Shown: piece after piece, positions 1 through 64,000 of the stretch
How the letters are laid out: every line of letters begins with the position of its first letter
How positions within the stretch are numbered: position 1 is the first letter of the stretch
Assembly (NCBI RefSeq): GCF_029892285.1
Contig: NZ_JARXVM010000001.1
Span: 558,001 to 622,000, forward strand
Length of the DNA stretch: 64,000 nucleotides
Source of the DNA: Rhizobium sp. SG_E_25_P2
GTDB taxonomy: Bacteria; Pseudomonadota; Alphaproteobacteria; Rhizobiales; Rhizobiaceae
Direction: 5' to 3'
Program-made: the position numbers and the translations under genes
Notes under the pieces: generated by a model
Told to the model about the DNA's origin: nothing
What the model saw: only the letters and a program-made list of their open reading frames with translations
Databases searched by the model: none

Positions 1-232
1 CCAATTGCCTGGCGAACCCACAACGCCGATCTTTCGAAGCTGTTCCGCTTTCGAAACCGCGAATGCGAATAACACGTGATGAAATCGACTTTTCTTGCTC
101 CCGCCGAACGGGTCAGGGGCAACAGTCGCGCCGGAAATGCGGCTTCGGTTGTATAGGCATGTACAGCAAAGGCCTTGCATGACGCCCGGCGCCGTTTTAG
201 CCTGCACGCCTGCTAGAACAGGGAGAGCCGCC
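1..232. other. 5' flank with no assignable gene
   Basis: A plus-strand frame is open from base 1 to a TAA at 76-78 and could be the 3' end of a gene outside the window, but the 25 residues resemble nothing I know. The rest is the leader of the SDR gene at 233 and holds a HutC-like operator around 150-165. Confidence 0.4.
150..165 (+). promoter_or_regulatory. Candidate HutC-type GntR operator 1
   Basis: TGTATAGGCATGTACA has TGTA and TACA half-sites. It shares TGTATAGRCAT with the site at 1050-1060. The HutC subfamily of GntR proteins prefers GT-N-TA-N-AC, and a HutC/UTRA regulator is encoded at 3442-4170. The site lies 68 bases before the SDR start, which fits repression of this operon. Inferred from sequence only. 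Confidence 0.5.
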
Positions 233-994
233 ATGTCGCTCAGGCAATTCGATCTCACCGGCCGCAAGGCAATCGTCACCGGCGCAAGCCGAGGCATCGG
301 CCAGGCCATTGCGATCGGCCTCGCCGAGGCGGGCGCCGATGTCGTGGCCACGGCGCGCGACGTCCAGTCCTTGAACGAGACGATTGCAGCGATCGAAGCT
401 GCCGGACGCAAAGCGGTGGCGGTGGCGCTCGACGTTCGCGACACGAACGCCTGCGCTCATGCGGTCGATCGGGCCGTTGAGGCGCTTGATGGCGTTGACA
501 TTCTCGTCAACAATGCCGGCTATGAGGAAATCCGCCCCTCGCTCGATGTCGACGAGGCGCTGTGGGACCGCATCGTCGACACCAATCTGAAGGGCGCCTT
601 CTTCATGGCGCAAGCAGCGGCGCGGCGGATGGACAAGGGTGGGGCGATTGTCAATCTCTGCTCGCTGACTTCCTATGTCGGCGTCCCCACCGCCACCCCA
701 TACGGCTCGTCGAAATCGGGACTGATGGGCATGACGCATGCGCTCGCCGCCGAATGGGCCGGTCTCGGCATCCGGGTCAACGCCATCGCGCCCGGCTATT
801 TCCGCACCGCCATGACTGACGTCTTCTATGAGAACGAGGACTGGGCCGCCTCCATGCTGCAGAAGATCCCGCAACGCCGCTTCGGCGCGATGGAGGATGT
901 GGCGGGCAGCGTCATCTTCCTTGCCAGCGACGCGTCACGCTATGTGACCGGCGTCTGCATTCCGATCGACGGCGGCTATCTCGCCTCCATCTGA
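233..994 (+). CDS. SDR-family NAD(P)-dependent dehydrogenase, candidate DHPS 2-dehydrogenase (HpsO/HpsP type)
   Basis: A 253-residue classical short-chain dehydrogenase. It shows the cofactor motif TGASRGIG, the NNAG motif, and the catalytic Tyr and Lys in YGSSKSG. The ATG at 233 is chosen because GGGAG stands just before it; an upstream ATG at 95 would add a tail that does not look like protein. It is followed by a HisD-like gene and a zinc ADH. This trio is the known arrangement for oxidation of 2,3-dihydroxypropane-1-sulfonate (DHPS), where two 2-dehydrogenases interconvert the enantiomers and HpsN oxidises carbon 1 to sulfolactate. Which of HpsO or HpsP this would be is not decided. Another polyol substrate is possible. 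Confidence 0.65.
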   Translation: MSLRQFDLTGRKAIVTGASRGIGQAIAIGLAEAGADVVATARDVQSLNETIAAIEAAGRKAVAVALDVRDTNACAHAVDRAVEALDGVDILVNNAGYEEIRPSLDVDEALWDRIVDTNLKGAFFMAQAAARRMDKGGAIVNLCSLTSYVGVPTATPYGSSKSGLMGMTHALAAEWAGLGIRVNAIAPGYFRTAMTDVFYENEDWAASMLQKIPQRRFGAMEDVAGSVIFLASDASRYVTGVCIPIDGGYLASI

Positions 995-1049
995 ACACTA
1001 TAAAGGCAGGGCGGAAATTTAGGCATTCCATTGACGTCCTGCCTGGACA

Positions 1050-1060
1050 TGTATAGACAT
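1050..1060 (+). promoter_or_regulatory. Candidate HutC-type GntR operator 2
   Basis: TGTATAGACAT contains GTATAGAC, an exact GT-N-TA-N-AC HutC-class signature. It ends 30 bases before the hpsN start and covers a possible -10 (TATAGA, 1052-1057) with TTGACG at 1031-1036, so binding would block transcription of hpsN and the genes after it. It matches the site at 150-165. Confidence 0.55.
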
Positions 1061-1090
1061 CTTCCCAGATCAGTCTGCAAGGGCATTCCC

Positions 1091-2413
1091 ATGACCAAGG
1101 TTTCCTTTCACGAACTCGCCAGCCTCGACGCCAGCCAACGCGCGGCGCTCCTGCGCCGCTCCGAAGCCGATCTCTCCAGCTTCATGGACAAAGCGCGGCC
1201 GATCATCGAAGCCGTCCGCACGGAAGGCGATGCGGCGCTCGCCCGCTTCGGCCGCGAACTCGATCGCGCCGACATCACCGAAGACCGCCTGAAGGCGACG
1301 GAAGCCGAATTCGACGCAGCCTTCGATCTGGTCGACAAAGAGGTGATCGGAGCGATCCGCTTCGGCATCGACAACATCAGGCGTTTCCACGAAGAGCAGA
1401 AGCCCGAAGCCATGTGGCTCAAGGAAATGCGCCCCGGCGCATTCGCCGGCGACCGCTTCACGCCGATCAAGTCGGTGGCGCTCTATATTCCGCGCGGCAA
1501 GGGCGCGTTTCCCTCGGTGACCATGATGACCGCCGTGCCGGCGGTGGTGGCTGGTGTGCCGGACCTGGCGATCTTCACCCCGCCCTCGCCCGACGGCTCC
1601 GTGGATGCGGCGACGCTGATCGCGGCGCGGCTCGCAGGCGTCGAAACCGTCTATAAATGCGGCGGCGCCCAGGCCGTGGCCGCAGCCGCCTATGGCACGG
1701 AAACCATCAAGCCGGCGCTGAAGATCGTCGGCCCCGGCAGCCCCTGGGTGGTGGCCGCCAAGCGTCTGCTCTCGGGCGTCATCGATCCCGGCCTGCCGGC
1801 CGGCCCTTCCGAAGCGGTGATCTTCGCCGACGACACCGTGCATGGCGGTCTCGCAGCGCTCGACCTGCTGGTTGAGGCCGAACATGGCCCTGACTCCTCG
1901 GCCTATCTCGTCACTCATTCGCGCCGGGTGGCGGAGGAAGCTCTGGCGGCGCTGCCCGAACACTGGGCGCGCATGACCGAACAGCGGGTGGCCTTCTCCT
2001 CCGCCGTGCTCGGCGGCGCCTATGGCGGCATCGTGCTGACGCCGTCGATCGAAGAGAGCTATCGCTTCGTCAATGATTACGCGCCGGAACATCTGGAAAT
2101 CCTGTCGACCGATCCCTTCGCCCATCTCGGTAAGATCACCGAGGCGGCGGAAATCCTGATGGGACCGCATACGCCTGTATCCATCGGCAATTTCGGCCTC
2201 GGCCCCAACGCCGTGCTGCCGACCAGCCGCTGGGCGCGCACCTATGGGCCGCTGTCGGTCACCGACTTCGTCAAGCGCTCGTCAATCGGCTATGTCACCG
2301 CCTCCGCCTATCCGGAATTTGCCCATAATGCCCGGGTGCTGGCGCGCTACGAAGGCTTCTCCTCGCATGAGCTCGCGGTGTCGTCTGTCCGCGACGCCTA
2401 TTTGCCAAAGTGA
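1091..2413 (+). CDS. hpsN: Histidinol-dehydrogenase-family sulfopropanediol 3-dehydrogenase (HpsN-like)
   Basis: A 440-residue member of the HisD family. The catalytic Glu-His pair is kept (YAPEHL, about residues 331-336). Residues that define true histidinol dehydrogenase are changed: the zinc-site Gln of QAEHG is Glu262, the aspartate of GDYASG is Asn367, and the substrate-contact His of TNHVLPT is Ala374; His426 remains. With no other his gene nearby and dehydrogenase partners on both sides, it is better read as HpsN, which oxidises DHPS to 3-sulfolactate using two NAD+. The ATG at 1091 is preceded by AAGGG. No sulfolactate lyase or sulfite exporter is in the window, so the end of the pathway is not shown here. 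Confidence 0.72.
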   Translation: MTKVSFHELASLDASQRAALLRRSEADLSSFMDKARPIIEAVRTEGDAALARFGRELDRADITEDRLKATEAEFDAAFDLVDKEVIGAIRFGIDNIRRFHEEQKPEAMWLKEMRPGAFAGDRFTPIKSVALYIPRGKGAFPSVTMMTAVPAVVAGVPDLAIFTPPSPDGSVDAATLIAARLAGVETVYKCGGAQAVAAAAYGTETIKPALKIVGPGSPWVVAAKRLLSGVIDPGLPAGPSEAVIFADDTVHGGLAALDLLVEAEHGPDSSAYLVTHSRRVAEEALAALPEHWARMTEQRVAFSSAVLGGAYGGIVLTPSIEESYRFVNDYAPEHLEILSTDPFAHLGKITEAAEILMGPHTPVSIGNFGLGPNAVLPTSRWARTYGPLSVTDFVKRSSIGYVTASAYPEFAHNARVLARYEGFSSHELAVSSVRDAYLPK

Positions 2414-2420
2414 GGCCGGC

Positions 2421-3449
2421 ATGAAGGCGGTCAGGCTCTACAAAGCGGGCGACCTGCGCGTCGAGGACATCCCGGCGCCGGGGCCGCTCGCTTCTGGCTC
2501 GGTGCGGATCGCTGTAAAGGCCGCAGGCATCTGCGGCTCCGACCTTCACAATTATCGCACCGGCCAGTGGATCAGCCGGTCGCCCTCGGTGGCGGGCCAT
2601 GAATTTGCGGGCGTGATCACCGAAATCGCCGCTGATGTCGTGGGTCTCAGAGTCGGCGATCTCGTCGCCGCCGACAGCCGTTATTGGTGCGGCGACTGCG
2701 CCGCCTGCCGCTCCGGCCGCCGCAATGTCTGCGAAAAGCTCGGCTTTGTCGGGGAGGTCTGCGATGGCGGCTTCGCCTGGGAATGCGTGCTGCCAGCCCG
2801 GCTGGTGACGCCCTGCCCTTCCGGTCTCGCCCCCGAGATCGCCGCCATGGCCGAACCGCTGGCGGTGGCGCTGCATGCGGTCAAGCGGCTGCGTCCGCCC
2901 GCCGGCGAGCCGGTGCTGGTCGCCGGCTGCGGCCCGATCGGCGGATTGGCGGCGTTGCTGCTCTCCCGGCTGCATGACGGGCCGATCCTGATCGCCGAGC
3001 GCAACGCGGCCCGGGCCGCGCTGGTCGGTGATGTCGCCGGCGCCCGCAGCGTCGATCTCGACGCCGCATCGATCGAGGCGGCGCTCAACGGACGGCCCCT
3101 GCGCTATGCGCTCGACGCCACCGGCAGCATTGGCGCGCTCGACGCGCTGATCAACCTGCTCTCCGGCGGAGGGGCGCTGGCTCTTGTCGGCATTTCCCAC
3201 GGCAAGTTGGACCTCGACCCCAACCTGCTGGTGGAACGCGAGATCGCGCTGATCGGCTGCCATGCTTTCGAAGACGAAATGCCGGAGGCCGTGGCGATGA
3301 TGCCCGATCTCGCCAGCGCACTCGGCCCGTTGATCGAAACCCGGATTTCACTGGACGACACGCCCGCCGCCTATCAGCGGCTGCTGGAAGGCAAGGCGAC
3401 CGGGCTCAAGACCATCATCATCCCGGACCTGGGAGGCGATCATGGCTAA
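2421..3449 (+). CDS. Zinc-dependent medium-chain alcohol dehydrogenase, candidate DHPS 2-dehydrogenase
   Basis: A 342-residue MDR-family dehydrogenase. It has the GHEFAG segment (catalytic zinc), the four-cysteine structural zinc loop in CGDCAACRSGRRNVC, and a Rossmann segment GCGPIGGLAA near residue 170. The start at 2421 lies 8 bases after the hpsN stop, with GAGG between them. Its 3' end overlaps the regulator gene by 8 bases, so the two are translationally linked. In DHPS clusters a zinc ADH of this kind oxidises the 2-hydroxyl group. A sorbitol or threonine dehydrogenase-like role is the general alternative. Confidence 0.68.
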   Translation: MKAVRLYKAGDLRVEDIPAPGPLASGSVRIAVKAAGICGSDLHNYRTGQWISRSPSVAGHEFAGVITEIAADVVGLRVGDLVAADSRYWCGDCAACRSGRRNVCEKLGFVGEVCDGGFAWECVLPARLVTPCPSGLAPEIAAMAEPLAVALHAVKRLRPPAGEPVLVAGCGPIGGLAALLLSRLHDGPILIAERNAARAALVGDVAGARSVDLDAASIEAALNGRPLRYALDATGSIGALDALINLLSGGGALALVGISHGKLDLDPNLLVEREIALIGCHAFEDEMPEAVAMMPDLASALGPLIETRISLDDTPAAYQRLLEGKATGLKTIIIPDLGGDHG

Positions 3450-4170
3450 CCTGCCTGAAACGGCCGGACCGCTCTACGAGAAGGTCAAGGACTATATTCT
3501 CGACCATATCGGCAGCGGCGCCTGGGGCAAGGATCAGCGCGTGCCGTCCGAGCATGAACTGGTGTCGATGCTCGGCGTGTCGCGCATGACCGTGCACAGG
3601 GCGCTGCGCGAACTGACCAGTGACGGCCATCTCATCCGCATTCAGGGCGTCGGCACTTTCGTCGCGCCGCCGAAACCCTATTCGACACTGATCGAGATCG
3701 TCGATATCGCCAGCGAGATCCGCGCCCGGGGCGCGCGCTACCGCGCCGACATCATCCTGCTCGAAAGCCTGCAACCGAGCCAGGAATTACTGGCCGCCTT
3801 CGATTTCGCCACGCGCAAACCCGTCGGTCATTCGATGATCCTGCATCATGAAAACGACATGCCCGTGATGATCGAGGAGCGCTTCGTCAATTCCGATCTC
3901 GCCCCCGACTATGACAAGCAGGATTTCTCAGCGGTCACCACTTATGACTTTCTGCAGAAGAGCACGCCGCTCACCGAAGTGGAGCAGGTGATCGCCGCCA
4001 TCACCGCCGACGAGGACACCGCCCGCATGCTGGCCTTAGAGGCCGGCGCGCCCTGCCTGTTGTTGCATCGTCGCACCTGGACGGGCTCGACGGTCGCCAC
4101 CGTCAACCGCTTCACTTATAGCAGCCGCTATACGCTCGGCAGCCGCTACGCGCCCAGCGCGTTCCGATAA
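3442..4170 (+). CDS. GntR-family transcriptional regulator, HutC/UTRA subfamily
   Basis: A 242-residue repressor-type protein. The N-terminal winged helix (about residues 8-75) includes VPSEHELVSMLGVSRMTVHR and the wing GVGTFV, and the C-terminal UTRA ligand domain carries the EERFVN segment. It overlaps the ADH gene by 8 bases (ATGGCTAA) and so belongs to the same transcript. Two matches to the HutC recognition pattern lie before the SDR and hpsN genes, which points to local autoregulated control by a pathway intermediate. Confidence 0.85.
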   Translation: MANLPETAGPLYEKVKDYILDHIGSGAWGKDQRVPSEHELVSMLGVSRMTVHRALRELTSDGHLIRIQGVGTFVAPPKPYSTLIEIVDIASEIRARGARYRADIILLESLQPSQELLAAFDFATRKPVGHSMILHHENDMPVMIEERFVNSDLAPDYDKQDFSAVTTYDFLQKSTPLTEVEQVIAAITADEDTARMLALEAGAPCLLLHRRTWTGSTVATVNRFTYSSRYTLGSRYAPSAFR

Positions 4171-4208
4171 GCCGTCGTCATCCCAAACCATCTTTGAAGG
4201 AGCGGTTC

Positions 4209-5501
4209 ATGTCCGAAACGCCGAAAAGCCGCACCGCAGAAATCCGTGCGCTGGCCCGCAGCGACGAGCCGCGCGCCCTTGCGCAACTGACGGCGCTCCT
4301 GTCCGAACTGTTTGCTATTTCGCCCGAAAATCTCGCGATCAATCACGACCAGTACAGCCTCAATTCGCTGAACGGCTTCTTCGAGGCGGATGGCCAGGCC
4401 TATTTCTTCAAGTTCCATCAGGAAGAGGGCGAGGAGGCGATGACCGGCGAATATTATCGCGCCGACATTCTCGCCCGCGCCGGATTGCCGGTCGATCAAC
4501 CTGTCATGATGTCGGTTCTGCCGGGCGAGCAGATTCTTGTCTATCGCAGACGCGCCGATCCGCGCTTTTCCGACGTGCTGCGCGGTCTGGATCTTTCGTC
4601 CGACGCCAACGCCGAAATCGAGGCAGTCGCCGCTGAAGCCGAGTTGAACGACCGACTGCTGGCCGTCTATCGCGAGACATTGCATCCGATCACGCCCGAT
4701 CAGGCCCGAGCGGAGCCGATCAACCGGCTGTTCTTCGAGCGGATGATCGTGCCCGCCACGCGACAGGCGCCCGGCGGACGCTATCGCGACTTCTATATCG
4801 ACCAGACATTCCGCTTTCCGAACCTCGCTCTCGACTGGGAGGCTTTTTCGAATGCGCAGGTGACGGTGAACGGCCAGGCCTATCGCGACACGTTCGTCGA
4901 GCTTTTCACCCGCGCCACGGAAAAGCTGAACCCAATCCATCTCGCTGGAGGCGGCGGCGTGGTCGCCCATGGCGACGCCCACAACGCCAATGTATGGTAT
5001 GTGCGACGGGCGGATGGCGGCGCCAGCCTATCCTTCTTCGACCCCGCTTTCGCCGGCGAGCATGTGCCGGCGCTACTCGCCGAAGCCAAGGCGACATTCC
5101 ACAACATCTTCGCCCACCCTTTCTGGCTCTATGATCCGGCGGACGCCGCTCAGCGTTTTTCCGCGAGCGCCACCTATCGCGATGGCGTGCTCTCCTTGGA
5201 GACGGACTGGGATCTCAGCCCTGTCAGACAGGCGCTTCTCGAGATCAAGGCCGACAGGCTCTGGCGGCCGCTTCTCGGACTGCTCAAAAGCCGGGGAATG
5301 CTTCCGGACGGCTGGCGCGAGACGCTGAAACTGGCGCTGTTCCTCTGCCCGACATTGGTGATGAATCTCCGCGCCGGCGCCGGTTCGCATAGTGAGATTT
5401 CCTCAGCCATCGCCTTTTCGGTGGCGATGCAGATGGGGTCGGAGCCTCTGGGTGAAGGCGACCGGATGAGCCGTTTTCTGGATGCGGTGACGCCCAGCTG
5501 A
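4209..5501 (+). CDS. Kinase-fold (APH-like) protein of unknown substrate
   Basis: A 430-residue protein with the outline of the aminoglycoside-phosphotransferase/protein-kinase-like fold: a candidate ATP-site lysine in YFFKFHQ (about residue 68), the catalytic loop HGDAHNANVW (about 254-263), and a metal-binding segment FFDPAFAG (about 276-283). The last differs from the usual DFG-like form. The ATG at 4209 follows GAAGGAG. It comes 38 bases after the GntR gene in the same direction and is probably cotranscribed. I know of no kinase step in DHPS oxidation, so its role is open; a small metabolite kinase or a resistance-like phosphotransferase are both possible. Confidence 0.6.
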   Translation: MSETPKSRTAEIRALARSDEPRALAQLTALLSELFAISPENLAINHDQYSLNSLNGFFEADGQAYFFKFHQEEGEEAMTGEYYRADILARAGLPVDQPVMMSVLPGEQILVYRRRADPRFSDVLRGLDLSSDANAEIEAVAAEAELNDRLLAVYRETLHPITPDQARAEPINRLFFERMIVPATRQAPGGRYRDFYIDQTFRFPNLALDWEAFSNAQVTVNGQAYRDTFVELFTRATEKLNPIHLAGGGGVVAHGDAHNANVWYVRRADGGASLSFFDPAFAGEHVPALLAEAKATFHNIFAHPFWLYDPADAAQRFSASATYRDGVLSLETDWDLSPVRQALLEIKADRLWRPLLGLLKSRGMLPDGWRETLKLALFLCPTLVMNLRAGAGSHSEISSAIAFSVAMQMGSEPLGEGDRMSRFLDAVTPS

Positions 5502-5529
5502 AGCGATCAGTCGGCGTGCCGGCTTCAGC
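5497..5529. other. Hairpin across two convergent stop codons
   Basis: GCTGAAGC (5497-5504) and GCTTCAGC (5522-5529) form a perfect 8-bp stem. It includes the stop codons of both the kinase-fold gene and the PilZ gene. Neither side has a clear T-tract, so a terminator role is only possible. Confidence 0.3.
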
Positions 5530-5797
5530 CGTCGTCGAAACTGACGCCGATTTCCGTGAGCTTGCGCCAGCGCACGGTACAGGGCCGCATCGTCCCATCC
5601 TGGAACTGAAGATCGAAAACATCAGGGGCGAGCAACGCCTGTTCCAGCGCGATCTTGGCGCCGGTGGCCGACAGGTTGCGGATTGTGCAATCAATGGTCG
5701 AGCCGCCATGATGAAACACGATCCGCCCGGCTTTGAGCGCCCTGAGCCTCGGCGCTCGCCGCTTATTCTCGCCCTGCTCTTGGTCCGCCGCCATCAT
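5525..5797 (-). CDS. PilZ-domain protein (putative c-di-GMP receptor)
   Basis: A short single-domain PilZ protein of about 90 residues. The N-terminal basic stretch KRRAPRLRALKAG supplies an RxxxR-like c-di-GMP motif, and IRNLSATGAKI supplies the (D/N)xSxxG motif. The gene is monocistronic and converges on the kinase-fold gene. The start is one of the adjacent codons GTG 5800, ATG 5797 or ATG 5794; GCGAGG lies just before them. An ATG at 5857 would add a tail with no family match. The target process cannot be read from the context. Confidence 0.75.
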   Translation of the reverse strand: MMAADQEQGENKRRAPRLRALKAGRIVFHHGGSTIDCTIRNLSATGAKIALEQALLAPDVFDLQFQDGTMRPCTVRWRKLTEIGVSFDDG

Positions 5798-6042
5798 CAC
5801 CCTCGCCGCGCACAGGCGCATATGACTGCCCTCAGTCGACACTATACGGCCAGACATTTAAGGTAACTTGAGGGACTTTGCGCCGATTTGCTCGTTCGGC
5901 ACCCTGAACGGCATTGAGACGATGAAAGGCCGCGCTCCAGCGCCGGGTTTTACCAGGGATCATTGATATTGCCGCTTTGTCGGCTGCAACGCCCTTGGGC
6001 CCATGCCGCCAGGCTATCGACGCCCGATGTCCTTGGAGGCGT

Positions 6043-7443
6043 TCACGCCATGTGCATGGCGCGGCCGAGCGCCGCGAAACTGGCTTCTTGCACGGCTTCT
6101 CCGAGACTGGGATGTGCATGAACTGCGCCCGCGATATCCTGAAGCCGGCAGCCCATTTCCAAGGCCAGCCCAAAGGACGCCGCGAGTTCGGAGACGCCAG
6201 CGCCAACCGCCTGAATGCCCAGGATGACGTCATTATCCGAACGGGCCACGATACGGACAAAGCCGTCATCTCGGCCGATCGTCATGGCCCGGCCATTGGC
6301 GCGGAATGGAAACAGCCCGACCTTGGCGTCTATCGCCGATGCGCGCGCCTCGTCCGGCGACAGGCCGACGCTGACGATCTCCGGATCCGTAAAGCAGATC
6401 GCCGGGATTGCCCGCTTGTCCCAATTGCGGTTCAGCCCGGCAACGATTTCAGCCACCATCTCGCCCTGGGCCATGGCGCGATGGGCGAGCATCGGCTCGC
6501 CGGTGATGTCGCCGATCGCGTAGACCCCGCGCATCGACGTTCTACAGCGGTCGTCGATCTGCACATAGGGACCGTTCATCGCGAGCCCGAGATCCGCGAC
6601 GCCCCAACCAGACAGCGCGGGCTTGCGGCCGACCGCGACCAGGATTTTCTCGGCTTCAATCAGCCGCTGCTCTCCGGTTCGGTGTTCGACGATCAGGCCA
6701 CATCCGTTTTCAGCGCGACCTTTGGCGTGCGTTTCGATGAGCGCGTCGACCCCCAACTGTTTGAGGCGCGCCGAAACGGGCTTCGTCAAGTCTTCGTCGT
6801 AATGCGGCAAGATGCGGGATGCCGCCTCTATGAGCGTTATCGTCGCGCCGAGCTTGGCGTATAGGCAGCCAATTTCGAGGCCGATATAGCCGGCGCCGAC
6901 AATCGCCATGCTTCGAGGTATTTCGGTCAGGGCGAGCGCCTCGGCGGACGACAGCACATCGCCGCCAAACGGGAGGAATGGAAGCTCGATCGGCGTCGCG
7001 CCGCTGGCGATCAGCAAAGTCTCGGCTGTTATGACTTGGCGTTGGGCGCCGTTGCCGACCGCGACGGTTTTCCCGTCGATGACATCAGCCTGACCGGCGA
7101 TGACCTTGACGCCCGCCTTCTTCAGAAGCGCGCCGACGCCGCCGGTCAGGCGTCTGACGATCCCATCCTTCCAGGCGATCGTCTGGCTGAAATCGATGGA
7201 CGCGCCCAGCCCCCGTACGCCCGTATTGGACGTGCCGGACGCGGCGCGCGACACGGCGTAAAATTCGTCGGCCGCGTGGATCAGGGCTTTGGAAGGGATG
7301 CAGCCGACATTCAGGCAGGCGCCGCCAAGCGCATCCTTCTCCACCAGGACCGTATCGACGCCGAGTTGGCCGGCGCGGATCGCGGCGACATATCCGCCCG
7401 GTCCGCCGCCGATGATCAAGAGCTTTGCCTGGAGATCGGCCAT
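6043..7443 (-). CDS. lpdA: Dihydrolipoyl dehydrogenase, E3 of the branched-chain 2-oxoacid dehydrogenase complex
   Basis: A 466-residue flavoprotein disulfide reductase. It has the FAD site GGGPGGYVAAIRAG near the N-terminus, the redox-active disulfide in GGACLNVGCIPSKA, a second dinucleotide site (VGAGYIGLEIG), and the C-terminal His-Glu active-site segment HAHPSLGEAVQE. It reoxidises the lipoyl groups of E2 with NAD+. It is the last gene of the valine operon, one base after the E2 gene, so it is probably the dedicated E3 of this complex and not the one serving pyruvate or 2-oxoglutarate dehydrogenase. Confidence 0.93.
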   Translation of the reverse strand: MADLQAKLLIIGGGPGGYVAAIRAGQLGVDTVLVEKDALGGACLNVGCIPSKALIHAADEFYAVSRAASGTSNTGVRGLGASIDFSQTIAWKDGIVRRLTGGVGALLKKAGVKVIAGQADVIDGKTVAVGNGAQRQVITAETLLIASGATPIELPFLPFGGDVLSSAEALALTEIPRSMAIVGAGYIGLEIGCLYAKLGATITLIEAASRILPHYDEDLTKPVSARLKQLGVDALIETHAKGRAENGCGLIVEHRTGEQRLIEAEKILVAVGRKPALSGWGVADLGLAMNGPYVQIDDRCRTSMRGVYAIGDITGEPMLAHRAMAQGEMVAEIVAGLNRNWDKRAIPAICFTDPEIVSVGLSPDEARASAIDAKVGLFPFRANGRAMTIGRDDGFVRIVARSDNDVILGIQAVGAGVSELAASFGLALEMGCRLQDIAGAVHAHPSLGEAVQEASFAALGRAMHMA

Positions 7444-7444
7444 C

Positions 7445-8743
7445 TCAACTCTCCATGAAAATGAGTGTCGGCGTTTCGATCAGGGTCTTGAGGCGTTTGA
7501 CGAAGACGGCGGCGTCCCAGCCATCGATCACGCGATGGTCGAAACTCGACGACAGATTCATCATCTTGCGCGGAATGAAGGCCGAGCTGTTCCATTTCGG
7601 CCTGATGTCCATGCGGTTGACGCCGACGATCGCCACTTCGGGTCGATTGATAATCGGCGTGGTGGCGATTGCGCCGAGCGGGCCGAGAGACGATATCGAG
7701 ATTGTCGATCCGGTCAGTTGCTCTCGGGTTGCATCGCCATTTCGCGCCGCCTCGGCCACATGTCCGAGTTCTTCAGCTGTTTGCCAGAGCGTGCGGCGCT
7801 CGCAATGCCTGACGACCGGAACCATCAGACCGGCTTTCGTTTGCGTCGCAATCCCGATATGGACTGCGGAATATTGCCGGATCACCTCCGCGTCGTCGTC
7901 GAAATGCGCGTTCATCCCAGGTTGCTCCCGGACCGCCCTGACGATGGCCGCCATCAGGAAAGGCAGAAGCGTCAGTTTCGACTGTCCATCCCGGCGCTCG
8001 ACATTGAGGCTTTCCCGCAGTTCTTCGAGGACGGTGACATCGATCTCCTCGACGATGGTGATATGGGGAATGCGTCTTTTCGCCTCCGCCATACGCTCGG
8101 CGATCTTGCGTCGAAGGCCGACGACCTTGACCTCGCGCACCGTATCGGTCGTGCCGGGACGGGAGATTTGACGAGCGCCGGCCAAATGGGCGTCGAGATC
8201 TTCATGCGTGACGCGTCCGCCGGGTCCGGAGCCTTGCACATAGACCAGTTCGACACCGGCATTCTTTGCCCGCAACCTGACGGCGGGCGACGCGAGCGGG
8301 GTTTCGCCTCGGCCTTGGCGGTCGACCGAACCCATATGCCTTGCGGGCAAGGCATGCGGAGAGCGTTCTTGCGCCGTCCCTATCTGCGACGCGGCGACCA
8401 TCGGTTCAGACGATGCTTCCGGCGGGCGCGACGGGTCGGCGTCCGTTTCCAGTTCGGGCGTCCCATTCGATGGCGACGCCGCCAGCTGAACACTGCCTTG
8501 ATCATCGACCGCAAGACGCGCCAACGGCCCGCCCACCGCCAACAGCTCACCGATTTCGCCGCCGAGCCAAACGACCGTCCCGGTCACAGGCGCGGGAATT
8601 TCCACGGTGGCCTTGTCCGTCATCACCGCCGCCAGGATGTCATCCTCGCGCACACGATCACCGATCCGAACATGCCATTCGACGAGTTCGGCCTCGGCGA
8701 CGCCTTCACCGACATCCGGGAGCTTGATGGTCAATTCCGTCAT
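7445..8743 (-). CDS. bkdB: Branched-chain 2-oxoacid dehydrogenase E2, dihydrolipoyl acyltransferase
   Basis: A 432-residue E2 chain. One lipoyl domain (about residues 3-78) holds the lipoylation lysine in TDKATVEI. A proline- and serine-rich linker follows, then a subunit-binding domain (about 142-180, RLRAKNAG to GRVTHEDL) and a catalytic acyltransferase domain ending in the HxxxDG-type motif DHRVIDGWDAA. It moves the acyl group from E1 to CoA, giving isobutyryl-CoA from 2-ketoisovalerate. It directly abuts the E1beta and E3 genes. The N-terminus matches the typical start of this family (MTELTIKLPDVGEGVAEAEL). Confidence 0.93.
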   Translation of the reverse strand: MTELTIKLPDVGEGVAEAELVEWHVRIGDRVREDDILAAVMTDKATVEIPAPVTGTVVWLGGEIGELLAVGGPLARLAVDDQGSVQLAASPSNGTPELETDADPSRPPEASSEPMVAASQIGTAQERSPHALPARHMGSVDRQGRGETPLASPAVRLRAKNAGVELVYVQGSGPGGRVTHEDLDAHLAGARQISRPGTTDTVREVKVVGLRRKIAERMAEAKRRIPHITIVEEIDVTVLEELRESLNVERRDGQSKLTLLPFLMAAIVRAVREQPGMNAHFDDDAEVIRQYSAVHIGIATQTKAGLMVPVVRHCERRTLWQTAEELGHVAEAARNGDATREQLTGSTISISSLGPLGAIATTPIINRPEVAIVGVNRMDIRPKWNSSAFIPRKMMNLSSSFDHRVIDGWDAAVFVKRLKTLIETPTLIFMES

Positions 8744-9757
8744 TTAAGCCTCCATGACGGCGGCTATCGCGTCGGCGACGCGCTGCGGACCGGGGAAATA
8801 CTGCCATTCGGCAGCATGCGGATAGGGCGTGTCCCAACCCGCGACGCGTTCGACGGGCGCTTCGAGCCAATAAAAACATTCCTTCTGGATCAAAGCCGCC
8901 AATTCGGCGCCATAACCTGACGTGAGCGTGGCTTCGTGCACGACGACGCATCGCCCGGTTTTTCTGACCGAGTTCATGATTGTCGGCTTGTCGAGCGGGA
9001 CCAGCGTTCTCAGGTCTATGACGTCCGCGTCAACGCCGATTTCGTTCACCGCCGCGAGGCTGACATGGACCATGGCTCCATAGGTGACGATGGTCAGATC
9101 TGGCCCTGTTCGCCGCAATGCGGCCTTGCCGAGCGGCGTCGTATAATAGCCGTCAGGGACATCGCCGGCCTCGCTGCTTTTCCAGGAGACGATCGGGCGA
9201 TCATGATGGCCGTCGAAAGGACCGTTATAGAGCCGCTTCGGCTCAAGGAAAATCACCGGATCGGGATCCTCGATCGCCGCAAGCAGCAGACCTTTGGCGT
9301 CCGCTGGGGTCGAGGGAATAACCGTCTTGAGCCCTGCGACATGAGTAAACAGCGCCTCGGGGCTCTGGCTATGCGTCTGGGCGCCGTAGATTCCGCCGCC
9401 TGTCGGCATGCGCACCACCAGCGGACAGGAAAACTGGCCAGCCGATCGATATCGAAGACGGGCCGCTTCCGAAACGATCTGGTCGTAAGCCGGATACATA
9501 TAGTCGGCGAACTGGATCTCGACGCAGGGCCGCAAGCCATAGGCCGCCATACCCACCGCCGCGCCGACGATTCCGAGTTCGCTGATCGGCGCGTCGATGC
9601 AGCGTGTCTTGCCATATTTTTTCTGCAAACCGGCAGTGCAGCGGAAGACGCCGCCGAAATAGCCGACATCCTGCCCCATCACCACCACGCGACTATCAGC
9701 CGCCATCGCCAGATCATGGGCGTTTTGCAGGGCCTCGATCATCGTCATTCTCGTCAT
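8744..9757 (-). CDS. bkdA2: Branched-chain 2-oxoacid dehydrogenase E1 beta subunit
   Basis: A 337-residue transketolase-like beta subunit. The N-terminal MTMIEALQNAHDLAM and the segments MGQDVGYFGGVFR and PISELGIVG are typical, and the C-terminal transketolase domain includes VVHEATLTSGYGAE. Together with E1alpha it forms the thiamine-diphosphate-dependent decarboxylase. The start at 9757 is two bases past the E1alpha stop, with GGCGGGG as the likely ribosome site inside the end of that gene. A longer reading frame upstream is antisense noise. Confidence 0.92.
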   Translation of the reverse strand: MTRMTMIEALQNAHDLAMAADSRVVVMGQDVGYFGGVFRCTAGLQKKYGKTRCIDAPISELGIVGAAVGMAAYGLRPCVEIQFADYMYPAYDQIVSEAARLRYRSAGQFSCPLVVRMPTGGGIYGAQTHSQSPEALFTHVAGLKTVIPSTPADAKGLLLAAIEDPDPVIFLEPKRLYNGPFDGHHDRPIVSWKSSEAGDVPDGYYTTPLGKAALRRTGPDLTIVTYGAMVHVSLAAVNEIGVDADVIDLRTLVPLDKPTIMNSVRKTGRCVVVHEATLTSGYGAELAALIQKECFYWLEAPVERVAGWDTPYPHAAEWQYFPGPQRVADAIAAVMEA

Positions 9758-9759
9758 GT

Positions 9760-10998
<1,239 letters not shown>

Positions 10999-11769
10999 TC
11001 AACGCCCGACGAAGACAGCTGGGCGTTTTTCCAGAAAGGCCGCCATGCCTTCCTTTCGGTCCTCCGTGGCGAACAACGAATGAAACACCCGCCGCTCGAA
11101 CAGAACGCCTTCGGCGAGCGAGACTTCCTCGGCGCGGTCGACCGCTTCGGCAGCGAGCATCGTGGCCGGCTTGCTGTAGGACGCGATCGTCCTTGCGGCC
11201 GCCAGGCTTTCCGGCAGCAGCGCGTCATCGACGAAAACACGGGCAACCAGGCCGGCGCGTTCGGCCTCGTCTGCGTCCATCATCCGGCCGGTCAGGATCA
11301 TGTCCATCGCCTTGGCCCGCCCGATGAGCCGGGTCAGACGCTGGGTGCCGCCCATGCCGGGAATGACGCCGAGCTTGATTTCCGGCTGGCCGAACTTTGC
11401 CGACCGACTGCAATAGATGATGTCGCACATCATCGCGAGTTCGCAGCCGCCGCCGAGGGCATAGCCGGAGACGGCGGCGATCTTGGGGGTTCTGAGCCGG
11501 GTGAACTCTCCCCATCCGCCGAAGAAGTCTTCGGCGGCCATATCGCCGGCGGATTTCGCCTGCATTTCCCGGATATCGGCCCCGGCGGCGAAGGCCCTGC
11601 TGGATCCCGTCAGCACGATGCACCCGATGCGCGGATCCTCGTCCAGTGTTCGCAACGCAGCCAGCAGATTTAGCAACACCGTCGAGCTCAAGGCGTTGAG
11701 GACCTCTGGCCTGTTCATCGTCACGAGCGCGACGCGATCGCTGATGGTGATGTCGAGCCCGTCACTCAT
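10999..11769 (-). CDS. Enoyl-CoA hydratase (methacrylyl-CoA hydration in valine degradation)
   Basis: A 256-residue crotonase. It has the oxyanion-hole segment [11 protein letters not shown] and the helix [16 protein letters not shown], and both catalytic-position glutamates are present (GGCELA and [12 protein letters not shown]). Its 5' end overlaps mmsB by 4 bases (ATGA). In this operon it most simply adds water to methacrylyl-CoA to give 3-hydroxyisobutyryl-CoA, though crotonases of this type are often broad. Confidence 0.88.
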
Positions 11770-12644
11770 GGGCGGTCTCCCCGCCCCATCGACGCCATCG
11801 TCTCGAGCACGGCCGAAAAATCGCGGCCGCGACCGCCAGAGGCGACGAAATCCCGGTAAATCGTGGTGGCCATCGCGCCGAGCGGCGTTGGCGCGGCGCA
11901 GTCTTCTGCTGCGTCCTGGCTCAATCCGAGATCCTTGAGCATGAGTTCGGCGGCGAAGCCGGGCCGGTAGCCATTGTCTGCGGGACTATGCGGCCCAACG
12001 CCGGGGGCTGGGCAATAGCTGTTCATCGACCAGCAGGAGCCGGATGAGGTGGAGACGACATCGAACAGCTTTTGCCTGTCGAGGCCCAACCGGTCTGCGA
12101 GGGTGAAAGCCTCGCAGACCGCCAGCATGGAAATTCCGAGGATCATGTTGTTGCAGATCTTGGCGGCCTGACCGGCTCCGGCCGAACCGCAATGGACGGC
12201 GCGCTTGCCCATCGCGTCGAATATCCCCAACGCATCGGTGAACGCAGCCTCTTCGCCGCCCACCATGAAGGTGAGCGCGGCCGTCGCCGCACCGGATATG
12301 CCGCCCGAAACTGGCGCATCGAGCGGACGAAGCCCCCGCGCGCGCGCCTGTCCATGCGCCCAGCGAGCGCTGGCGATATCGACGGTGGAGCAATCGATGA
12401 AAAGAGCGTTCGCTGCGCCTACCGTTATGATGTCAGCATAGACAGATCGGAGGATCTGCCCGTCAGGAAGCATGGTGATGACCGCGTCGCAGCCCGTTGC
12501 TGCCTCGGCGGCCCCGTCAGCGAGCGTCACGCCTTCGACTGCGGGACGGGCTATGTCGAAGCCGATGACCTGATGGCCGCACCGCGCCAGATTGGCGGCC
12601 ATCGGCGCGCCCATGTGACCAAGGCCGATAAAGCAAATCTTCAT
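11766..12644 (-). CDS. mmsB: 3-Hydroxyisobutyrate dehydrogenase
   Basis: A 292-residue beta-hydroxyacid dehydrogenase. It has the NAD site [18 protein letters not shown], the substrate-binding segment [11 protein letters not shown], and the catalytic lysine in [12 protein letters not shown]. It oxidises 3-hydroxyisobutyrate to methylmalonate semialdehyde. It overlaps both neighbours by 4 bases, so translation is coupled. The next enzyme, methylmalonate semialdehyde dehydrogenase (MmsA), is not in this operon. Confidence 0.92.
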
Positions 12645-13696
12645 TGTCCAACCTCCTCCGTCGAAAATTCGAGATCGCCGCCGTCTGGCGCGCTCAACAT
12701 TGTCTGAACCAGCTCATCGGGAACGCTGGCAATCGTCGGATGCCGCCATACCGGCTTCCTGTCCTTGTCGATGATCAGGGCGCGGATGCCTTCGAGAAAA
12801 TCTCCGTGCCGCATTGCGCGCGAGACGAACCGGTATTCGGTGCGCAGGGCCGCGCGGATATCGGAGGTGGATCGCGCTCGGCGGATGGCCTCGAAGGTTG
12901 CACGCAACGAAAGCGGCGAGCCGCGCCCGATCGCTTCCCGCGTCGCCGACGCCCAGTCTCCAGACATGACGGCAAGACGGTCGAGAACAGATGTGAGATC
13001 AGGCGCCGCAAAGACCGCGTCGATCTCGGCGCGATGCTGTTGGAGTTGCGAGGACCCCGGCTGTGTCGACATCTCCCTGGCGGCGCCGACATCGCCAGTC
13101 GCGATCATCAGGGCTTTCAGGGCCGGAATGTCCTCGGCAGACACCACGATATCGGCAAATCCGGCATAGACTGCGTCTGCCGCGCTCATGCGATGGCCCG
13201 TCAGCCCCAAAAATTCGCCCACAAAGCCTGGCGCCCGGGCAAGCAACAATGTGCCGCCGACATCCGGCATCAGACCGACCGAGCATTCCGGCATGGAGAT
13301 CTTGCAGTTGTCGGCGGCGATCCTCACCGTTCCATGCGCCGAAAGACCGACGCCTCCTCCCATGACGAAGCCGTGCATGATGGCGACATAGGGCTTGGGA
13401 TAGCGTGCGATCAGGGCGTTCAGCCTATATTCGCGCCGCCAGAACGCCGAGGCGCGATCGAAATCCCCCGCTCTGCCCATGGCGTACAGGCTCGCGAGAT
13501 CGCCGCCGGCGCACAGCGCCTTGTCGCCACGGCCCTCGAGCATCACCCAGGCGACGTCGACTTGATCCCGCCATGTCCTGAGAGCGCCATCGATGGCATC
13601 GACGATGGCCTCGTTGATGGCGTTGAGCGTATCGGGCCTGTTGAGACTGATCCGACCGACCCCGCCTTCTATATCGAAAAGAACGTCGTTGTTCAT
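12641..13696 (-). CDS. 3-Hydroxyisobutyryl-CoA hydrolase (crotonase family)
   Basis: A 351-residue crotonase with the longer C-terminus typical of HIBYL-CoA hydrolases. It has the oxyanion segment ALCAGGDLASLY, the helix GFVMGGGVGLSAHG, and MPECSVGLMPDVGG with the catalytic Glu. It releases CoA from 3-hydroxyisobutyryl-CoA, which protects the cell from the reactive methacrylyl-CoA intermediate. It overlaps mmsB by 4 bases and follows the acyl-CoA dehydrogenase by 10. Confidence 0.9.
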   Translation of the reverse strand: MNNDVLFDIEGGVGRISLNRPDTLNAINEAIVDAIDGALRTWRDQVDVAWVMLEGRGDKALCAGGDLASLYAMGRAGDFDRASAFWRREYRLNALIARYPKPYVAIMHGFVMGGGVGLSAHGTVRIAADNCKISMPECSVGLMPDVGGTLLLARAPGFVGEFLGLTGHRMSAADAVYAGFADIVVSAEDIPALKALMIATGDVGAAREMSTQPGSSQLQQHRAEIDAVFAAPDLTSVLDRLAVMSGDWASATREAIGRGSPLSLRATFEAIRRARSTSDIRAALRTEYRFVSRAMRHGDFLEGIRALIIDKDRKPVWRHPTIASVPDELVQTMLSAPDGGDLEFSTEEVGQ

Positions 13697-13706
13697 CCCG
13701 CAAACC

Positions 13707-14843
13707 TCATTCGAACATGTGACGGGCGATGATCAGCCGCATGATCTCGTTGGCGCCTTCCAGGATCTGATGCACGCGGAGGTCGCGGACGACCTTTTCG
13801 ATTCCATAGTCTTCGAGATAGCCGTAGCCGCCATGCAGCTGCAGCGCCGCATTGGCGACATCGAAACTGGCGTCCGTGACAAAGCGCTTGGCCATGGCGC
13901 AGAATTTGGTTGCGTCGGGCGCATGGTTGTCGAGTTTCCATGCCGCTTGATGCAACAGCGCTCTCGACGCTTGGAGGTCGGTTTCCATGTCGGCGACCTT
14001 GAACTGCAGCGCCTGGAAACTGCTGAGCGCCGCGCCGAAGGCGCGGCGCTCGCGCATATGGGCGAGCGCCCTGTCGAGCGCGAATTGCGCGCCGCCGAGA
14101 GCGCAGGCGGCGATATTCAGACGACCGCCGTCCAGGGCCTTCATCGCGTAGCGGAACCCCGCGCCGATCTCGCCCAACACATTATCCTCAGGCACACGGC
14201 ATTCATCGAAGTGAACCGCAGCCGTCGGCTGCGCGCGCCAGCCCATCTTCCGTTCGAAAGCGCCGAAGCTCAGGCCCTCGCTGTCGCTCGGGGCGACCAT
14301 CGCCGAAATCCCCTTCGGCCCGGCCTCTCCCGTCCGGCACATGACGATGTAAACATCGGAATAATTGCCGCCTGAAATGAACGCTTTTGCCCCATTGAGC
14401 ACATAGGTCGAACCCTCAGCGCGTGCGGTCGTGCGCAGCGCCGCGGCGTCGGATCCCGCGCCCGGTTCGGTCAGGCAATAGGACGCGATCTTGCGCAGGG
14501 CGCAGAGGTCGGGAAGCCAGGTAGAGCGCATGTCCCGAGAGCCGAACCGATCGATCATCCAGGCGCACATATTGTGGATGGATACGAAGGCGGCCACGGA
14601 AGGGCAGGCTTTCGCCAGAGCCTCAAAAATGAGCGCGGCGTCCAGTCGCGACAATCCGGAACCACCGAATTCCTCCGACACGCAGATGCCGCCGAAGCCC
14701 AGAGCGCCGATGTCCTCCAGCATATCTCGGGGAATGGAGCCCGCATGCTCCCAAGCCGATGCGTTCGGCGCGATCCGTTCCGCTGCGAAGGACGTCGCCA
14801 CATCCACCATTGACTGCTGTTCGGCGGTTATTGAAAAGTCCAT
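13707..14843 (-). CDS. Isobutyryl-CoA dehydrogenase (acyl-CoA dehydrogenase family)
   Basis: A 378-residue flavin acyl-CoA dehydrogenase. It has the FAD and substrate segments CLTEPGAGSDAAAL and AFISGGNYSD, the C-terminal GGYGYLEDYGIEKVVRDLR, and the catalytic-base segment ILEGANEIMR with its Glu. It oxidises isobutyryl-CoA to methacrylyl-CoA and passes electrons to ETF. Its start overlaps the ACT-domain gene by 16 bases, which suggests translational coupling to that gene. The context makes isobutyryl-CoA the favoured substrate over 2-methylbutyryl-CoA. Confidence 0.88.
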   Translation of the reverse strand: MDFSITAEQQSMVDVATSFAAERIAPNASAWEHAGSIPRDMLEDIGALGFGGICVSEEFGGSGLSRLDAALIFEALAKACPSVAAFVSIHNMCAWMIDRFGSRDMRSTWLPDLCALRKIASYCLTEPGAGSDAAALRTTARAEGSTYVLNGAKAFISGGNYSDVYIVMCRTGEAGPKGISAMVAPSDSEGLSFGAFERKMGWRAQPTAAVHFDECRVPEDNVLGEIGAGFRYAMKALDGGRLNIAACALGGAQFALDRALAHMRERRAFGAALSSFQALQFKVADMETDLQASRALLHQAAWKLDNHAPDATKFCAMAKRFVTDASFDVANAALQLHGGYGYLEDYGIEKVVRDLRVHQILEGANEIMRLIIARHMFE

Positions 14844-15124
14844 GACGCGCCCCGCCGCTCGGACTGGTCGAGCTCTTCCCGCGCGAACGCTTCGGAAGCG
14901 AGTTCGGCAACGACAAGATCGGCGATGTCATGGAGACGGAGCCGCTCGACGAATGTGTCCGCGGTCAGGTTGCCGCGAACCTCAAACCGAAGCTCCGTGA
15001 CATAATGCGAACCGCACTGGGCGATGTTCATGCCCAGCAGCCCAAACCCCATCTTTCGCAGGCTATCCAGCGCGCGCAGCAGCGCGTCAAAGGGTTGAAG
15101 CACAGAAAATCGGATGGTGTACAT
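14828..15124 (-). CDS. Stand-alone ACT-domain protein leading the valine operon
   Basis: A 98-residue protein whose first 75 residues fit an ACT domain of the IlvM/IlvN type: a strand (YTIRFSVL), a helix (ALLRALDSLRKMGFGLLGMNI), two strands around HYVTELRFEV, then a helix and a final strand (DIADLVVAELA). ACT domains of acetolactate synthase small subunits sense valine. No acetolactate synthase large subunit is nearby; it is instead the first gene of the valine degradation operon, just after the divergent Lrp promoter region. The start at 15124 has GGGAGG 4 bases before it. A role as a valine-sensing adaptor or regulator is inference. Confidence 0.75.
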   Translation of the reverse strand: MYTIRFSVLQPFDALLRALDSLRKMGFGLLGMNIAQCGSHYVTELRFEVRGNLTADTFVERLRLHDIADLVVAELASEAFAREELDQSERRGASWTFQ

Positions 15125-15183
15125 GGCGCCTCCCAACGTCAACATGCACAAACAGCCTATTCCCAACTCCACCAAATTAATTC

Positions 15184-15237
15184 TCAAAAAATATTGACAA
15201 TGACGTATTTATAGAAATTATCTTTCACCACAATCAA
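15184..15237. promoter_or_regulatory. Overlapping divergent promoters between the valine operon and lrp
   Basis: This AT-rich island contrasts with the surrounding GC-rich DNA. On the minus strand, TTGATT (15237-15232) and TATAAA (15213-15208), spaced 18, make a good promoter for the valine operon. On the plus strand, TTGACA (15194-15199) with a weak -10 around 15217-15224 could serve lrp. TCAAAAAATATTGA (15184-15197) has inverted ends and may be an Lrp site. The two promoters overlap, so only one side may be active at a time. Confidence 0.5.
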
Positions 15238-15243
15238 TAAATA

Positions 15244-15258
15244 CAAAATATTATTTTG
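15244..15258 (+). promoter_or_regulatory. Palindromic candidate Lrp site over the lrp ribosome site
   Basis: CAAAATATTATTTTG is a perfect 7+1+7 palindrome. It touches the GAGG ribosome site of the Lrp gene, which starts at 15268. AT-rich palindromes are usual Lrp/AsnC targets, so autoregulation is likely. Confidence 0.5.
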
Positions 15259-15267
15259 AGGAACGTC

Positions 15268-15741
15268 ATGAACAAGGCGCTGGATCGGATCGACCGCAAG
15301 ATCATGCGCGCGCTGGTCGAGAACGGCCGCCTCACCAATACCCAGCTCGCCGAAATGGTCGGCCTCAGCGCCGCGCCATGCTGGCAGAGAGTTCGCCGCC
15401 TGGAAAACGAAGGCTTCATTTCGGGCTATACCGCCGTGCTCGATCAGAGCCTGCTCGGCGTCAGGGAGACTGTGCTTCTGGAGGTGACGCTTGACCGACA
15501 TGACGATGAGGCCGTGGCCAATTTCGGTCGGGCGATGGCCGCCCTCCCCGAAGTCATCGAAGTCTATCTGACGACCGGCGAATACGACTATTTCATCAAG
15601 GTCGCAGTCGAGGGCACGCAGGGCTACGCGGATTTCCTGCAGAAGAAGCTGTACAAGATCCCCGGCGTTCGGCATTCACGCTCCAGTTTTACGCTGGGCT
15701 GCCTGAAACGCTCGCTTTCCGTTCTGCCGGCTCCGGACTGA
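15268..15741 (+). CDS. Lrp/AsnC-family transcriptional regulator (BkdR-like)
   Basis: A 157-residue regulator. The N-terminal helix-turn-helix comes first (LDRIDRKIMRALVENGRLTNTQLAEMVGLS, written here as its two ends LDRIDRKIM and LAEMVGLS), then the RAM/AsnC ligand domain with TTGEYDYFIKV. It is transcribed away from the valine operon, as BkdR is in Pseudomonas, where valine or another branched-chain amino acid acts as coinducer. The ATG at 15268 follows GAGG. A role as activator of the bkd operon is inferred from position. Confidence 0.85.
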   Translation: MNKALDRIDRKIMRALVENGRLTNTQLAEMVGLSAAPCWQRVRRLENEGFISGYTAVLDQSLLGVRETVLLEVTLDRHDDEAVANFGRAMAALPEVIEVYLTTGEYDYFIKVAVEGTQGYADFLQKKLYKIPGVRHSRSSFTLGCLKRSLSVLPAPD

Positions 15742-15843
15742 ATGCCCTGGGACGAGACCGCCTCCGGAGGCGTTCGATCGCCTCGTCGGAACTGAACAGC
15801 GTGTCAGAAAAACGAAATTGCCCTGGCGGCATCGAAGGAAGAT

Positions 15844-15892
15844 GGTCATCGCGAGGAGCCCGGCCAAGGCTGGGGAGGTGATTGGCGATCCG
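15844..15892 (+). repeat. Possible dispersed Rhizobiales-type short repeat
   Basis: The stretch begins GGTCATCGCGAGGAGC and ends GGCGATCC. It resembles the GTCATTGCGAGGAGC-type dispersed repeat common between genes in many Rhizobiales genomes. Only one copy is in this window. The remaining bases from 15742 to 15935 hold no gene that I can support. Confidence 0.35.
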
Positions 15893-15935
15893 AAACGACG
15901 CATACAGTCGTGGGATCGCGATCAGGGAGGCATAT

Positions 15936-16928
15936 ATGGGGAGCGGCGAAAAAATGGCCGGCAAACCGATCAAACTCAGTCAGGAAACTGTCGTCGTCGG
16001 CATTTCCGTGTTGTTGTTTTTGATCTTTTCGGTGGTTCTCGACAAATTTCTGTCGGAAGGCAACATCATTGCGCTTTTGAAGAACGTGTCCATCCTCGGC
16101 ACGCTTGCTGTCGGCATGGGTTTTGTCGTCGTCGGGCGCGGCATCGATCTCACCATGGTCGCCGTCATGGTCGTCGGCGTCGCCTTCAGCATTTGGATCT
16201 CGCAATGGGGCATCGACTTCACGCTGGCGGTGCTGCTCGGCGCGCTGCTGGTTGCGCTGATAGGCCTGTTCACCGGCGTTATGATCGCATTCGCCGAGAT
16301 ACCGCCGATCTTCGTGACGCTGGCTATCGCTTCATCCGTCTACGGCGCGGGCCGTTACGTCTTCGCCTCGGATGTCCTCTATGCGCCGAACGACGTCGCC
16401 TGGCTCAAATGGGTGGGCGCGGGCACAGTGTTCGGGCTGCCGGCATCCGTGATCATTTTCAGCGTCGTGACCTTGGTGATGGGCGTTTTTCTGCGAAAGA
16501 CGCGCTTCGGCCGCCTGGTCTATGCCGCCGGCGACAATCCCCATGCCGCACGCACGATGGGTCTGCCGACGCGGCCGATCATCGTCGCGCAATATGTCAT
16601 CAGCGCGCTGATCGCGTTTACGGCCGGCATCATCATGACCGGCCTGGTCACGGGTATCAACACCACGCTCTACAGTTCGAGCCTGATCTATGACGTGCTG
16701 CTCGTGGTCGTGCTGGGAGGCATCGGTCTGTCGGGCGGCCAGGGCGGGGTGCGCAATGTCATCGTCGGCACGATCCTGGTCGGCATCCTGACCAATGGAA
16801 TGACCATCCTCAATTTCAGCTACACCAGTCAGAACCTCATCAAAAGCGTGATCCTTCTCAGCGCGCTCGCCATTGATGCGATCATCAATCCGCGCGACGA
16901 GCAGACCTCGCAAAGCGGAGATATCTGA
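15936..16928 (+). CDS. Ribose-class ABC transporter permease (RbsC/BPD_transp_2 family)
   Basis: A 330-residue integral membrane protein with about 8-10 hydrophobic helices. It has the family landmarks GRGIDLTMVAVMVVG and GGIGLSGGQGG. It would form one half of the inner membrane channel of a sugar or sugar-acid importer. The ATG at 15936 has AGGGAGG 5 bases upstream, better than earlier in-frame starts. It is the first gene of a five-gene operon running to 22691. A GATCGCGATC palindrome at 15914-15923 sits just before the ribosome site. Confidence 0.9.
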   Translation: MGSGEKMAGKPIKLSQETVVVGISVLLFLIFSVVLDKFLSEGNIIALLKNVSILGTLAVGMGFVVVGRGIDLTMVAVMVVGVAFSIWISQWGIDFTLAVLLGALLVALIGLFTGVMIAFAEIPPIFVTLAIASSVYGAGRYVFASDVLYAPNDVAWLKWVGAGTVFGLPASVIIFSVVTLVMGVFLRKTRFGRLVYAAGDNPHAARTMGLPTRPIIVAQYVISALIAFTAGIIMTGLVTGINTTLYSSSLIYDVLLVVVLGGIGLSGGQGGVRNVIVGTILVGILTNGMTILNFSYTSQNLIKSVILLSALAIDAIINPRDEQTSQSGDI

Positions 16929-16955
16929 AACCGAGACGTCTACAGGGAGGAAACC

Positions 16956-17972
16956 ATGACGATTCTCAAGAACATCATTCTCGCCGGCTTAACCGCCGCA
17001 GCCATTTTGACCACACCTTTGGCCGCAGTCTCGCAAGAGACGGATCAGGTAGGACGACAGGCCTATCTCGATGCGATGAAGGGCAAGAAGGTCATCTTCA
17101 TCCCGATCTCGCAGGGCATGGACCTCAACCAGGCCTGGGTCGTCGTCTGGCAGCGCCATGCCGCCCGTTACGGCTTTACGCTCGAAGTGCGCGATCCCAA
17201 TGGCGACACCAATGCCGGCATCCGGGCCATGCAGGGCGCGATCGCCGAAAAGCCCGACCTGATCATCGTGCAGAATCCCGACGTGCAGACCTATGCCCGT
17301 CTTCTCAAGCAGGCGCAGTCCAGCGGCATCAAGGTGCTGCAGGTCAACATGCAGTCCGCCACCCAGACCGACTCTTACGTCGGCAACGACTGGATCGAGA
17401 TGGGCCGGCTCGAAATGACCGAACTCGCCAAGACCTGCACCGGCCCGAACGCGCCGTCGCACAAAGTCGTCTGGCTCGCCGGCGTCCAGACCGGCGCCGC
17501 CAATATCTATATGCGCACGGGCATCGACGAGATCCTGAAACAGAACCCGGAGCTTGAACTGGTCTCCGACCAGCCGGCCGACTATTCGAGCGAAAAAGCG
17601 CGACAGATTACCGAGACCGTGCTGCAGCAGCATCCCGACCTTTGCGGCATCATGGGCATCTGGGACAATGCCGAAGTCGGCGCGGGCGCTGCGGTCAAGG
17701 CCGCCGGCAAGCAGGACCAGGTGACCATCGTCACCAATGGCGCCGGCAGCGACACAGGCTGCAAGAGTATCGAAAACGGTCTGCTCGACGTGATCTTCAA
17801 TTTCAACGCCCCGATCCAGGCTGAAATTTCGGCGCAGCAGATTTCCGAACTGCTGCAGCAGCCGGATCGCGAAGCGGGCAGCGAAAAGACGATCTTCTTC
17901 GGCCCCATCACCCGCGTCGACAAGAACAACGCCTCCGGCCGTAATTGCTGGAAGCTCGACGACTTCAAATAA
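16956..17972 (+). CDS. Periplasmic sugar-type substrate-binding protein
   Basis: A 338-residue exported protein. A signal peptide of about 26 residues ends at PLAAVSQ, followed by a type I periplasmic-binding fold (Peripla_BP_4-like) with the segments KKVIFIPISQGMD, DPNGDTNAGIRAMQGAI and WDNAEVGAGAA. It delivers the substrate to the permease pair. It is encoded between the two permease genes. The ligand cannot be read from the sequence; the lactonase-like propellers encoded next to it hint at an aldonate, lactone or sugar acid. Confidence 0.9.
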   Translation: MTILKNIILAGLTAAAILTTPLAAVSQETDQVGRQAYLDAMKGKKVIFIPISQGMDLNQAWVVVWQRHAARYGFTLEVRDPNGDTNAGIRAMQGAIAEKPDLIIVQNPDVQTYARLLKQAQSSGIKVLQVNMQSATQTDSYVGNDWIEMGRLEMTELAKTCTGPNAPSHKVVWLAGVQTGAANIYMRTGIDEILKQNPELELVSDQPADYSSEKARQITETVLQQHPDLCGIMGIWDNAEVGAGAAVKAAGKQDQVTIVTNGAGSDTGCKSIENGLLDVIFNFNAPIQAEISAQQISELLQQPDREAGSEKTIFFGPITRVDKNNASGRNCWKLDDFK

Positions 17973-17987
17973 GCGCGGAACAGACAG

Positions 17988-20105
17988 ATGAGCTTGGCAG
18001 AACGCCTTATACGCTTGCGCTATCGCGCCCTCCCCGACCATGTGGTCGGGGAGATCCTCGCCAAGAAGTGGATCGACAGCGTCATCCCCTTCTTCGCGCT
18101 GGTTCTCCTCTGCGCGATTTTCGGCTCCATCGTTCCCGGATTTTTCAGCCTGGCCACGCTGACCAATCTCAGCGGCCAGACGGCCGAACTGGGTCTGATC
18201 GTGCTCGGCCTGACCATCGTCATGGTGTCGGGCGGCATCGATCTCTCGATTGGGTCGACTTTTGCGCTTGCGGTTCTCGCCACGCTTTATGGCATGAATG
18301 TCGGGCAATGGAGCTTTGGCGTCGGATTGGCGGCGACGCTCGCGGTCGGAGCGGCCTGCGGCGCGATCAACGCCTTCATGGTCGGCATTCTCAGAATGCG
18401 GGCGTTTCTGACCACGCTTGTCACGCTCATCATCTTCCGCTCCGTCTTCGAAAGCATTTTTCCGAAAGTCTCCACGGCGCTGGTGACGAATTATCCGGAT
18501 TCGCCTGTCTATGACTGGTTTGGCCTCGGCCTGATCTTCGGCTTTCCAGTGTCCTTCGTCTTCTTCGTCATCATCGCCGTGATCATCCACCTGGTGTTGT
18601 CGCGCGGTCGATATGGCTGGCGGCTGTTCGCCGTGGGCGGAGCCCGGCGCTCGGCCTACAATGCCGGCATCAATGTGCGGTGGACGGTGTTCAGTGCCTA
18701 TGTGGTCTGTTCGGTGCTGGTGTCGCTTGCGGCCTTCCTGTTCTGCGCCCGCATCGGCAGCGCCGCCGCCGATGTCGGCTCGGGCCTTGAGTTGCAGGCG
18801 CTGACGGCCACCGTGCTCGGCGGCATTTCGCTGGGCGGCGGTCGCGGTTCGGTCGCCAAGGCGCTGATGGGCGTGGTCTTCGTGCTGGTTCTGTCCAACA
18901 GCCTGCTGACGCTCGCGGTGCCAGGCCCGGTCAACGCGTTCACGCTCGGCCTCGTGCTGCTCGTCTCGGTGTTTCTCGACGTGCGCTGGGTGAAGAACCG
19001 CCACAAGATCCTGCGCAGCGTCTATATTTCGCCGACCTTCGCGAAGATGTCCCAGGCCATCTCCACGGAGCCAGGCTCGCCGATGGCGGTGAATGATCGG
19101 CTCGCGGATGCCGGCGTCATCGGTCTCGGCATTCTCGACGGCGCCGAGGACGTGATCTTCGACAAGGAAGACCGGCTTTACACCGGCAGCCGTCAGGGCG
19201 ATATCCTCCGTTTCTATCCGCCCAACTACACCCGCAGCGAAGTCTTCGCCCATATTGGCGGTTCGCCGCTCGGGATGGAATTTGACAGGCACGGCAACCT
19301 CGTCGTCTGCGTCGCCGGCATGGGGCTATACCAGGTCTCGCCCGAGGGCGTTCCCAAACTCTTGACGGCCGAAACCAATCGCAGCCTGACCTCGGTCGTC
19401 GACGACAGCACGATGAAGCTGGCCGACGATCTGGACATCCTGCCGGACGGCCGCGTCGTCTTCTCCGAAGCCACCGTCCGTTTCGAAATGCACGACTGGT
19501 ATGCCGACGCGCTGGAAAGCCGGGGCAATGGCCGTATCATCGTCTACGACCCGGCGACCGGCGTGACCAAAACGCTGCTCTCGAACCTCGTCTTCCCGAA
19601 CGGCGTCTGCACGTCGTTCGACGGACAATCGGTGCTGTTCGCCGAAAGCTGGGCCTGCCGGATCAACCGCTATTATTTCTCCGGCCCCAAGGCCGGCAAG
19701 CTGGAGCGCGTGATCGAAGGGCTGCCGTGCTATCCCGACAACCTCAACCGCGCCTCCGACGGCACCTATTGGCTGGCCCTGATGGGCATGCGGACGCCGG
19801 CCCTCGACCTGTCGCTCGAAATGCCCGGTTTCCGCCGGCGCATGGCGCGGCGGGTATCGGAAGACGCCTGGCTGATGCCCAATCTCAACACCGGCTGCGT
19901 GTTGCGCTTCAACGAGCAGGGCGAGATTCTGGAAAGCCTGTGGGACCAGACGGGTGAAAAACACCCGATGATCACCTCTATGCGCGAGCACAAGGGAACG
20001 CTCTATCTTTGTGGCATTTTCAACAATCGCATGGGCACGCTCAAGCTGCCCGACCGTGATCAGACCTGGTTCAGTAACGACTCCTATTGGGGCAAGAGCG
20101 CATGA
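17988..20105 (+). CDS. ABC permease fused to a strictosidine-synthase/SMP-30-like beta-propeller
   Basis: A 705-residue two-part protein. Residues about 1-345 are an RbsC-like permease (VMVSGGIDLSIGS; GGISLGGGRGS). Residues about 370-705 are a six-bladed-propeller-type domain of the strictosidine synthase/APMAP/gluconolactonase group, with FPNGVCTSFDGQSVLFAES and LPCYPDNLNRASDG. The frame is open through the junction with no internal stop. RbsC-like permeases usually end in the cytoplasm, so the propeller would sit on the cytoplasmic side, placed to act on the incoming substrate. Whether it is an active lactonase is not known. Confidence 0.85.
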   Translation: MSLAERLIRLRYRALPDHVVGEILAKKWIDSVIPFFALVLLCAIFGSIVPGFFSLATLTNLSGQTAELGLIVLGLTIVMVSGGIDLSIGSTFALAVLATLYGMNVGQWSFGVGLAATLAVGAACGAINAFMVGILRMRAFLTTLVTLIIFRSVFESIFPKVSTALVTNYPDSPVYDWFGLGLIFGFPVSFVFFVIIAVIIHLVLSRGRYGWRLFAVGGARRSAYNAGINVRWTVFSAYVVCSVLVSLAAFLFCARIGSAAADVGSGLELQALTATVLGGISLGGGRGSVAKALMGVVFVLVLSNSLLTLAVPGPVNAFTLGLVLLVSVFLDVRWVKNRHKILRSVYISPTFAKMSQAISTEPGSPMAVNDRLADAGVIGLGILDGAEDVIFDKEDRLYTGSRQGDILRFYPPNYTRSEVFAHIGGSPLGMEFDRHGNLVVCVAGMGLYQVSPEGVPKLLTAETNRSLTSVVDDSTMKLADDLDILPDGRVVFSEATVRFEMHDWYADALESRGNGRIIVYDPATGVTKTLLSNLVFPNGVCTSFDGQSVLFAESWACRINRYYFSGPKAGKLERVIEGLPCYPDNLNRASDGTYWLALMGMRTPALDLSLEMPGFRRRMARRVSEDAWLMPNLNTGCVLRFNEQGEILESLWDQTGEKHPMITSMREHKGTLYLCGIFNNRMGTLKLPDRDQTWFSNDSYWGKSA

Positions 20106-21196
20106 GACCGCTGGGAAAACTACTCGACCGCTTTCTCGGCCGCGGCGACTGGGCCGTCACCGTACCCACATTCGATGGGCCACTGCTGCCCAACCAGAGG
20201 CTCGAAGACGCCGAAACGATCGCCCTGGCCGGCGGCGCCGACAATGTCGTGTCAACGCCGAAGGGCATTCTGCTGTCGTCGGGCCGCAAGCTGCTCAGGC
20301 TGCAGATCGACGGAGCGATGGAGGAATTGGCCGGCTTCGATCAGGATGTCACGGCGATCGCCACCGCCCGGGGAATGATCGCCATCGCGCTCGATGGCGA
20401 AGGCGTCGTCATCAAGGGAGGCGCCCATGACGGGGCTGTCTTCAAGACCACGGCGCAAGAGACGCTCGGCTGCGTCACCGCCCTGACCTTTCTCGACAGC
20501 GACACACTGCTGGCCGCCAATGGATCGGCCATGCTGGGCACGGCCGGTTGGCGACGCGACCTGATGCAGAAGGGATGTTCGGGATCGATCTGGAAAATCG
20601 ATCTCGCCCGCGGCAAGCTCGATTGCGTCAAATCCGGCCTTGCCTGGCCGGCGGGGGTCGCCACCACCGGCTCCAACCGGATCTTCGTCAGCGAGGCCTG
20701 GCGTCACCGGGTCATTTCGATCGATCTGGCCAATGGTCACGCCGACAATGTCCTCGAACATCTGCCAGCCTATCCGGCGCGGATCGCCCCCGCCATCGAC
20801 GCAGGCTATTGGTTGTCATTCTATTCGAGCCGCAATCAGCTGGTGGAATTCATCCTGCGCGAGGACAAGTTCCGTCAGCGCATGCTGGCGGAAATCCCGG
20901 AGCCGTATTGGGTCGCTCCGTCGTTCAGCTCCTGGAGTTCCTATCGTGAACCGATGCAGGGCAGCCAGCTCAAGCAGATGGGCGTCTTGAAACCTTATGC
21001 GGTGACGCGCTCCTATGGTCTGGTGGTCAACTGCGATTCCCATATGCGGCCCTTGTCGAGTTTTCATTCCCGCGCCGACGGCAAATCGCATGGCGCGGTC
21101 GCCGCCTGCGAACATGGCGACGATTTGATCGTCGCCTCGCGCGGCGGATCCAAAATCCTGCGCCTGGCAGGCGTCGCGAGCCAAGAGCGAGGCTGA
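20102..21196 (+). CDS. Stand-alone SMP-30/strictosidine-synthase-like beta-propeller protein
   Basis: A 364-residue protein related to the propeller half of the preceding gene. The segments WPAGVATTGSNRIFVSEAWRH (ends shown: WPAGVATT, FVSEAWRH) and LPAYPARIAPAIDAGYWLSF match in order. The conserved PDN of the partner is PAR here, so its metal or active site may be altered. It has no signal peptide. The ATG at 20102 overlaps the previous stop in ATGA, showing translational coupling. It may be a second lactonase or a non-catalytic partner of the fused propeller. Confidence 0.75.
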   Translation: MRPLGKLLDRFLGRGDWAVTVPTFDGPLLPNQRLEDAETIALAGGADNVVSTPKGILLSSGRKLLRLQIDGAMEELAGFDQDVTAIATARGMIAIALDGEGVVIKGGAHDGAVFKTTAQETLGCVTALTFLDSDTLLAANGSAMLGTAGWRRDLMQKGCSGSIWKIDLARGKLDCVKSGLAWPAGVATTGSNRIFVSEAWRHRVISIDLANGHADNVLEHLPAYPARIAPAIDAGYWLSFYSSRNQLVEFILREDKFRQRMLAEIPEPYWVAPSFSSWSSYREPMQGSQLKQMGVLKPYAVTRSYGLVVNCDSHMRPLSSFHSRADGKSHGAVAACEHGDDLIVASRGGSKILRLAGVASQERG

Positions 21197-21197
21197 C

Positions 21198-22691
<1,494 letters not shown>

Positions 22692-22713
22692 CGTCTTCGC
22701 AAAGGGTTTTCCC

Positions 22714-22746
22714 AGCCGCCCGCGCCAATCGTCGCAGGCGGCTTTT
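22714..22746 (+). terminator. Probable rho-independent terminator after the sugar ABC operon
   Basis: AGCCGCC (22714-22720) pairs with GGCGGCT (22737-22743), followed by TTTTAT. The loop of 16 is long and may hold extra pairing. It lies 23 bases after the ATPase stop. Confidence 0.5.
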
Positions 22747-22842
22747 ATGTCCGACTGACCTTGTCACCCTGTCTTTGGCGCATATGCTCTCAGCCGGAGG
22801 AGCTGTCCGGGATCGGTCGGCGCAATTGAGACCAAAATCATT

Positions 22843-23739
22843 ATGCCAAGCGTCAATTTGAAGCTGTTGCAAACATTTCTTCTTGCGGCGGAATCCGGGA
22901 GCTTTCGCAAGGCCGCCGAAGAAAGCAACCGATCGCCCTCCGCAGTCAGCATGCAAATCAAGGATCTTGAGGAACAGATCGGCATCAGCCTGTTCACGCG
23001 CACGCCGCAGCGGGTCAATCTCACCAATGAAGGCCAGGTGTTGTTCGAAGAGATCGGGCGCGCCATGGGCGATGTGCAGGCCAGCCTGGACCGGCTGACG
23101 GAACTGGCGGCGCGCCGCAAGGGAAAGATCCAGATCGCCTGCGCCCCGACCCTCGCCTCGAGCCGGCTCGGCGATATCCTGGCGACGTTCAAGCTTCGTT
23201 ATCCGCGCAGCGTCGTCGAGGTGCAGGAGACGCCGCCGCAGGCCGCCCTGATCCTGCTGCAACAGCAGGAGGTCGAGTTCTATATCGGCCCAGAGGTGCC
23301 GAACCTCAACGAATTCCAGTTCGAATCGATCATCGACGATCCGCTCGTCGCCTGCATTCCCGAAGAATTGTTCAATGGCGAAAAGGCGGTCCGGCTGGAA
23401 GACTTGGGGCAATTCCCCTTGATCATGCTCAATCGCAAGACTGCGGTCCGGGCGCTTGTGGACCGGCTTACGCGTGAGGCGGGCATCGAACTCAAGGTCC
23501 AGTACGAGGTGGAGAGCGCCCAGACTGCCGTGGCGCTCGCCTCGTCGGGACTCGGCATCTCCATTGTGCCCAGCATCGCGCTCGGGGCGAAGATCGATCG
23601 CCGCATCCGCGTCGCGCCGCTCGACAACCCCAATGCGCATCGTGCGGTCGGCATCATCACCGCGCGCGGCTACGTGCAGCAACGCTATGCCGAGCAGTTG
23701 ATCGCGCTGATCCGCACCAATCTGCGCGGCGAAGGCTGA
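22843..23739 (+). CDS. LysR-family transcriptional regulator
   Basis: A 298-residue LysR protein. The N-terminal helix-turn-helix holds FRKAAEESNRSPSAVSMQIKDLE (ends: FRKAAEE, MQIKDLE) and is followed by a periplasmic-binding-like effector domain (GKIQIACAPTLASSRLGDIL). Its stop codon abuts the stop of the convergent aldehyde dehydrogenase gene. It could control the sugar ABC operon upstream or the aldehyde dehydrogenase/SDR genes downstream; the sequence does not decide. Confidence 0.85.
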   Translation: MPSVNLKLLQTFLLAAESGSFRKAAEESNRSPSAVSMQIKDLEEQIGISLFTRTPQRVNLTNEGQVLFEEIGRAMGDVQASLDRLTELAARRKGKIQIACAPTLASSRLGDILATFKLRYPRSVVEVQETPPQAALILLQQQEVEFYIGPEVPNLNEFQFESIIDDPLVACIPEELFNGEKAVRLEDLGQFPLIMLNRKTAVRALVDRLTREAGIELKVQYEVESAQTAVALASSGLGISIVPSIALGAKIDRRIRVAPLDNPNAHRAVGIITARGYVQQRYAEQLIALIRTNLRGEG

Positions 23740-25236
23740 TCAGTCTGTCTGGATCCAGATCGCCTTGGTTTCGAGATATTCATACAGATGTTCGGCGCCG
23801 CCTTCGCGTCCATAGCCCGACATCTTCATCCCGCCGAAGGGCACGGCCGGATCGATTGCGTGATACATGTTCACCCATACCGATCCCGCCTTTATGCGTC
23901 GGGTCAGCTTGTGTGCGAGACCGAGATTCTGCGTGAAGACGCCTGCGGCCAGGCCATAGGGGCTAGCATTGGCGCGGTCGACCACTTCGTCGATGGTATC
24001 GAACGGCATTGCGGAAATGACCGGACCAAAAATCTCCTCGCGCGCGATTCGCATGTCGTCCTTCACGCCGCCGAAGATTGTCGGCGTGATGAAATTGCCT
24101 TTGTCATAGGGCGCGCCCAACAGTCGTGATCCCCCTGTGATCAGCTCGGCGCCTTCGCTTTGCCCCGAGGCGATGAAGCCTTCCACGACCTTCGCCTGTC
24201 GAGGCGAGATGAGGGGGCCGAGATCGGTGTCAGGCTCGATTCCATGGCCGAGCCGCAGCCCGCGCGCGAAATCCGCGAGTTTAGCGACAAATTCGTCATG
24301 GATCTCGCGGGCCACGAACAGCCGCGAGCCGGCGATGCAGATCTGACCGGAATGCGCAAAGACGCTCATCGCGGCAATCGGCACGGCGCGGTCGATATCG
24401 GCGTCGCGGCAGACGATGACGGGGGATTTGCCGCCGAGTTCGAGCGAGACGCGCTTGAGATTGGCGATACCTGCGCGAGCGATGGCCTGGCCTGTCGCAG
24501 TCGAGCCCGTAAAGACGATCTTGTCGACATCTGGGTGTTCAGCGAGCCGCGCTCCGGCCACCGCGCCCTTGCCGGTGACAATATTGACGACTCCATCGGG
24601 CAAGCCGGCGTCCTGCATGAGCTTGGCGATCAGCAGCGGCGTCAGGGGCGCGTCTTCGGACGGTTTCAGCACCACTGTGCAGCCCGTCGCCAGGGCCGGA
24701 GCGATTTTCCAGATCGAGGCTGCGGTCGGGGCGTTCCAGGGAATGATCGCGCCGACGACGCCGATCGGCTCCTTGCGGGTGAAAGTCACGATCTCGCCGG
24801 GAATGGAGTTTTCGATGACCTCGCCATGCAGCGCCGTCGCCATGCCCGCATAGTAGCGCAGCATGCCGACAACGCGGCGTTTGTTAGCCAGGGTGCGGGT
24901 GATCGGCATGCCCATATTGAGCGTGTCGGACACGCAGAGGCGCTCCCAATTCGCCTCGAAGAGATCGGCGATCCTCAGGAGAAGCGCCTGGCGCTCATAG
25001 GGCGAAAAACGCGACCAGGGTCCGTCGAAGGCGCGGCGGGCTGCGGCGACAGCGAGATCGACATCCGCCGCCGAGGACAGGGGCACCGTCGCCAAGACGG
25101 CGCCGGTTGCGGGATCATGGCTCTCGCTGACCTCACCGGTCACAGACGCAACCCACTGGCCGCCGATAAACATCGGCCGGAAGCCGCCATCATAAAGTTC
25201 CGCCGCCATTTTCCTGGCGTCGAAATTGATCGTCAT
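23740..25236 (-). CDS. NAD(P)-dependent aldehyde dehydrogenase
   Basis: A 498-residue ALDH-superfamily enzyme. It has the segment IPWNAPTAASIWKIAPALATG (ends: IPWNAPTA, PALATG), the general-base Glu in LELGGKSP, and the catalytic Cys in SGQICIAGSRLFV. The start at 25236 is chosen because GGGAGGAG lies just upstream. It is divergent from an SDR gene across a 146-base region with a perfect inverted repeat. The substrate is unknown; the family resembles betaine- and phenylacetaldehyde-type ALDHs. It could also supply a missing semialdehyde step of another pathway here. Confidence 0.88.
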   Translation of the reverse strand: MTINFDARKMAAELYDGGFRPMFIGGQWVASVTGEVSESHDPATGAVLATVPLSSAADVDLAVAAARRAFDGPWSRFSPYERQALLLRIADLFEANWERLCVSDTLNMGMPITRTLANKRRVVGMLRYYAGMATALHGEVIENSIPGEIVTFTRKEPIGVVGAIIPWNAPTAASIWKIAPALATGCTVVLKPSEDAPLTPLLIAKLMQDAGLPDGVVNIVTGKGAVAGARLAEHPDVDKIVFTGSTATGQAIARAGIANLKRVSLELGGKSPVIVCRDADIDRAVPIAAMSVFAHSGQICIAGSRLFVAREIHDEFVAKLADFARGLRLGHGIEPDTDLGPLISPRQAKVVEGFIASGQSEGAELITGGSRLLGAPYDKGNFITPTIFGGVKDDMRIAREEIFGPVISAMPFDTIDEVVDRANASPYGLAAGVFTQNLGLAHKLTRRIKAGSVWVNMYHAIDPAVPFGGMKMSGYGREGGAEHLYEYLETKAIWIQTD

Positions 25237-25348
25237 GTCGGCTCCTCCCAGATTCTCATTGGCGCGATATTCACCATCGGCGTCGGTGGACACAAATAAA
25301 GAAAGCTAAAAGGGCGTTCAGATAATCCGACTGTGAAATCCGCTCGAC

Positions 25349-25368
25349 TTGTCCGATGTTGCGGACAA
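25349..25368. promoter_or_regulatory. Perfect inverted repeat operator candidate
   Basis: TTGTCCG-N6-CGGACAA is a perfect 7-bp inverted repeat. It ends one base before the GGGAGG ribosome site of the SDR gene at 25383, in the divergent region with the aldehyde dehydrogenase. A repressor bound here would block the SDR transcript. The cognate regulator is unknown. Confidence 0.5.
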
Positions 25369-25382
25369 AGGGAGGAACATCC

Positions 25383-26129
25383 ATGCGTCTTGCAGGGAAA
25401 GTGGCCATCGTCACCGGTGGCGGATCGGGTTTCGGCGAGGGAATCGTCCGAAAATTCGTGGAAGAAGGTGCGCGCGTCGTGCTGATGGACCGTGACATCG
25501 CCGCTGCCGAACGGGTTGCGGGCGATCACAAGGGTCTGGCGGCGCCCATCTCCGGCGACGTGTCGTCGATGGACGACTTCCATGCGGCGCGCGACCATGC
25601 GATCGAAACATTCGGCGGTTTGCATATCCTCGTCAACAATGCCGGCATTGGCCAAGCTCCCATGCCGATGGAAGACATGGACGAGGCGCTGTTTGAGCGG
25701 CTGTTCAACGTCAATATCCGTTCGATCTATAATGGCGCCCGTGCGGTGCTGCCGCATTTCAAGGCGCAGAAGCAGGGCGCGATCCTCAATGTCGCCTCGA
25801 CCGGAGGCGTTTCGCCGCGACCCAACCTCACCTGGTACAACGCCTCAAAGGGCTGGGGCATCGCCGCGACCAAGGGCATGGCGGTGGAGCTTGCGCCGTT
25901 CGGCATACGGGTCAACGCCATCAATCCGGTGGCCGGGGAAACGCCGTTGCTGTCGACCTTTATCGGCGGCGACAGCGACGAAATCCGCGCCCGCGTCGTT
26001 TCCACCATCCCGATCGGACGGCTTTCGACGCCCGCCGACATGGGCAACGCCGCGGCCTTTCTCTGCTCGGACGAGGCCAGCATGATCACGGGCGTCGATC
26101 TTCTCGTCGATGGCGGCAAATGTATCTGA
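25383..26129 (+). CDS. SDR-family oxidoreductase
   Basis: A 248-residue short-chain dehydrogenase. It has the cofactor motif TGGGSGFGEGIV, NNAG at about 87, catalytic YNASKG, and the C-terminal TGVDLLVDGGKCI. The Asp at the end of the second strand (LMDRD) suggests NAD preference. The ATG at 25383 has GGGAGG upstream. It is followed after 10 bases by the decarboxylating dehydrogenase gene, so the two are an operon. The substrate is not known. Confidence 0.87.
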   Translation: MRLAGKVAIVTGGGSGFGEGIVRKFVEEGARVVLMDRDIAAAERVAGDHKGLAAPISGDVSSMDDFHAARDHAIETFGGLHILVNNAGIGQAPMPMEDMDEALFERLFNVNIRSIYNGARAVLPHFKAQKQGAILNVASTGGVSPRPNLTWYNASKGWGIAATKGMAVELAPFGIRVNAINPVAGETPLLSTFIGGDSDEIRARVVSTIPIGRLSTPADMGNAAAFLCSDEASMITGVDLLVDGGKCI

Positions 26130-26139
26130 AGGGCCTGCG

Positions 26140-27246
26140 ATGAAGGATATTTATGAAATCGCCGTCGTGCATGGCGACGGAATCGGGCCTGAAGTCTGCG
26201 CGGCAGCCATTGAGGTCGTGCGGGCGGCGCTCGGCAACCAGTCGCCGCTGAATTTCCGCGAATATCCCGCCGGCGCGGAGCATTTCCTCATGACCGGCGA
26301 GAGCTTTCCAGATCCTACTTTCGCCGCCTGCCGCGATGCGGACGCGATCCTCCACGGCGCCGGCGGCATTCCCGGCGTCGTGCATCCGGACGGCACCGAG
26401 GCCGGCCTTGATTTCACGCTCAGGCTGCGCTTTGAACTCGATCTCTACGCCAATATCAGGCCGATCCGCCTGTTTCAGGGCGTGGAATGCCCACTGGCCG
26501 GCGTGAAAGCGGGAGACATCGATTACATCATCCTACGCGAAAACAGCGAAGGCCTCTATGCGGCGCGCGGCGCGGGCGTGCAATTGCGCGGCGAATTGGC
26601 GGTCGACACGCTGGTGCAGACCCGACGCGGCGTCGAGCGGATCGTGCGCAAAGCGTTCGAACTCGCTCGGCAATCGAACGGCGCGCCGAAAGACGGCGTC
26701 AAGCGCGTCACCTGCTGTGACAAGGCCAATGTGCTCCGAAGCTATGCCTTCTTCCGATCGGTGTTCGACGCGGTCGCGCCCGACTATCCCGATATCGAGA
26801 CCGAATATGTGCTGATCGACGCCATGACGATGCATCTCGTGCTGCGACCGCAGCATTTCAACGTCATCGTCACGGAGAATATGTTCGGCGACATCATCTC
26901 CGATCTCGGCGCGGCCACGATCGGCGGCATGGGGCTCGCGCCTTCGGCAGAGCTCGGCGACCGCAACGGCTTTTTCCAGGCCGCGCATGGTTCGGCGCCG
27001 GACATCGCCGGCAAGGGGATCGCCAATCCGTATGGAACGGTACTTTCGGCTGCGGCGATGCTGGATTGGCTCGGAGAAAAGAATGGCGACGAACGTCTTG
27101 CCGGCGCGGCGCGCGACATCCGCCATGTAACCAATGCCGCGATGTCGGACGGGCTGCTTTCCGCCGATCTCAAAGGTGCGTGGGGAACCGCCGGCATCAC
27201 CAAATCGCTCTGCGAGCGTTTGGGACAACTTCGTGTGACGATATAG
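26140..27246 (+). CDS. Isocitrate/isopropylmalate-dehydrogenase-family beta-decarboxylating dehydrogenase
   Basis: A 368-residue enzyme. It has the family start VVHGDGIGPEV, the substrate tyrosine in RENSEGLYAARG, the catalytic lysine in CDKANVL, the metal-binding aspartates in LIDAMTMHLV and DIISDLGAATIGG, and the NAD site HGSAPDIAGKGIANP. Such enzymes oxidise and decarboxylate 2-hydroxy acids such as isopropylmalate, tartrate or D-malate. No leuCD partner is present and the neighbours are catabolic, so a tartrate- or malate-like substrate is more likely than leucine synthesis. The upstream reading to 26110 is not needed; the chosen ATG lies 10 bases after the SDR stop. Confidence 0.82.
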   Translation: MKDIYEIAVVHGDGIGPEVCAAAIEVVRAALGNQSPLNFREYPAGAEHFLMTGESFPDPTFAACRDADAILHGAGGIPGVVHPDGTEAGLDFTLRLRFELDLYANIRPIRLFQGVECPLAGVKAGDIDYIILRENSEGLYAARGAGVQLRGELAVDTLVQTRRGVERIVRKAFELARQSNGAPKDGVKRVTCCDKANVLRSYAFFRSVFDAVAPDYPDIETEYVLIDAMTMHLVLRPQHFNVIVTENMFGDIISDLGAATIGGMGLAPSAELGDRNGFFQAAHGSAPDIAGKGIANPYGTVLSAAAMLDWLGEKNGDERLAGAARDIRHVTNAAMSDGLLSADLKGAWGTAGITKSLCERLGQLRVTI

Positions 27247-27325
27247 CGGATGACGCTGCAGGTCAGCGCGGCTGGCAATGAACGATTTGAGCCGAGGAAA
27301 CAGCGTCAACTCGTCGCTTTCGCCA

Positions 27326-28402
27326 TTAGCTCCTGAAAGCGTGCGCCTCGGCTGGACTGAAGCTGAGATGCACCTCTGCGCCGTGACCAAGGCCTTCAAG
27401 CATCGGATGTCCAAAAGGCAACCGAACCGACAGCGGCTCTCCGGAACCGATATCGACCAGAAGATGCGTGTTGTTGCCGAGAAAGGTCAGATCGCGAACC
27501 TGGCCGGAAAGCGCGTCGCGGCTTGTCCCGCGCGCAATGTCGATACGCTCCGGCCGTAGCAGGAGCGATGCTTTCTGGCCCGTTCCCTGACTGTGGAGCG
27601 GCACGCCCGACACCATGACGCCGCCCGGAAGCGCCAAGGTGCTTTTGCCGCCGTCAACAGCGACGATATCGACCTCGATGAAATTGGAATCGCCGACGAA
27701 ACCCGCCACGAACCGGGTCGACGGATCGGCATAGAGCTGCTGGCCGGTGCCGATCTGGTCGATCTTGCCATGGCTGAACACGGCGATACGGTCGGACAGG
27801 CGCAATGCCTCTTCCTGGTCATGGGTGACATAGAGAATGGTGACGCCGGTTTCCTGATGGATGCGGCGGATTTCGAACTGGATTTCCTCGCGCAGCTTCT
27901 TGTCGAGCGCCGATAGCGGCTCGTCCATCAGCAGCACCGGCGGCTCATAGACCAGAGCCCGGGCCAGCGCGACGCGCTGCTGCTGGCCGCCCGACATCAG
28001 CGCGGGCTTGCGATCTTCGAACCCTTCGAGGCGCACGAGACGCAGCGCCTCCTTCACCCGGCGTTCGACATCGGCCTTCGGCAGCCGCCGGATACGCAAG
28101 GGAAAAGCGACATTCTCGCCCACCGTCAGATGCGGAAACAGCGTGTAGCGCTGGAAAACCATGCCGATATTGCGCTTGTGCGACGGCGTGTCGAGCAGCG
28201 TCTTGCCGTTGAGCAGGATATCGCCCTGGGTCGGATCCTGAAAGCCGGCGAGGATGTAGAGCGTCGTCGACTTCCCCGAACCCGACGGGCCAAGAAAGGT
28301 CATGAACTCGCCCTGGCGCACATCGAGCGTCACGTCCTTGACGGCGGTGACGGGACCGTAATCCTTGCGGATGCCGCGGATTTGGAGAAAGGGTGAAGTC
28401 AT
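27326..28402 (-). CDS. PotA-like ABC transporter ATP-binding protein
   Basis: A 358-residue ATPase. It has Walker [10 protein letters not shown], the signature LMSGGQQQR, Walker [13 protein letters not shown], the switch His in YVTHDQEE, and a C-terminal TOBE domain (about 280-355). It energises the polyamine/opine-class importer made with the three genes before it. It overlaps the permease gene by 4 bases and is the last gene of the ten-gene operon. A spermidine/putrescine assignment would be by class only. Confidence 0.9.
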
Positions 28403-29199
28403 GATTTCCGTCCCTTGCGGACCACAGCCGCGATGATCATCAAAAGCATGGTGAACAGGATGAGAAGCGTGGAGGCCGCCGCGATCACCGGCGTCAGATC
28501 CTGCCTGAGCGTCGACCAGATCTTCACCGGCAGCGTCTGCAGCGTCGGGCTCGCCATGAAGATCGCCAGCACCACCTCATCCCAGGAGGCGAGAAAAGAG
28601 AACACCGCCGCGCCGAACAGCCCATGGCTGATGGCGGGCACGGTGACACGGAGCCGCGCTTCCCAGGGCGAGGCGCCGCAGAGAATAGCGGCGTCCTCGA
28701 TCGATTTGTCGAAACCCTCGAGCGCATTGCCGATGGAGATGATCGAAAAAGGCAAGGCGATCAGAAGATGGGCGATGATGAAGCCCAGCGTCGTGCCGGC
28801 AAGCCCGATCTTCAGGAAAAAAGCGTAAAGCGCCACCGCGAGCACCACCACCGGCAGGATCATCGGCGTGAGAAACAGCGCGCGCAGCACCTCCTTGCCG
28901 ATGAAATGCCCGCGATTGAGGCCGAGCGCGGCCAGAAACCCTGTCACCACCGAGAGCACCGTGACGATCAACGCGATCTTCAGGCTGGTAAAGGCGGAAG
29001 AGAGCCAGCGCGGATCGGCGAAGAGTTCGGCATACCAGCGTGTGGTCCAGGATGGCGGCGGAAAGATCAGCCATTGCGACGAGCCGAAGGACAGCGCGGC
29101 GATGAACACGATCGGCAGGATGAGAAACAGACACACAAGCGTGGTGACGCCGATGAGCAGCCATTTCCATGCGCCGAGTTTTTCGAAATCCAGAAGCAT
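28399..29199 (-). CDS. PotC-like ABC transporter permease
   Basis: A 266-residue membrane protein with six predicted helices and the permease-ATPase contact motif in EDAAILCGASPWEARLRVTVP (ends: EDAAILCG, RLRVTVP). The start at 29199 follows GGGGGAA; a longer upstream reading overlaps the previous permease and is rejected. It pairs with the permease at 29211-30068 to form the channel. Confidence 0.88.
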   Translation of the reverse strand: MLLDFEKLGAWKWLLIGVTTLVCLFLILPIVFIAALSFGSSQWLIFPPPSWTTRWYAELFADPRWLSSAFTSLKIALIVTVLSVVTGFLAALGLNRGHFIGKEVLRALFLTPMILPVVVLAVALYAFFLKIGLAGTTLGFIIAHLLIALPFSIISIGNALEGFDKSIEDAAILCGASPWEARLRVTVPAISHGLFGAAVFSFLASWDEVVLAIFMASPTLQTLPVKIWSTLRQDLTPVIAAASTLLILFTMLLMIIAAVVRKGRKS

Positions 29200-29210
29200 C
29201 GCGTTCCCCC

Positions 29211-30068
29211 CTAGCTCATCCGGCCAGCGCCGAAGAAGCGTAATTGCACGCCATAGAGGATCAGCGTCACCACCAGCAGCACAAAGGCGGCCGCGCCGCC
29301 CATGCCCCAATTGACCAGCGATTGGACGAATTGCGCCACCATTTCAGCCAGCATCATATTGGCCGTGCCGCCCAGTAGAGCCGGCGTGACATAATAGCCA
29401 AGCGCCATGACGAAGACCATCAGCGCGCCGGCGGCAATCCCGGGAAGCGAAAGCGGCAGAAGGATGCGGGTGAAGCATTGCCAGCTATTGGCGCCGCACA
29501 GCGCGCCGGCCCTGAGTATGGCGGGGTCGATGGACCTGATGACGCCGACCAGCGGCAGGATCACGAAAGGCAGCATGATATAGGTCATGCCGATGGTGAC
29601 GCCGACGAGATTGTTGACCAGCGCCAGGGGCTGGTCGATCAGGCCGAGCGCTTTCAGCGTCTTGTTGATGACGCCGGTGCGCTGCAACAGCACCATCCAG
29701 GCATAGGTTCGGGCGAGAAGATTGGTCCACATCGACAGGATGATGATGGCGAAGACCAGCCGCGACCAGCGCTCCGGCATGACCGCGAGCGCCCAGGCGA
29801 CAGGATAGCCGATGATCACGGAGAGAACGGTCACCACACCGGCAACGAGAAAGGTGTTGGCGAAAATCCGCACATAGGTGCCCGATCCGATCAGTTCGGC
29901 ATAATTCTGCAGGCCGAATTGCGGCTCGGTGAGGCTGCGCAGCATCAGGCCCGTGACAGGCGTCACGAAGAAGAGAACAATGAGAATGAGCGCCGGCGCG
30001 ACATAGGCGAGAGCGCTTCCGCGCCCTGCCGGCCCCCGTCTCAGCGCGACTGTGGCGCTCGTGGTCAT
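29211..30068 (-). CDS. PotB-like ABC transporter permease
   Basis: A 285-residue membrane protein with six predicted helices and the coupling motif around RAGALCGANSWQCFTRILLP. The first hydrophobic helix (LAYVAPALILIVLFFVTPV, 19 residues) is typical of this group. It is encoded between the binding-protein gene and its partner permease, after an intercistronic stem-loop at 30093-30120. Confidence 0.88.
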   Translation of the reverse strand: MTTSATVALRRGPAGRGSALAYVAPALILIVLFFVTPVTGLMLRSLTEPQFGLQNYAELIGSGTYVRIFANTFLVAGVVTVLSVIIGYPVAWALAVMPERWSRLVFAIIILSMWTNLLARTYAWMVLLQRTGVINKTLKALGLIDQPLALVNNLVGVTIGMTYIMLPFVILPLVGVIRSIDPAILRAGALCGANSWQCFTRILLPLSLPGIAAGALMVFVMALGYYVTPALLGGTANMMLAEMVAQFVQSLVNWGMGGAAAFVLLVVTLILYGVQLRFFGAGRMS

Positions 30069-30092
30069 GGCAATGATTCCGGTGAAGAATGA

Positions 30093-30120
30093 GCCGGCCG
30101 AACACTCAAGATCGGCCGGC
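30093..30120 (-). other. Intercistronic stem-loop after the PotD-like gene
   Basis: GCCGGCCGA (30093-30101) and TCGGCCGGC (30112-30120) make a perfect 9-bp stem with a 10-base loop between the binding-protein stop and the permease start. Structures here are known in other transporter operons to protect the binding-protein mRNA and lower permease expression. Confidence 0.6.
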
Positions 30121-30135
30121 GATACGGTTTAACGT

Positions 30136-31146
30136 TTACTTCGCCTGCCAGTCGTACCAGCGCTTGCCGATCTCATCGCGATGTTCGGCCCAGTAATCCA
30201 TGTCGGCATTGACCTGACTGTCGGCCTGCATGTCAGGCAGCGTCTTGCGGATCGCTTCTTCCATCAACAGGTTGGAGTCGAGATTGGTCGGCGCATAGCC
30301 GGTCGCCATGGCGAATTGCGCCTGCTGCATGTCGGCGGTCGCATGCGCGATGAACTTCATCGCCGCGTCCTTGTTTTTGGCGCCCTTCGGCACGACCAGC
30401 GAGTCGGCGGCCGTGATGTTCTGGTCCCAGGAGGTCTCGACCGTCACGCCGGTGGCGGCGAGCGCGGTCAGGCGGCCATTCCAGAACGAGCCGAACGGCG
30501 CTTCGCCGGAGGCGAGCAACTGCTGGGAGGCGGCGCCGCCGTCCCACCAGACGATATCGGCCTTGATCGTGTCGAGCTTCTTGAAGGCGCGATCGAGATC
30601 GAGCGGATAGAGCTTTTCAGCCGATACGCCGTCGGCGAGCAGCGCAGCCTCGATCACGCCCGGAGCCGACCATTTGTAGAAGGCGCGCTTGCCGGGGAAT
30701 TTGGCGGTGTCGAAGAGATCGGCCCAGGTCTTCGGGCAATTGCCGGCGATGTCCTTGTTGCAGCCGATGACGAAGGAATAATAGAAGCTACCGACCGAAT
30801 AGTCAGTGACGAAACGCGGATCGAGCTTGGACTTGTCGATCACCGAGAAGTCGAGCTTTTCGAGAAGGCCGGCCTTGCCGGCCTGCACGGCGTAATCGCC
30901 TTCGACATCGACCACGTCCCAGGTCACATTGCCGGCTTCGACCATGGCTTTGATCTTGCCGTAGTCGGTCGGGCCGTCCTGGATGACATTGATCTTGGTG
31001 TTGGCGGTGAAACTATCGGCCCAGCTGGCCTTCTGCGCATCCTGCGTGGTGCCGCCCCAGCTTGCGAACACCATGTCCTCAGCTTGCGCTGCGCCGGTGA
31101 AGCCGACCACAGTCATGAGAGCGGCGATTGCGAATGATTTTTTCAT
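30136..31146 (-). CDS. PotD-like periplasmic substrate-binding protein
   Basis: A 336-residue exported protein. The signal peptide MKKSFAIAALMTVVGFTGAAQA is cut after AQA, and a type II binding fold follows (MVFASWGGTTQDAQKASW, then GDYAVQAGKAG and YYSFVIGCNKD). The group covers spermidine, putrescine and many other amine-like ligands. The start at 31146 is chosen over 31176 because the signal peptide begins there. It lies 30 bases after the NIPSNAP gene in the same operon, so its ligand is probably the substrate of the monooxygenase pathway. Confidence 0.9.
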   Translation of the reverse strand: MKKSFAIAALMTVVGFTGAAQAEDMVFASWGGTTQDAQKASWADSFTANTKINVIQDGPTDYGKIKAMVEAGNVTWDVVDVEGDYAVQAGKAGLLEKLDFSVIDKSKLDPRFVTDYSVGSFYYSFVIGCNKDIAGNCPKTWADLFDTAKFPGKRAFYKWSAPGVIEAALLADGVSAEKLYPLDLDRAFKKLDTIKADIVWWDGGAASQQLLASGEAPFGSFWNGRLTALAATGVTVETSWDQNITAADSLVVPKGAKNKDAAMKFIAHATADMQQAQFAMATGYAPTNLDSNLLMEEAIRKTLPDMQADSQVNADMDYWAEHRDEIGKRWYDWQAK

Positions 31147-31176
31147 GTTCCCGTTCCTTGTTTTGATTATTGGCAT

Positions 31177-31515
31177 TCACGTAGTTTGGATAGGCGCACT
31201 CCCGCCGAGCGGTGAAAACGCCGCCGGCTTCATGATCTTGTTTTCCGCGACCTCGATCAGGTCGCGGATCTTTGGCAGAAAGGCGCGCCAGGCGGGGTCC
31301 GCCATCAGGCGGGCGCGGCGCGCGTCACGGTCATCAAGGCTGTCAAAAGCCCAGATATGAACGATCTCGTTGATGGGGCCGATTTCCGAGAAGAAGTAGC
31401 CGACCAGTTGGCCCAGATGTTTCTTCTGGATGGCGATGCCCTCTTCGCCCACGACTTTGAGATAGTCGGGGATCGCGCCATTCTTCAGCCTGTAGGTGCG
31501 GATCTCGTAATACAT
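31177..31515 (-). CDS. NIPSNAP-family protein
   Basis: A 112-residue protein with a ferredoxin-like NIPSNAP domain: YYEIRTYRLKNGAIPDYLK at the start, then LVGYFFSEIGPINEIVHIWAF (ends: LVGYFFSE, IVHIWAF) and DPAWRAFLPKI. Bacterial members are often found in catabolic clusters and some are isomerases or small oxygenase-like helpers. It is 4 bases from the aldehyde dehydrogenase gene and therefore in the same operon. Its reaction is unknown. Confidence 0.82.
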   Translation of the reverse strand: MYYEIRTYRLKNGAIPDYLKVVGEEGIAIQKKHLGQLVGYFFSEIGPINEIVHIWAFDSLDDRDARRARLMADPAWRAFLPKIRDLIEVAENKIMKPAAFSPLGGSAPIQTT

Positions 31516-31519
31516 GGCG

Positions 31520-32983
31520 TCACCGCATCACGAAGGGATCGGGGATGGGATCGTCCGAGGTCCTCACCCAGACCGTCTTGGTGCGGGTGTAATCAAGCGC
31601 TGCGGCGAGCCCGCCCTCGCGGCCCTGGCCGGACTGGCCGAAGCCGCCGAACGGCGCGATCGGCGAGACCGCGCGATAGGTGTTCACCCAGACCACGCCG
31701 GCGCGGATGCGCTTGATCATCCGGTGCGCGCGGGTGAGGTTCTGGGTGAAGACGCCGGAGGCGAGCCCGAACTGCGTGTCATTGGCAAGCCTGACAGCCT
31801 CCTCCTCCGTCTGGAAGGACAGGACCGACAACACCGGGCCGAACAGTTCCGTCTCCACAGAAGGCGAGGTGACGTGATCGCAATCAAGCACAGTTGGCGC
31901 GTAATAGAAGCCCTTGTCGCCGAGCTTGCGGCCGCCAGTCACCAGCTTTGCCCCGGCGGCGATCGAGGCGTCGATCGTCTTCTCGATCAGCGCGCGCTGG
32001 CGCTCGGTGCAGAGCGGGCCGACCTCGGTCGCCATATCCAGCGGTTCGCCGATGCGGATCGCCTCGGCGCGGGATTTGAGGATGGCCAGGAACCGGTCCT
32101 TCACCGACGCTTCGATGATCAACCGCGAGCCGGCCACGCAGGACTGGCCGGTGGCGGCGAAGATGCCGGCGATCTGGGCGTTGGCGGCGCTTTCGAGATC
32201 GGCGTCGGCGAACACCACGAAGGGCGATTTGCCGCCGAGTTCGAGCGAGGTGCTGGCGAGATTTTCGGCCGAATTCCGCACGACGGCCGCAGCTGTGCCG
32301 GGACCGCCGGTGAAGGCGATATGCGCCACTTTCGGATGCCGGGTCAGCGCGCTGCCGCAGGACGGACCGAAACCGGTGATGACATTGACGACGCCAGCCG
32401 GAAAGCCAGCCTCATGGATCAGCCGCGCAAATTCCAGAAGCGGCGCCGGGCCGTCTTCGGAGGCTTTCACCACGACCGTGCAACCGGCGGCGAGCGCCGG
32501 GCCGAGCTTGACGGCGGAAAGAAACAGCTGGCTGTTCCAGGGAACGATGGCCGCGACCACGCCAATTGGCTCGCGCCTCAGCCAGACATCCATATCGGGC
32601 TTGTCGATCGACAGATAGGCGCCCTCGATCTTATCGGCGAGACCGGCGTAATAGCGGTAATAGTCTGCGACATAAGCGATCTGGGAGGATGTTTCGCGTA
32701 TGATCTTGCCGGTGTCGCGGGTTTCCAGCTCAGCTAGCCGTGCGGCGTTGGCGGCGACGAGATCGGCGAGCTTGTAGAGAAGCTTGCCGCGCTGGGTCGC
32801 GGTCATGTTCGCCCAGGGGCCAGACCAGAGCGCCGCCTCGGCAGCATTGACAGCCCTGTCGACCTCTGCTTTGCGGGCCTCGGGCATATCGGCCCAGGCC
32901 TCGCCTGTCGCGGGGTCGATGCTGGCAAAGCGTCCGCCGCCATCCTCGAATTGCCCATTGATATAGAGCTGAAAACGCTGCAT
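31520..32983 (-). CDS. Aldehyde dehydrogenase of the monooxygenase operon
   Basis: A 487-residue ALDH. It has VPWNSQLFLSAVKLGPALAAG (ends: VPWNSQLF, GPALAAG), the Glu base in LELGGKSP, and the catalytic Cys in TGQSCVAGSRLII. It is 10 bases from the luciferase-like monooxygenase gene. It would oxidise a semialdehyde produced after ring opening or oxidative cleavage, taking the place that malonic semialdehyde reductase has in the Rut pathway. A role as the 2-oxoglutarate semialdehyde dehydrogenase of the nearby uronate pathway cannot be excluded but the operon argues against it. Confidence 0.88.
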   Translation of the reverse strand: MQRFQLYINGQFEDGGGRFASIDPATGEAWADMPEARKAEVDRAVNAAEAALWSGPWANMTATQRGKLLYKLADLVAANAARLAELETRDTGKIIRETSSQIAYVADYYRYYAGLADKIEGAYLSIDKPDMDVWLRREPIGVVAAIVPWNSQLFLSAVKLGPALAAGCTVVVKASEDGPAPLLEFARLIHEAGFPAGVVNVITGFGPSCGSALTRHPKVAHIAFTGGPGTAAAVVRNSAENLASTSLELGGKSPFVVFADADLESAANAQIAGIFAATGQSCVAGSRLIIEASVKDRFLAILKSRAEAIRIGEPLDMATEVGPLCTERQRALIEKTIDASIAAGAKLVTGGRKLGDKGFYYAPTVLDCDHVTSPSVETELFGPVLSVLSFQTEEEAVRLANDTQFGLASGVFTQNLTRAHRMIKRIRAGVVWVNTYRAVSPIAPFGGFGQSGQGREGGLAAALDYTRTKTVWVRTSDDPIPDPFVMR

Positions 32984-32993
32984 CGGGCTCTCC

Positions 32994-34031
32994 TCAGCCG
33001 AAGGCCGGCATGACCTCGGCGATGAAGCGTTCGAGCGACGCCTTCTTGCGCTCGAAGCTCATGCCGGTGTCGATCCAGAAGGAATATTCGTCATAACCGA
33101 GCGCTTCATAGGCCTTGAGACGGCCAATGACCTCGTCGGACGTGCCGATCGGCATATTCGCCCGCATGACATCCGGGCCGAGCATGGCGTTGGCGGCGAT
33201 ATCTTCCTCGCTCAGCCGTTCGATCAGGCCCTGATGGATCGGGCGCTCATTTTTGAACCAGGCGAAGAAGTAATTGTAGTAGACGCTGACTTCCTTCATC
33301 GCCTGCTGCACATCCGCATCGTCGGAGCCGACATAGGTGTGGAGCAGCAGCATGATCTTCGGCTTGGCGATATCGGGATTTTTCTTGCAGGCGGCGTTGA
33401 AGCGGCCCATCAGGCTTTCGATCTCGGCGTCGCCGTTCCACAGCGGCGTCACCTGGACATTGCAGCCTTGGGAGACGGCAAATTCGTGGCTGTTGGGATC
33501 GCGCGCCGCCACCCAGATCGGGGGATGCGGCGTCTGGACCGGCTTTGGCGCGGAGGTCGTGGAGGGGAACTTCCAGAACTCTCCGTCATGGGCGTAATCG
33601 CCGGCCCAGACGCCTTTCAGCGCCGGGATCAGTTCGCGCATGCGCAGGCCTGCGCCCCACGCGTCCAGCCCCGGATGAAGGCGTTCATATTCAAAGCCAT
33701 AGGCTCCTCGCGCGATGCCGACATCGAGACGTCCGCCTGTCACGATGTCGGTCATCGCCGCTTCGCCCGCCAGTTTGATCGGGTGCCAGAAGGGCGCGAT
33801 CACCGTACCCGTGCCGAGCCGGACATTCTTGGTGCGGCGGGCGAGATCGGCAATATTGATGAAGGGATTGGGGGCGATGGTGAAATCCATGCCGTGGTGC
33901 TCGCCCGTCCAGATGGCGTGCATGCCGCCGCGATCGGCGATCTCGCACAATTGGACGAACTCCTCATAGAGCTCCTGATGGGTCTGGCTGGCGTCCAGCC
34001 GCTCCATGTGAACGAAGAGCGAGAATTTCAT
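32994..34031 (-). CDS. LLM-class (bacterial luciferase-like) flavin-dependent monooxygenase
   Basis: A 345-residue TIM-barrel flavin enzyme. It has the family landmarks GMHAIWTGEHHGMDFT, VRLGTGTVIAPFWHPIKLA (19 residues) and GRLDVGIARGAYGFEY. Such enzymes use reduced FMN supplied by a separate reductase, which is encoded 3 bases upstream. RutA, the pyrimidine ring opener, belongs to the same superfamily, but the Rut-specific partners RutB and RutE are not recognisable here. The substrate is unknown; an amine or N-heterocycle fits with the PotD-like binding protein. Confidence 0.85.
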   Translation of the reverse strand: MKFSLFVHMERLDASQTHQELYEEFVQLCEIADRGGMHAIWTGEHHGMDFTIAPNPFINIADLARRTKNVRLGTGTVIAPFWHPIKLAGEAAMTDIVTGGRLDVGIARGAYGFEYERLHPGLDAWGAGLRMRELIPALKGVWAGDYAHDGEFWKFPSTTSAPKPVQTPHPPIWVAARDPNSHEFAVSQGCNVQVTPLWNGDAEIESLMGRFNAACKKNPDIAKPKIMLLLHTYVGSDDADVQQAMKEVSVYYNYFFAWFKNERPIHQGLIERLSEEDIAANAMLGPDVMRANMPIGTSDEVIGRLKAYEALGYDEYSFWIDTGMSFERKKASLERFIAEVMPAFG

Positions 34032-34034
34032 GCG

Positions 34035-34958
34035 TCACCCTCTGACGGCCTGGGCATGGACCCGGCCCTTTTCTTGATTTCCAACATAGACGCCGAAATT
34101 GCCGAGGCTGGCTTCGGCGGCGTAACGCTTGAGCACATCCCGCGTCGCGGCGTCCACGATCCTCTCCATCGGCAGCACGTCGATCGGATAGAGCGCGCCC
34201 GACGCGACAGGCCCGTCGCCGAGACCGGCGCGATAGACCACATGCTGACGCCGGGTCTTGGTGTCTTCATACACCGAATAAAGAAGACCCGGCTGCACCG
34301 CGACACCCGAGAAAGAAGCGACCGCATCGGTCAGCGCATCGAGCCCTTCGCCACCCGCAAGCTCAACGCCCGGCAGACCGAGCGAACCGTCGGAAGTTAC
34401 CACCAGAAACACCTGACCATCGCGTTCGGCGACAGCGCTCAGATGCTGCGGCATGTCCTGGCCGGCCAGAAGAGCCTTGTCGGCGAGAACGGGCGAGAAA
34501 TAGCCGCCGCGCGCATAGCCGAGACCGGCCTGACCGGAATTCTCAAAGGCTTCGATTCGGCCCAGAAGAATGACGTGATCGCCGGCATCGATCACCTGAT
34601 GCATGGCGCAGTCGAACCAGGCGGCAACGTCGGAGAACACCGGCGAACCATGCGGCCCCTTGCGCCAGTCGACGGCGGCGAAGCGATCGTCAACCGGGCG
34701 GGCAAACGTGTTGGACACGTCCTTCTGGCCTTCTGCGAGAATATTGACGGCGAAACCGGAGGCGTTGGTCATGGTCGCAAAATTGCGCGACGTCTTGGCG
34801 AGACAGACCAGCAGCAGCGGCGGATCGAGTGAAACGCTGGTGAAGGAATTGGCGGTGAAGCCGATCGGCGCCCCAGTGGCGTCATGGGTGGTGACGACTG
34901 TCACGCCGGTCAGGAAGGCTCCAAAGGCGTCTCGCAGGGCTTTCGGTTCAAGCGTCAT
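34035..34958 (-). CDS. Flavin reductase fused to a degenerate Nudix-like domain
   Basis: A 307-residue two-part protein. Residues 1-155 are an FMN-binding flavin reductase domain (LTGVTVVTTHDATG, GFTANSFTSVSLDPPL, GDHVILLGRIEAF), which would feed reduced FMN to the monooxygenase. Residues about 165-290 look like a Nudix fold (LGLPGVELAGGEGLDALTDA), but the catalytic RE and EE pairs of the Nudix box read TD and SF, so it is probably a binding domain. The gene overlaps the hydrolase gene by 11 bases. The Nudix reading is my own pattern match. Confidence 0.78.
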   Translation of the reverse strand: MTLEPKALRDAFGAFLTGVTVVTTHDATGAPIGFTANSFTSVSLDPPLLLVCLAKTSRNFATMTNASGFAVNILAEGQKDVSNTFARPVDDRFAAVDWRKGPHGSPVFSDVAAWFDCAMHQVIDAGDHVILLGRIEAFENSGQAGLGYARGGYFSPVLADKALLAGQDMPQHLSAVAERDGQVFLVVTSDGSLGLPGVELAGGEGLDALTDAVASFSGVAVQPGLLYSVYEDTKTRRQHVVYRAGLGDGPVASGALYPIDVLPMERIVDAATRDVLKRYAAEASLGNFGVYVGNQEKGRVHAQAVRG

Positions 34959-35760
34959 GGCGGGCCTCCTTCGGGGTCGATGTCATCCATTCGGTCAGCG
35001 CGGTATTCACGGCTTCCGGCGCTGTGAGGTTGACCATATGACGGTGTCCCTCGACGATCACCGCCCGGCCGTTCCGTGCGGCTACCGCCATGGCTTCGGC
35101 CATCGCAGGCGTTGAATTCAGATCGCCGTCGCCGGTCAGAAACAGCGCCGGACATGTCACCGAGGACCAGCGATCGGCATAGGTCGCATCGCCGCCGGCG
35201 AAAGCGCCATAGGCGGTGGCGTATCCCTGCTGATCGACCAATGCGAGCAAGCGCCGGGACAGGACATAGGCCTCTTCATGCTCATGCCCTTCTCCAAACC
35301 AGCGCCGCAGCGGCGCTTCGCGATCGAAAGCGCCCGTGACGATCTCCGCCGCCCGCGCCTTCACCGCATTGCGGGCCGCATCATCCCGCCTGTAGACGCC
35401 GTTCAGAAGCGCGACCCGCGCCACCTGATCGGGCGCTTCGGCGGCGATGCCGCCCGCAATCAGAGCACCCATCGAATGACCGGCGACGCTGACCGGACCT
35501 TTGCCGAGCTCCCGCAACGCTCTCGCGAACCAGGCGACAAACCCTTCGAGCGACGCGCCTGCAGGAAGCGGATCGCTTTCCCCATGGCCCGGCAGATCCA
35601 CCGCGATGATCTCGAAGCGCTTCGACAGCGCCTCGATCTGCGGCGTCCAGGCTTCGAGCCGCATACCCACGCCATGGATCAGAACGAGCGGATCGCCCGC
35701 CCCCGTCACGACATAGGCCGCGCCCGACGGGGTCTTAGACCGCTGCGGGATTGGCGACAT
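34948..35760 (-). CDS. Alpha/beta-fold hydrolase
   Basis: A 270-residue hydrolase. It has the oxyanion segment LIHGVGM, the nucleophile elbow GHSMGALIAGG, an acid in FLTGDGDLNSTP, and the catalytic His in EGHRHMVNLTAPE. The start at 35760 gives a normal N-terminus; longer readings run antisense. It overlaps the PF06684 gene by 26 bases. In the operon it stands where RutD stands in pyrimidine degradation: hydrolysis of an amide, carbamate or enol intermediate. The substrate is unknown. Confidence 0.85.
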   Translation of the reverse strand: MSPIPQRSKTPSGAAYVVTGAGDPLVLIHGVGMRLEAWTPQIEALSKRFEIIAVDLPGHGESDPLPAGASLEGFVAWFARALRELGKGPVSVAGHSMGALIAGGIAAEAPDQVARVALLNGVYRRDDAARNAVKARAAEIVTGAFDREAPLRRWFGEGHEHEEAYVLSRRLLALVDQQGYATAYGAFAGGDATYADRWSSVTCPALFLTGDGDLNSTPAMAEAMAVAARNGRAVIVEGHRHMVNLTAPEAVNTALTEWMTSTPKEARHDA

Positions 35761-36337
35761 CGTGGCCGAGCTCCTTGAGATCTTCATAGCGATTGCCGAT
35801 GCGGTGATGCGGACGCCCGCCAATCGACGCGCCGAGCGCGATGACGATCTCGTCCGCCGCAGGCGCATCCGGGATGGCGCATTGAATGGTAAGATAATGC
35901 GAGCGGCGACCCTCATCATTCTTGTCCATCAACGGGATCATGATCGGTGCGTTGGCCGGCCCGCGCGTGTTGCAGAAGGCGAGATAGGATTTCGCCCCAA
36001 CCGCCTGGCGATAATGATTGCCGAAGCGCAGCGTATGGATCAGCGCCGAGGCATGCTCGATTTCGCCGTCGAGGCCCACGACTGCGCTCTTGCCATAACC
36101 TTCGACCGCCTCGCCCGAGCCGGTGACATCGAGGATCATCTTGGTGAGAAGTGCGCCAAGGACCGGGGCCGCAGCATGAATCTCAGGCTTGAGATCATCG
36201 ACAAAGCCGCGTCCGGCCCAGGGATTTTTGATCACCGCCATGGCCGCGATCATCTTCAGCGGAACGGCGGCTTCCTTGCCGCCTTCGATGAGCGTGTTTT
36301 CCACATGAAGAAGAGTTTTGCGTATCACGGGAACCAA
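35735..36337 (-). CDS. PF06684 (DUF1185, 'amino acid synthesis') family protein
   Basis: A 200-residue protein with the family hallmarks VIRKTLLHVENTLIEGG at the start, KNPWAGRGFVDDL at about 36-48, and HYRQAVGAKSYLAFCNTRG near the middle. The family has a chorismate-mutase/YjgF-like fold known from structures and no proved reaction. YjgF-type RutC acts in the Rut pathway, so the parallel is suggestive. The gene seems to start with TTG at 36337, because GGAGG lies 5 bases before it and no ATG fits. It is the first gene of the operon and overlaps the hydrolase gene by 26 bases. Confidence 0.82.
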   Translation of the reverse strand: MVPVIRKTLLHVENTLIEGGKEAAVPLKMIAAMAVIKNPWAGRGFVDDLKPEIHAAAPVLGALLTKMILDVTGSGEAVEGYGKSAVVGLDGEIEHASALIHTLRFGNHYRQAVGAKSYLAFCNTRGPANAPIMIPLMDKNDEGRRSHYLTIQCAIPDAPAADEIVIALGASIGGRPHHRIGNRYEDLKELGHDVANPAAV

Positions 36338-36348
36338 GGCCGCCTCCT

Positions 36349-36380
36349 GTCATTTCGTATGATGACATGTTGGTATACCA
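36349..36380. promoter_or_regulatory. Operator candidate between the GntR gene and the monooxygenase operon
   Basis: TGGTATACCA (36371-36380) is a perfect 10-bp palindrome of the kind bound by FCD-class GntR proteins such as UxuR. GTCAT-N8-ATGAC (36349-36366) is a second inverted repeat next to it. Both lie in the 97-base divergent region. Confidence 0.6.
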
Positions 36381-36434
36381 TAAGACGACGTGTCAAGAGC
36401 TTGCGGGAAACAAAATTTGCGGCTAAACGGGATC

Positions 36435-37130
36435 ATGACCACACAGGACGCTCATCTCGCCGATCTCCGGATCGATACGCCCCCCGCGACCCTGCGCGAA
36501 ATCGCGCTCGAGCGCATGCGCCGCGCCATCATTGCCGGGCTATTCCAGCCTGGTCAGCGACTGGTGGAGCGGGCGCTGTGCGATCAGCTTGGCGTGTCGA
36601 GATCGGTTATCCGCGAAGTGATCCGCCATCTCGAATCCGAAGGGCTTGTCGAGAGCATCGCCAAGCAGGGGCCCATCGTCGCCCGGATCAGTTGGGATGA
36701 CGCCCGGCAGATCTACGAGATCCGCTCGGCGCTGGAATCGACTGCGGTGGCGGATTGCGCGCGTCGCGCCGGCGCCAAGGTCAAGGCCCGGCTGGGGGCA
36801 GTGCTCAGCGAACTCGACCGGACATCGAAAAAAAATTCTCCGCCGGCCATCCTCGACGCCACCCATGAATTCTACAAGATCATTTTCGAGACCAGCGGCC
36901 ACACGATCGCCTGGGAAATCGTCAACCGTCTGAACAGCCGCATTTCGCGGCTGCGCGTGATGACGCTATCGACCGCAAACCGCACGACATCGGGTCCGGC
37001 GAGAATGCGGGAAATCTACGCCGCCATCGAGAGAAACGATCCGGACGCCGCCGCCCTCGCCTGCCGCGCCCATGTGGAGGAAGCGTCACGCATCGCCGAA
37101 ACCCTGCTCGCCAATGAAGCGGATGGCTGA
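36435..37130 (+). CDS. GntR-family regulator, FadR/FCD subfamily
   Basis: A 231-residue regulator. The winged helix is at about 18-75 (IIAGLFQPGQRLVERALCDQ, then LGVSRSVIREVIRHLE), and the FCD effector domain follows, with conserved Asp/His metal-site residues (DATHEFYKII). It is transcribed away from the ten-gene monooxygenase operon, and the palindrome TGGTATACCA lies between them. It most likely represses that operon until a pathway compound binds. The ATG at 36435 has only a weak ribosome site. Confidence 0.86.
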   Translation: MTTQDAHLADLRIDTPPATLREIALERMRRAIIAGLFQPGQRLVERALCDQLGVSRSVIREVIRHLESEGLVESIAKQGPIVARISWDDARQIYEIRSALESTAVADCARRAGAKVKARLGAVLSELDRTSKKNSPPAILDATHEFYKIIFETSGHTIAWEIVNRLNSRISRLRVMTLSTANRTTSGPARMREIYAAIERNDPDAAALACRAHVEEASRIAETLLANEADG

Positions 37131-37195
37131 GACGCGCTAAAAATTGCGGCATTGCGGCCATAGATGGCTCGAAGACGCGGCGCAGGCGTTTGCCC

Positions 37196-37996
37196 TTACG
37201 GCTTCTGGTGGATCGGCTCCTGAACGAAATGACCGCCCTGATAGACAGACGCAGGATCATCCGTGGGCGGCGTCGGCATGGCGGCGTCCAGTTCTGTGCG
37301 ATAGACTTCGGCATTGTCCTTGGGCCGCCAACCGAGATAGGCGGCGGCGCTGTTATCCCACCAGTTGCGATCATTGTCGGACACGCCCCAGATGATCGGG
37401 CAGCCGAGCCTGGGCGCGGTAAACACACGCTCGATCAGGGCCTGGAAATCGCTGTAGGACATCCAGGTGGCGAGCATGCGGTGATTCCTGGGCTTTTCAA
37501 AGCAGCTTCCGATGCGGACAAGGGCGGTCTCCTGGCCGAATTTCTCGAAATACATCGTCGCCAGCGCCTCCCCGAAACATTTCGACACGCCATACAGGCT
37601 ATCGGGCCGCATGGGGTCTGTGGTCTTCAAATGCTGATCCTGCCGATAATAGCCGATCGTGTGGTTGGAGCTGGCGAACAGGATGCGCGGATGCCCATGC
37701 GCCCGCGCCGCCTCAAAGAGATTGTAGACGCCGGCGATATTGGCGTTGAGGATCTTGGAGAACCGGTCCTCCACCGAGACGCCGCCGAGGTGAAGAATCC
37801 CGTCGCACCCTTCCACCAGCCGCATCACGCTTGCCGCATCGCCAAGATCGCAGGGCATCACCTCCTCATTGGCCTGCGCCGCGCCCAGATCGGCGATGTC
37901 CGAGAGACGCAGAACCTCCGCCAGCCCGCCGAGGCGGCTGCGCATGGCCTGCCCCAGCCCGCCAGCGGCGCCGGTGATCAGCAATCTTTTCAACAT
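37196..37996 (-). CDS. udh: NAD-dependent uronate dehydrogenase
   Basis: A 266-residue extended-SDR enzyme closely matching the Agrobacterium uronate dehydrogenase as I recall it: KRLLITGAAGGLGQAM, DGILHLGGVSVED, the catalytic YGVSKCFGE, and KFGQETALVRIGSC. It oxidises galacturonate or glucuronate to the aldaro-1,5-lactone in the cytoplasm. The start at 37996 has CGGAGG upstream. It is divergent from the GntR gene of the uronate operon and shares an operator motif with it, so both sides are likely co-regulated. Confidence 0.92.
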   Translation of the reverse strand: MLKRLLITGAAGGLGQAMRSRLGGLAEVLRLSDIADLGAAQANEEVMPCDLGDAASVMRLVEGCDGILHLGGVSVEDRFSKILNANIAGVYNLFEAARAHGHPRILFASSNHTIGYYRQDQHLKTTDPMRPDSLYGVSKCFGEALATMYFEKFGQETALVRIGSCFEKPRNHRMLATWMSYSDFQALIERVFTAPRLGCPIIWGVSDNDRNWWDNSAAAYLGWRPKDNAEVYRTELDAAMPTPPTDDPASVYQGGHFVQEPIHQKP

Positions 37997-38040
37997 GTTT
38001 CCTCCGAACTCGACGCCCAACACGCCTGATTTGATCGAAC

Positions 38041-38055
38041 TTATCATACAGGTTG
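38041..38055 (-). promoter_or_regulatory. Uronate-regulon operator copy 1
   Basis: On the minus strand this reads CAACCTGTATGATAA, 45 bases before the udh start. It shares AACCTGTATGAYA with 38887-38899 before kdgD. The shared motif near a GntR gene suggests it is that regulator's site. Confidence 0.55.
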
Positions 38056-38153
38056 CTGGATTTGCGTCAACAAGTCGGCTATATCAACGCTGGCGCGGCG
38101 GCCCAGCGAAGGACGGCGACCTGCGTCCGTTGACAGATCGGGAGAACTCGCGG

Positions 38154-38886
38154 ATGAGCCTGGACATGCATGCTGAGAAAGTTTCCGGGAGCCTGACGGC
38201 GCGGCTCGGCGATTCCCTGCGGCGTCAGATCCTGGCTGGACACTATCTGCCAGGAGCCAAATTGCCGAGCGAAGCCCAATTGAGCGAAGCCCATGGCGTG
38301 AGCCGCACCGTGGTGCGGGAGGCGATCGCCAGCCTGCGCGCCGACCGGCTGGTGGAAACCCGCAAGGGCGCCGGCGTATTCGTACTTGAGCCGACGCAAG
38401 CTCCAGCCTCGCCGCTCCATTCCCTGCAAAACATTGATCCTGAACGAGTTTCCTCGATGATCGAGGTTCTGGAACTTAGAACGGCAGTCGAAGTGGAGGC
38501 TGCGGGTCTTGCAGCCCTGCGCCGCTCCCCCGCCCAGGAAGAAGCGATCCTGGAGCGCCACTATGCCGTCCGCGCCTGTCTCGAGGCGGGCGTGCCCAGC
38601 GCCGAAGCCGATTTCGCGCTGCATCTCGCTATCGCCGAAGCAGCCAACAATCCCCGCTTCCGCGATTTTCTCGCCATGATCGGACGAAACGTCATTCCGC
38701 GCGCCGCCCTTCGCAATGATGATTCCGAGGCGGATCAAGCCGCCTATCTCAAGCTCATTGACGAGGAACATCGGGCCATCGTTTTTGCGATCTCCAATGG
38801 CGACGAAGACGCCGCCCGCGCCGCAATGCGCCGCCATCTGCGCGGCAGCCAGATGCGTTATCGCAATTTGCTGCGCGAAGAACGCA

Positions 38887-38897
<11 letters not shown>
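38154..38897 (+). CDS. GntR-family regulator of the uronate genes, FadR/FCD subfamily
   Basis: A 247-residue regulator. The winged helix includes PGAKLPSEAQLSEAHGVSRT and VVREAIASLRADRLVETRKG, and the FCD domain follows with DFALHLAIAEAANNPRF (metal-binding Asp/His). It sits between udh (divergent) and kdgD, and motif copies lie on both sides. This matches the position of hexuronate-sensing GntR repressors in other Proteobacteria. The start at 38154 has GGAG upstream; an ATG at 38166 is a second option. Confidence 0.86.
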
Positions 38898-39874
<977 letters not shown>

Positions 39875-39875
39875 G

Positions 39876-41012
39876 ATGAAGATCGCCGCCGTCCGCACCC
39901 ATCTCTTGGACTATAGGCTGGCGACGCCGTTCGAAAGCGCCTCCATGCGCTTTGACCGTCGCGCGCATGTGCTGGTCGAGATTGTCTGCGACAATGGCCT
40001 GACTGGATGGGGCGAGTGCCTGGGGCCTGCCCGGCCAAACGCCTCTGTGGTCGCCGCCTATACGCCGTGGCTGCTGGGCGCGGATCCGCTTGAGACCGAA
40101 AAGATCTGGGCGACGCTTTATAACGCGCTGCGTGACCAGGGCCAGCGCGGCCTGACGATGACGGCGCTGTCTGGCATCGACATTGCGCTCTGGGACATCA
40201 AGGGCAAGCATTTCGGCGTTCCAATCTCGACGCTGCTCGGCGGACGGTTTCGCGACCATGTCCGCGCCTACGCCACCGGCAGCTTCAAGCGCGACGGCGT
40301 CGACCGGATCGAGGACAATGTCACAGAGGTCCGCCGCTATCAGACGGAAGGATTTGGCGCCAGCAAGATCAAGATCGGCTTCGGCGTCGATCAGGATCTG
40401 CGGGTTGTGCGCGCCGTTCGCGACGCCGTCGGGCCCGACTTCCGGCTGATGGTGGACGCCAATCACGGCTATGACACACTGGAGGCCATCCGGTTTGGCC
40501 GTGCGGCAGCCGAACTCGATATCGATTGGTTCGAGGAGCCGGTGGTTCCCGAACACCTCGCCGCCTATCGCGAGGTCAAGGCGAACCAGCTGATTCCGGT
40601 TGCTGGCGGTGAGACATGGCAGGGCCGTTTCGCCATGAAGGAACCGGTGGAGACCCGCGCCGTCGACATTCTCCAGCCGGATCTCGCCGGAACCGGCGGC
40701 TTCACGGAAGCGAAGCGCATCGTCGATATGGCGGCGCTCTATGGAGTCCGGGTTGTTCCGCATGTCTGGGGCACGGCGGTTCACATCGCCGCGGCGCTGC
40801 AGTTTATGGCGGCGATGGTTCCCAGTCCGGTGCGCGTCAATCCGATCGAACCGATCCTGGAATTCGATCGCACCGACAATCCCTATCGCCAGGCCGTGGT
40901 GACGCAGCCGATCGAACACGAAGCGGGCGTCGTGCGGATACCGAATGGTCCCGGCCTCGGCGTCGAGATCAATCGCGACGCGCTCGCCGAATACAAAATG
41001 GCGGAGGCCTGA
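39876..41012 (+). CDS. gci: D-galactarolactone cycloisomerase (enolase superfamily)
   Basis: A 378-residue enolase-superfamily enzyme very like the Agrobacterium Gci I remember: it shares TPFESASMRFDRRAHVLVE (19 residues) and NALRDQGQRGL. It has the KxK-type motif KIKIGFG, metal ligands in VDANHGYD, WFEEPVVPE and GGETW, and the catalytic His segment VPHVWGT. It turns the galactaro-lactone into 5-keto-4-deoxyglucarate. The start is 1 base after the kdgD stop, so the genes are coupled. Confidence 0.92.
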   Translation: MKIAAVRTHLLDYRLATPFESASMRFDRRAHVLVEIVCDNGLTGWGECLGPARPNASVVAAYTPWLLGADPLETEKIWATLYNALRDQGQRGLTMTALSGIDIALWDIKGKHFGVPISTLLGGRFRDHVRAYATGSFKRDGVDRIEDNVTEVRRYQTEGFGASKIKIGFGVDQDLRVVRAVRDAVGPDFRLMVDANHGYDTLEAIRFGRAAAELDIDWFEEPVVPEHLAAYREVKANQLIPVAGGETWQGRFAMKEPVETRAVDILQPDLAGTGGFTEAKRIVDMAALYGVRVVPHVWGTAVHIAAALQFMAAMVPSPVRVNPIEPILEFDRTDNPYRQAVVTQPIEHEAGVVRIPNGPGLGVEINRDALAEYKMAEA

Positions 41013-41013
41013 G

Positions 41014-41892
41014 ATGCTGACGCGACCCATTTCTGGCCCCCAGCCGAAGATCAGATTTCCCAAAGGCGCTGTCGACGCGCAGATGCATATGTATCTGCCC
41101 GGCTTTGCCGCCCAGCCCGGCGGGCCGGACTTGCCTGCAGGCGCGCTGCCGGATGCGGCGCAGTATCGCCAGTTCATGTCCTGGCTCGGCATCGACAGGG
41201 TGATCGTCACCCAGGGCAACGCCCATCAGCGCGCCAATGGCAATCTGATCGCCTGCCTGACCGAAATGGGCGATGTCGCCCGTGGCGTGGCCGCGATTGG
41301 CGGCAGCGCCGGTGACGCGGAACTCGATGCTCTGTCAGCCGCTGGCGTGGTCGGCGCGCGGATCATGGATCTTCCGGGCGGCGCGGTCTCACTCTCTGAA
41401 CTGGAGTCGGTGGATTCGCGCGCGGCCTCGCGCGGCTGGATGCTCGCCGTGCAGTTCGACGGCAACCGGATCCTTGAGCATGCCGACAGGCTGATGAGGC
41501 TTAAGTCGCGTTTCGTGCTCGATCATCACGGCAAGTTTTTCGCCGGCGTCGATCCAGCCGGTCCGGAAATCGCGACGGTCAAGCGCCTGATCGATGGCGG
41601 CAATTGCTGGTTCAAGTTTGCCGGCGCCTATGAATCATCGAAATCAGGTCCGCCGGATTATGCCGATGTCGCCGCCTTTTCGCGCGATATCGCCGCCCAT
41701 GCGCCGGAACGCATCATCTGGGGCAGCAACTGGCCGCACAATCTCGCCAAGACCCAGGCCGACTATCCCGACGATGTCGCCTTGACCGACACCGTTCTGG
41801 ATTGGCTTCCCAATGAGGCGGCGTTCAGGCTCGCTCTTGTCGACAATCCCGAGGAACTGTTCGGCCTGCCGCCCTACCCGGAAGGGGACTGA
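41014..41892 (+). CDS. gli: D-galactarolactone isomerase (amidohydrolase superfamily)
   Basis: A 292-residue amidohydrolase-fold protein. It has VDAQMHMYLPGF near the N-terminus in place of a strict HxH metal motif, FVLDHHGKFF in the middle, and IIWGSNWPHNL near the C-terminus. The first motif (DAQMHMY) lacks one metal histidine, which fits the lactone isomerase Gli. It converts galactaro-1,5-lactone to the 1,4-lactone. The start at 41014, just after the gci stop, has GGAGG 6 bases upstream. Confidence 0.9.
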   Translation: MLTRPISGPQPKIRFPKGAVDAQMHMYLPGFAAQPGGPDLPAGALPDAAQYRQFMSWLGIDRVIVTQGNAHQRANGNLIACLTEMGDVARGVAAIGGSAGDAELDALSAAGVVGARIMDLPGGAVSLSELESVDSRAASRGWMLAVQFDGNRILEHADRLMRLKSRFVLDHHGKFFAGVDPAGPEIATVKRLIDGGNCWFKFAGAYESSKSGPPDYADVAAFSRDIAAHAPERIIWGSNWPHNLAKTQADYPDDVALTDTVLDWLPNEAAFRLALVDNPEELFGLPPYPEGD

Positions 41893-41967
41893 CGACGGAA
41901 GCGCCCTCGGCGGAGGATCTGCGGGCGCGGACATGATGCACACAGATAGTCAAATGGAGGAGAGACC

Positions 41968-42942
41968 ATGAACATCGCCAGAATGCTCGCACTCGCCGTC
42001 GGCGTCGCCCTCGGCTCCACATTCGCTCAGGCGCAGGAGGTCACCCTGCGCTCGGCCGACATCCATCCCGACGGATACCCCACAGTCGAGGCCGTCAAAT
42101 ATATGGGCGAACTCCTCAAGGAGCGCTCCAACGGCCGCATCGCCATACAGGTGATGAACAATGCCGTGCTCGGCAGCGAGAAGGACACGATCGAGCAGAC
42201 CCGGTTCGGCGTCATCGACATGAACCGCGTCAACGCGGCGCCATTCAACAATCTGGTGCCGGAAACGGTGGTGCTTGGCATGCCCTTCCTGTTTCGCGAC
42301 ACCGAACATATGCACCATGTGGTCGATGGCCCGATCGGCGATGAAGTGCTCGCCGCCTTCGAGCAGCACGGCCTTGTCGGTCTCGCTTTCTACGATTCTG
42401 GCGCCCGCTCCTTCTACACCACCAAGAAGCCGATCAAGTCGCTCGCCGATCTCAAGGGCCTGAAGATCCGCGTACAGCAATCCGACCTCTGGATCGCCAT
42501 GATGCAGGCCTTCGGCGCCAATCCGACGCCGATGCCGATGGGCGAAGTCTATTCCTCGCTGGAAACCGGCGTGGTCGATGGCGCTGAGAACAACTGGCCC
42601 TCCTATGAATCCGCACGCCACTATGAAGTCGCCAGGAATTACACGCTCACCCAGCATTCGTTGAACCCCGAAATCCTGGTGATGTCTAAGACCACCTGGG
42701 ACAAGTTCTCGCCCGAAGACCAGACACTGATCCGTCAGGCGGCCAAGGATTCGGTCGGCAAGATGCGCGAATTGTGGGTGGCGCGCGAAAAGGAATCAGA
42801 AGCGAAGGTGCGCGCAGCCGGCAACACCATCATTGAGGTCGACAAACAGGAATTCCGCGACGCCATGAAGCCGGTCTATGACCGCTTCGTCACCGATCCG
42901 AAGATGAAGGATCTGCTCGATCGTGTCGCGGCGGTGAAATAA
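41968..42942 (+). CDS. dctP: TRAP transporter substrate-binding protein (DctP family, uronate type)
   Basis: A 324-residue exported protein. The signal peptide MNIARMLALAVGVALGSTFA is followed by the mature start QAQEVTLR. It has the DctP segments MPFLFRDTEHMHHVV, the ligand-carboxylate arginine in LKIRVQQSD, and YSSLETGVVDGAENN. TRAP binding proteins next to uronate genes are known to bind galacturonate or glucuronate. It sits 75 bases after gli and is followed by two stem-loops before the dctQ gene. Confidence 0.9.
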   Translation: MNIARMLALAVGVALGSTFAQAQEVTLRSADIHPDGYPTVEAVKYMGELLKERSNGRIAIQVMNNAVLGSEKDTIEQTRFGVIDMNRVNAAPFNNLVPETVVLGMPFLFRDTEHMHHVVDGPIGDEVLAAFEQHGLVGLAFYDSGARSFYTTKKPIKSLADLKGLKIRVQQSDLWIAMMQAFGANPTPMPMGEVYSSLETGVVDGAENNWPSYESARHYEVARNYTLTQHSLNPEILVMSKTTWDKFSPEDQTLIRQAAKDSVGKMRELWVAREKESEAKVRAAGNTIIEVDKQEFRDAMKPVYDRFVTDPKMKDLLDRVAAVK

Positions 42943-42948
42943 AGCACT

Positions 42949-43014
42949 GCCGATCGAGGATCGGCGCTCGGCTCGCGCCGGTTCTCAATCCATACCGGCT
43001 CCTCCGGGGCCGGT
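42949..43014 (+). other. Two intercistronic stem-loops between dctP and dctQ
   Basis: GCCGATC-GAG-GATCGGC (42949-42965) begins 6 bases after the dctP stop, and ACCGGC-N9-GCCGGT follows at 42994-43014. Neither has a T-tract. They probably protect the binding-protein end of the mRNA and reduce read-through into dctQM. Confidence 0.55.
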
Positions 43015-43032
43015 TCCCCCGGAGGACTTGCA

Positions 43033-43554
43033 ATGCGGCATTTCATGTCGATAATCCGGCCGCTGCTGGCCGGTCTCAGCCGGGCCGCGCTCTATCTCGC
43101 GGGCCTCGGCATCGTGGTGATGACGGTCATCATCGGCTGGCAGGTGTTTGCGCGATATATGCTCAACGACACGCCAAGCTGGTCGGAGCCGTTATCGCTG
43201 CATCTGATGTCCTGGTTCATTCTGCTGGGCGCCGCCGTCGGCGTGCGCGAGAGCGTTCATCTCGGCCTCGACATCGTCCGGCATGTGGCGCCGCCCGCCA
43301 TCCAGCGCTTGATGGACATGGCCAGCCTCGGCCTGATCGTTATTTTCGGTTTGGGCATGAGTTACTACGCCACGACGCTGGCCATTGGCACATGGAGCGC
43401 TTCGATTCCGGTTTTGGGCTGGCCCGGCGGCGTCGACTTTATCCCGATGATCGTCGGAGGCGCGCTGATTGCGCTGTTCGCCGCCGAACGCTTTATGGAT
43501 GCCGCGCTCGACCTCGAAGCAACCCCCGTCGTCGTCATGCAGGAGGTGTCTTGA
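43033..43554 (+). CDS. dctQ: TRAP transporter small permease (DctQ family)
   Basis: A 173-residue membrane protein with four predicted helices. It has the DctQ landmarks WQVFARYMLNDTPSWSEPLS and GAAVGVRESVHLGLDIV. It forms the small subunit of the sodium-coupled TRAP importer. Its stop overlaps the dctM start (TGATG). Confidence 0.9.
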   Translation: MRHFMSIIRPLLAGLSRAALYLAGLGIVVMTVIIGWQVFARYMLNDTPSWSEPLSLHLMSWFILLGAAVGVRESVHLGLDIVRHVAPPAIQRLMDMASLGLIVIFGLGMSYYATTLAIGTWSASIPVLGWPGGVDFIPMIVGGALIALFAAERFMDAALDLEATPVVVMQEVS

Positions 43555-44834
43555 TGGCCTATGCGATTTTATTCGGTTCCTTCATGCTGTTGATGACAAT
43601 CGGCATGCCGATCGCCTTCTGCCTCGGCATCGCCTCGCTCGCCACCGTGCTCTATATGGGCCTGCCGCCGGTCGTGGTGTTCCAACAGCTCAATTCCGGC
43701 ATGAATGTCTTTGCGATGATGGCGATCCCGTTCTTCATCTTCGCGGGCGACCTGATGGTGCGCGGCGGCATCGCCAGCCGGCTGATCCGCTTTGCAGCCG
43801 GGCTTGTCGGGCATCTCCGGGGCGGGCTTGGCCAGGTCAACATCGTCGCCTCGACGCTGTTTGGCGGCATTTCCGGCTCGGCGGTGGCCGATGCATCGGC
43901 AGTCGGGGGGCTGATGATCCCGCAAATGGCGGCGCGCGGCTATGACCGAGGATACGCTGTCAACGTCACTGTCAATGCCGCCATCATCGCCCTGATGATC
44001 CCCCCGTCGCACAATATGATCCTCTATTCGATCGCCGCTGGCGGCAATGTGTCGGTGGCCGATCTCTTCACGGCCGGCATCGTTCCCGGCATCCTTCTGG
44101 CAGCGTCCCTGATGGTCACCGCCTATATCGTGGCGCGGCGGCGCGGCTATCCCTCGGAGCCCTTCCCGGGCTTCTCGAAGCTGGCCTTTTATCTCCTGGC
44201 GTCCTTCCCCGGCTTGCTGTTGATCGCCATCATCTTCGGCGGCGTGCGCTCCGGCGTCTTTACCGCCACCGAGAGCTCCTGCATCGCTGTCATCTACGCC
44301 TTCCTCATCGCCATGCTGGTCTATCGCGAGCTCAATTGGGAGGGGTTCGTCGAAGCGGTGCTGGGTGCGGCCCGCACCACATCGATGGTGCTGCTGGTGA
44401 TCGGCACGGCCGCGTCCTTTGCCTGGCTCATGGCCTTCCTGCAGGTGCAAACGCTGATGATCAGCGCCATCAGCGCGATCTCGGACAATCCGATCATCGT
44501 TCTCCTGGTGATCAACCTGCTGCTGCTGTTTCTCGGCACCTTCATGGACATGGCCCCGCTGGTGATCATCTCCACACCGGTGCTTCTGCCTGTGGTCAAG
44601 GCGTTTGGCATCGATCCCGTCCATTTCGGCGTGGTGATGATCCTCAACGCCGGCATCGGACTAAACACGCCGCCGGTCGGAACCGTGTTGTTCGTTGGCT
44701 GCGCCGTCGGCGGCATTTCCATTCGAGAAGCGATGCGCACGATCTGGCCGTTCTTTGGCGCGAGCGTTTTCGTGCTGATGCTGGTGACCTATATTCCCGG
44801 CCTGTCGCTCTGGTTGCCGGCGCTGTTCAAATAA
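43554..44834 (+). CDS. dctM: TRAP transporter large permease (DctM family)
   Basis: A 426-residue membrane protein with about 12 predicted helices. It has family segments PFFIFAGDLMVRGGIASRLI, FGGISGSAVADASAVG and IPPSHNMILYS, and the C-terminal GIGLNTPPVGTVLFVG. It forms the transport path for the organic acid with sodium. The start at 43554 overlaps the dctQ stop in TGATG. It ends the uronate operon. Confidence 0.92.
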   Translation: MAYAILFGSFMLLMTIGMPIAFCLGIASLATVLYMGLPPVVVFQQLNSGMNVFAMMAIPFFIFAGDLMVRGGIASRLIRFAAGLVGHLRGGLGQVNIVASTLFGGISGSAVADASAVGGLMIPQMAARGYDRGYAVNVTVNAAIIALMIPPSHNMILYSIAAGGNVSVADLFTAGIVPGILLAASLMVTAYIVARRRGYPSEPFPGFSKLAFYLLASFPGLLLIAIIFGGVRSGVFTATESSCIAVIYAFLIAMLVYRELNWEGFVEAVLGAARTTSMVLLVIGTAASFAWLMAFLQVQTLMISAISAISDNPIIVLLVINLLLLFLGTFMDMAPLVIISTPVLLPVVKAFGIDPVHFGVVMILNAGIGLNTPPVGTVLFVGCAVGGISIREAMRTIWPFFGASVFVLMLVTYIPGLSLWLPALFK

Positions 44835-44872
44835 CGCTGACCGGCGGCGTTTGACGTGGCTGAAAGGACCGG

Positions 44873-44897
44873 GTTGTCCGCGTTCCGCGCGGGCAAC
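44873..44897 (+). other. Hairpin after the TRAP operon
   Basis: GTTGTCCGCG (44873-44882) pairs with CGCGGGCAAC (44888-44897), with one G-U pair and a 5-base loop. There is no T-tract, so termination is only a possibility. The rest of 44835-44957 shows nothing else. Confidence 0.35.
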
Positions 44898-44957
44898 ACC
44901 CACGCCTGACCGCAAAGCCACAGCCTTCACCGATCATCTAAGACTTTTGAGCAAAAA

Positions 44958-45033
44958 TGGTGCCGCTTGCAGGACTCGAACCTGCGACCCCATCATTACG
45001 AATGATGTGCTCTACCACCTGAGCTAAAGCGGC
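44958..45033 (-). tRNA. tRNA-Thr(CGT)
   Basis: A 76-base tRNA with an encoded CCA end. The acceptor stem pairs GCCGCTT with AAGCGGC, the D-arm reads AGCTCAGGTGGTAGAGC, the anticodon CGT is at 45000-44998 in the loop ATTCGTAAT, and the T-arm is AGGTTCGAGTCCT. CGT reads the threonine codon ACG. A run of T follows the CCA on the minus strand and may end the transcript. Confidence 0.95.
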
Positions 45034-45044
45034 CCGGCGAAACG

Positions 45045-45072
45045 CCGTCATCGCCTGTTGAAGCGATGACGG
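45045..45072. other. Ten-base-pair hairpin between the flavoprotein gene and the tRNA gene
   Basis: CCGTCATCGC (45045-45054) and GCGATGACGG (45063-45072) form a perfect stem with an 8-base loop, downstream of the minus-strand flavoprotein gene and upstream of the tRNA. There is no T-tract. It may mark the mRNA end. Confidence 0.4.
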
Positions 45073-45144
45073 GCTGATACAATCAAAGTTTCAGGAATGC
45101 AAGACGCGGGCGAGCGGTTTTCGCGGAAAAAAGCGAAGTCCGTC

Positions 45145-46104
45145 TCAGCCGCAGATGCGCGCGCGGGCTGCCTTGTATTCGCGCTCGAAGCGATCGACGA
45201 GGTCGGAGACGGGCAGGACGGATTTGACCGCGCCGATGCCCTGGCCGCAGCCCCAGATTTCCTTCCAGGCTTTCGGGCCTTCGGTCGCCTTTTCGAAATC
45301 CATCTTGGAGGGATCGGCTTCCGGCAAATGGTCGGGATCCATGCCGACGGCGCGGATCGAACCCTTGAGATAATTGCCGTGAATGCCGGTGAAGAAATTG
45401 GAATAGACGATATCGTCGGCGGAGCTCGCGACGATCATCTGCTTATAGGCGTCCACGGCGCGGGCTTCGCGCGTGGCGATGAAGGGGGAGCCGATATAGG
45501 CCATGTCGGCGCCCATGGCCTGGGCGGCGAGGATTGCGCCGCCATTGGCGATCGCGCCCGACAGCAGCAGCGGACCATCGAACCATTCGCGGATTTCCTG
45601 GATCAGCGCGAAGGGCGAGAGTTTACCCGCATGCCCCCCTGCCCCGGTCGCCACCGCGATCAGTCCGTCTGCGCCCTTGCGGATGGCGGAATTGGCGTGG
45701 CGATTGTTGATCACGTCATGCAACACCACGCCGCCATAGGAATGGATCGCCTGGTTGACCTCGGGCACCGCGCCCAGCGAGGAGATGACGATCGGAACCT
45801 TGTATTTCACGCACATCATCAGATCGTGCTCGAGCCGCTTGTTGGTCGTATGGACGATCTGGTTGACGGCGAAGGGCGCGGATTTGCGGGTCGGATGGGC
45901 GACGTCATAGGCGGCGAGCGTTTCGGTGATTTCCGCCAGCCATTCGTCGAGTTGGCTCGCCGGCCGCGCATTCAGCGACGGAAAGGAACCGACCACGCCC
46001 GCCTTGCATTGGGCGATCACCATTTCGGGATGCGAAATGATGAACAGCGGCGAGGCGACGACCGGCAGCCGGAGATTGTCGGTGAGAATAGCGGGCAGGC
46101 TCAT
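45145..46104 (-). CDS. Nitronate monooxygenase / 2-nitropropane dioxygenase-like flavoprotein
   Basis: A 319-residue FMN-binding TIM-barrel protein. It has ASPLFIISHPEMVIAQCKAG (ends: ASPLFI, QCKAG), VATGAGGHAGKLSPFALI with the conserved His, and the phosphate-binding segments LLSGAIANGGAI and AQAMGADMAYIGSPF. Such enzymes oxidise alkyl nitronates, while some are enoyl-ACP reductases or quinone reductases. The start at 46104 has GGGAG upstream, better than 46116. It is monocistronic and its real substrate is unknown. Confidence 0.82.
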   Translation of the reverse strand: MSLPAILTDNLRLPVVASPLFIISHPEMVIAQCKAGVVGSFPSLNARPASQLDEWLAEITETLAAYDVAHPTRKSAPFAVNQIVHTTNKRLEHDLMMCVKYKVPIVISSLGAVPEVNQAIHSYGGVVLHDVINNRHANSAIRKGADGLIAVATGAGGHAGKLSPFALIQEIREWFDGPLLLSGAIANGGAILAAQAMGADMAYIGSPFIATREARAVDAYKQMIVASSADDIVYSNFFTGIHGNYLKGSIRAVGMDPDHLPEADPSKMDFEKATEGPKAWKEIWGCGQGIGAVKSVLPVSDLVDRFEREYKAARARICG

Positions 46105-46318
46105 AGTCACTCCCATAATGGACCTGTAAAGTCGCCATGATAAGCAAAGCGCAAGGAATTGTTCAACCTTGAATTTTTTCTCATCCGGCCGCACCGCCCT
46201 TTTTTGGCTGCATTGCCGATGTTTGCCAGGGGTCGCGCCCTGAAGCGCGCTTGCAAGTGAGGCGGGGAATGTTTACCGAAATGCACGGTTTTGAAACGAG
46301 CACGGGAACAAGACGACA

Positions 46319-47584
46319 GTGAGCGGTCTCGAACACGCCATCCGCAACGCGCTCGAACGCGCCGATCGCTCCGACCCGGAGATCCGCGCGCGCATATACC
46401 AATCCGCCCGCCATGCGCTCGATGCCGGCCTCGCCAAACAGGAGGTCGAGGACGAGGACATCATCGCACGCCAGAGGCAGCGGCTCGACGCCACGATCCT
46501 GGCGATCGAAGAAGAAGAGCGTGAAAGGCTGCGCGCCATGGCGCGGCTTGAAAAAGTGCTGATTGAGCGCGAACCTGACCCGGAGCCCATGATCGCCGCC
46601 GAACCACGTTCCGCCGAGCCTGGAAGGAAAGAGGATTTTTCCGTCAGCGCACCCGATGTCAACGCGCCAGATGTCGATGACAGGCGTGGAAGTCCGCGCT
46701 CAGCCCCCAGCATCGAACTGAACCACGACGATCGGGTCGGCGGCGCGCGGCAGGATACAGGGTCGCTCGATGATTTCGCTCCGCGCGGCGACGAAGCCAT
46801 GGCGCGACTGGTGGCCGACGAACGCCGGCAGTCGGCGAATGCGCCCATTGGAGAGACGAGAAGCGGAAAGGCGAAGACCAAATCAGGCAAACGCAAGGCA
46901 GTCATCGAAAAACCCGCCCGCAAGCGACGCGGTTTGGTTGCCTTCTTCATATCGCTGTTCGTCTATTCCTGCTTTGTCGGCGCGATCGCCTTCGGCGTCT
47001 GGTGGGTCTACGCCACCGGCATGATCGACGTCGCTCTGAAGGGTGAAGGCAATTTCGATCTCGTGCCCAAGGAATTACAGACGGCGGCGCCGGCGGCCAC
47101 GCAATCCGAACCGCTCGATCCCTTGCGTCGCTTCTCCGGCGACTGGGTCAATGTCTATACCGGCAAGGAAGCGAACGCGATTTCGCCACGTGGCGCGGCC
47201 CTCGTCTCTTCCTTCAGCGACAGCGACGGCGAAGGCGTGACGATCGTCTCCGATGCCCCCGGCAAGGAAGGCGAGGTTCTGGTGGAGACACCAGAGGAGC
47301 TTCTCCAGACACTCGCCGGCAAAACGGCGACCATCGCGCTGACCGTCAAGTCCGACGGCGAAACGCCGACGCAGATTTATGTCGAATGCGACTTCGGCAC
47401 GCTTGGCGGCTGCGGTCGCCATCGTTTCACCGTCGGCAACGAGCGCACCGACGAACTCATCCATCTGACCTTCGACGGCAAGATGGCGCCATCCGAAGCC
47501 GGGCAGATCATCGTCAACAGCGATGTGATGGGCAAGGGCCGCAAGCTCAAGCTTTACGGCGTCCGCGTCCTGCCGGGATCATGA
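46319..47584 (+). CDS. Single-pass membrane protein of unknown function
   Basis: A 421-residue protein I do not recognise. Residues 1-75 are charged and helical (likely coiled coil around DEDIIARQRQRLDATILAIE), and residues about 80-200 are acidic, low-complexity linker. A single transmembrane helix is at about 205-230 (LVAFFISLFVYSCFVGAIAF), and the C-terminal 170 residues form a globular domain outside the membrane that ends in LKLYGVRVLPGS. The basic stretch before the helix suggests the N-terminus is in the cytoplasm. It starts with GTG at 46319. It converges on the pst-pho operon but no functional link is visible. Confidence 0.6.
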   Translation: MSGLEHAIRNALERADRSDPEIRARIYQSARHALDAGLAKQEVEDEDIIARQRQRLDATILAIEEEERERLRAMARLEKVLIEREPDPEPMIAAEPRSAEPGRKEDFSVSAPDVNAPDVDDRRGSPRSAPSIELNHDDRVGGARQDTGSLDDFAPRGDEAMARLVADERRQSANAPIGETRSGKAKTKSGKRKAVIEKPARKRRGLVAFFISLFVYSCFVGAIAFGVWWVYATGMIDVALKGEGNFDLVPKELQTAAPAATQSEPLDPLRRFSGDWVNVYTGKEANAISPRGAALVSSFSDSDGEGVTIVSDAPGKEGEVLVETPEELLQTLAGKTATIALTVKSDGETPTQIYVECDFGTLGGCGRHRFTVGNERTDELIHLTFDGKMAPSEAGQIIVNSDVMGKGRKLKLYGVRVLPGS

Positions 47585-47600
47585 TCCGCACCGGCGGAAA

Positions 47601-47627
47601 CAAAAAGCGCCGGGAACTACCGGCGCT
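47601..47627 (-). terminator. Rho-independent terminator of the pst-phoB operon
   Basis: On the minus strand AGCGCCGG-N6-CCGGCGCT is followed directly by TTTT and then G, 26 bases after the phoB stop. The plus-strand gene ending at 47584 converges on it. Confidence 0.75.
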
Positions 47628-47652
47628 CAAGGGAATATCCAAAGCGTTCGCG

Positions 47653-48336
47653 TCACGCTTCCATGGCATAGCCCGCGCCGCGCACGGTGCGGATGACATC
47701 CGGCATGTTGGTCAGGTTGAGCGCCTTGCGCAGGCGACCGACATGAACGTCAACGGTGCGTTCGTCGACATAGATGTCGTGACCCCAGACGCCGTCGAGC
47801 AATTGCGAGCGCGAAAACACCCGGCCCGGCGACGCCATGAAAAATTCGAGCAGTTTGAACTCAGTCGGCCCGAGCCGCACTTCGCGCGACCGGCGATGAA
47901 CGCGGTAGGTCTCGCGGTCCAATTCCACATCGCCGCATTTCAGCACTGAGGAAATGGCGTTTGGCCTCACGCGGCGCAGCATCGCTTTGACCCGCGCCAT
48001 AAGTTCCGGCGTAGAAAACGGCTTGACCACATAGTCATCGGCGCCGGTCGACAGGCCGCGCACGCGCTCGCTTTCCTCGCCACGCGCCGTCAGCATGATC
48101 ACCGGCAGGCGCTCGGTTTCAGGCCGCATGCGCAGACGCCGGCAAAGCTCGATGCCGGAAACACCGGGCAACATCCAATCGAGCAGCAAAAGGTCGGGCA
48201 CGCGCTCCTGAAGGCGGATATCGGCTTCGTCACCGCGAGCGATCACCTCGACGTCATAGCCCTCGGCTTCGAGATTGTAGCTGAGCAATGTGCCGAGCGC
48301 TTCTTCGTCTTCAACCACCATAATACGGGGCAGCAT
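47653..48336 (-). CDS. phoB: Phosphate regulon response regulator PhoB
   Basis: A 227-residue OmpR-family regulator. The receiver domain carries the phosphorylated Asp in LLLLDWMLPGVSG, plus TARGEE and the conserved Lys in VVKPFSTPELMAR. A winged-helix DNA-binding domain follows (about 130-227, with SQLLDGVWGHDIYVDERTVD). When phosphorylated by PhoR it binds PHO boxes. It is the last gene of pstSCAB-phoU-phoB. Confidence 0.95.
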   Translation of the reverse strand: MLPRIMVVEDEEALGTLLSYNLEAEGYDVEVIARGDEADIRLQERVPDLLLLDWMLPGVSGIELCRRLRMRPETERLPVIMLTARGEESERVRGLSTGADDYVVKPFSTPELMARVKAMLRRVRPNAISSVLKCGDVELDRETYRVHRRSREVRLGPTEFKLLEFFMASPGRVFSRSQLLDGVWGHDIYVDERTVDVHVGRLRKALNLTNMPDVIRTVRGAGYAMEA

Positions 48337-48364
48337 GAGTTCTTACTCCATTCGCAGTCGGGCG

Positions 48365-48386
48365 GCGCCCGGCGCGGGCCGGGCGC
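48365..48386 (-). other. Stem-loop between phoU and phoB
   Basis: GCGCCCGGC-N4-GCCGGGCGC is a perfect 9-bp stem in the 65-base gap. There is no T-tract, so it is likely an RNA processing or stability element. Confidence 0.5.
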
Positions 48387-48401
48387 GTTGACCTGATCAC
48401 A

Positions 48402-49115
48402 TCAGGCGGGCTGCTGCACGACGGTGGCGGTGTTGTCGTCTTTCGGACGTTCGCCCACCGGTTGGGCGCCAGTGGTCATGTAGTAGATGGATTCGGCGAT
48501 ATTGGTGGCGTGATCGCCGATGCGTTCGATATTCTTGGCGCAGAACAGTAGATGCGTGCAGGGCGTGATGTTGCGCGGATCTTCCATCATATAGGTCAGC
48601 ATCTCGCGAAACAGCGAGGTGTACATGGCGTCGATTTCTTCATCGCGCAGGCGGATGGCTTCAGCCTTTTCAGCCGAACGCGTCGCATAGACGTCGAGCA
48701 CGTCCTGGAGCTGGGTCAACGCCAGTTCGGACAGATGTTCGATGCCGCGGGCGAGCGGCCGCGGGATGCCGGTGCTCTGCACGGCGATCACGCGCTTGGC
48801 GGTCGATTTGCCGAGATCGCCGACGCGCTCAAGGTCGGCGGCGATGCGCAGCGAACCGATGATTTCGCGCAGGTCGGCAGCGACGGGCTGCCGCTTGGCG
48901 ATCATCAGCACGGAGCGTTCGCCGATCTCGCGTTCGGCGTCGTCCATCACCACGTCCTGCGAAATCACCCGCTGGGCGAGCGCCGCGTCGGCGTTGACCA
49001 GCGCGCGGACCGCGTCGGAGACCATCTGCTCGGCCATGCCGCCCATTTCGGCGATACGGCGCGCCAGATATTTCAGTTCTTCGTCAAAAGCGGAGTAGAT
49101 ATGGGTAGCACCCAT
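48402..49115 (-). CDS. phoU: Phosphate-specific transport system accessory protein PhoU
   Basis: A 237-residue, all-helical protein with two PhoU repeats, each with the acidic metal-binding motif (VVMDDAEREIGE in the first, RLRDEEIDAMYTS in the second). It links the Pst transporter with PhoR and keeps the regulon off when phosphate is high. It lies between pstB and phoB as expected. Confidence 0.95.
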   Translation of the reverse strand: MGATHIYSAFDEELKYLARRIAEMGGMAEQMVSDAVRALVNADAALAQRVISQDVVMDDAEREIGERSVLMIAKRQPVAADLREIIGSLRIAADLERVGDLGKSTAKRVIAVQSTGIPRPLARGIEHLSELALTQLQDVLDVYATRSAEKAEAIRLRDEEIDAMYTSLFREMLTYMMEDPRNITPCTHLLFCAKNIERIGDHATNIAESIYYMTTGAQPVGERPKDDNTATVVQQPA

Positions 49116-49129
49116 TGATGTATCCTCCA

Positions 49130-49144
49130 GCCGGCGGGGCCGGC
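49130..49144 (-). other. Small stem-loop between pstB and phoU
   Basis: GCCGGC-GGG-GCCGGC forms a 6-bp stem in the 40-base gap between the genes, similar in place to the other intercistronic hairpins of this operon. Confidence 0.4.
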
Positions 49145-49155
49145 GTCACGATGAA

Positions 49156-49974
49156 TTAGCCGAAGCGGCCCATGATGTAATCCTGGGTGCGCTGGTCATC
49201 CGGATTGGTGAAGATCTTGTCCGTGTCGTTCTCCTCGACGAGATAGCCGAGATGGAACATGGCGGTGCGCTGCGACACGCGGGCGGCCTGCTGCATCGAG
49301 TGGGTCACGATGACGATCGTGAAATTTTCGCGCAATTCGTGGATCAGTTCCTCGACCTTGGCGGTGGCGATCGGGTCGAGAGCCGAGCAGGGTTCGTCCA
49401 TCAGGATGACTTCCGGGCTGACGGCCACGGCGCGGGCGATGCAGAGACGCTGCTGCTGACCGCCCGACAGGCCCGTGCCGGCTTCCAGCAGGCGGTCCTT
49501 GACTTCGTTCCACAGGCCGGCGCGCTGCAGGCTCTGTTCGACAATGGCGTCGAGCTGTTGCTTGGTGCGGGCCAGGCCATGAATGCGCGGCCCGTAGGCG
49601 ACGTTTTCATAGATCGACTTCGGGAACGGATTCGGCTTCTGGAACACCATGCCGACGCGGGCGCGCAGTTCGACGACGTCGAGATGAGCGGCGTAAACGT
49701 CCTGTCCGTCCAGCGTGATCTTGCCGGTGACGCGGCAGCCGTCGATCGTGTCGTTCATGCGGTTGAGCGAACGCAGGAAGGTGGACTTGCCGCAGCCCGA
49801 AGGGCCGATCAGCGCCGTCACGGTGTTCTTGCGGATGTTGAGATTGACGTCGAACAGAGCCCGCTTCTCGCCGTAATAGACGGAAACATCCTTGCCGATC
49901 ATCTTCAGTTCAGGCGTATCGCTCATCGGTTTTACCAGGGCTTTTTCAACTTCGATATCTGTCAGCATATTCAT
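49156..49974 (-). CDS. pstB: Phosphate ABC transporter ATP-binding protein PstB
   Basis: A 272-residue ATPase. It has Walker [10 protein letters not shown], the signature LSGGQQQRL, Walker [13 protein letters not shown] and the switch segment [10 protein letters not shown]. The PstB-specific [18 protein letters not shown] segment is present. It drives phosphate uptake through PstCA. GAGGAG precedes the ATG at 49974. Confidence 0.96.
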
Positions 49975-49986
49975 CGTTTCGGCTCC

Positions 49987-51309
49987 TCACCAGCGGCGTT
50001 CAAAGCGCCGACGCAACAGAATTGCGCCCAGATTCATCAGGATCAGGAAGATCAGCAGAATGATGATCGCGCCTGAGGTGCGCTCCACGAAGGCGCGCTC
50101 GGCTTCATTGGCCCACATATAGATCTGCACCGGCAGCGCAGTTGCGGGATCGAAGGGGGTCGCGGGGAAGTCGACCACGAATGCGACCATGCCGATCAAG
50201 AGCAGCGGCGCGGTTTCGCCGAGCGCATTGGCCAGACCGATGATGGTGCCGGTCAGGATGCCGGGCATGGCGAGCGGTAGTACGTGGTGGAACACGCACT
50301 GCATCTTGGAAGCGCCGAGGCCGAGCGCGGCGGCGCGGATCGACGGCGGCACCGCCTTCAGCGCGGCGCGCGTGGCGATGATGATGGTCGGCAGGGTCAT
50401 CAGCGCAAGCACCAGGCCGCCGACGATCGAGGCCGAACGCGGCATGCCGAACATGTTGATGAAGATGGCGAGGCCGAGCAGACCATAGACGATCGAGGGC
50501 ACGGCGGCGAGATTGTTGATATTGACCTCGATAAGGTCGGTCCAGCGGTTTTTCGGCGCGAATTCCTCGAGATAGATCGAAGCGGCGACACCGATCGGCA
50601 AGGCCAGCGCCAGCACGATCACCATGGTGAAGATGGAGCCGATGATCGCCACGCCGAGACCGGCTGCCTCGGGACGCGAAGACGCGCCGGTGGTGAAGAA
50701 ATCCGGATTGAACTTCAGCTGCATGGCGCCGTCGGCCTTCAGCTTGTCCATGATGGCGACCTGGCTGTCCTTCACCTTGCGATCGCTTTCCGCCACAGTC
50801 AGGTCGATCTGACCCTTATAGGCGGAATCGATGTCGGCGGCGGCGAGGAAGGTCACGGGAACCGTCTGGCCAACCACCTGGGGATTGGCGGCCACGACAT
50901 TGCGAAGCTGCACGCGCACGCTGTCGGAGACGATGTCCTTTATCGCCGCCATGGCCTTGCGGTCCGTGGTGTCGACGCCGACCATCTTGGCGACCGCATT
51001 GCGGGCGAGCAGCGGATAGTTTGCCGTCACCAGCACCTGCGGGTTGGAGGCCCGCTCATTGTTCGGGTCGATCACCTTCTCCGAAAACTCGACCGGCACA
51101 GTGATCATGGTCTGGAAGAACGAGGTGTAGCCCTTGGAGACGATGCTGACCAGCAGCATAACCAGGAAGAACAGGCCGAGCGTGATGGCGATCACGCCAT
51201 AAGCGCGGAAGCGGGCTTCGGCGGCGCGGCGTTTCTTGATGCCGATGTCGCGCGGGCCGGAGGCGGCGGCGACGCTTGCGCCGCCCTGGGTCAGGATCGC
51301 GTCGGTCAT
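49987..51309 (-). CDS. pstA: Phosphate ABC transporter permease PstA
   Basis: A 440-residue permease, longer than the E. coli protein because of a soluble insert of about 180 residues after the first transmembrane helix, which is usual for Alphaproteobacteria. The C-terminal half has the six-helix permease core with the coupling loop RAAALGLGASKMQCVFHHVL. It overlaps pstC by 4 bases (ATGA). Confidence 0.94.
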   Translation of the reverse strand: MTDAILTQGGASVAAASGPRDIGIKKRRAAEARFRAYGVIAITLGLFFLVMLLVSIVSKGYTSFFQTMITVPVEFSEKVIDPNNERASNPQVLVTANYPLLARNAVAKMVGVDTTDRKAMAAIKDIVSDSVRVQLRNVVAANPQVVGQTVPVTFLAAADIDSAYKGQIDLTVAESDRKVKDSQVAIMDKLKADGAMQLKFNPDFFTTGASSRPEAAGLGVAIIGSIFTMVIVLALALPIGVAASIYLEEFAPKNRWTDLIEVNINNLAAVPSIVYGLLGLAIFINMFGMPRSASIVGGLVLALMTLPTIIIATRAALKAVPPSIRAAALGLGASKMQCVFHHVLPLAMPGILTGTIIGLANALGETAPLLLIGMVAFVVDFPATPFDPATALPVQIYMWANEAERAFVERTSGAIIILLIFLILMNLGAILLRRRFERRW

Positions 51310-52796
51310 TCGTACTGCTCCCGGTATTTGCGCACGATGTAGAGCGCGTAGACATTGAGCGCCAGCGTCAGCACGAACAAGGTGATGCCGAGCGCGAAGG
51401 CGACGAGGGTCTGGGGCGAGGTGAATTCAAGGTCGCCCGTCAGCTGATTGACGATCTTGACGGTGATGGTCGTCATCGGCTGGAACGGCGAGAACTGCAG
51501 ATTGGCGGCGACGCCGGCGGCCAGAACCACGATCATGGTTTCGCCGATGGCGCGCGACGCCGTCAGCAGAAGCGCGCCGACGATGCCCGGCAGCGCAGCC
51601 GGCAGGATGACCTTCTTCATCGTCTCGGAACGCGTGGCGCCGAGGCCAAGCGAACCGTCGCGCATAGCGCCGGGGACTGCGGTGATGATGTCGTCGGACA
51701 GCGATGACACGAAGGGGATGAGACGGATGCTCATGACGAAGCCGGCCGTCAGCACGCTCTGCGCTTCAATGAACGGAACGTCGTTTCCGGTCAGCGCGCC
51801 CCAGAGCGCTGCGGAGAAATCCCGCAGGCCTGGTCCGACCGACACCAGCGCAAAGAAGCCGTAGACGATGGTCGGAATACCGGCAAGGATCTCAAGCAGC
51901 GGCTTGACGGTGGAACGAACCCTGTTGGAGGCGTATTCGGACATATAGATCGCCGCAAAGAGACCGATCGGCACGGCGATCAGCATCGCCACCAGCGCGA
52001 TGTAAAGCGTGCCGAGCAGCAGCGGGATCAGGCCGAACTGGCCAGCGGAATTCGCATCTCCGGCCGCCGAGAAGCGCGGATCCCAGACGGTGCCGAAGAA
52101 GAATTCCAACGGCGGCACGGCCGTGAAGAAGTGGATGGTTTCGCTGATGAGCGAGCCGATAATGCCGAATGTGGTCAGGATGGCGATCATCGACGACAGG
52201 ATCAGAGCGCCCAGCGTCACCATTTCGACCTGATTGCGCGCACGGAAGACCAGCGAGACGCGCGACACCGAGTAGGCGGCGCCAGCGAGTGAGGCGAGAA
52301 TGGCGAGGATGCCGACAACCGTCGCGGCGCGACCGGCAGAGGCTGCATAGGCATAGGCCGCGTCGATCATGTAGGGCTGCGGCGCTTGCGCCAACGGAAC
52401 GCCCTTGGCGCCGAGAATCTGCTTGGCGCTATCGATATCGGTTCGGATCTGCGTGGCTTCTTCGGGCGTCAGACGCGACAGCCCGCCGGCGATGCCGGTG
52501 ACCATATGATAGACCACGTTCTGTTCGGGCGCGGTCAGCGCCAGGACGTCTGACGGCAAAGCGGCGTAAGTGGACCGCTCGACGACGTTTCCGCCGATGA
52601 TGGCGCCGCCGACATAGATGAACAGAGCTGGCAAAATGGCGAAAATCGCGGCATGGGAACCAAAATAGCCCGGCCGCGAGTGCAATTTGGATTCATCACC
52701 CGCCGCGACGGTGAGCGCCCGGGACCTACCCAGAATATACGCAGCCACACCGATGAGCAGGATGATCAGGAGAGTTAAGGCGCTACCCATTGTCAT
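51306..52796 (-). CDS. pstC: Phosphate ABC transporter permease PstC
   Basis: A 496-residue permease with an extended N-terminal half (two helices around a soluble segment) and a C-terminal core carrying GIPTIVYGFFALVSVGPGLRD (ends: GIPTIVYG, PGLRD) and the coupling loop GSLGLGATRSETMKKVILP. It pairs with PstA. It follows pstS after a gap with an 11-bp stem-loop. Confidence 0.95.
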   Translation of the reverse strand: MTMGSALTLLIILLIGVAAYILGRSRALTVAAGDESKLHSRPGYFGSHAAIFAILPALFIYVGGAIIGGNVVERSTYAALPSDVLALTAPEQNVVYHMVTGIAGGLSRLTPEEATQIRTDIDSAKQILGAKGVPLAQAPQPYMIDAAYAYAASAGRAATVVGILAILASLAGAAYSVSRVSLVFRARNQVEMVTLGALILSSMIAILTTFGIIGSLISETIHFFTAVPPLEFFFGTVWDPRFSAAGDANSAGQFGLIPLLLGTLYIALVAMLIAVPIGLFAAIYMSEYASNRVRSTVKPLLEILAGIPTIVYGFFALVSVGPGLRDFSAALWGALTGNDVPFIEAQSVLTAGFVMSIRLIPFVSSLSDDIITAVPGAMRDGSLGLGATRSETMKKVILPAALPGIVGALLLTASRAIGETMIVVLAAGVAANLQFSPFQPMTTITVKIVNQLTGDLEFTSPQTLVAFALGITLFVLTLALNVYALYIVRKYREQYE

Positions 52797-52842
52797 TCCT
52801 AACCGAGTTCAGGGCCTTATGCCCCCGTGACTTCAGGCGGAA

Positions 52843-52868
52843 CGACCGGCGGCTTTCGCCGCCGGTCG
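52843..52868 (-). other. Intercistronic stem-loop after pstS
   Basis: CGACCGGCGGC-TTTC-GCCGCCGGTCG is a perfect 11-bp stem with a 4-base loop, 9 bases after the pstS stop. No T-tract follows on the minus strand. It probably stabilises pstS mRNA so the binding protein is made in excess over the permeases. Confidence 0.65.
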
Positions 52869-52876
52869 AAACTCGA

Positions 52877-53911
52877 TTACATGTTCTTCCATTCCTTGAC
52901 GACGGCGCGAACAGCTTCGCGCTCAGCGTCCGGAGCCGGGATCAGGCCGTATTCGGCGAGCGGAGAGTCCGGGCCGATCATCTGGTCGGAAGTGAAGAAT
53001 TCGACATATTCCTTCAGGCCCGGGACAGAGTCGAGATGCGCCTTCTTCACGTAGAAGTACAGCGGACGCGACACCGGATATTCGCCCTTGGCGACAGTTT
53101 CGACGGTCGGCTGAACGCCGTTGATCGTGGAAACCTTCAGCTTGTCGGCATTGTTTTCATAGAAAGACAGGCCGAACACGCCCATGGCGGTCTTGTTGGC
53201 GTCGATGCGAGCGAGCGTTTCGGTGTAATCGCCATCGATATCGACAGCCTTGCCGTCCTTACGAACAGCCTTGCACTTCTTCTCGGCGTCCTTCTTGTCC
53301 ATGCCGCCCTTTTCCATGATGTCGAGGGCGCCGGCTTCCTTGCAGCCCGCGATCAGAACCTTCTCTTCGAAGACTTCGCGCGTGCCATGCTTTTCGCCGG
53401 GGATGAAGGCCTGGATGCCAGCGTCGGAGAAGGAGGCGTTGACCTGCTTCCACGTGGCGTTCGGATTGGCGGCCAGCTTGCCGTCGACCGGAACTTCAGC
53501 AGCGAGAGCGAGATAGACGTCCTTCGGGGTCAGGGCCATGTCAGCGGCCGACTTGTCGGTGGCGAACACGATGCCGTCGTAACCGATCTTGACTTCGGTG
53601 ACGTCCTTCACGCCGTTGGCGGCGCAAGTTTCGATTTCGGACTTCTTGATCGGACGCGAGGAATTGGCGATATCAATGGTCTCAGGGCCAGCGCCCTTGC
53701 AGAATTCCTTCAGACCAGCGGAAGAACCGCCGGACTCAACCACCGGAGCCTTGAAGTCCGGATAGGTTTCCGCGAAGTTTTCAGCGACGATCTTCGCATA
53801 GGGAAGCACGGTCGACGAGCCGGCGACATGGATCTGGTCGGCGGCGAAAGAAACGCCTGCGAAAGCGACGGAGGCGACCAGCGCCGCCATGGTGGTGTGT
53901 GCGAGTTTCAT
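52877..53911 (-). CDS. pstS: Phosphate-binding periplasmic protein PstS
   Basis: A 344-residue exported protein. The signal peptide is MKLAHTTMAALVASVAFAGV followed by SFA, with mature start ADQIHVAG. Phosphate-contact segments are AGSSTVLPYA, SGGSSAGLKEF and GTREVFEE. It binds phosphate with high affinity and delivers it to PstCA. A PHO box lies 115 bases before its start. Confidence 0.96.
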   Translation of the reverse strand: MKLAHTTMAALVASVAFAGVSFAADQIHVAGSSTVLPYAKIVAENFAETYPDFKAPVVESGGSSAGLKEFCKGAGPETIDIANSSRPIKKSEIETCAANGVKDVTEVKIGYDGIVFATDKSAADMALTPKDVYLALAAEVPVDGKLAANPNATWKQVNASFSDAGIQAFIPGEKHGTREVFEEKVLIAGCKEAGALDIMEKGGMDKKDAEKKCKAVRKDGKAVDIDGDYTETLARIDANKTAMGVFGLSFYENNADKLKVSTINGVQPTVETVAKGEYPVSRPLYFYVKKAHLDSVPGLKEYVEFFTSDQMIGPDSPLAEYGLIPAPDAEREAVRAVVKEWKNM

Positions 53912-54011
53912 AGTGGTTCTCCCGTTCGGGCTTGATGGATCGCGCCTGGCGCGGCGCCCTCGGCCTTTTCCTGTCCGGCCGGGTCCTGATTAGACCCCTG
54001 ACACCACAGCT

Positions 54012-54043
54012 TTTATGTCAATTCAGTGAAAGATTTGTGACAG
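54012..54043 (-). promoter_or_regulatory. PHO box and -10 of the pst operon
   Basis: The minus strand reads CTGTCACAAATCTTTCAC (54043-54026). This is two CTGTCAC-like direct repeats 11 bases apart, close to the PhoB consensus CTGTCAT-N4-CTGTCAT. A -10-like CATAAA is at 54017-54012, 8 bases further, so PhoB would replace the -35 contact. Confidence 0.8.
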
Positions 54044-54104
54044 GCCAATTGCTTGATATTTATAGAGATTTTTTTGTGAGCCCGTCACTGTCGCAGCATT
54101 TATG

Positions 54105-55382
54105 TCAAAACCGCACAGAAAATGTGCTGCCCTTGCCCAATTCGGATTTGATTACCAGCCGGGCGCGATGCCGGGTGAGGATATGCTTGACGATTGCCAA
54201 GCCGAGGCCGGTGCCTTTTTTGGAGCGACTGCTTTCGACATTGGCGCGATAAAAGCGCTCGGTTAGGCGGGGAACATGCTCTTCGGGAATGCCGGGACCA
54301 TAATCGATGACACTGACTTGAGCGGCCTGCCCCTTGAGCGCCGCCTCCAGCTTCACATCGACGATCTTGCCTTCCTGTCCGTATTTGCAGGCGTTTTCGA
54401 TCAGGTTTTCGAAAACCTGGGTGAGTTCGTCCCGGTCGCCCATGACCAGCACCGGCTCTTGCGGCAGCACGAGCCTGATCTCGACCCCGAGATCGCCCGC
54501 CAGCGGCGAAAGGGCGTCGGCGACCGATCCGAGCAAGGGAACGAGATCCACCTCGTCGCCGGGCGCGAGCCGCGCCTTGATCTCCAGCCGCGACAGCGAC
54601 ATCAGGTCATCCACCAGCCGGCTCATGCGGGTCACCTGCTCCAGCATGATATTGAGAAAGCGCTCCTGCGCCTTGGCGTCATTGCGGGCCGGGCCGAGCA
54701 GCGTCTCGATGAACCCCCGCAGCGAGGCGAGCGGCGTACGCAATTCATGCGACGCATTGGCGACGAAATCCGACCGCATGCGGTCGATGCGCCGCGCCTC
54801 GGAGATGTCGCGAAAGATCAACACGTAAAAGGGGCCTGCGCTTTCGGCCGGTTCGGCGCGCACCATACGCACGAGATAGACGCTTTCCGACGGCACGGTC
54901 GCGGCGAACTCCACCTGGCCGTTGCGCCCACTGGCGAGCGCGTCGCGGATCATGTCGGCCACCGCCGGCATTCTCACTTTGACCGATATATGCTGGCCGA
55001 CTTCGATCGGTCCGAAAATATGGCGGGCCGAGGGGTTTTGATAAAGGACATCCGCCTTGAGATCGAGAATATAGACCGGACTATCAAATCCGGTGAAAGC
55101 GGCTTTGACCTCTCGCAACGGATCGACATCGGCTGGCGCCTGATGCGCGGCGGGCGCTTGCGTGGCGACGGGCGCGCGCGCGGCGAGGCTCGGCAACACC
55201 GCCAAAGTCATCACAGCCACCGCGATCCATGAATTGGTTCCCGCCGCAATCAGGGCCGCGCCCCCGGCTGCGGCCATCAACAGACTGAAAAAGTGGCGCG
55301 CCATCCATTCCTTCACCGCTTTTCCCATCTGTTTTCCCATGCTGAAATCCTGTTCCCACGCGGCGGCGGCGTTTCCCGTCAT
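54105..55382 (-). CDS. phoR: Phosphate regulon sensor histidine kinase PhoR
   Basis: A 425-residue membrane kinase. Two transmembrane helices at about 30-70 are separated by a very short loop, followed by a PAS domain (about 95-180), a HisKA domain with the phosphorylated His in NASHELRTPLAS, and a HATPase domain (NLIENACKYG, GPGIPEEHVPRL, KGTGLGLAIVKHI). It phosphorylates PhoB at low phosphate and is held back by PstSCAB-PhoU. The start may be 55382 or 55340; neither has a strong ribosome site. It is upstream of pstS in the same direction but pstS has its own promoter. Confidence 0.92.
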   Translation of the reverse strand: MTGNAAAAWEQDFSMGKQMGKAVKEWMARHFFSLLMAAAGGAALIAAGTNSWIAVAVMTLAVLPSLAARAPVATQAPAAHQAPADVDPLREVKAAFTGFDSPVYILDLKADVLYQNPSARHIFGPIEVGQHISVKVRMPAVADMIRDALASGRNGQVEFAATVPSESVYLVRMVRAEPAESAGPFYVLIFRDISEARRIDRMRSDFVANASHELRTPLASLRGFIETLLGPARNDAKAQERFLNIMLEQVTRMSRLVDDLMSLSRLEIKARLAPGDEVDLVPLLGSVADALSPLAGDLGVEIRLVLPQEPVLVMGDRDELTQVFENLIENACKYGQEGKIVDVKLEAALKGQAAQVSVIDYGPGIPEEHVPRLTERFYRANVESSRSKKGTGLGLAIVKHILTRHRARLVIKSELGKGSTFSVRF

Positions 55383-55562
55383 TTTGCCGCGTGGCTCCAG
55401 GAGCCAGGGCGCAAATGCAAGCTTAGCAGAATCGCCACTTGGCTTAGAGCCAGTCTCCCTTCCTAACGCTAGATTGTGACAGGTTTTTTCATGGCGAACT
55501 TGAAATCACAAGGCGCTTGTGGCCAGTTTGCCCGCAGAGCCCCGTTGCATGGAGGAGATCGC

Positions 55563-56441
55563 ATGGCCGAAGACGAAGTTCACAAGCCCGTCACACTGGA
55601 TATCGGTGGGGAGAAACGCGTGTTCGACATCGAGAATCCGCAATTGCCGGAATGGATCTCGGCGGAGGCGCTTGGGTCCGGCGGCTATCCCTATAAGAAA
55701 AAGCTCGACGAGGTCGAATACGCCAAGACGCTTGAGAGCTTGCAGGAGGAATTGGTCAAGGTTCAATTCTGGCAGCAGGACACCGGCGCGCGGGTGATCT
55801 GCCTGTTCGAGGGCCGTGACGCCGCCGGCAAGGGCGGGGCGATCCAGGCAATCATGTCCTATATGAATCCCCGCAACGCCCGCATCGTGGCGCTGACCAA
55901 GCCGACGGAAACCGAAAAGGGACAATGGTATTTCCAGCGCTACATCTCCGCCTTTCCGACGCGGGGAGAATTCGTGAATTTCGATCGCTCCTGGTATAAT
56001 CGCGCCGGCGTCGAACCGGTCATGGGTTTCTGCACGCCGGATCAATACGAAGATTTTCTCGGAGACGCGCCGCGGCTGGAAAAGCTGATCACCGGCGACA
56101 GCATTCATTTCTTCAAATTCTACATAGATATCGGCCGAGAGATGCAGCTGAGACGCTTTCATGACCGCCGACACAGCAAGCTGAAATGCTGGAAACTGTC
56201 GCCAATGGACATCGCGGCTTTGACGAAATGGGACGATTACACCCAAAAGCGCGACCGGATGCTCAAGGAAACCCATACCGACCACGCCCCATGGACGACC
56301 GTACGCGGCAATGACAAACGCCGGGCCCGGCTCAACATCATCCGCTCTGTGCTCGGAGCGCTTGATTACAAGGGCAAAGACAAGAAGGCGATCGGCGAGA
56401 TCGACGGCAAGATTCTCGGCGGCCCTAAAATTCTAAAATGA
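55563..56441 (+). CDS. ppk2: Polyphosphate kinase 2 (PPK2 class I)
   Basis: A 292-residue kinase of the PPK2 family. It has the Walker A-like segment [15 protein letters not shown], the Walker B-like [18 protein letters not shown], and the lid segment [20 protein letters not shown]. Such enzymes move phosphate between polyphosphate and nucleoside diphosphates, usually favouring GTP or ATP formation. The ATG at 55563 has GGAGGAG 6 bases upstream, better than starts at 55476 or 55491. It is divergent from phoR, which ties polyphosphate use to phosphate sensing. Confidence 0.9.
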
Positions 56442-56449
56442 TCCGGCCC

Positions 56450-56482
56450 AAAAAGACGAAAGCGGCCTCTCGGCCGCTTTCG
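56450..56482 (-). terminator. Rho-independent terminator of gcrA
   Basis: CGAAAGCGGCC (56457-56467) and GGCCGCTTTCG (56472-56482) form a perfect 11-bp stem with loop TCTC. On the minus strand the stem is followed by TCTTTTT. It lies 23 bases after the gcrA stop; the convergent ppk2 gene may also use the stem. Confidence 0.85.
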
Positions 56483-56504
56483 TGATCTGACTGAGGTTCA
56501 CCGA

Positions 56505-57056
56505 TCACCGAACACGGCGACGCTCAGCAGACGGCTGATAGGCCAGCCGCTGATGGAAGGTGCAGTAAGGCGACGTGTCGGGAGAATCATTGCCGCAGAA
56601 GCAGAAATCTTCCTTGAGCGGATCGCCGAGCGGCCATTTGCAGGTGCGCTCGGTAAGTCGGATCAGCGGCACGCGACGGAAAATCGGCACGACCACATTG
56701 TGCGACGACGACGTCTCGACGACCTCCATCGCATCCATCTCGACCTCTTCCTTCAGCATCGTCGCGCCCGCAGGACGCGCAACGGTGCGGGTGACAGGCC
56801 GCTGCTGGGCGAAGCTCGTCTGCGCCGGCCGCGCCGCGACCGGCTGCGTCACGGCGGGACGTTTGGGCGCGCGCGATGGCGCTGCGCCACCCGACTTGGC
56901 GCGACCGGGGAGATTGAGGCGATGAACCTTGCCGATGACCGCATTGCGGCTTACGCCGCCCAGCTGGGCTGCGATCTGGCTGGCGCTCAAGCCTTCGGAC
57001 CAAAGCTTTTTAAGCCTTTCGACGCGTTCGTCAGTCCAGTTTACGCTGTTTTCCAT
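56505..57056 (-). CDS. gcrA: Cell-cycle regulator GcrA
   Basis: A 183-residue protein of the alphaproteobacterial GcrA family. The N-terminal helix-turn-helix begins at WTDERVERLKKLWSEGLSA and contains GGVSRNAVIGKVHRLNLPGR. A long Ala/Pro/Arg linker follows, and the C-terminal domain holds four cysteines (TCKWPLGDP, FCFCGNDSPDTSPYC). GcrA works with sigma-70 RNA polymerase and prefers promoters with methylated GANTC. The start at 57056 gives the standard MENSVNWTDE N-terminus. Five GANTC sites lie upstream. Confidence 0.95.
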   Translation of the reverse strand: MENSVNWTDERVERLKKLWSEGLSASQIAAQLGGVSRNAVIGKVHRLNLPGRAKSGGAAPSRAPKRPAVTQPVAARPAQTSFAQQRPVTRTVARPAGATMLKEEVEMDAMEVVETSSSHNVVVPIFRRVPLIRLTERTCKWPLGDPLKEDFCFCGNDSPDTSPYCTFHQRLAYQPSAERRRVR

Positions 57057-57458
57057 GGGGCGTTCCTTCTGGCGGAATCCCTCACCGAGGCCCGGCGCTG
57101 CCGAAGCTCGAAACGCTCTACATTTCCGGTGACTAGTTCCGCCGCATGCAGGTCTAGTAATCTGTTCGTAAGGTAGTGACCGCGTGACTCCGTGACAAGG
57201 CCGAGGCGATTCCCGGGGAATCGTTTTTCGAGTTATCCCCAAGATTGATTTGTCAATCAGATTCGCGCTGGTCCGTTTCGGGACGTCCATCACACCGTTT
57301 CGCGCTGGCGCTACTGACTTTCAATTGTGGGTTTTTGTTGACGGATCCCCGGGAATTGTGCAATTTGCCGGCGCCGCCCGATAGGGCGGCATTTTTCGTT
57401 TTCGCTTGTGGAAAATGCAAGCAACGCCTGCCTGAAACATGACGGAAGGATGACAGCC
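57057..57458. promoter_or_regulatory. gcrA-argD intergenic region
   Basis: This 402-base divergent region holds no gene. It contains GANTC at 57075-57079, 57186-57190, 57208-57212, 57218-57222 and 57260-57264. The third and fourth sites form the palindrome GATTCCCGGGGAATC. On the argD side there is a terminator-like hairpin at 57373-57402. Clustered CcrM sites fit cell-cycle control of gcrA through methylation state. Confidence 0.65.
57373..57402 (+). terminator. Terminator-like hairpin in the argD leader
   Basis: GCCGCCC-GATA-GGGCGGC (57373-57390) is followed by ATTTTTCGTTTT. It is a good intrinsic terminator on the plus strand, 57 bases before the argD start, with no gene ending upstream of it. 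It may attenuate argD or stop divergent antisense transcripts. Confidence 0.65.
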
Positions 57459-58649
57459 ATGGCCGCTACCTCGCCCCTTTACGAGACCTATGCCCGCGCG
57501 CCCCTCCGTTTCGAGCGAGGCGAAGGCGTCTGGCTGATCACCGAAGACGGTGAGCGTTATCTCGATTTCGCCGCCGGCGTCGCGGTCAATGTGCTCGGGC
57601 ACAGCCATCCGCATCTGGTGGAGGCGCTGAAGGCGCAAGCCGAGAAGCTTTGGCATACATCCAATCTTTATCAGGCGCCCGGCCAGGAAAAACTCGGCGA
57701 GCGGCTGATCGAGAACACCTTCGCCGACAAGGTGTTCTTCACCAATTCAGGCGCAGAGGCGCTGGAATGCGCGATCAAGACCGCGCGCCGCTATCACTAT
57801 TCCAAGGGCCAGCCGGATCGCTACCACATCATCACTTTTGAAGGCGCCTTTCATGGCCGCACAATTGCGACCATCGCCGCCGGCGGCCAGCAGAAATATA
57901 TCGATGGCTTCGGCCCCAAGGCTCCGGGCTTTGATCAGGTTCCCTTCGAGGATCTCGACGCCGTCAAGGCGGCGATCACCGAGGCCACGGCCGGCATTCT
58001 GCTCGAGCCGGTGCAGGGCGAAGGCGGCCTCAGGACGTTCTCGCCGGAATTCCTGAAGGAGATCCGCGCGCTGTGCGACGAACATGGCCTTTTGCTGCTG
58101 TTCGACGAAGTCCAATGCGGCGTGGGCCGCACGGGCACGCTGTTCGCCTATATGCAGATGGGCGTGACGCCCGATATCATGGCGGTCGCCAAGGGCATTG
58201 GCGGCGGCTTTCCGATGGGCGCGTGCCTGGCGACCGCCGAAGCGGCCTCCGGCATGGTGGCCGGCACGCATGGCTCCACCTATGGCGGCAATCCGCTGGC
58301 CATGGCGGTGGGCAACGCCGTGCTCGACGTTGTGCTGTCGGATGGTTTCCTCCAGCATGTGAGGGATCTCGGCCTGCAGTTCCGCCAGGAACTGGAAGGA
58401 TTGAAGGACCGGTTCCCCGACGTGATCGAGGAAATCCGCGGCCGCGGGCTGATGATCGGCGTCAAGGCCAGGGTTCCCGCCGGCGACCTGTTGCAGGCTC
58501 TACGCGACGAACATGTCCTGACGGTGATGGCCGGCGATAATGTGGTGCGCGTGCTGCCGCCGCTGATCACGACGGCAGAAGAAGCTCGCGAGGGCCTGGC
58601 GCGACTGGAAAAGGCTGCGGAGAAACTGCGCGCGGAAAAGCTGCGATGA
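57459..58649 (+). CDS. argD: Acetylornithine aminotransferase
   Basis: A 396-residue class III PLP aminotransferase. It has [17 protein letters not shown], the PLP-ring aspartate in [15 protein letters not shown], and the Schiff-base Lys in [14 protein letters not shown]. It makes N-acetylornithine in arginine biosynthesis. The ATG at 57459 follows GGAAGGA by 8 bases; the ATG at 57450 lies inside that ribosome site. It is followed by argF 57 bases later. Confidence 0.93.
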
Positions 58650-58706
58650 GGCTTGGTCGCCTCGGTCTTTCCCGCTAGTCTTTCTTTTTCGCAGTCCAAG
58701 GAACAT

Positions 58707-59627
58707 ATGATGACGTCCCACCGGCATTTTCTCGATCTTTCCGCCGTTTCCGCCAACGATCTCCGGCTTATCCTCGACGACGCCAAGACCCGCAAGGCCG
58801 CAACGCGCGAGGGTGTGGCCGGCAAGCCGCTCGCCGGCAAGATGCTGGCGATGATCTTCGAGAAGCCGTCTACCCGCACCCGCGTGTCCTTTGATGTCGG
58901 CATGCGCCAGCTCGGCGGCGAGACGCTATTTCTGTCCGGCACAGAAATGCAATTGGGTCGCGCCGAGACGATCGGCGACACGGCCAAGGTCCTGTCGCGT
59001 TATGTCGACGCCATCATGATCCGCACCACTGATCACAATCGCCTCACCGAACTCGCCGAACACGCCACGGTGCCCGTCATCAACGGCCTGACCGACGCCA
59101 CCCATCCCTGCCAAATCATGGCCGACATCCTCACCTTCGAGGAGCATCGCGGCCCCGTGAAGGGCAAGACGATCGCCTGGACCGGCGACGGCAACAATGT
59201 GCTGCATTCGCTCGTCGAAGGTTCGGCGCGGTTCGGCTATCGCATGAACATGGCTGTTCCACTCGGTTCGGAGCCCGACGACAAGTTCCTCAACTGGGCG
59301 CGCAACAATGGCGGCGAGATCATGCTCTGCCATGACGCCGACCGCGCCGTGGACGGTGTGGATTGCGTGGTCACCGACACCTGGGTGTCGATGAACCAGG
59401 AACATAAGGCGCGCGGCCACAATGTCTTCATGCCATTTCAGGTCAATGCCGAACTGATGAAGAAGGCTGACCCCAAGGCGCTGTTCATGCATTGCCTGCC
59501 CGCCCATCGCGGCGAGGAAGTAACCGACGACGTGATCGATGGGCCGCAATCGGTGGTGTTCGACGAGGCTGAGAACCGCCTGCATGCGCAGAAATCGGTG
59601 CTTGCCTGGTGCCTCGGCGCTATCTGA
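58707..59627 (+). CDS. argF: Ornithine carbamoyltransferase
   Basis: A 306-residue transcarbamylase. It has the carbamoyl phosphate motif [15 protein letters not shown], the HPCQ motif in [12 protein letters not shown], and the ornithine-site motif [11 protein letters not shown]. It makes citrulline from ornithine. AAGGAAC precedes tandem ATG codons at 58707 and 58710. It forms an arginine operon with argD. Confidence 0.95.
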
Positions 59628-59713
59628 ACATACTTGAAACGGTCGGGCGATCGCCTATTTACCTCCCTTCAAAAGAAGGGCATGACATCGCATGCCGCAT
59701 AGTCGAGACCATC

Positions 59714-60706
59714 ATGACAGTGGAAATCAACAATCCCGGGGGCGCCGCCCCCTTAGCCGGTGATGACCGGGTCGTGCCGTTCCAGGTGGAGGGGCTCGAT
59801 GTGCGCGGACGCGCCGTCACGCTCGGCCCGCTGACCAACGGCATCCTGTCGCGGCACAATTATCCCGCCCCCGTCGCGCGTCTTCTTTCGGAGACGATCG
59901 CGCTGACCGTGCTGCTCGGCACCTCGCTGAAATTCGAGGGCAAGCTGATCGTGCAGACGCAGACCGATGGGCCGGTCAATTTCCTGGTGGCGGATTTCAC
60001 CGCGCCCGAAGCCGTGCGCGCTTATGCCCGTTTCGACGAGGACGCATTGGCGGCGGCCGTGAAGGCCGGCGAGACCGAGCCGCATCAATTGTTGGGCAAA
60101 GGCGTGCTGGCTTTCACCATCGACCAGGGCGCCCATATGCAGCGTTATCAGGGCATCGTGGCGCTTGACGGCGAAACACTTGAGGAAGCGGCGGCGGCCT
60201 ATTTCCGCCAGTCGGAGCAGATCCCCACCAAAGTGAGGCTGGCTTCGGCCGAACTGTTCGACCGCGACGAAGACGGCAAGCCGCGTCACAGCTATCGCGC
60301 CGGCGGGTTGGTGGTGCAGTTTCTGCCAGAAGCGCCCGAACGCATGCGCCACAAGGATCTGCATGGCGGCGATGGCGACACCAGCCATGACTTCGAAGAA
60401 GACGACACCTGGTCGGAAGCGCAGATGCTCGCCTCCACCGCCGGGCTTGAAGAGCTGACCGACCCCGATGTCGGCGTCGAACGGCTGCTGTTCCGGCTGT
60501 TCCACGAGCGCGGCGTGCGTGTCTACGACGCCCAACCGGTCTATGACCGCTGCAGCTGTTCGGAAGACAAGATCCGCGGCGTGCTCTCGGGCTTCTCGGC
60601 CGAAGAAATCGCCTCGACCATCGAGGACGGCGAAATACAGGTGACTTGCGAATTCTGCTCGTCGCGCTATCGTTTCAAGCCGGAAGAATTCATCGTCGCC
60701 AACTGA
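59714..60706 (+). CDS. hslO: Redox-regulated chaperone Hsp33
   Basis: A 330-residue Hsp33. The N-terminal chaperone domain has PVARLLSETIALTVLLGTSL and FLVADFTAPEAVRAYARF, and the C-terminal zinc redox switch has CSC and CEFC spaced as in the family. Oxidation releases zinc and switches on holdase activity. The ATG at 59714 (MTVEINN) is chosen, though its ribosome site is weak. It follows argF by 86 bases, an arrangement common in Rhizobiales. Confidence 0.93.
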   Translation: MTVEINNPGGAAPLAGDDRVVPFQVEGLDVRGRAVTLGPLTNGILSRHNYPAPVARLLSETIALTVLLGTSLKFEGKLIVQTQTDGPVNFLVADFTAPEAVRAYARFDEDALAAAVKAGETEPHQLLGKGVLAFTIDQGAHMQRYQGIVALDGETLEEAAAAYFRQSEQIPTKVRLASAELFDRDEDGKPRHSYRAGGLVVQFLPEAPERMRHKDLHGGDGDTSHDFEEDDTWSEAQMLASTAGLEELTDPDVGVERLLFRLFHERGVRVYDAQPVYDRCSCSEDKIRGVLSGFSAEEIASTIEDGEIQVTCEFCSSRYRFKPEEFIVAN

Positions 60707-60759
60707 TCGGGACGGCGCGCTTCGCGAAGCGAGGCGCGTGTTGCCGCATCCGCATAGGC

Positions 60760-61152
60760 TCAGTTGAGCGTGCGTTGCAGGCCCGGCGCATCCAGCGAAA
60801 AGGCGGGAATCGCCACGTCGAACATTTCACCGGAATCAGCCAGCATCTGGTAGTGGCCGAACATCATGCCCGAGGGCGTGTCGAGCGGGCAGCCGGAATT
60901 GTATTCATATGTGTCGCCGGGGCCGAGCACGGGCTGCTCGCCCACCACGCCGGGACCCGTGACTTCGTCGATCTGGCCATTCTCATCGGTAATGTGCCAA
61001 TATCTGTTCATCAGCTTCACCGTGGCCGCCGAATTGTTGGCGATGACAATTCTGTAGCCCCAGACATAGCGGCTGTCCGCCGGATCCGATTGCTCGGCCA
61101 GATAATAAGGCTCGACAGTGACTTCAATGCCCCTGGTCGTTTCTTGATACAT
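60760..61152 (-). CDS. apaG: ApaG (CorD) domain protein
   Basis: A 130-residue single-domain ApaG protein with an immunoglobulin-like fold. It opens [19 protein letters not shown] (19 residues), then has [37 protein letters not shown] (19 residues) and [10 protein letters not shown]. The family is linked to metal and nucleotide metabolism but has no settled reaction. The start at 61152 matches rhizobial ApaG proteins as I recall them; 61161 is also possible. It converges on hslO. Confidence 0.92.
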
Positions 61153-61277
61153 GCCGCTCATCCGAGATCTGCAATTTTCATGGTATAAATTTCCTAACGT
61201 CTTTAACGGGCAAAGGTCAATATTCGGCGCGACCTTCAACGCCGCGCCGATTGCGAATGCAGAGAAATGCGGCAAAT

Positions 61278-61976
61278 TCAGGCGGTTGGCAATTCCGAAA
61301 CGCCGCCATGGGCTCCAGACCAGGGAAGCGGGTCGTTGAGGAAGGCTTCGACGGAGGCGAATGTCTCTTTATCGAACAGTTCCTGCTCCCGCGCCGCCGC
61401 CAGCACGTCACGCCAGGTGGCGATATGGTGCAGTTTGACCTCGCCATTGGCGAAGCGCTCTTCGGCTTGACTGAAGATGCCGTAGAAGAACAGCGCCATG
61501 CCGTGATCGACAACGCCGCCCGCCTTGCGCACGGCGTCGATGAACGTGAACATCGAGCCGCCGGCGGTGGTGAGATCCTCGATGACCAGCACGCGCGCGC
61601 CCGGCTTCATATCGCCTTCGATCTGCGCGGTGCGGCCGTGGCCCTTGGGCTGCTTGCGGACATAGATCATCGGCAGAGACAGTCGATCCGCCAGGAGCGC
61701 GGCGAAGGGAATGCCGGCCGTCTCGCCGCCCGCGATGCAATCGAACGCCTCGAAGCCTGCTTCCGCCGTGATCGTCGCGGCAGCGAAGTCCATGATGGCC
61801 GAGCGGATGCGCGGATAGGACAGGAGCTTCCGGCAATCGATATAGACAGGGCTGCGCATGCCCGAGGCGAGCTTGTAGGGATCGTCCGCCCGGAAATGCA
61901 CCGCCTTGATTTCCCACAGCATCCGCGCCATCAAGCGGGCATTGACGGACTTGTCGTTGAAGGCGTTGGAAAACAT
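61278..61976 (-). CDS. pyrE: Orotate phosphoribosyltransferase
   Basis: A 232-residue PRTase. The PRPP-binding motif is [20 protein letters not shown], with the flexible catalytic loop around [16 protein letters not shown]. It joins orotate and PRPP to make OMP. The start at 61976 (MFSNAFNDK) is typical of the alphaproteobacterial form. It is probably monocistronic; apaG follows in the same direction after 125 bases. Confidence 0.94.
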
Positions 61977-62047
61977 CGGCGGACTCCTGCTCGGGTGAAA
62001 CTTATCGCGCTTAGCAGGAACGACAGCGCGATGGAAGCCGAAGCGGT

Positions 62048-62938
62048 TCAATCTTCGTCGAAGGCCGCCTCGATCCAGTTGGCAAAGGCGCGTGCGGCGG
62101 GCGTCAGGGCGGCGAATGATCGTGCGACGATGAAATAAGCTCCGCAATCACACTCGGCATCGAAAGGCGCGACCAGCGCCCCCCAAGCAAGCTCACCGTC
62201 AATCATCCGGGGATCAAACAGCGCTGCGCCATGGCCGCGCAAAGCCGCCTGAAGCGCCATGCCGCCATCGGCGAACACCGTGCCCTTCTCCGCAGGCGGC
62301 TCGACGCCGACGCTGCGGAACCAGTCGCTCCAACCGCTGCGGCTTTCTTCGTGCAAGAGCGGATGGATGGCGAGGTCGGCTGGTGAAGCGATGTGATGTT
62401 GGTCGATAAAGTCGCTCGTCATGACCGGCCGGCTGCGCGTCTGCATAAGCCTGTTTGTTTCCACCCTCGCCCATCGCGTCTCACCGCGACTATGGCGAAT
62501 GGCGAGATCCAAGCCGCCGCCGCGAAATTCTGCGAGACGCGGATCGGCGTCAATCTCGACATCGATGTCGGGGTGAAGACGGCTGAAATCCTGAATATGC
62601 GGCGCGAGCCACAACGCCGCAAAGGTCGGCTCGGCGCTGACTTTCACAGAGCCCGACAGCTGCTGGCTAGCGTCAGCGAGCGCCGCGTCGATGCGGTCAA
62701 AGCTAAGCGTCGTCTCGGCGAGCAGCGCGCGGCCTGTCTCGGTCAGTTCGACGCCGCGATGCACACGGGTGAAGAGCGGCTGGCCGATCAGGCTTTCCAG
62801 TTCGCGGATCTGCCGGCTGATCGCCGCCTGCGACACATAGAGTTCTTCCGCCGCCTTTGAAAAGCCGCCGAGCCGACCGGCGGATTCAAAGGCGCGCAAG
62901 GCGGTCAGAGGCAATCGGGCGCGCTTCATGGCTTCCAT
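62048..62938 (-). CDS. LysR-family regulator, GcvA-like
   Basis: A 296-residue LysR protein. It has the GcvA/AmpR-type N-terminus [19 protein letters not shown] and [20 protein letters not shown], and effector domain segments [17 protein letters not shown] and [16 protein letters not shown]. It lies 71 bases upstream of pyrE in the same direction, but pyrE control is not implied. The target is unknown. Confidence 0.85.
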
Positions 62939-63116
62939 AACTTCAGGTTATTCGAGAGGCCGACTATAGTCGTTTGAGCGCCGGCGGCAACGGGCGCATG
63001 ACAATGGCGAAAGGAGAAACGCCATGCTGACAGCCATTTACGACGTGCTGATGGAAACGATCCGCCTCTTGACCTTCACCCCCGGCGCGAGCCGAAGCGC
63101 CCCACGCCAACACGTC

Positions 63117-63471
63117 TCAGACGAGAGGCTCCGACCCAAAGCGGTTTTCTCCGACAGTCCCCGGCGTCGCAAGGAGATAGATCAGGATCAACCAGCCGAC
63201 CAGCGGCACGAACCCGATCAACAGCCACCAGCCGGACATGTCGCGGTCATGCAGACGGCGCACGCCAACAGCGATGCCGGGGATCAAGGTCGCGAGGCCG
63301 AATATGCCGCCGAGAAGGCCCATGCCGATAACCGTCTCGTCGATCACGCCCAGAACGAGCGTAGCGATCATGATGAACAGCACATACCACCAATATTCCG
63401 AGCGCCGCGCGCCCGGAGAACGTGGCGTAGTTGGTGGTCAAAACCGATTTGACCGCATCCTGAAATGTCAT
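63117..63471 (-). pseudogene. DUF805 membrane protein gene with a frameshift
   Basis: Two overlapping minus-strand frames together give one DUF805 protein. The first frame, from the ATG at 63471, encodes MTFQDAVKSVLTTNYATFSG, then RA. The second encodes RRSEYWWYVLFIMIATLVLG and goes on with the family motif VGVRRLHDRDMSGWWLLIGF to the stop at 63117. They would join as FSGRARRSEYWW if two bases were restored in the CG run at about 63405-63413. A 2-base deletion there (or a sequencing error) breaks the gene. GGGG and GACATC precede the start. It would be a small protein with three to four membrane helices. Confidence 0.8.
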
Positions 63472-63587
63472 GATGTCCCCCTGTGAGCAGATGGCCTGTC
63501 GCTGGCATAAACGGACAGGCCACTCCTATTATTCATATCTCCGTGACGGAGGCGAGCGGGAATTCCGACACCGTGACGGCGGCGCGC

Positions 63588-64000
63588 TTACTGCGCCGCT
63601 TCGATGATATGTTCGTGCAATTCACCCATGCGGTTCCAGGCGTCGAGGCCAGAAATCTTGTAGGCTTCGGCCAGTGTCGGATAATTGAAGGTATTCTCGA
63701 CGAAGTAATCGACCGTGCCCTTCAGGTTCAGCACCGCCTGGCCGATATGGATGAGTTCGGTCGCGCCCTCGCCGACGATGTGAACGCCGAGCAGACGGCG
63801 CGTTTTCAGCGAGAAGATCATCTTCAGCATGCCGTTGTCGAGACCCATGATATGGCCGCGCGAGGTCTCCCGGAAACGGGCGATGCCGCATTCATAGGGA
63901 ATGTGGCGCGCCTTGACCTCTTCCTCGGTCAGGCCGCAGGTCGAGATCTCCGGGACGGCATAGATGCCATAGGGGAAAAATTGCGGCGGATCGCAGGCTG
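63588..64000 (-). CDS. sthA: Soluble NAD(P)+ transhydrogenase (Si-specific), 3' part
   Basis: The reading frame is open from the window edge to the stop at 63588 and gives the last 137 residues. They include FFPYGIYAVPEISTCGLTEEE (ends: FFPYGIYAV, CGLTEEE), ARFRETSRGHIMG, MIFSLKTRRLLGVHIVGEGA, and ENTFNYPTLAEAYKISGLDA. This is the dimerisation domain of SthA, a flavoprotein disulfide reductase relative that moves reducing power between NADPH and NAD+. SthA-type enzymes lack the redox cysteines, but that part is outside the window. Confidence 0.88.
   Translation of the reverse strand, partial: ACDPPQFFPYGIYAVPEISTCGLTEEEVKARHIPYECGIARFRETSRGHIMGLDNGMLKMIFSLKTRRLLGVHIVGEGATELIHIGQAVLNLKGTVDYFVENTFNYPTLAEAYKISGLDAWNRMGELHEHIIEAAQ

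Follow-up and report, generated by a model that had tools for sequence, protein, structure and literature searches.

A conserved rhizobial operon predicted to import and degrade trigonelline, with an importer related to GABA sensors

The closest described systems

The Tgn pathway for trigonelline in Acinetobacter baylyi ADP1, together with its chemistry, was reportedly described by Perchat and colleagues in 2018, and we take its gene set to comprise a flavin reductase, a luciferase-like (LLM) oxygenase, an aldehyde dehydrogenase, an alpha/beta hydrolase and a PF06684 protein. In the rhizobia, a related operon on plasmid pRL10 of R. leguminosarum/johnstonii 3841 is presumably the gts (GABA transport) operon, a copy that was reportedly found by White and colleagues in 2009 to transport GABA. 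A network of the LLM family includes TgnB as a flavin-dependent trigonelline monooxygenase (PMC11354265), and TgnF is a PF06684 homologue (PMC7913881). S. meliloti links the substrate to a symbiotic replicon, since growth on trigonelline is described for the wild type only and not for a strain lacking pSymA (PMC4207669), and the title of Goldmann 1991 places in the symbiotic region of pSym genes that are essential for the catabolism of trigonelline. These genetics bear indirectly on the genes discussed here, as they tie trigonelline growth to pSymA as a whole and not to individual operon genes. S. meliloti also has potABCD2 (SMa0799-803), a putrescine uptake system by name that is essential in symbiosis by TnSeq; catabolic genes go unmentioned in the accessible text of that study (PMC7268258).

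A conserved ten-gene operon

The DNA analysed here is a 64,000-nucleotide stretch of Rhizobium sp. SG_E_25_P2 (the window). It holds an operon of ten genes at 27326-36337, all on the minus strand, and by open reading frame and Pfam match (PF06684, alpha/beta hydrolase, Flavin_Reduct, Bac_luciferase, Aldedh, NIPSNAP, SBP_bac_8, two BPD_transp_1, and ABC_tran with TOBE) every gene belongs to the family that the original prediction gave it. The operon and the gene facing it are as follows.

36390..37130, plus strand: GntR/FCD-type regulator gene, divergent from the operon (open reading frame)
35735..36337, minus strand: PF06684 protein, TgnF-like (PF06684, 232.6 bits)
34948..35760, minus strand: alpha/beta hydrolase, TgnD-like (Abhydrolase/PcaD-like matches)
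34035..34958, minus strand: flavin reductase with a C-terminal extension, reductase component (PF01613)
32994..34031, minus strand: LLM oxygenase, TgnB-like putative ring-cleaving component (PF00296)
31520..32983, minus strand: aldehyde dehydrogenase, TgnC-like (PF00171, 537 bits)
31177..31515, minus strand: NIPSNAP-family protein (PF07978)
30136..31176, minus strand: periplasmic binding protein, near kin of GABA-binding Atu4243 (79% to 4euo/4eq7, 'Atu4243-GABA sensor/receptor')
29211..30068, minus strand: ABC permease, PotB-like (PF00528; PotB model 175.7 bits, below the cut-off of 348)
28399..29199, minus strand: ABC permease, PotC-like (PF00528; PotC model 142.3 bits, below the cut-off of 326)
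27326..28402, minus strand: ABC transporter ATPase with a TOBE domain (PF00005 and PF08402)

The GntR/FCD-type gene would, by its position, be the regulator of the operon. Two gene starts are probably shorter than first drawn, that of the hydrolase lying at 35760 (270 aa) instead of 35919 and that of the second permease at 29199 (266 aa) instead of 29310.

The Tgn comparison was anchored on a plasmid cluster of A. junii ZM06, itself a putative Tgn locus, and not on the TgnA-F sequences of ADP1. In this cluster a divergent GntR gene (51% identical to that of the window) is followed by the PF06684, hydrolase, flavin reductase, LLM and aldehyde dehydrogenase genes in the order of the window, at 75, 53, 45, 72 and 73% identity, respectively. 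Nothing in this cluster matches the NIPSNAP protein, and uptake there would fall to an NCS1-type symporter, where the window has a PotD-type ABC importer. Downstream lies a succinate-semialdehyde dehydrogenase (SSADH) gene (694.7 bits, cut-off 646.35), and upstream are FolD-SoxB-SoxD-SoxA-SoxG-type genes for N-methyl oxidation. Genes of the latter type are found near 5 of the 80 loci surveyed below, at only 33-43% identity to those of A. junii.

Closer copies are found on rhizobial plasmids. S. meliloti 1021 pSymA carries the GntR gene, all ten operon genes and an SSADH gene at 429468-441268, 12 kb from nifH (453568); its PF06684 and LLM proteins are 84% and 79% identical to those of the window, and its flavin reductase is identical over 297 aa to PDB 3rh7. 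The LLM and the binding protein of the window align with pSymA at 432982-434016 and 435846-436868, respectively. From the match of locus tags to coordinates, which is itself an inference, potABCD2 is probably the pSymA copy of the window's importer. On pRL10 all ten genes stand in the same order at 247288-256436; this copy differs in having an SSADH as eleventh gene and a GntR gene that is on the same strand and less similar (46%).

The original prediction had proposed a genome-neighbourhood comparison, and PF06684, LLM, flavin reductase and PotD-like genes do indeed occur together in most of the loci surveyed. The survey took in 80 named loci, which were the top 80 among 582 relatives, and counted genes within 9 kb of the LLM gene on the same strand. 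The aldehyde dehydrogenase is linked in all 80, and the PF06684, hydrolase, flavin reductase and binding-protein genes are each linked in 79. Both permease genes and the ATPase gene are each found in 77 loci, and the NIPSNAP gene in 67. All ten are present together in 65 loci, a linkage far beyond chance, and the ten-gene operon is thus real and conserved. In 65 loci a GntR-type relative is encoded no more than 6.5 kb from the LLM start (divergent and more than 60% identical in 28, on the LLM strand and of lower identity in 36, divergent and of lower identity in 1) and in the other 15 there is none. The genes next to the operon in the window, an aldehyde dehydrogenase (23740-25293) and an SDR and an isocitrate-type dehydrogenase (25356-27246), are not conserved with the cluster across the 80 loci, where the first two find matches of 26-39% only and the third finds none.

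A second sample, 398 genomes drawn evenly from the phylum, contains 23 genomes with an LLM gene called at E<=1e-50, and PF06684 is located within 20 kb of it in all 23 (within 6 kb in 20). PF06684 cannot serve as an exclusive marker of the pathway, as it is found in 59 of the 398 genomes. The importer was likewise dismissed as an obligatory component, 14 of the 23 LLM genomes having no binding protein of at least 58% identity. In the host genome, the other two PF06684 copies adjoin hydantoinase-type genes.

The predicted pathway and competing substrates

We put at roughly 85% the probability that trigonelline (N-methylnicotinate), a pyridine betaine common in plants, is taken up and broken down by this operon, the substrate and each reaction step being assigned by homology to Tgn. 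The importer (27326-31176) would take up trigonelline, and the flavin reductase would provide reduced flavin to the LLM oxygenase encoded beside it, which would open the pyridinium ring by cleaving a C-C bond directly, with no hydroxylation beforehand. Oxidation of the ring-opened product by the aldehyde dehydrogenase would then give an N-methylformamido-methylene-succinate, from which the alpha/beta hydrolase would release CO2, formate, methylamine and succinate semialdehyde. An SSADH acting in trans would yield succinate, and the PF06684 protein may assist. The proteins have features that suit these roles: the aldehyde dehydrogenase has ELGGK and GQSC motifs, the hydrolase has a GHSMG motif, its Asp and His regions align with those of A. 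junii, S. meliloti and C58, and the structure model of the LLM protein (pLDDT 81.7) has a luciferase-type fold. The window operon differs from Tgn in its additional NIPSNAP gene, which is assigned to none of these steps, and in lacking an SSADH gene, a point that counts against the assignment. Two SSADH genes over the model cut-off are found in the host genome outside the operon, and in 23 of the 80 loci an SSADH relative (at least 59% identical to the S. meliloti one) directly follows the ATPase gene on the same strand, as annotated in the S. meliloti and R. johnstonii plasmids. The neighbouring aldehyde dehydrogenase at 23740-25293 was considered for this step, but it scores 388.4 bits where 646.35 are required and was rejected; StyD, the model that it fits best, gives 526.4 bits, also under the cut-off of 850.

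It had been stated that no characterised pathway has this gene set; as far as can be told, Tgn is such a pathway, with the same enzymes down to the PF06684 protein. It had also been proposed that the operon is of the Rut type, opening an amide-containing N-heterocycle. Two-component, flavin-dependent oxidative opening of an N-heterocycle still accounts best for the genes, and the two systems share their oxygenase, flavin reductase and hydrolase folds, but the kinship with Rut does not hold. The operon is not a Rut variant because it fails the RutA, RutF and RutD models and lacks a RidA/YjgF family protein. The window LLM is absent from the five matches of the RutA model TIGR03612 in the host genome (E<=0.001), which has two true RutA genes elsewhere (695 and 629.1 bits, cut-off 498.3), while the scores in the window operon are 101.2 bits for RutF (cut-off 254.75) and 57.8 for RutD (cut-off 238.5). 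RutB, RutC and RutE belong to the isochorismatase, RidA/YjgF and nitroreductase families, none of which the Pfam search found in the ten proteins. Ring opening of the Rut type is therefore hardly credible. Tgn-like chemistry on another compound, such as homarine, N-methylpyridinium, a nicotinate derivative or pyridine, deserves more thought, although we consider it unlikely. An Arthrobacter pyridine pathway has an LLM oxygenase, flavin reductase and aldehyde dehydrogenase, and the sister clades of the window LLM (38-52% identity) may act on other compounds, so that a substrate shift is possible; their altered gene sets, for instance the C58 pAt locus with CMD and GhrA genes and a ProX-type importer nearby, suggest that the enzyme family probably fills more than one niche. 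However, the window LLM is placed in a single clade (35 of 49 tree rows, support 100/99) with the pSymA-type, pRL10, A. junii and Leisingera genes, and the SSADH and N-methyl-oxidation neighbours suit the products of trigonelline, growth on which requires pSymA in S. meliloti. As for homarine, TgnA/TgnB were argued to be unlikely to act on it, and growth of R. pomeroyi was better on trigonelline (PMC8269262), with a correction reporting a contaminated homarine standard. A plasmid of Leisingera, which is related to R. pomeroyi, carries the enzyme core.

A third possibility is a GABA operon (Gts), in which the importer serves GABA, the enzymes degrade a more complex GABA precursor and trigonelline is incidental. 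The binding protein shares 79% identity with the Atu4243 sensor (313 columns for 4euo) and 63-64% with the iGABASnFR sensors (6dgv, 9d57), the SSADH that follows the operon in the 23 loci would complete GABA catabolism, and there is the GABA transport reported for the R. leguminosarum copy. Against this, the Pfam matches for the operon include no GABA transaminase, and binding proteins of this subfamily (at least 58% identity), found in 9 of the 398 genomes, have a TgnB-like, ring-cleaving oxygenase within 9 kb in 9 of 9, which GABA import alone leaves unexplained; such an operon is very improbable. Care must nevertheless be taken with the trigonelline reading, since the nearest solved relatives of its binding protein are GABA proteins. 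A 7-hydroxycoumarin study tried without success to see another PF06684 protein act in the manner of TgnF (PMC7913881), and an earlier structure paper tied PF06684 to amino-acid metabolism through gene neighbourhood (PMC2954203); both points count against trigonelline. In the class of Castellaniella, the LLM (E<=1e-50) is found in 9 of 369 genomes, none of these matches being more than 72% identical to the A. junii LLM.

The importer and its native ligand

The binding protein, an Atu4243-subfamily member with PotB-, PotC- and PotA-like partners, bears out the expectation that it would point to an amine, the predicted ligand being a small amine or zwitterion. It is sequence kin to Atu4243 and iGABASnFR, its own ligand, proposed as trigonelline and/or GABA, is predicted from sequence, and its structure model (pLDDT 67.9) was used for PDB relatives and identities, not for pocket geometry. 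The iGABASnFR scaffold has a near-identical relative that is itself located in a Tgn-type locus. There is, in our estimate, an even chance that the 'GABA' proteins of this subfamily, including Atu4243 of Agrobacterium and the iGABASnFR scaffold, are natively importers of trigonelline, as a pyridine betaine, in Tgn-type operons. We propose that the subfamily binds GABA because trigonelline, flat and N-methylated, is an analogue of such cyclic GABA mimics as nipecotic acid, guvacine and arecaidine.

The unexpected part of the operon is the importer, from a family familiar as a GABA sensor and employed as one in neuroscience, and its place beside a ring-cleaving oxygenase gives a direct hypothesis for the native ligand. 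If this is true, the names 'GABA' (gts) and 'putrescine' (potABCD2) given to rhizobial importers are wrong, a transporter annotation on which symbiosis work draws would be corrected, and GABA sensors built on the subfamily may respond to trigonelline. An operon that was first read as serving an unknown compound becomes a predicted, testable plant-betaine pathway, one that joins work on trigonelline catabolism (Tgn, pSymA) to that on the GABA/putrescine importers of rhizobia and on fluorescent GABA sensors. In a search that left out most subscription papers, none was found that joins two or more of gtsABCD, pRL100242, GtsR, Atu4243, pRL100252 and trigonelline, which is weak evidence that the link between gts/Atu4243 and trigonelline has not appeared in print. 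The nearest PDB entry to the NIPSNAP protein is 2ap6, the hypothetical protein Atu4242.

Conservation of a ten-gene operon

The original prediction of a ten-gene minus-strand operon was borne out, with open reading frames in place and the Pfam families as named, and a regulator gene diverges from it:

27326-36337, minus strand: genes for a PF06684 protein, an alpha/beta hydrolase, a flavin reductase, an LLM oxygenase, an aldehyde dehydrogenase, a NIPSNAP protein and an importer
36390-37130, plus strand: GntR-type regulator, divergent from the operon

As listed, the hydrolase reading frame runs 185 bases into the PF06684 gene; with the in-frame start at 35760 it would encode 270 aa and begin near the PF06684 gene end, much as on an S. 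meliloti plasmid whose hydrolase gene starts directly after the PF06684 gene. The true start of the second permease is probably 29199. Beside the operon (23740-27246) lie genes for a StyD/BADH-like aldehyde dehydrogenase and, named from their own sequence, SDR-like and isocitrate/isopropylmalate-type dehydrogenases, which are not conserved with the operon in the best 80 of at least 582 LLM loci.

The LLM protein was scanned against named genome contigs, the best 80 of at least 582 relatives were kept, and genes were counted as linked if they lay within 9 kb of the LLM gene on the same strand. In this neighbourhood comparison, proposed with the original prediction, the genes stay together, and the complete set of ten is found in 65 of these 80 loci. 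Linkage holds for the aldehyde dehydrogenase in 80/80 loci, for each of the PF06684, hydrolase, flavin reductase and binding-protein genes in 79/80, for each permease and for the ATPase in 77/80, and for NIPSNAP in 67/80. Two loci missing more than NIPSNAP consist of a 5.7-kb contig (L016) and a 3.4-kb contig (L044); another, L076, is without the importer, its ABC genes reaching only 33-41% on the opposite strand. The operon is a conserved functional unit, and its genes, order, linkage and motifs are directly established.

Of 398 genomes drawn evenly across the phylum, 23 carry the LLM (E<=1e-50) and 59 carry PF06684. PF06684 lies within 20 kb of the LLM in all 23 LLM genomes (20 within 6 kb, three at 15-18 kb), with a genome-level Fisher p of ~1e-21, shared ancestry ignored. 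That 59 genomes carry PF06684 against 23 with the LLM shows that the family has roles besides LLM clusters, and a passage of an early structure paper links it to amino-acid metabolism through gene neighbourhood (PMC2954203). Another use of the family is seen in the window's own genome, where two tandem PF06684 genes (L148; G000:C4:130994-132099) adjoin hydantoinase A/B-type genes, with amidohydrolase and [2Fe-2S] protein genes near.

Rut-type and trigonelline-type readings

The operon had been thought to encode a Rut-type pathway, a claim that did not hold up. The window LLM is absent from the five matches (E<=0.001) of the RutA model in the window's genome, the RutF and RutD models score the operon proteins far under cut-off, and the Pfam matches to the ten proteins include no RutB-, RutC- or RutE-type family; the Rut assignment was therefore rejected. 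Since two other genes exceed the RutA cut-off of 498.3 (G000:C8:13118-14182, 695 bits; C9:177547-178605, 629.1 bits), the genome may hold a separate Rut pathway, perhaps twice.

Judged from sequence, the operon is probably a well conserved case of an already known kind of pathway, the trigonelline (N-methylnicotinate) or Tgn type, in which TgnB is the LLM oxygenase and TgnF the PF06684 protein. The closest named relatives of the genome that carries it are Rhizobiaceae. This assignment draws on the A. junii ZM06 plasmid in place of A. baylyi ADP1 and on literature passages. On the plasmid, a divergent GntR gene is followed by PF06684, hydrolase, flavin reductase, LLM and aldehyde dehydrogenase genes in the same order as in the window (identities of 51, 75, 53, 45, 72 and 73%, respectively). 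Then come an NCS1-type symporter, a 412-aa reading frame with no Pfam match, a succinate-semialdehyde dehydrogenase (SSADH) that scores 694.7 bits against a cut-off of 646.35, and a CMD protein, while FolD and sarcosine-oxidase-type SoxB-D-A-G genes lie upstream of the cluster. Perchat et al. 2018 reportedly found TgnC to be an aldehyde dehydrogenase and TgnD a hydrolase, with succinate semialdehyde, methylamine, formate and CO2 as the pathway's products. The A. junii SSADH and Sox-type neighbours are in keeping with the formation of succinate semialdehyde and methylamine. On this plasmid (L084, 22909-25299), a 796-aa protein with DUF1989 and glycine-cleavage-T-type domains is encoded next to the trigonelline-type cluster and an ammonium transporter gene.

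We infer every reaction step and the identity of the substrate: trigonelline would be imported, its ring cleaved by a flavin-dependent reaction and the aldehyde or lactone oxidised, whereupon hydrolysis would yield methylamine, formate, CO2 and succinate semialdehyde, the last being oxidised to succinate. NIPSNAP was not found in 13 of the best 80 of at least 582 loci and is therefore probably not essential to the pathway chemistry; one guess is that it helps with the lactone or aldehyde intermediate. PMC11354265 places TgnB in a network of the luciferase-like family and gives its activity as flavin-dependent trigonelline monooxygenase. PMC7913881 gives TgnF as a homologue of the PF06684 family and reports failed attempts to observe a TgnF-like effect with HcdD, another PF06684 protein.

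An LLM tree of 49 rows, rooted by midpoint, gathers 35 of them into a single clade (support 100/99) that holds the window sequence and those of S. meliloti, R. johnstonii, A. junii, Leisingera and Paraburkholderia; outside it fall a five-member clade from f44/f51 genomes and the C58 pAt type. The latter belongs to a sister cluster with its LLM at 40%, a candidate for acting on a further pyridinium compound:

L088, A. fabrum C58 pAt, record 218275-225065: flavin reductase, aldehyde dehydrogenase, LLM, alpha/beta hydrolase, CMD, NIPSNAP, PF06684 and GhrA-type reductase genes; ProX-type importer nearby

Downstream genes and S. meliloti pSymA

Among the same best 80 of at least 582 loci, a relative of the S. 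meliloti SSADH (at least 59%) lies on the LLM strand in 23, ~6.7-6.8 kb downstream of the LLM start and directly after the ATPase gene; four more have matches, three at only 33-35% and one upstream on the opposite strand. SoxA- and SoxD-type genes (33-38%) near five of the 80 lend the trigonelline reading weak support, because an ordinary sarcosine oxidase would match as well. In the window's genome, two SSADH genes and one glutamine-synthetase-III-type gene score over cut-off and there are two SoxD-type loci, so that it can plausibly handle the downstream products.

S. meliloti 1021 pSymA carries the GntR gene, all ten genes (aligned stretches free of stops) and SSADH at 429468-441268, with nifH at 453568. 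A passage of PMC4207669 has only the wild type, not the pSymA-less strain, growing on trigonelline, and the title of Goldmann et al. 1991 assigns genes essential for catabolism of trigonelline to pSym's symbiotic region; this genetic evidence implicates pSymA rather than the operon genes themselves. S. meliloti 4H41 has a single LLM of the window type (82%; next match 30%). Upstream of the intact pSymA cluster, a flavin-reductase-like stretch (L132, ~411122-411811; 53%, one stop in the alignment) may be what is left of a second copy.

The importer and its GABA-binding relatives

The window binding protein hits PDB 4eq7/4euo with an E-value of 3.6e-169. Foldseek puts it at 79% identity to the entry 'Structure of Atu4243-GABA sensor' and at 63-64% to those of iGABASnFR; with a model pLDDT of 67.9, comparing folds contributes little that the sequence does not. 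An unexpected and testable implication concerns the native ligand of this GABA-binding family, whose specificity is not legible from sequence. The R. leguminosarum copy is reportedly a GABA transport operon; White et al. 2009 are also said to have seen aromatic inhibitors of uptake and to have suggested breakdown of a more complex precursor.

When the 398-genome draw was searched (E<=1e-60, at most five candidates scored per genome), matches of at least 58% appeared in nine genomes and elsewhere only of 41% or less. In 9/9 a TgnB-like LLM lies within 9 kb (2.5-8.4 kb; hypergeometric p ~1e-12 over 398 genomes, shared ancestry ignored), and the LLMs so adjoined belong to two clades. Such a binding protein was not found in 14 of the 23 LLM genomes of the draw, and the A. 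junii cluster has its NCS1 symporter without a window-type binding protein. In PMC7268258, potABCD2 (SMa0799-803) is one of the putrescine uptake systems given as essential in symbiosis; from tag order, we infer that it is the pSymA copy of the window importer. In the f44 genome G289, the binding protein has near-identity to the scaffold of iGABASnFR (655.6 bits across both halves), and the same 16-kb stretch holds an LLM (48%), flavin-reductase-like and PotABC-type genes, GntR, aldehyde dehydrogenase, hydrolase and PF06684 genes, together with an NCS1 symporter and a CMD protein at 55% and 79% to those of A. junii.
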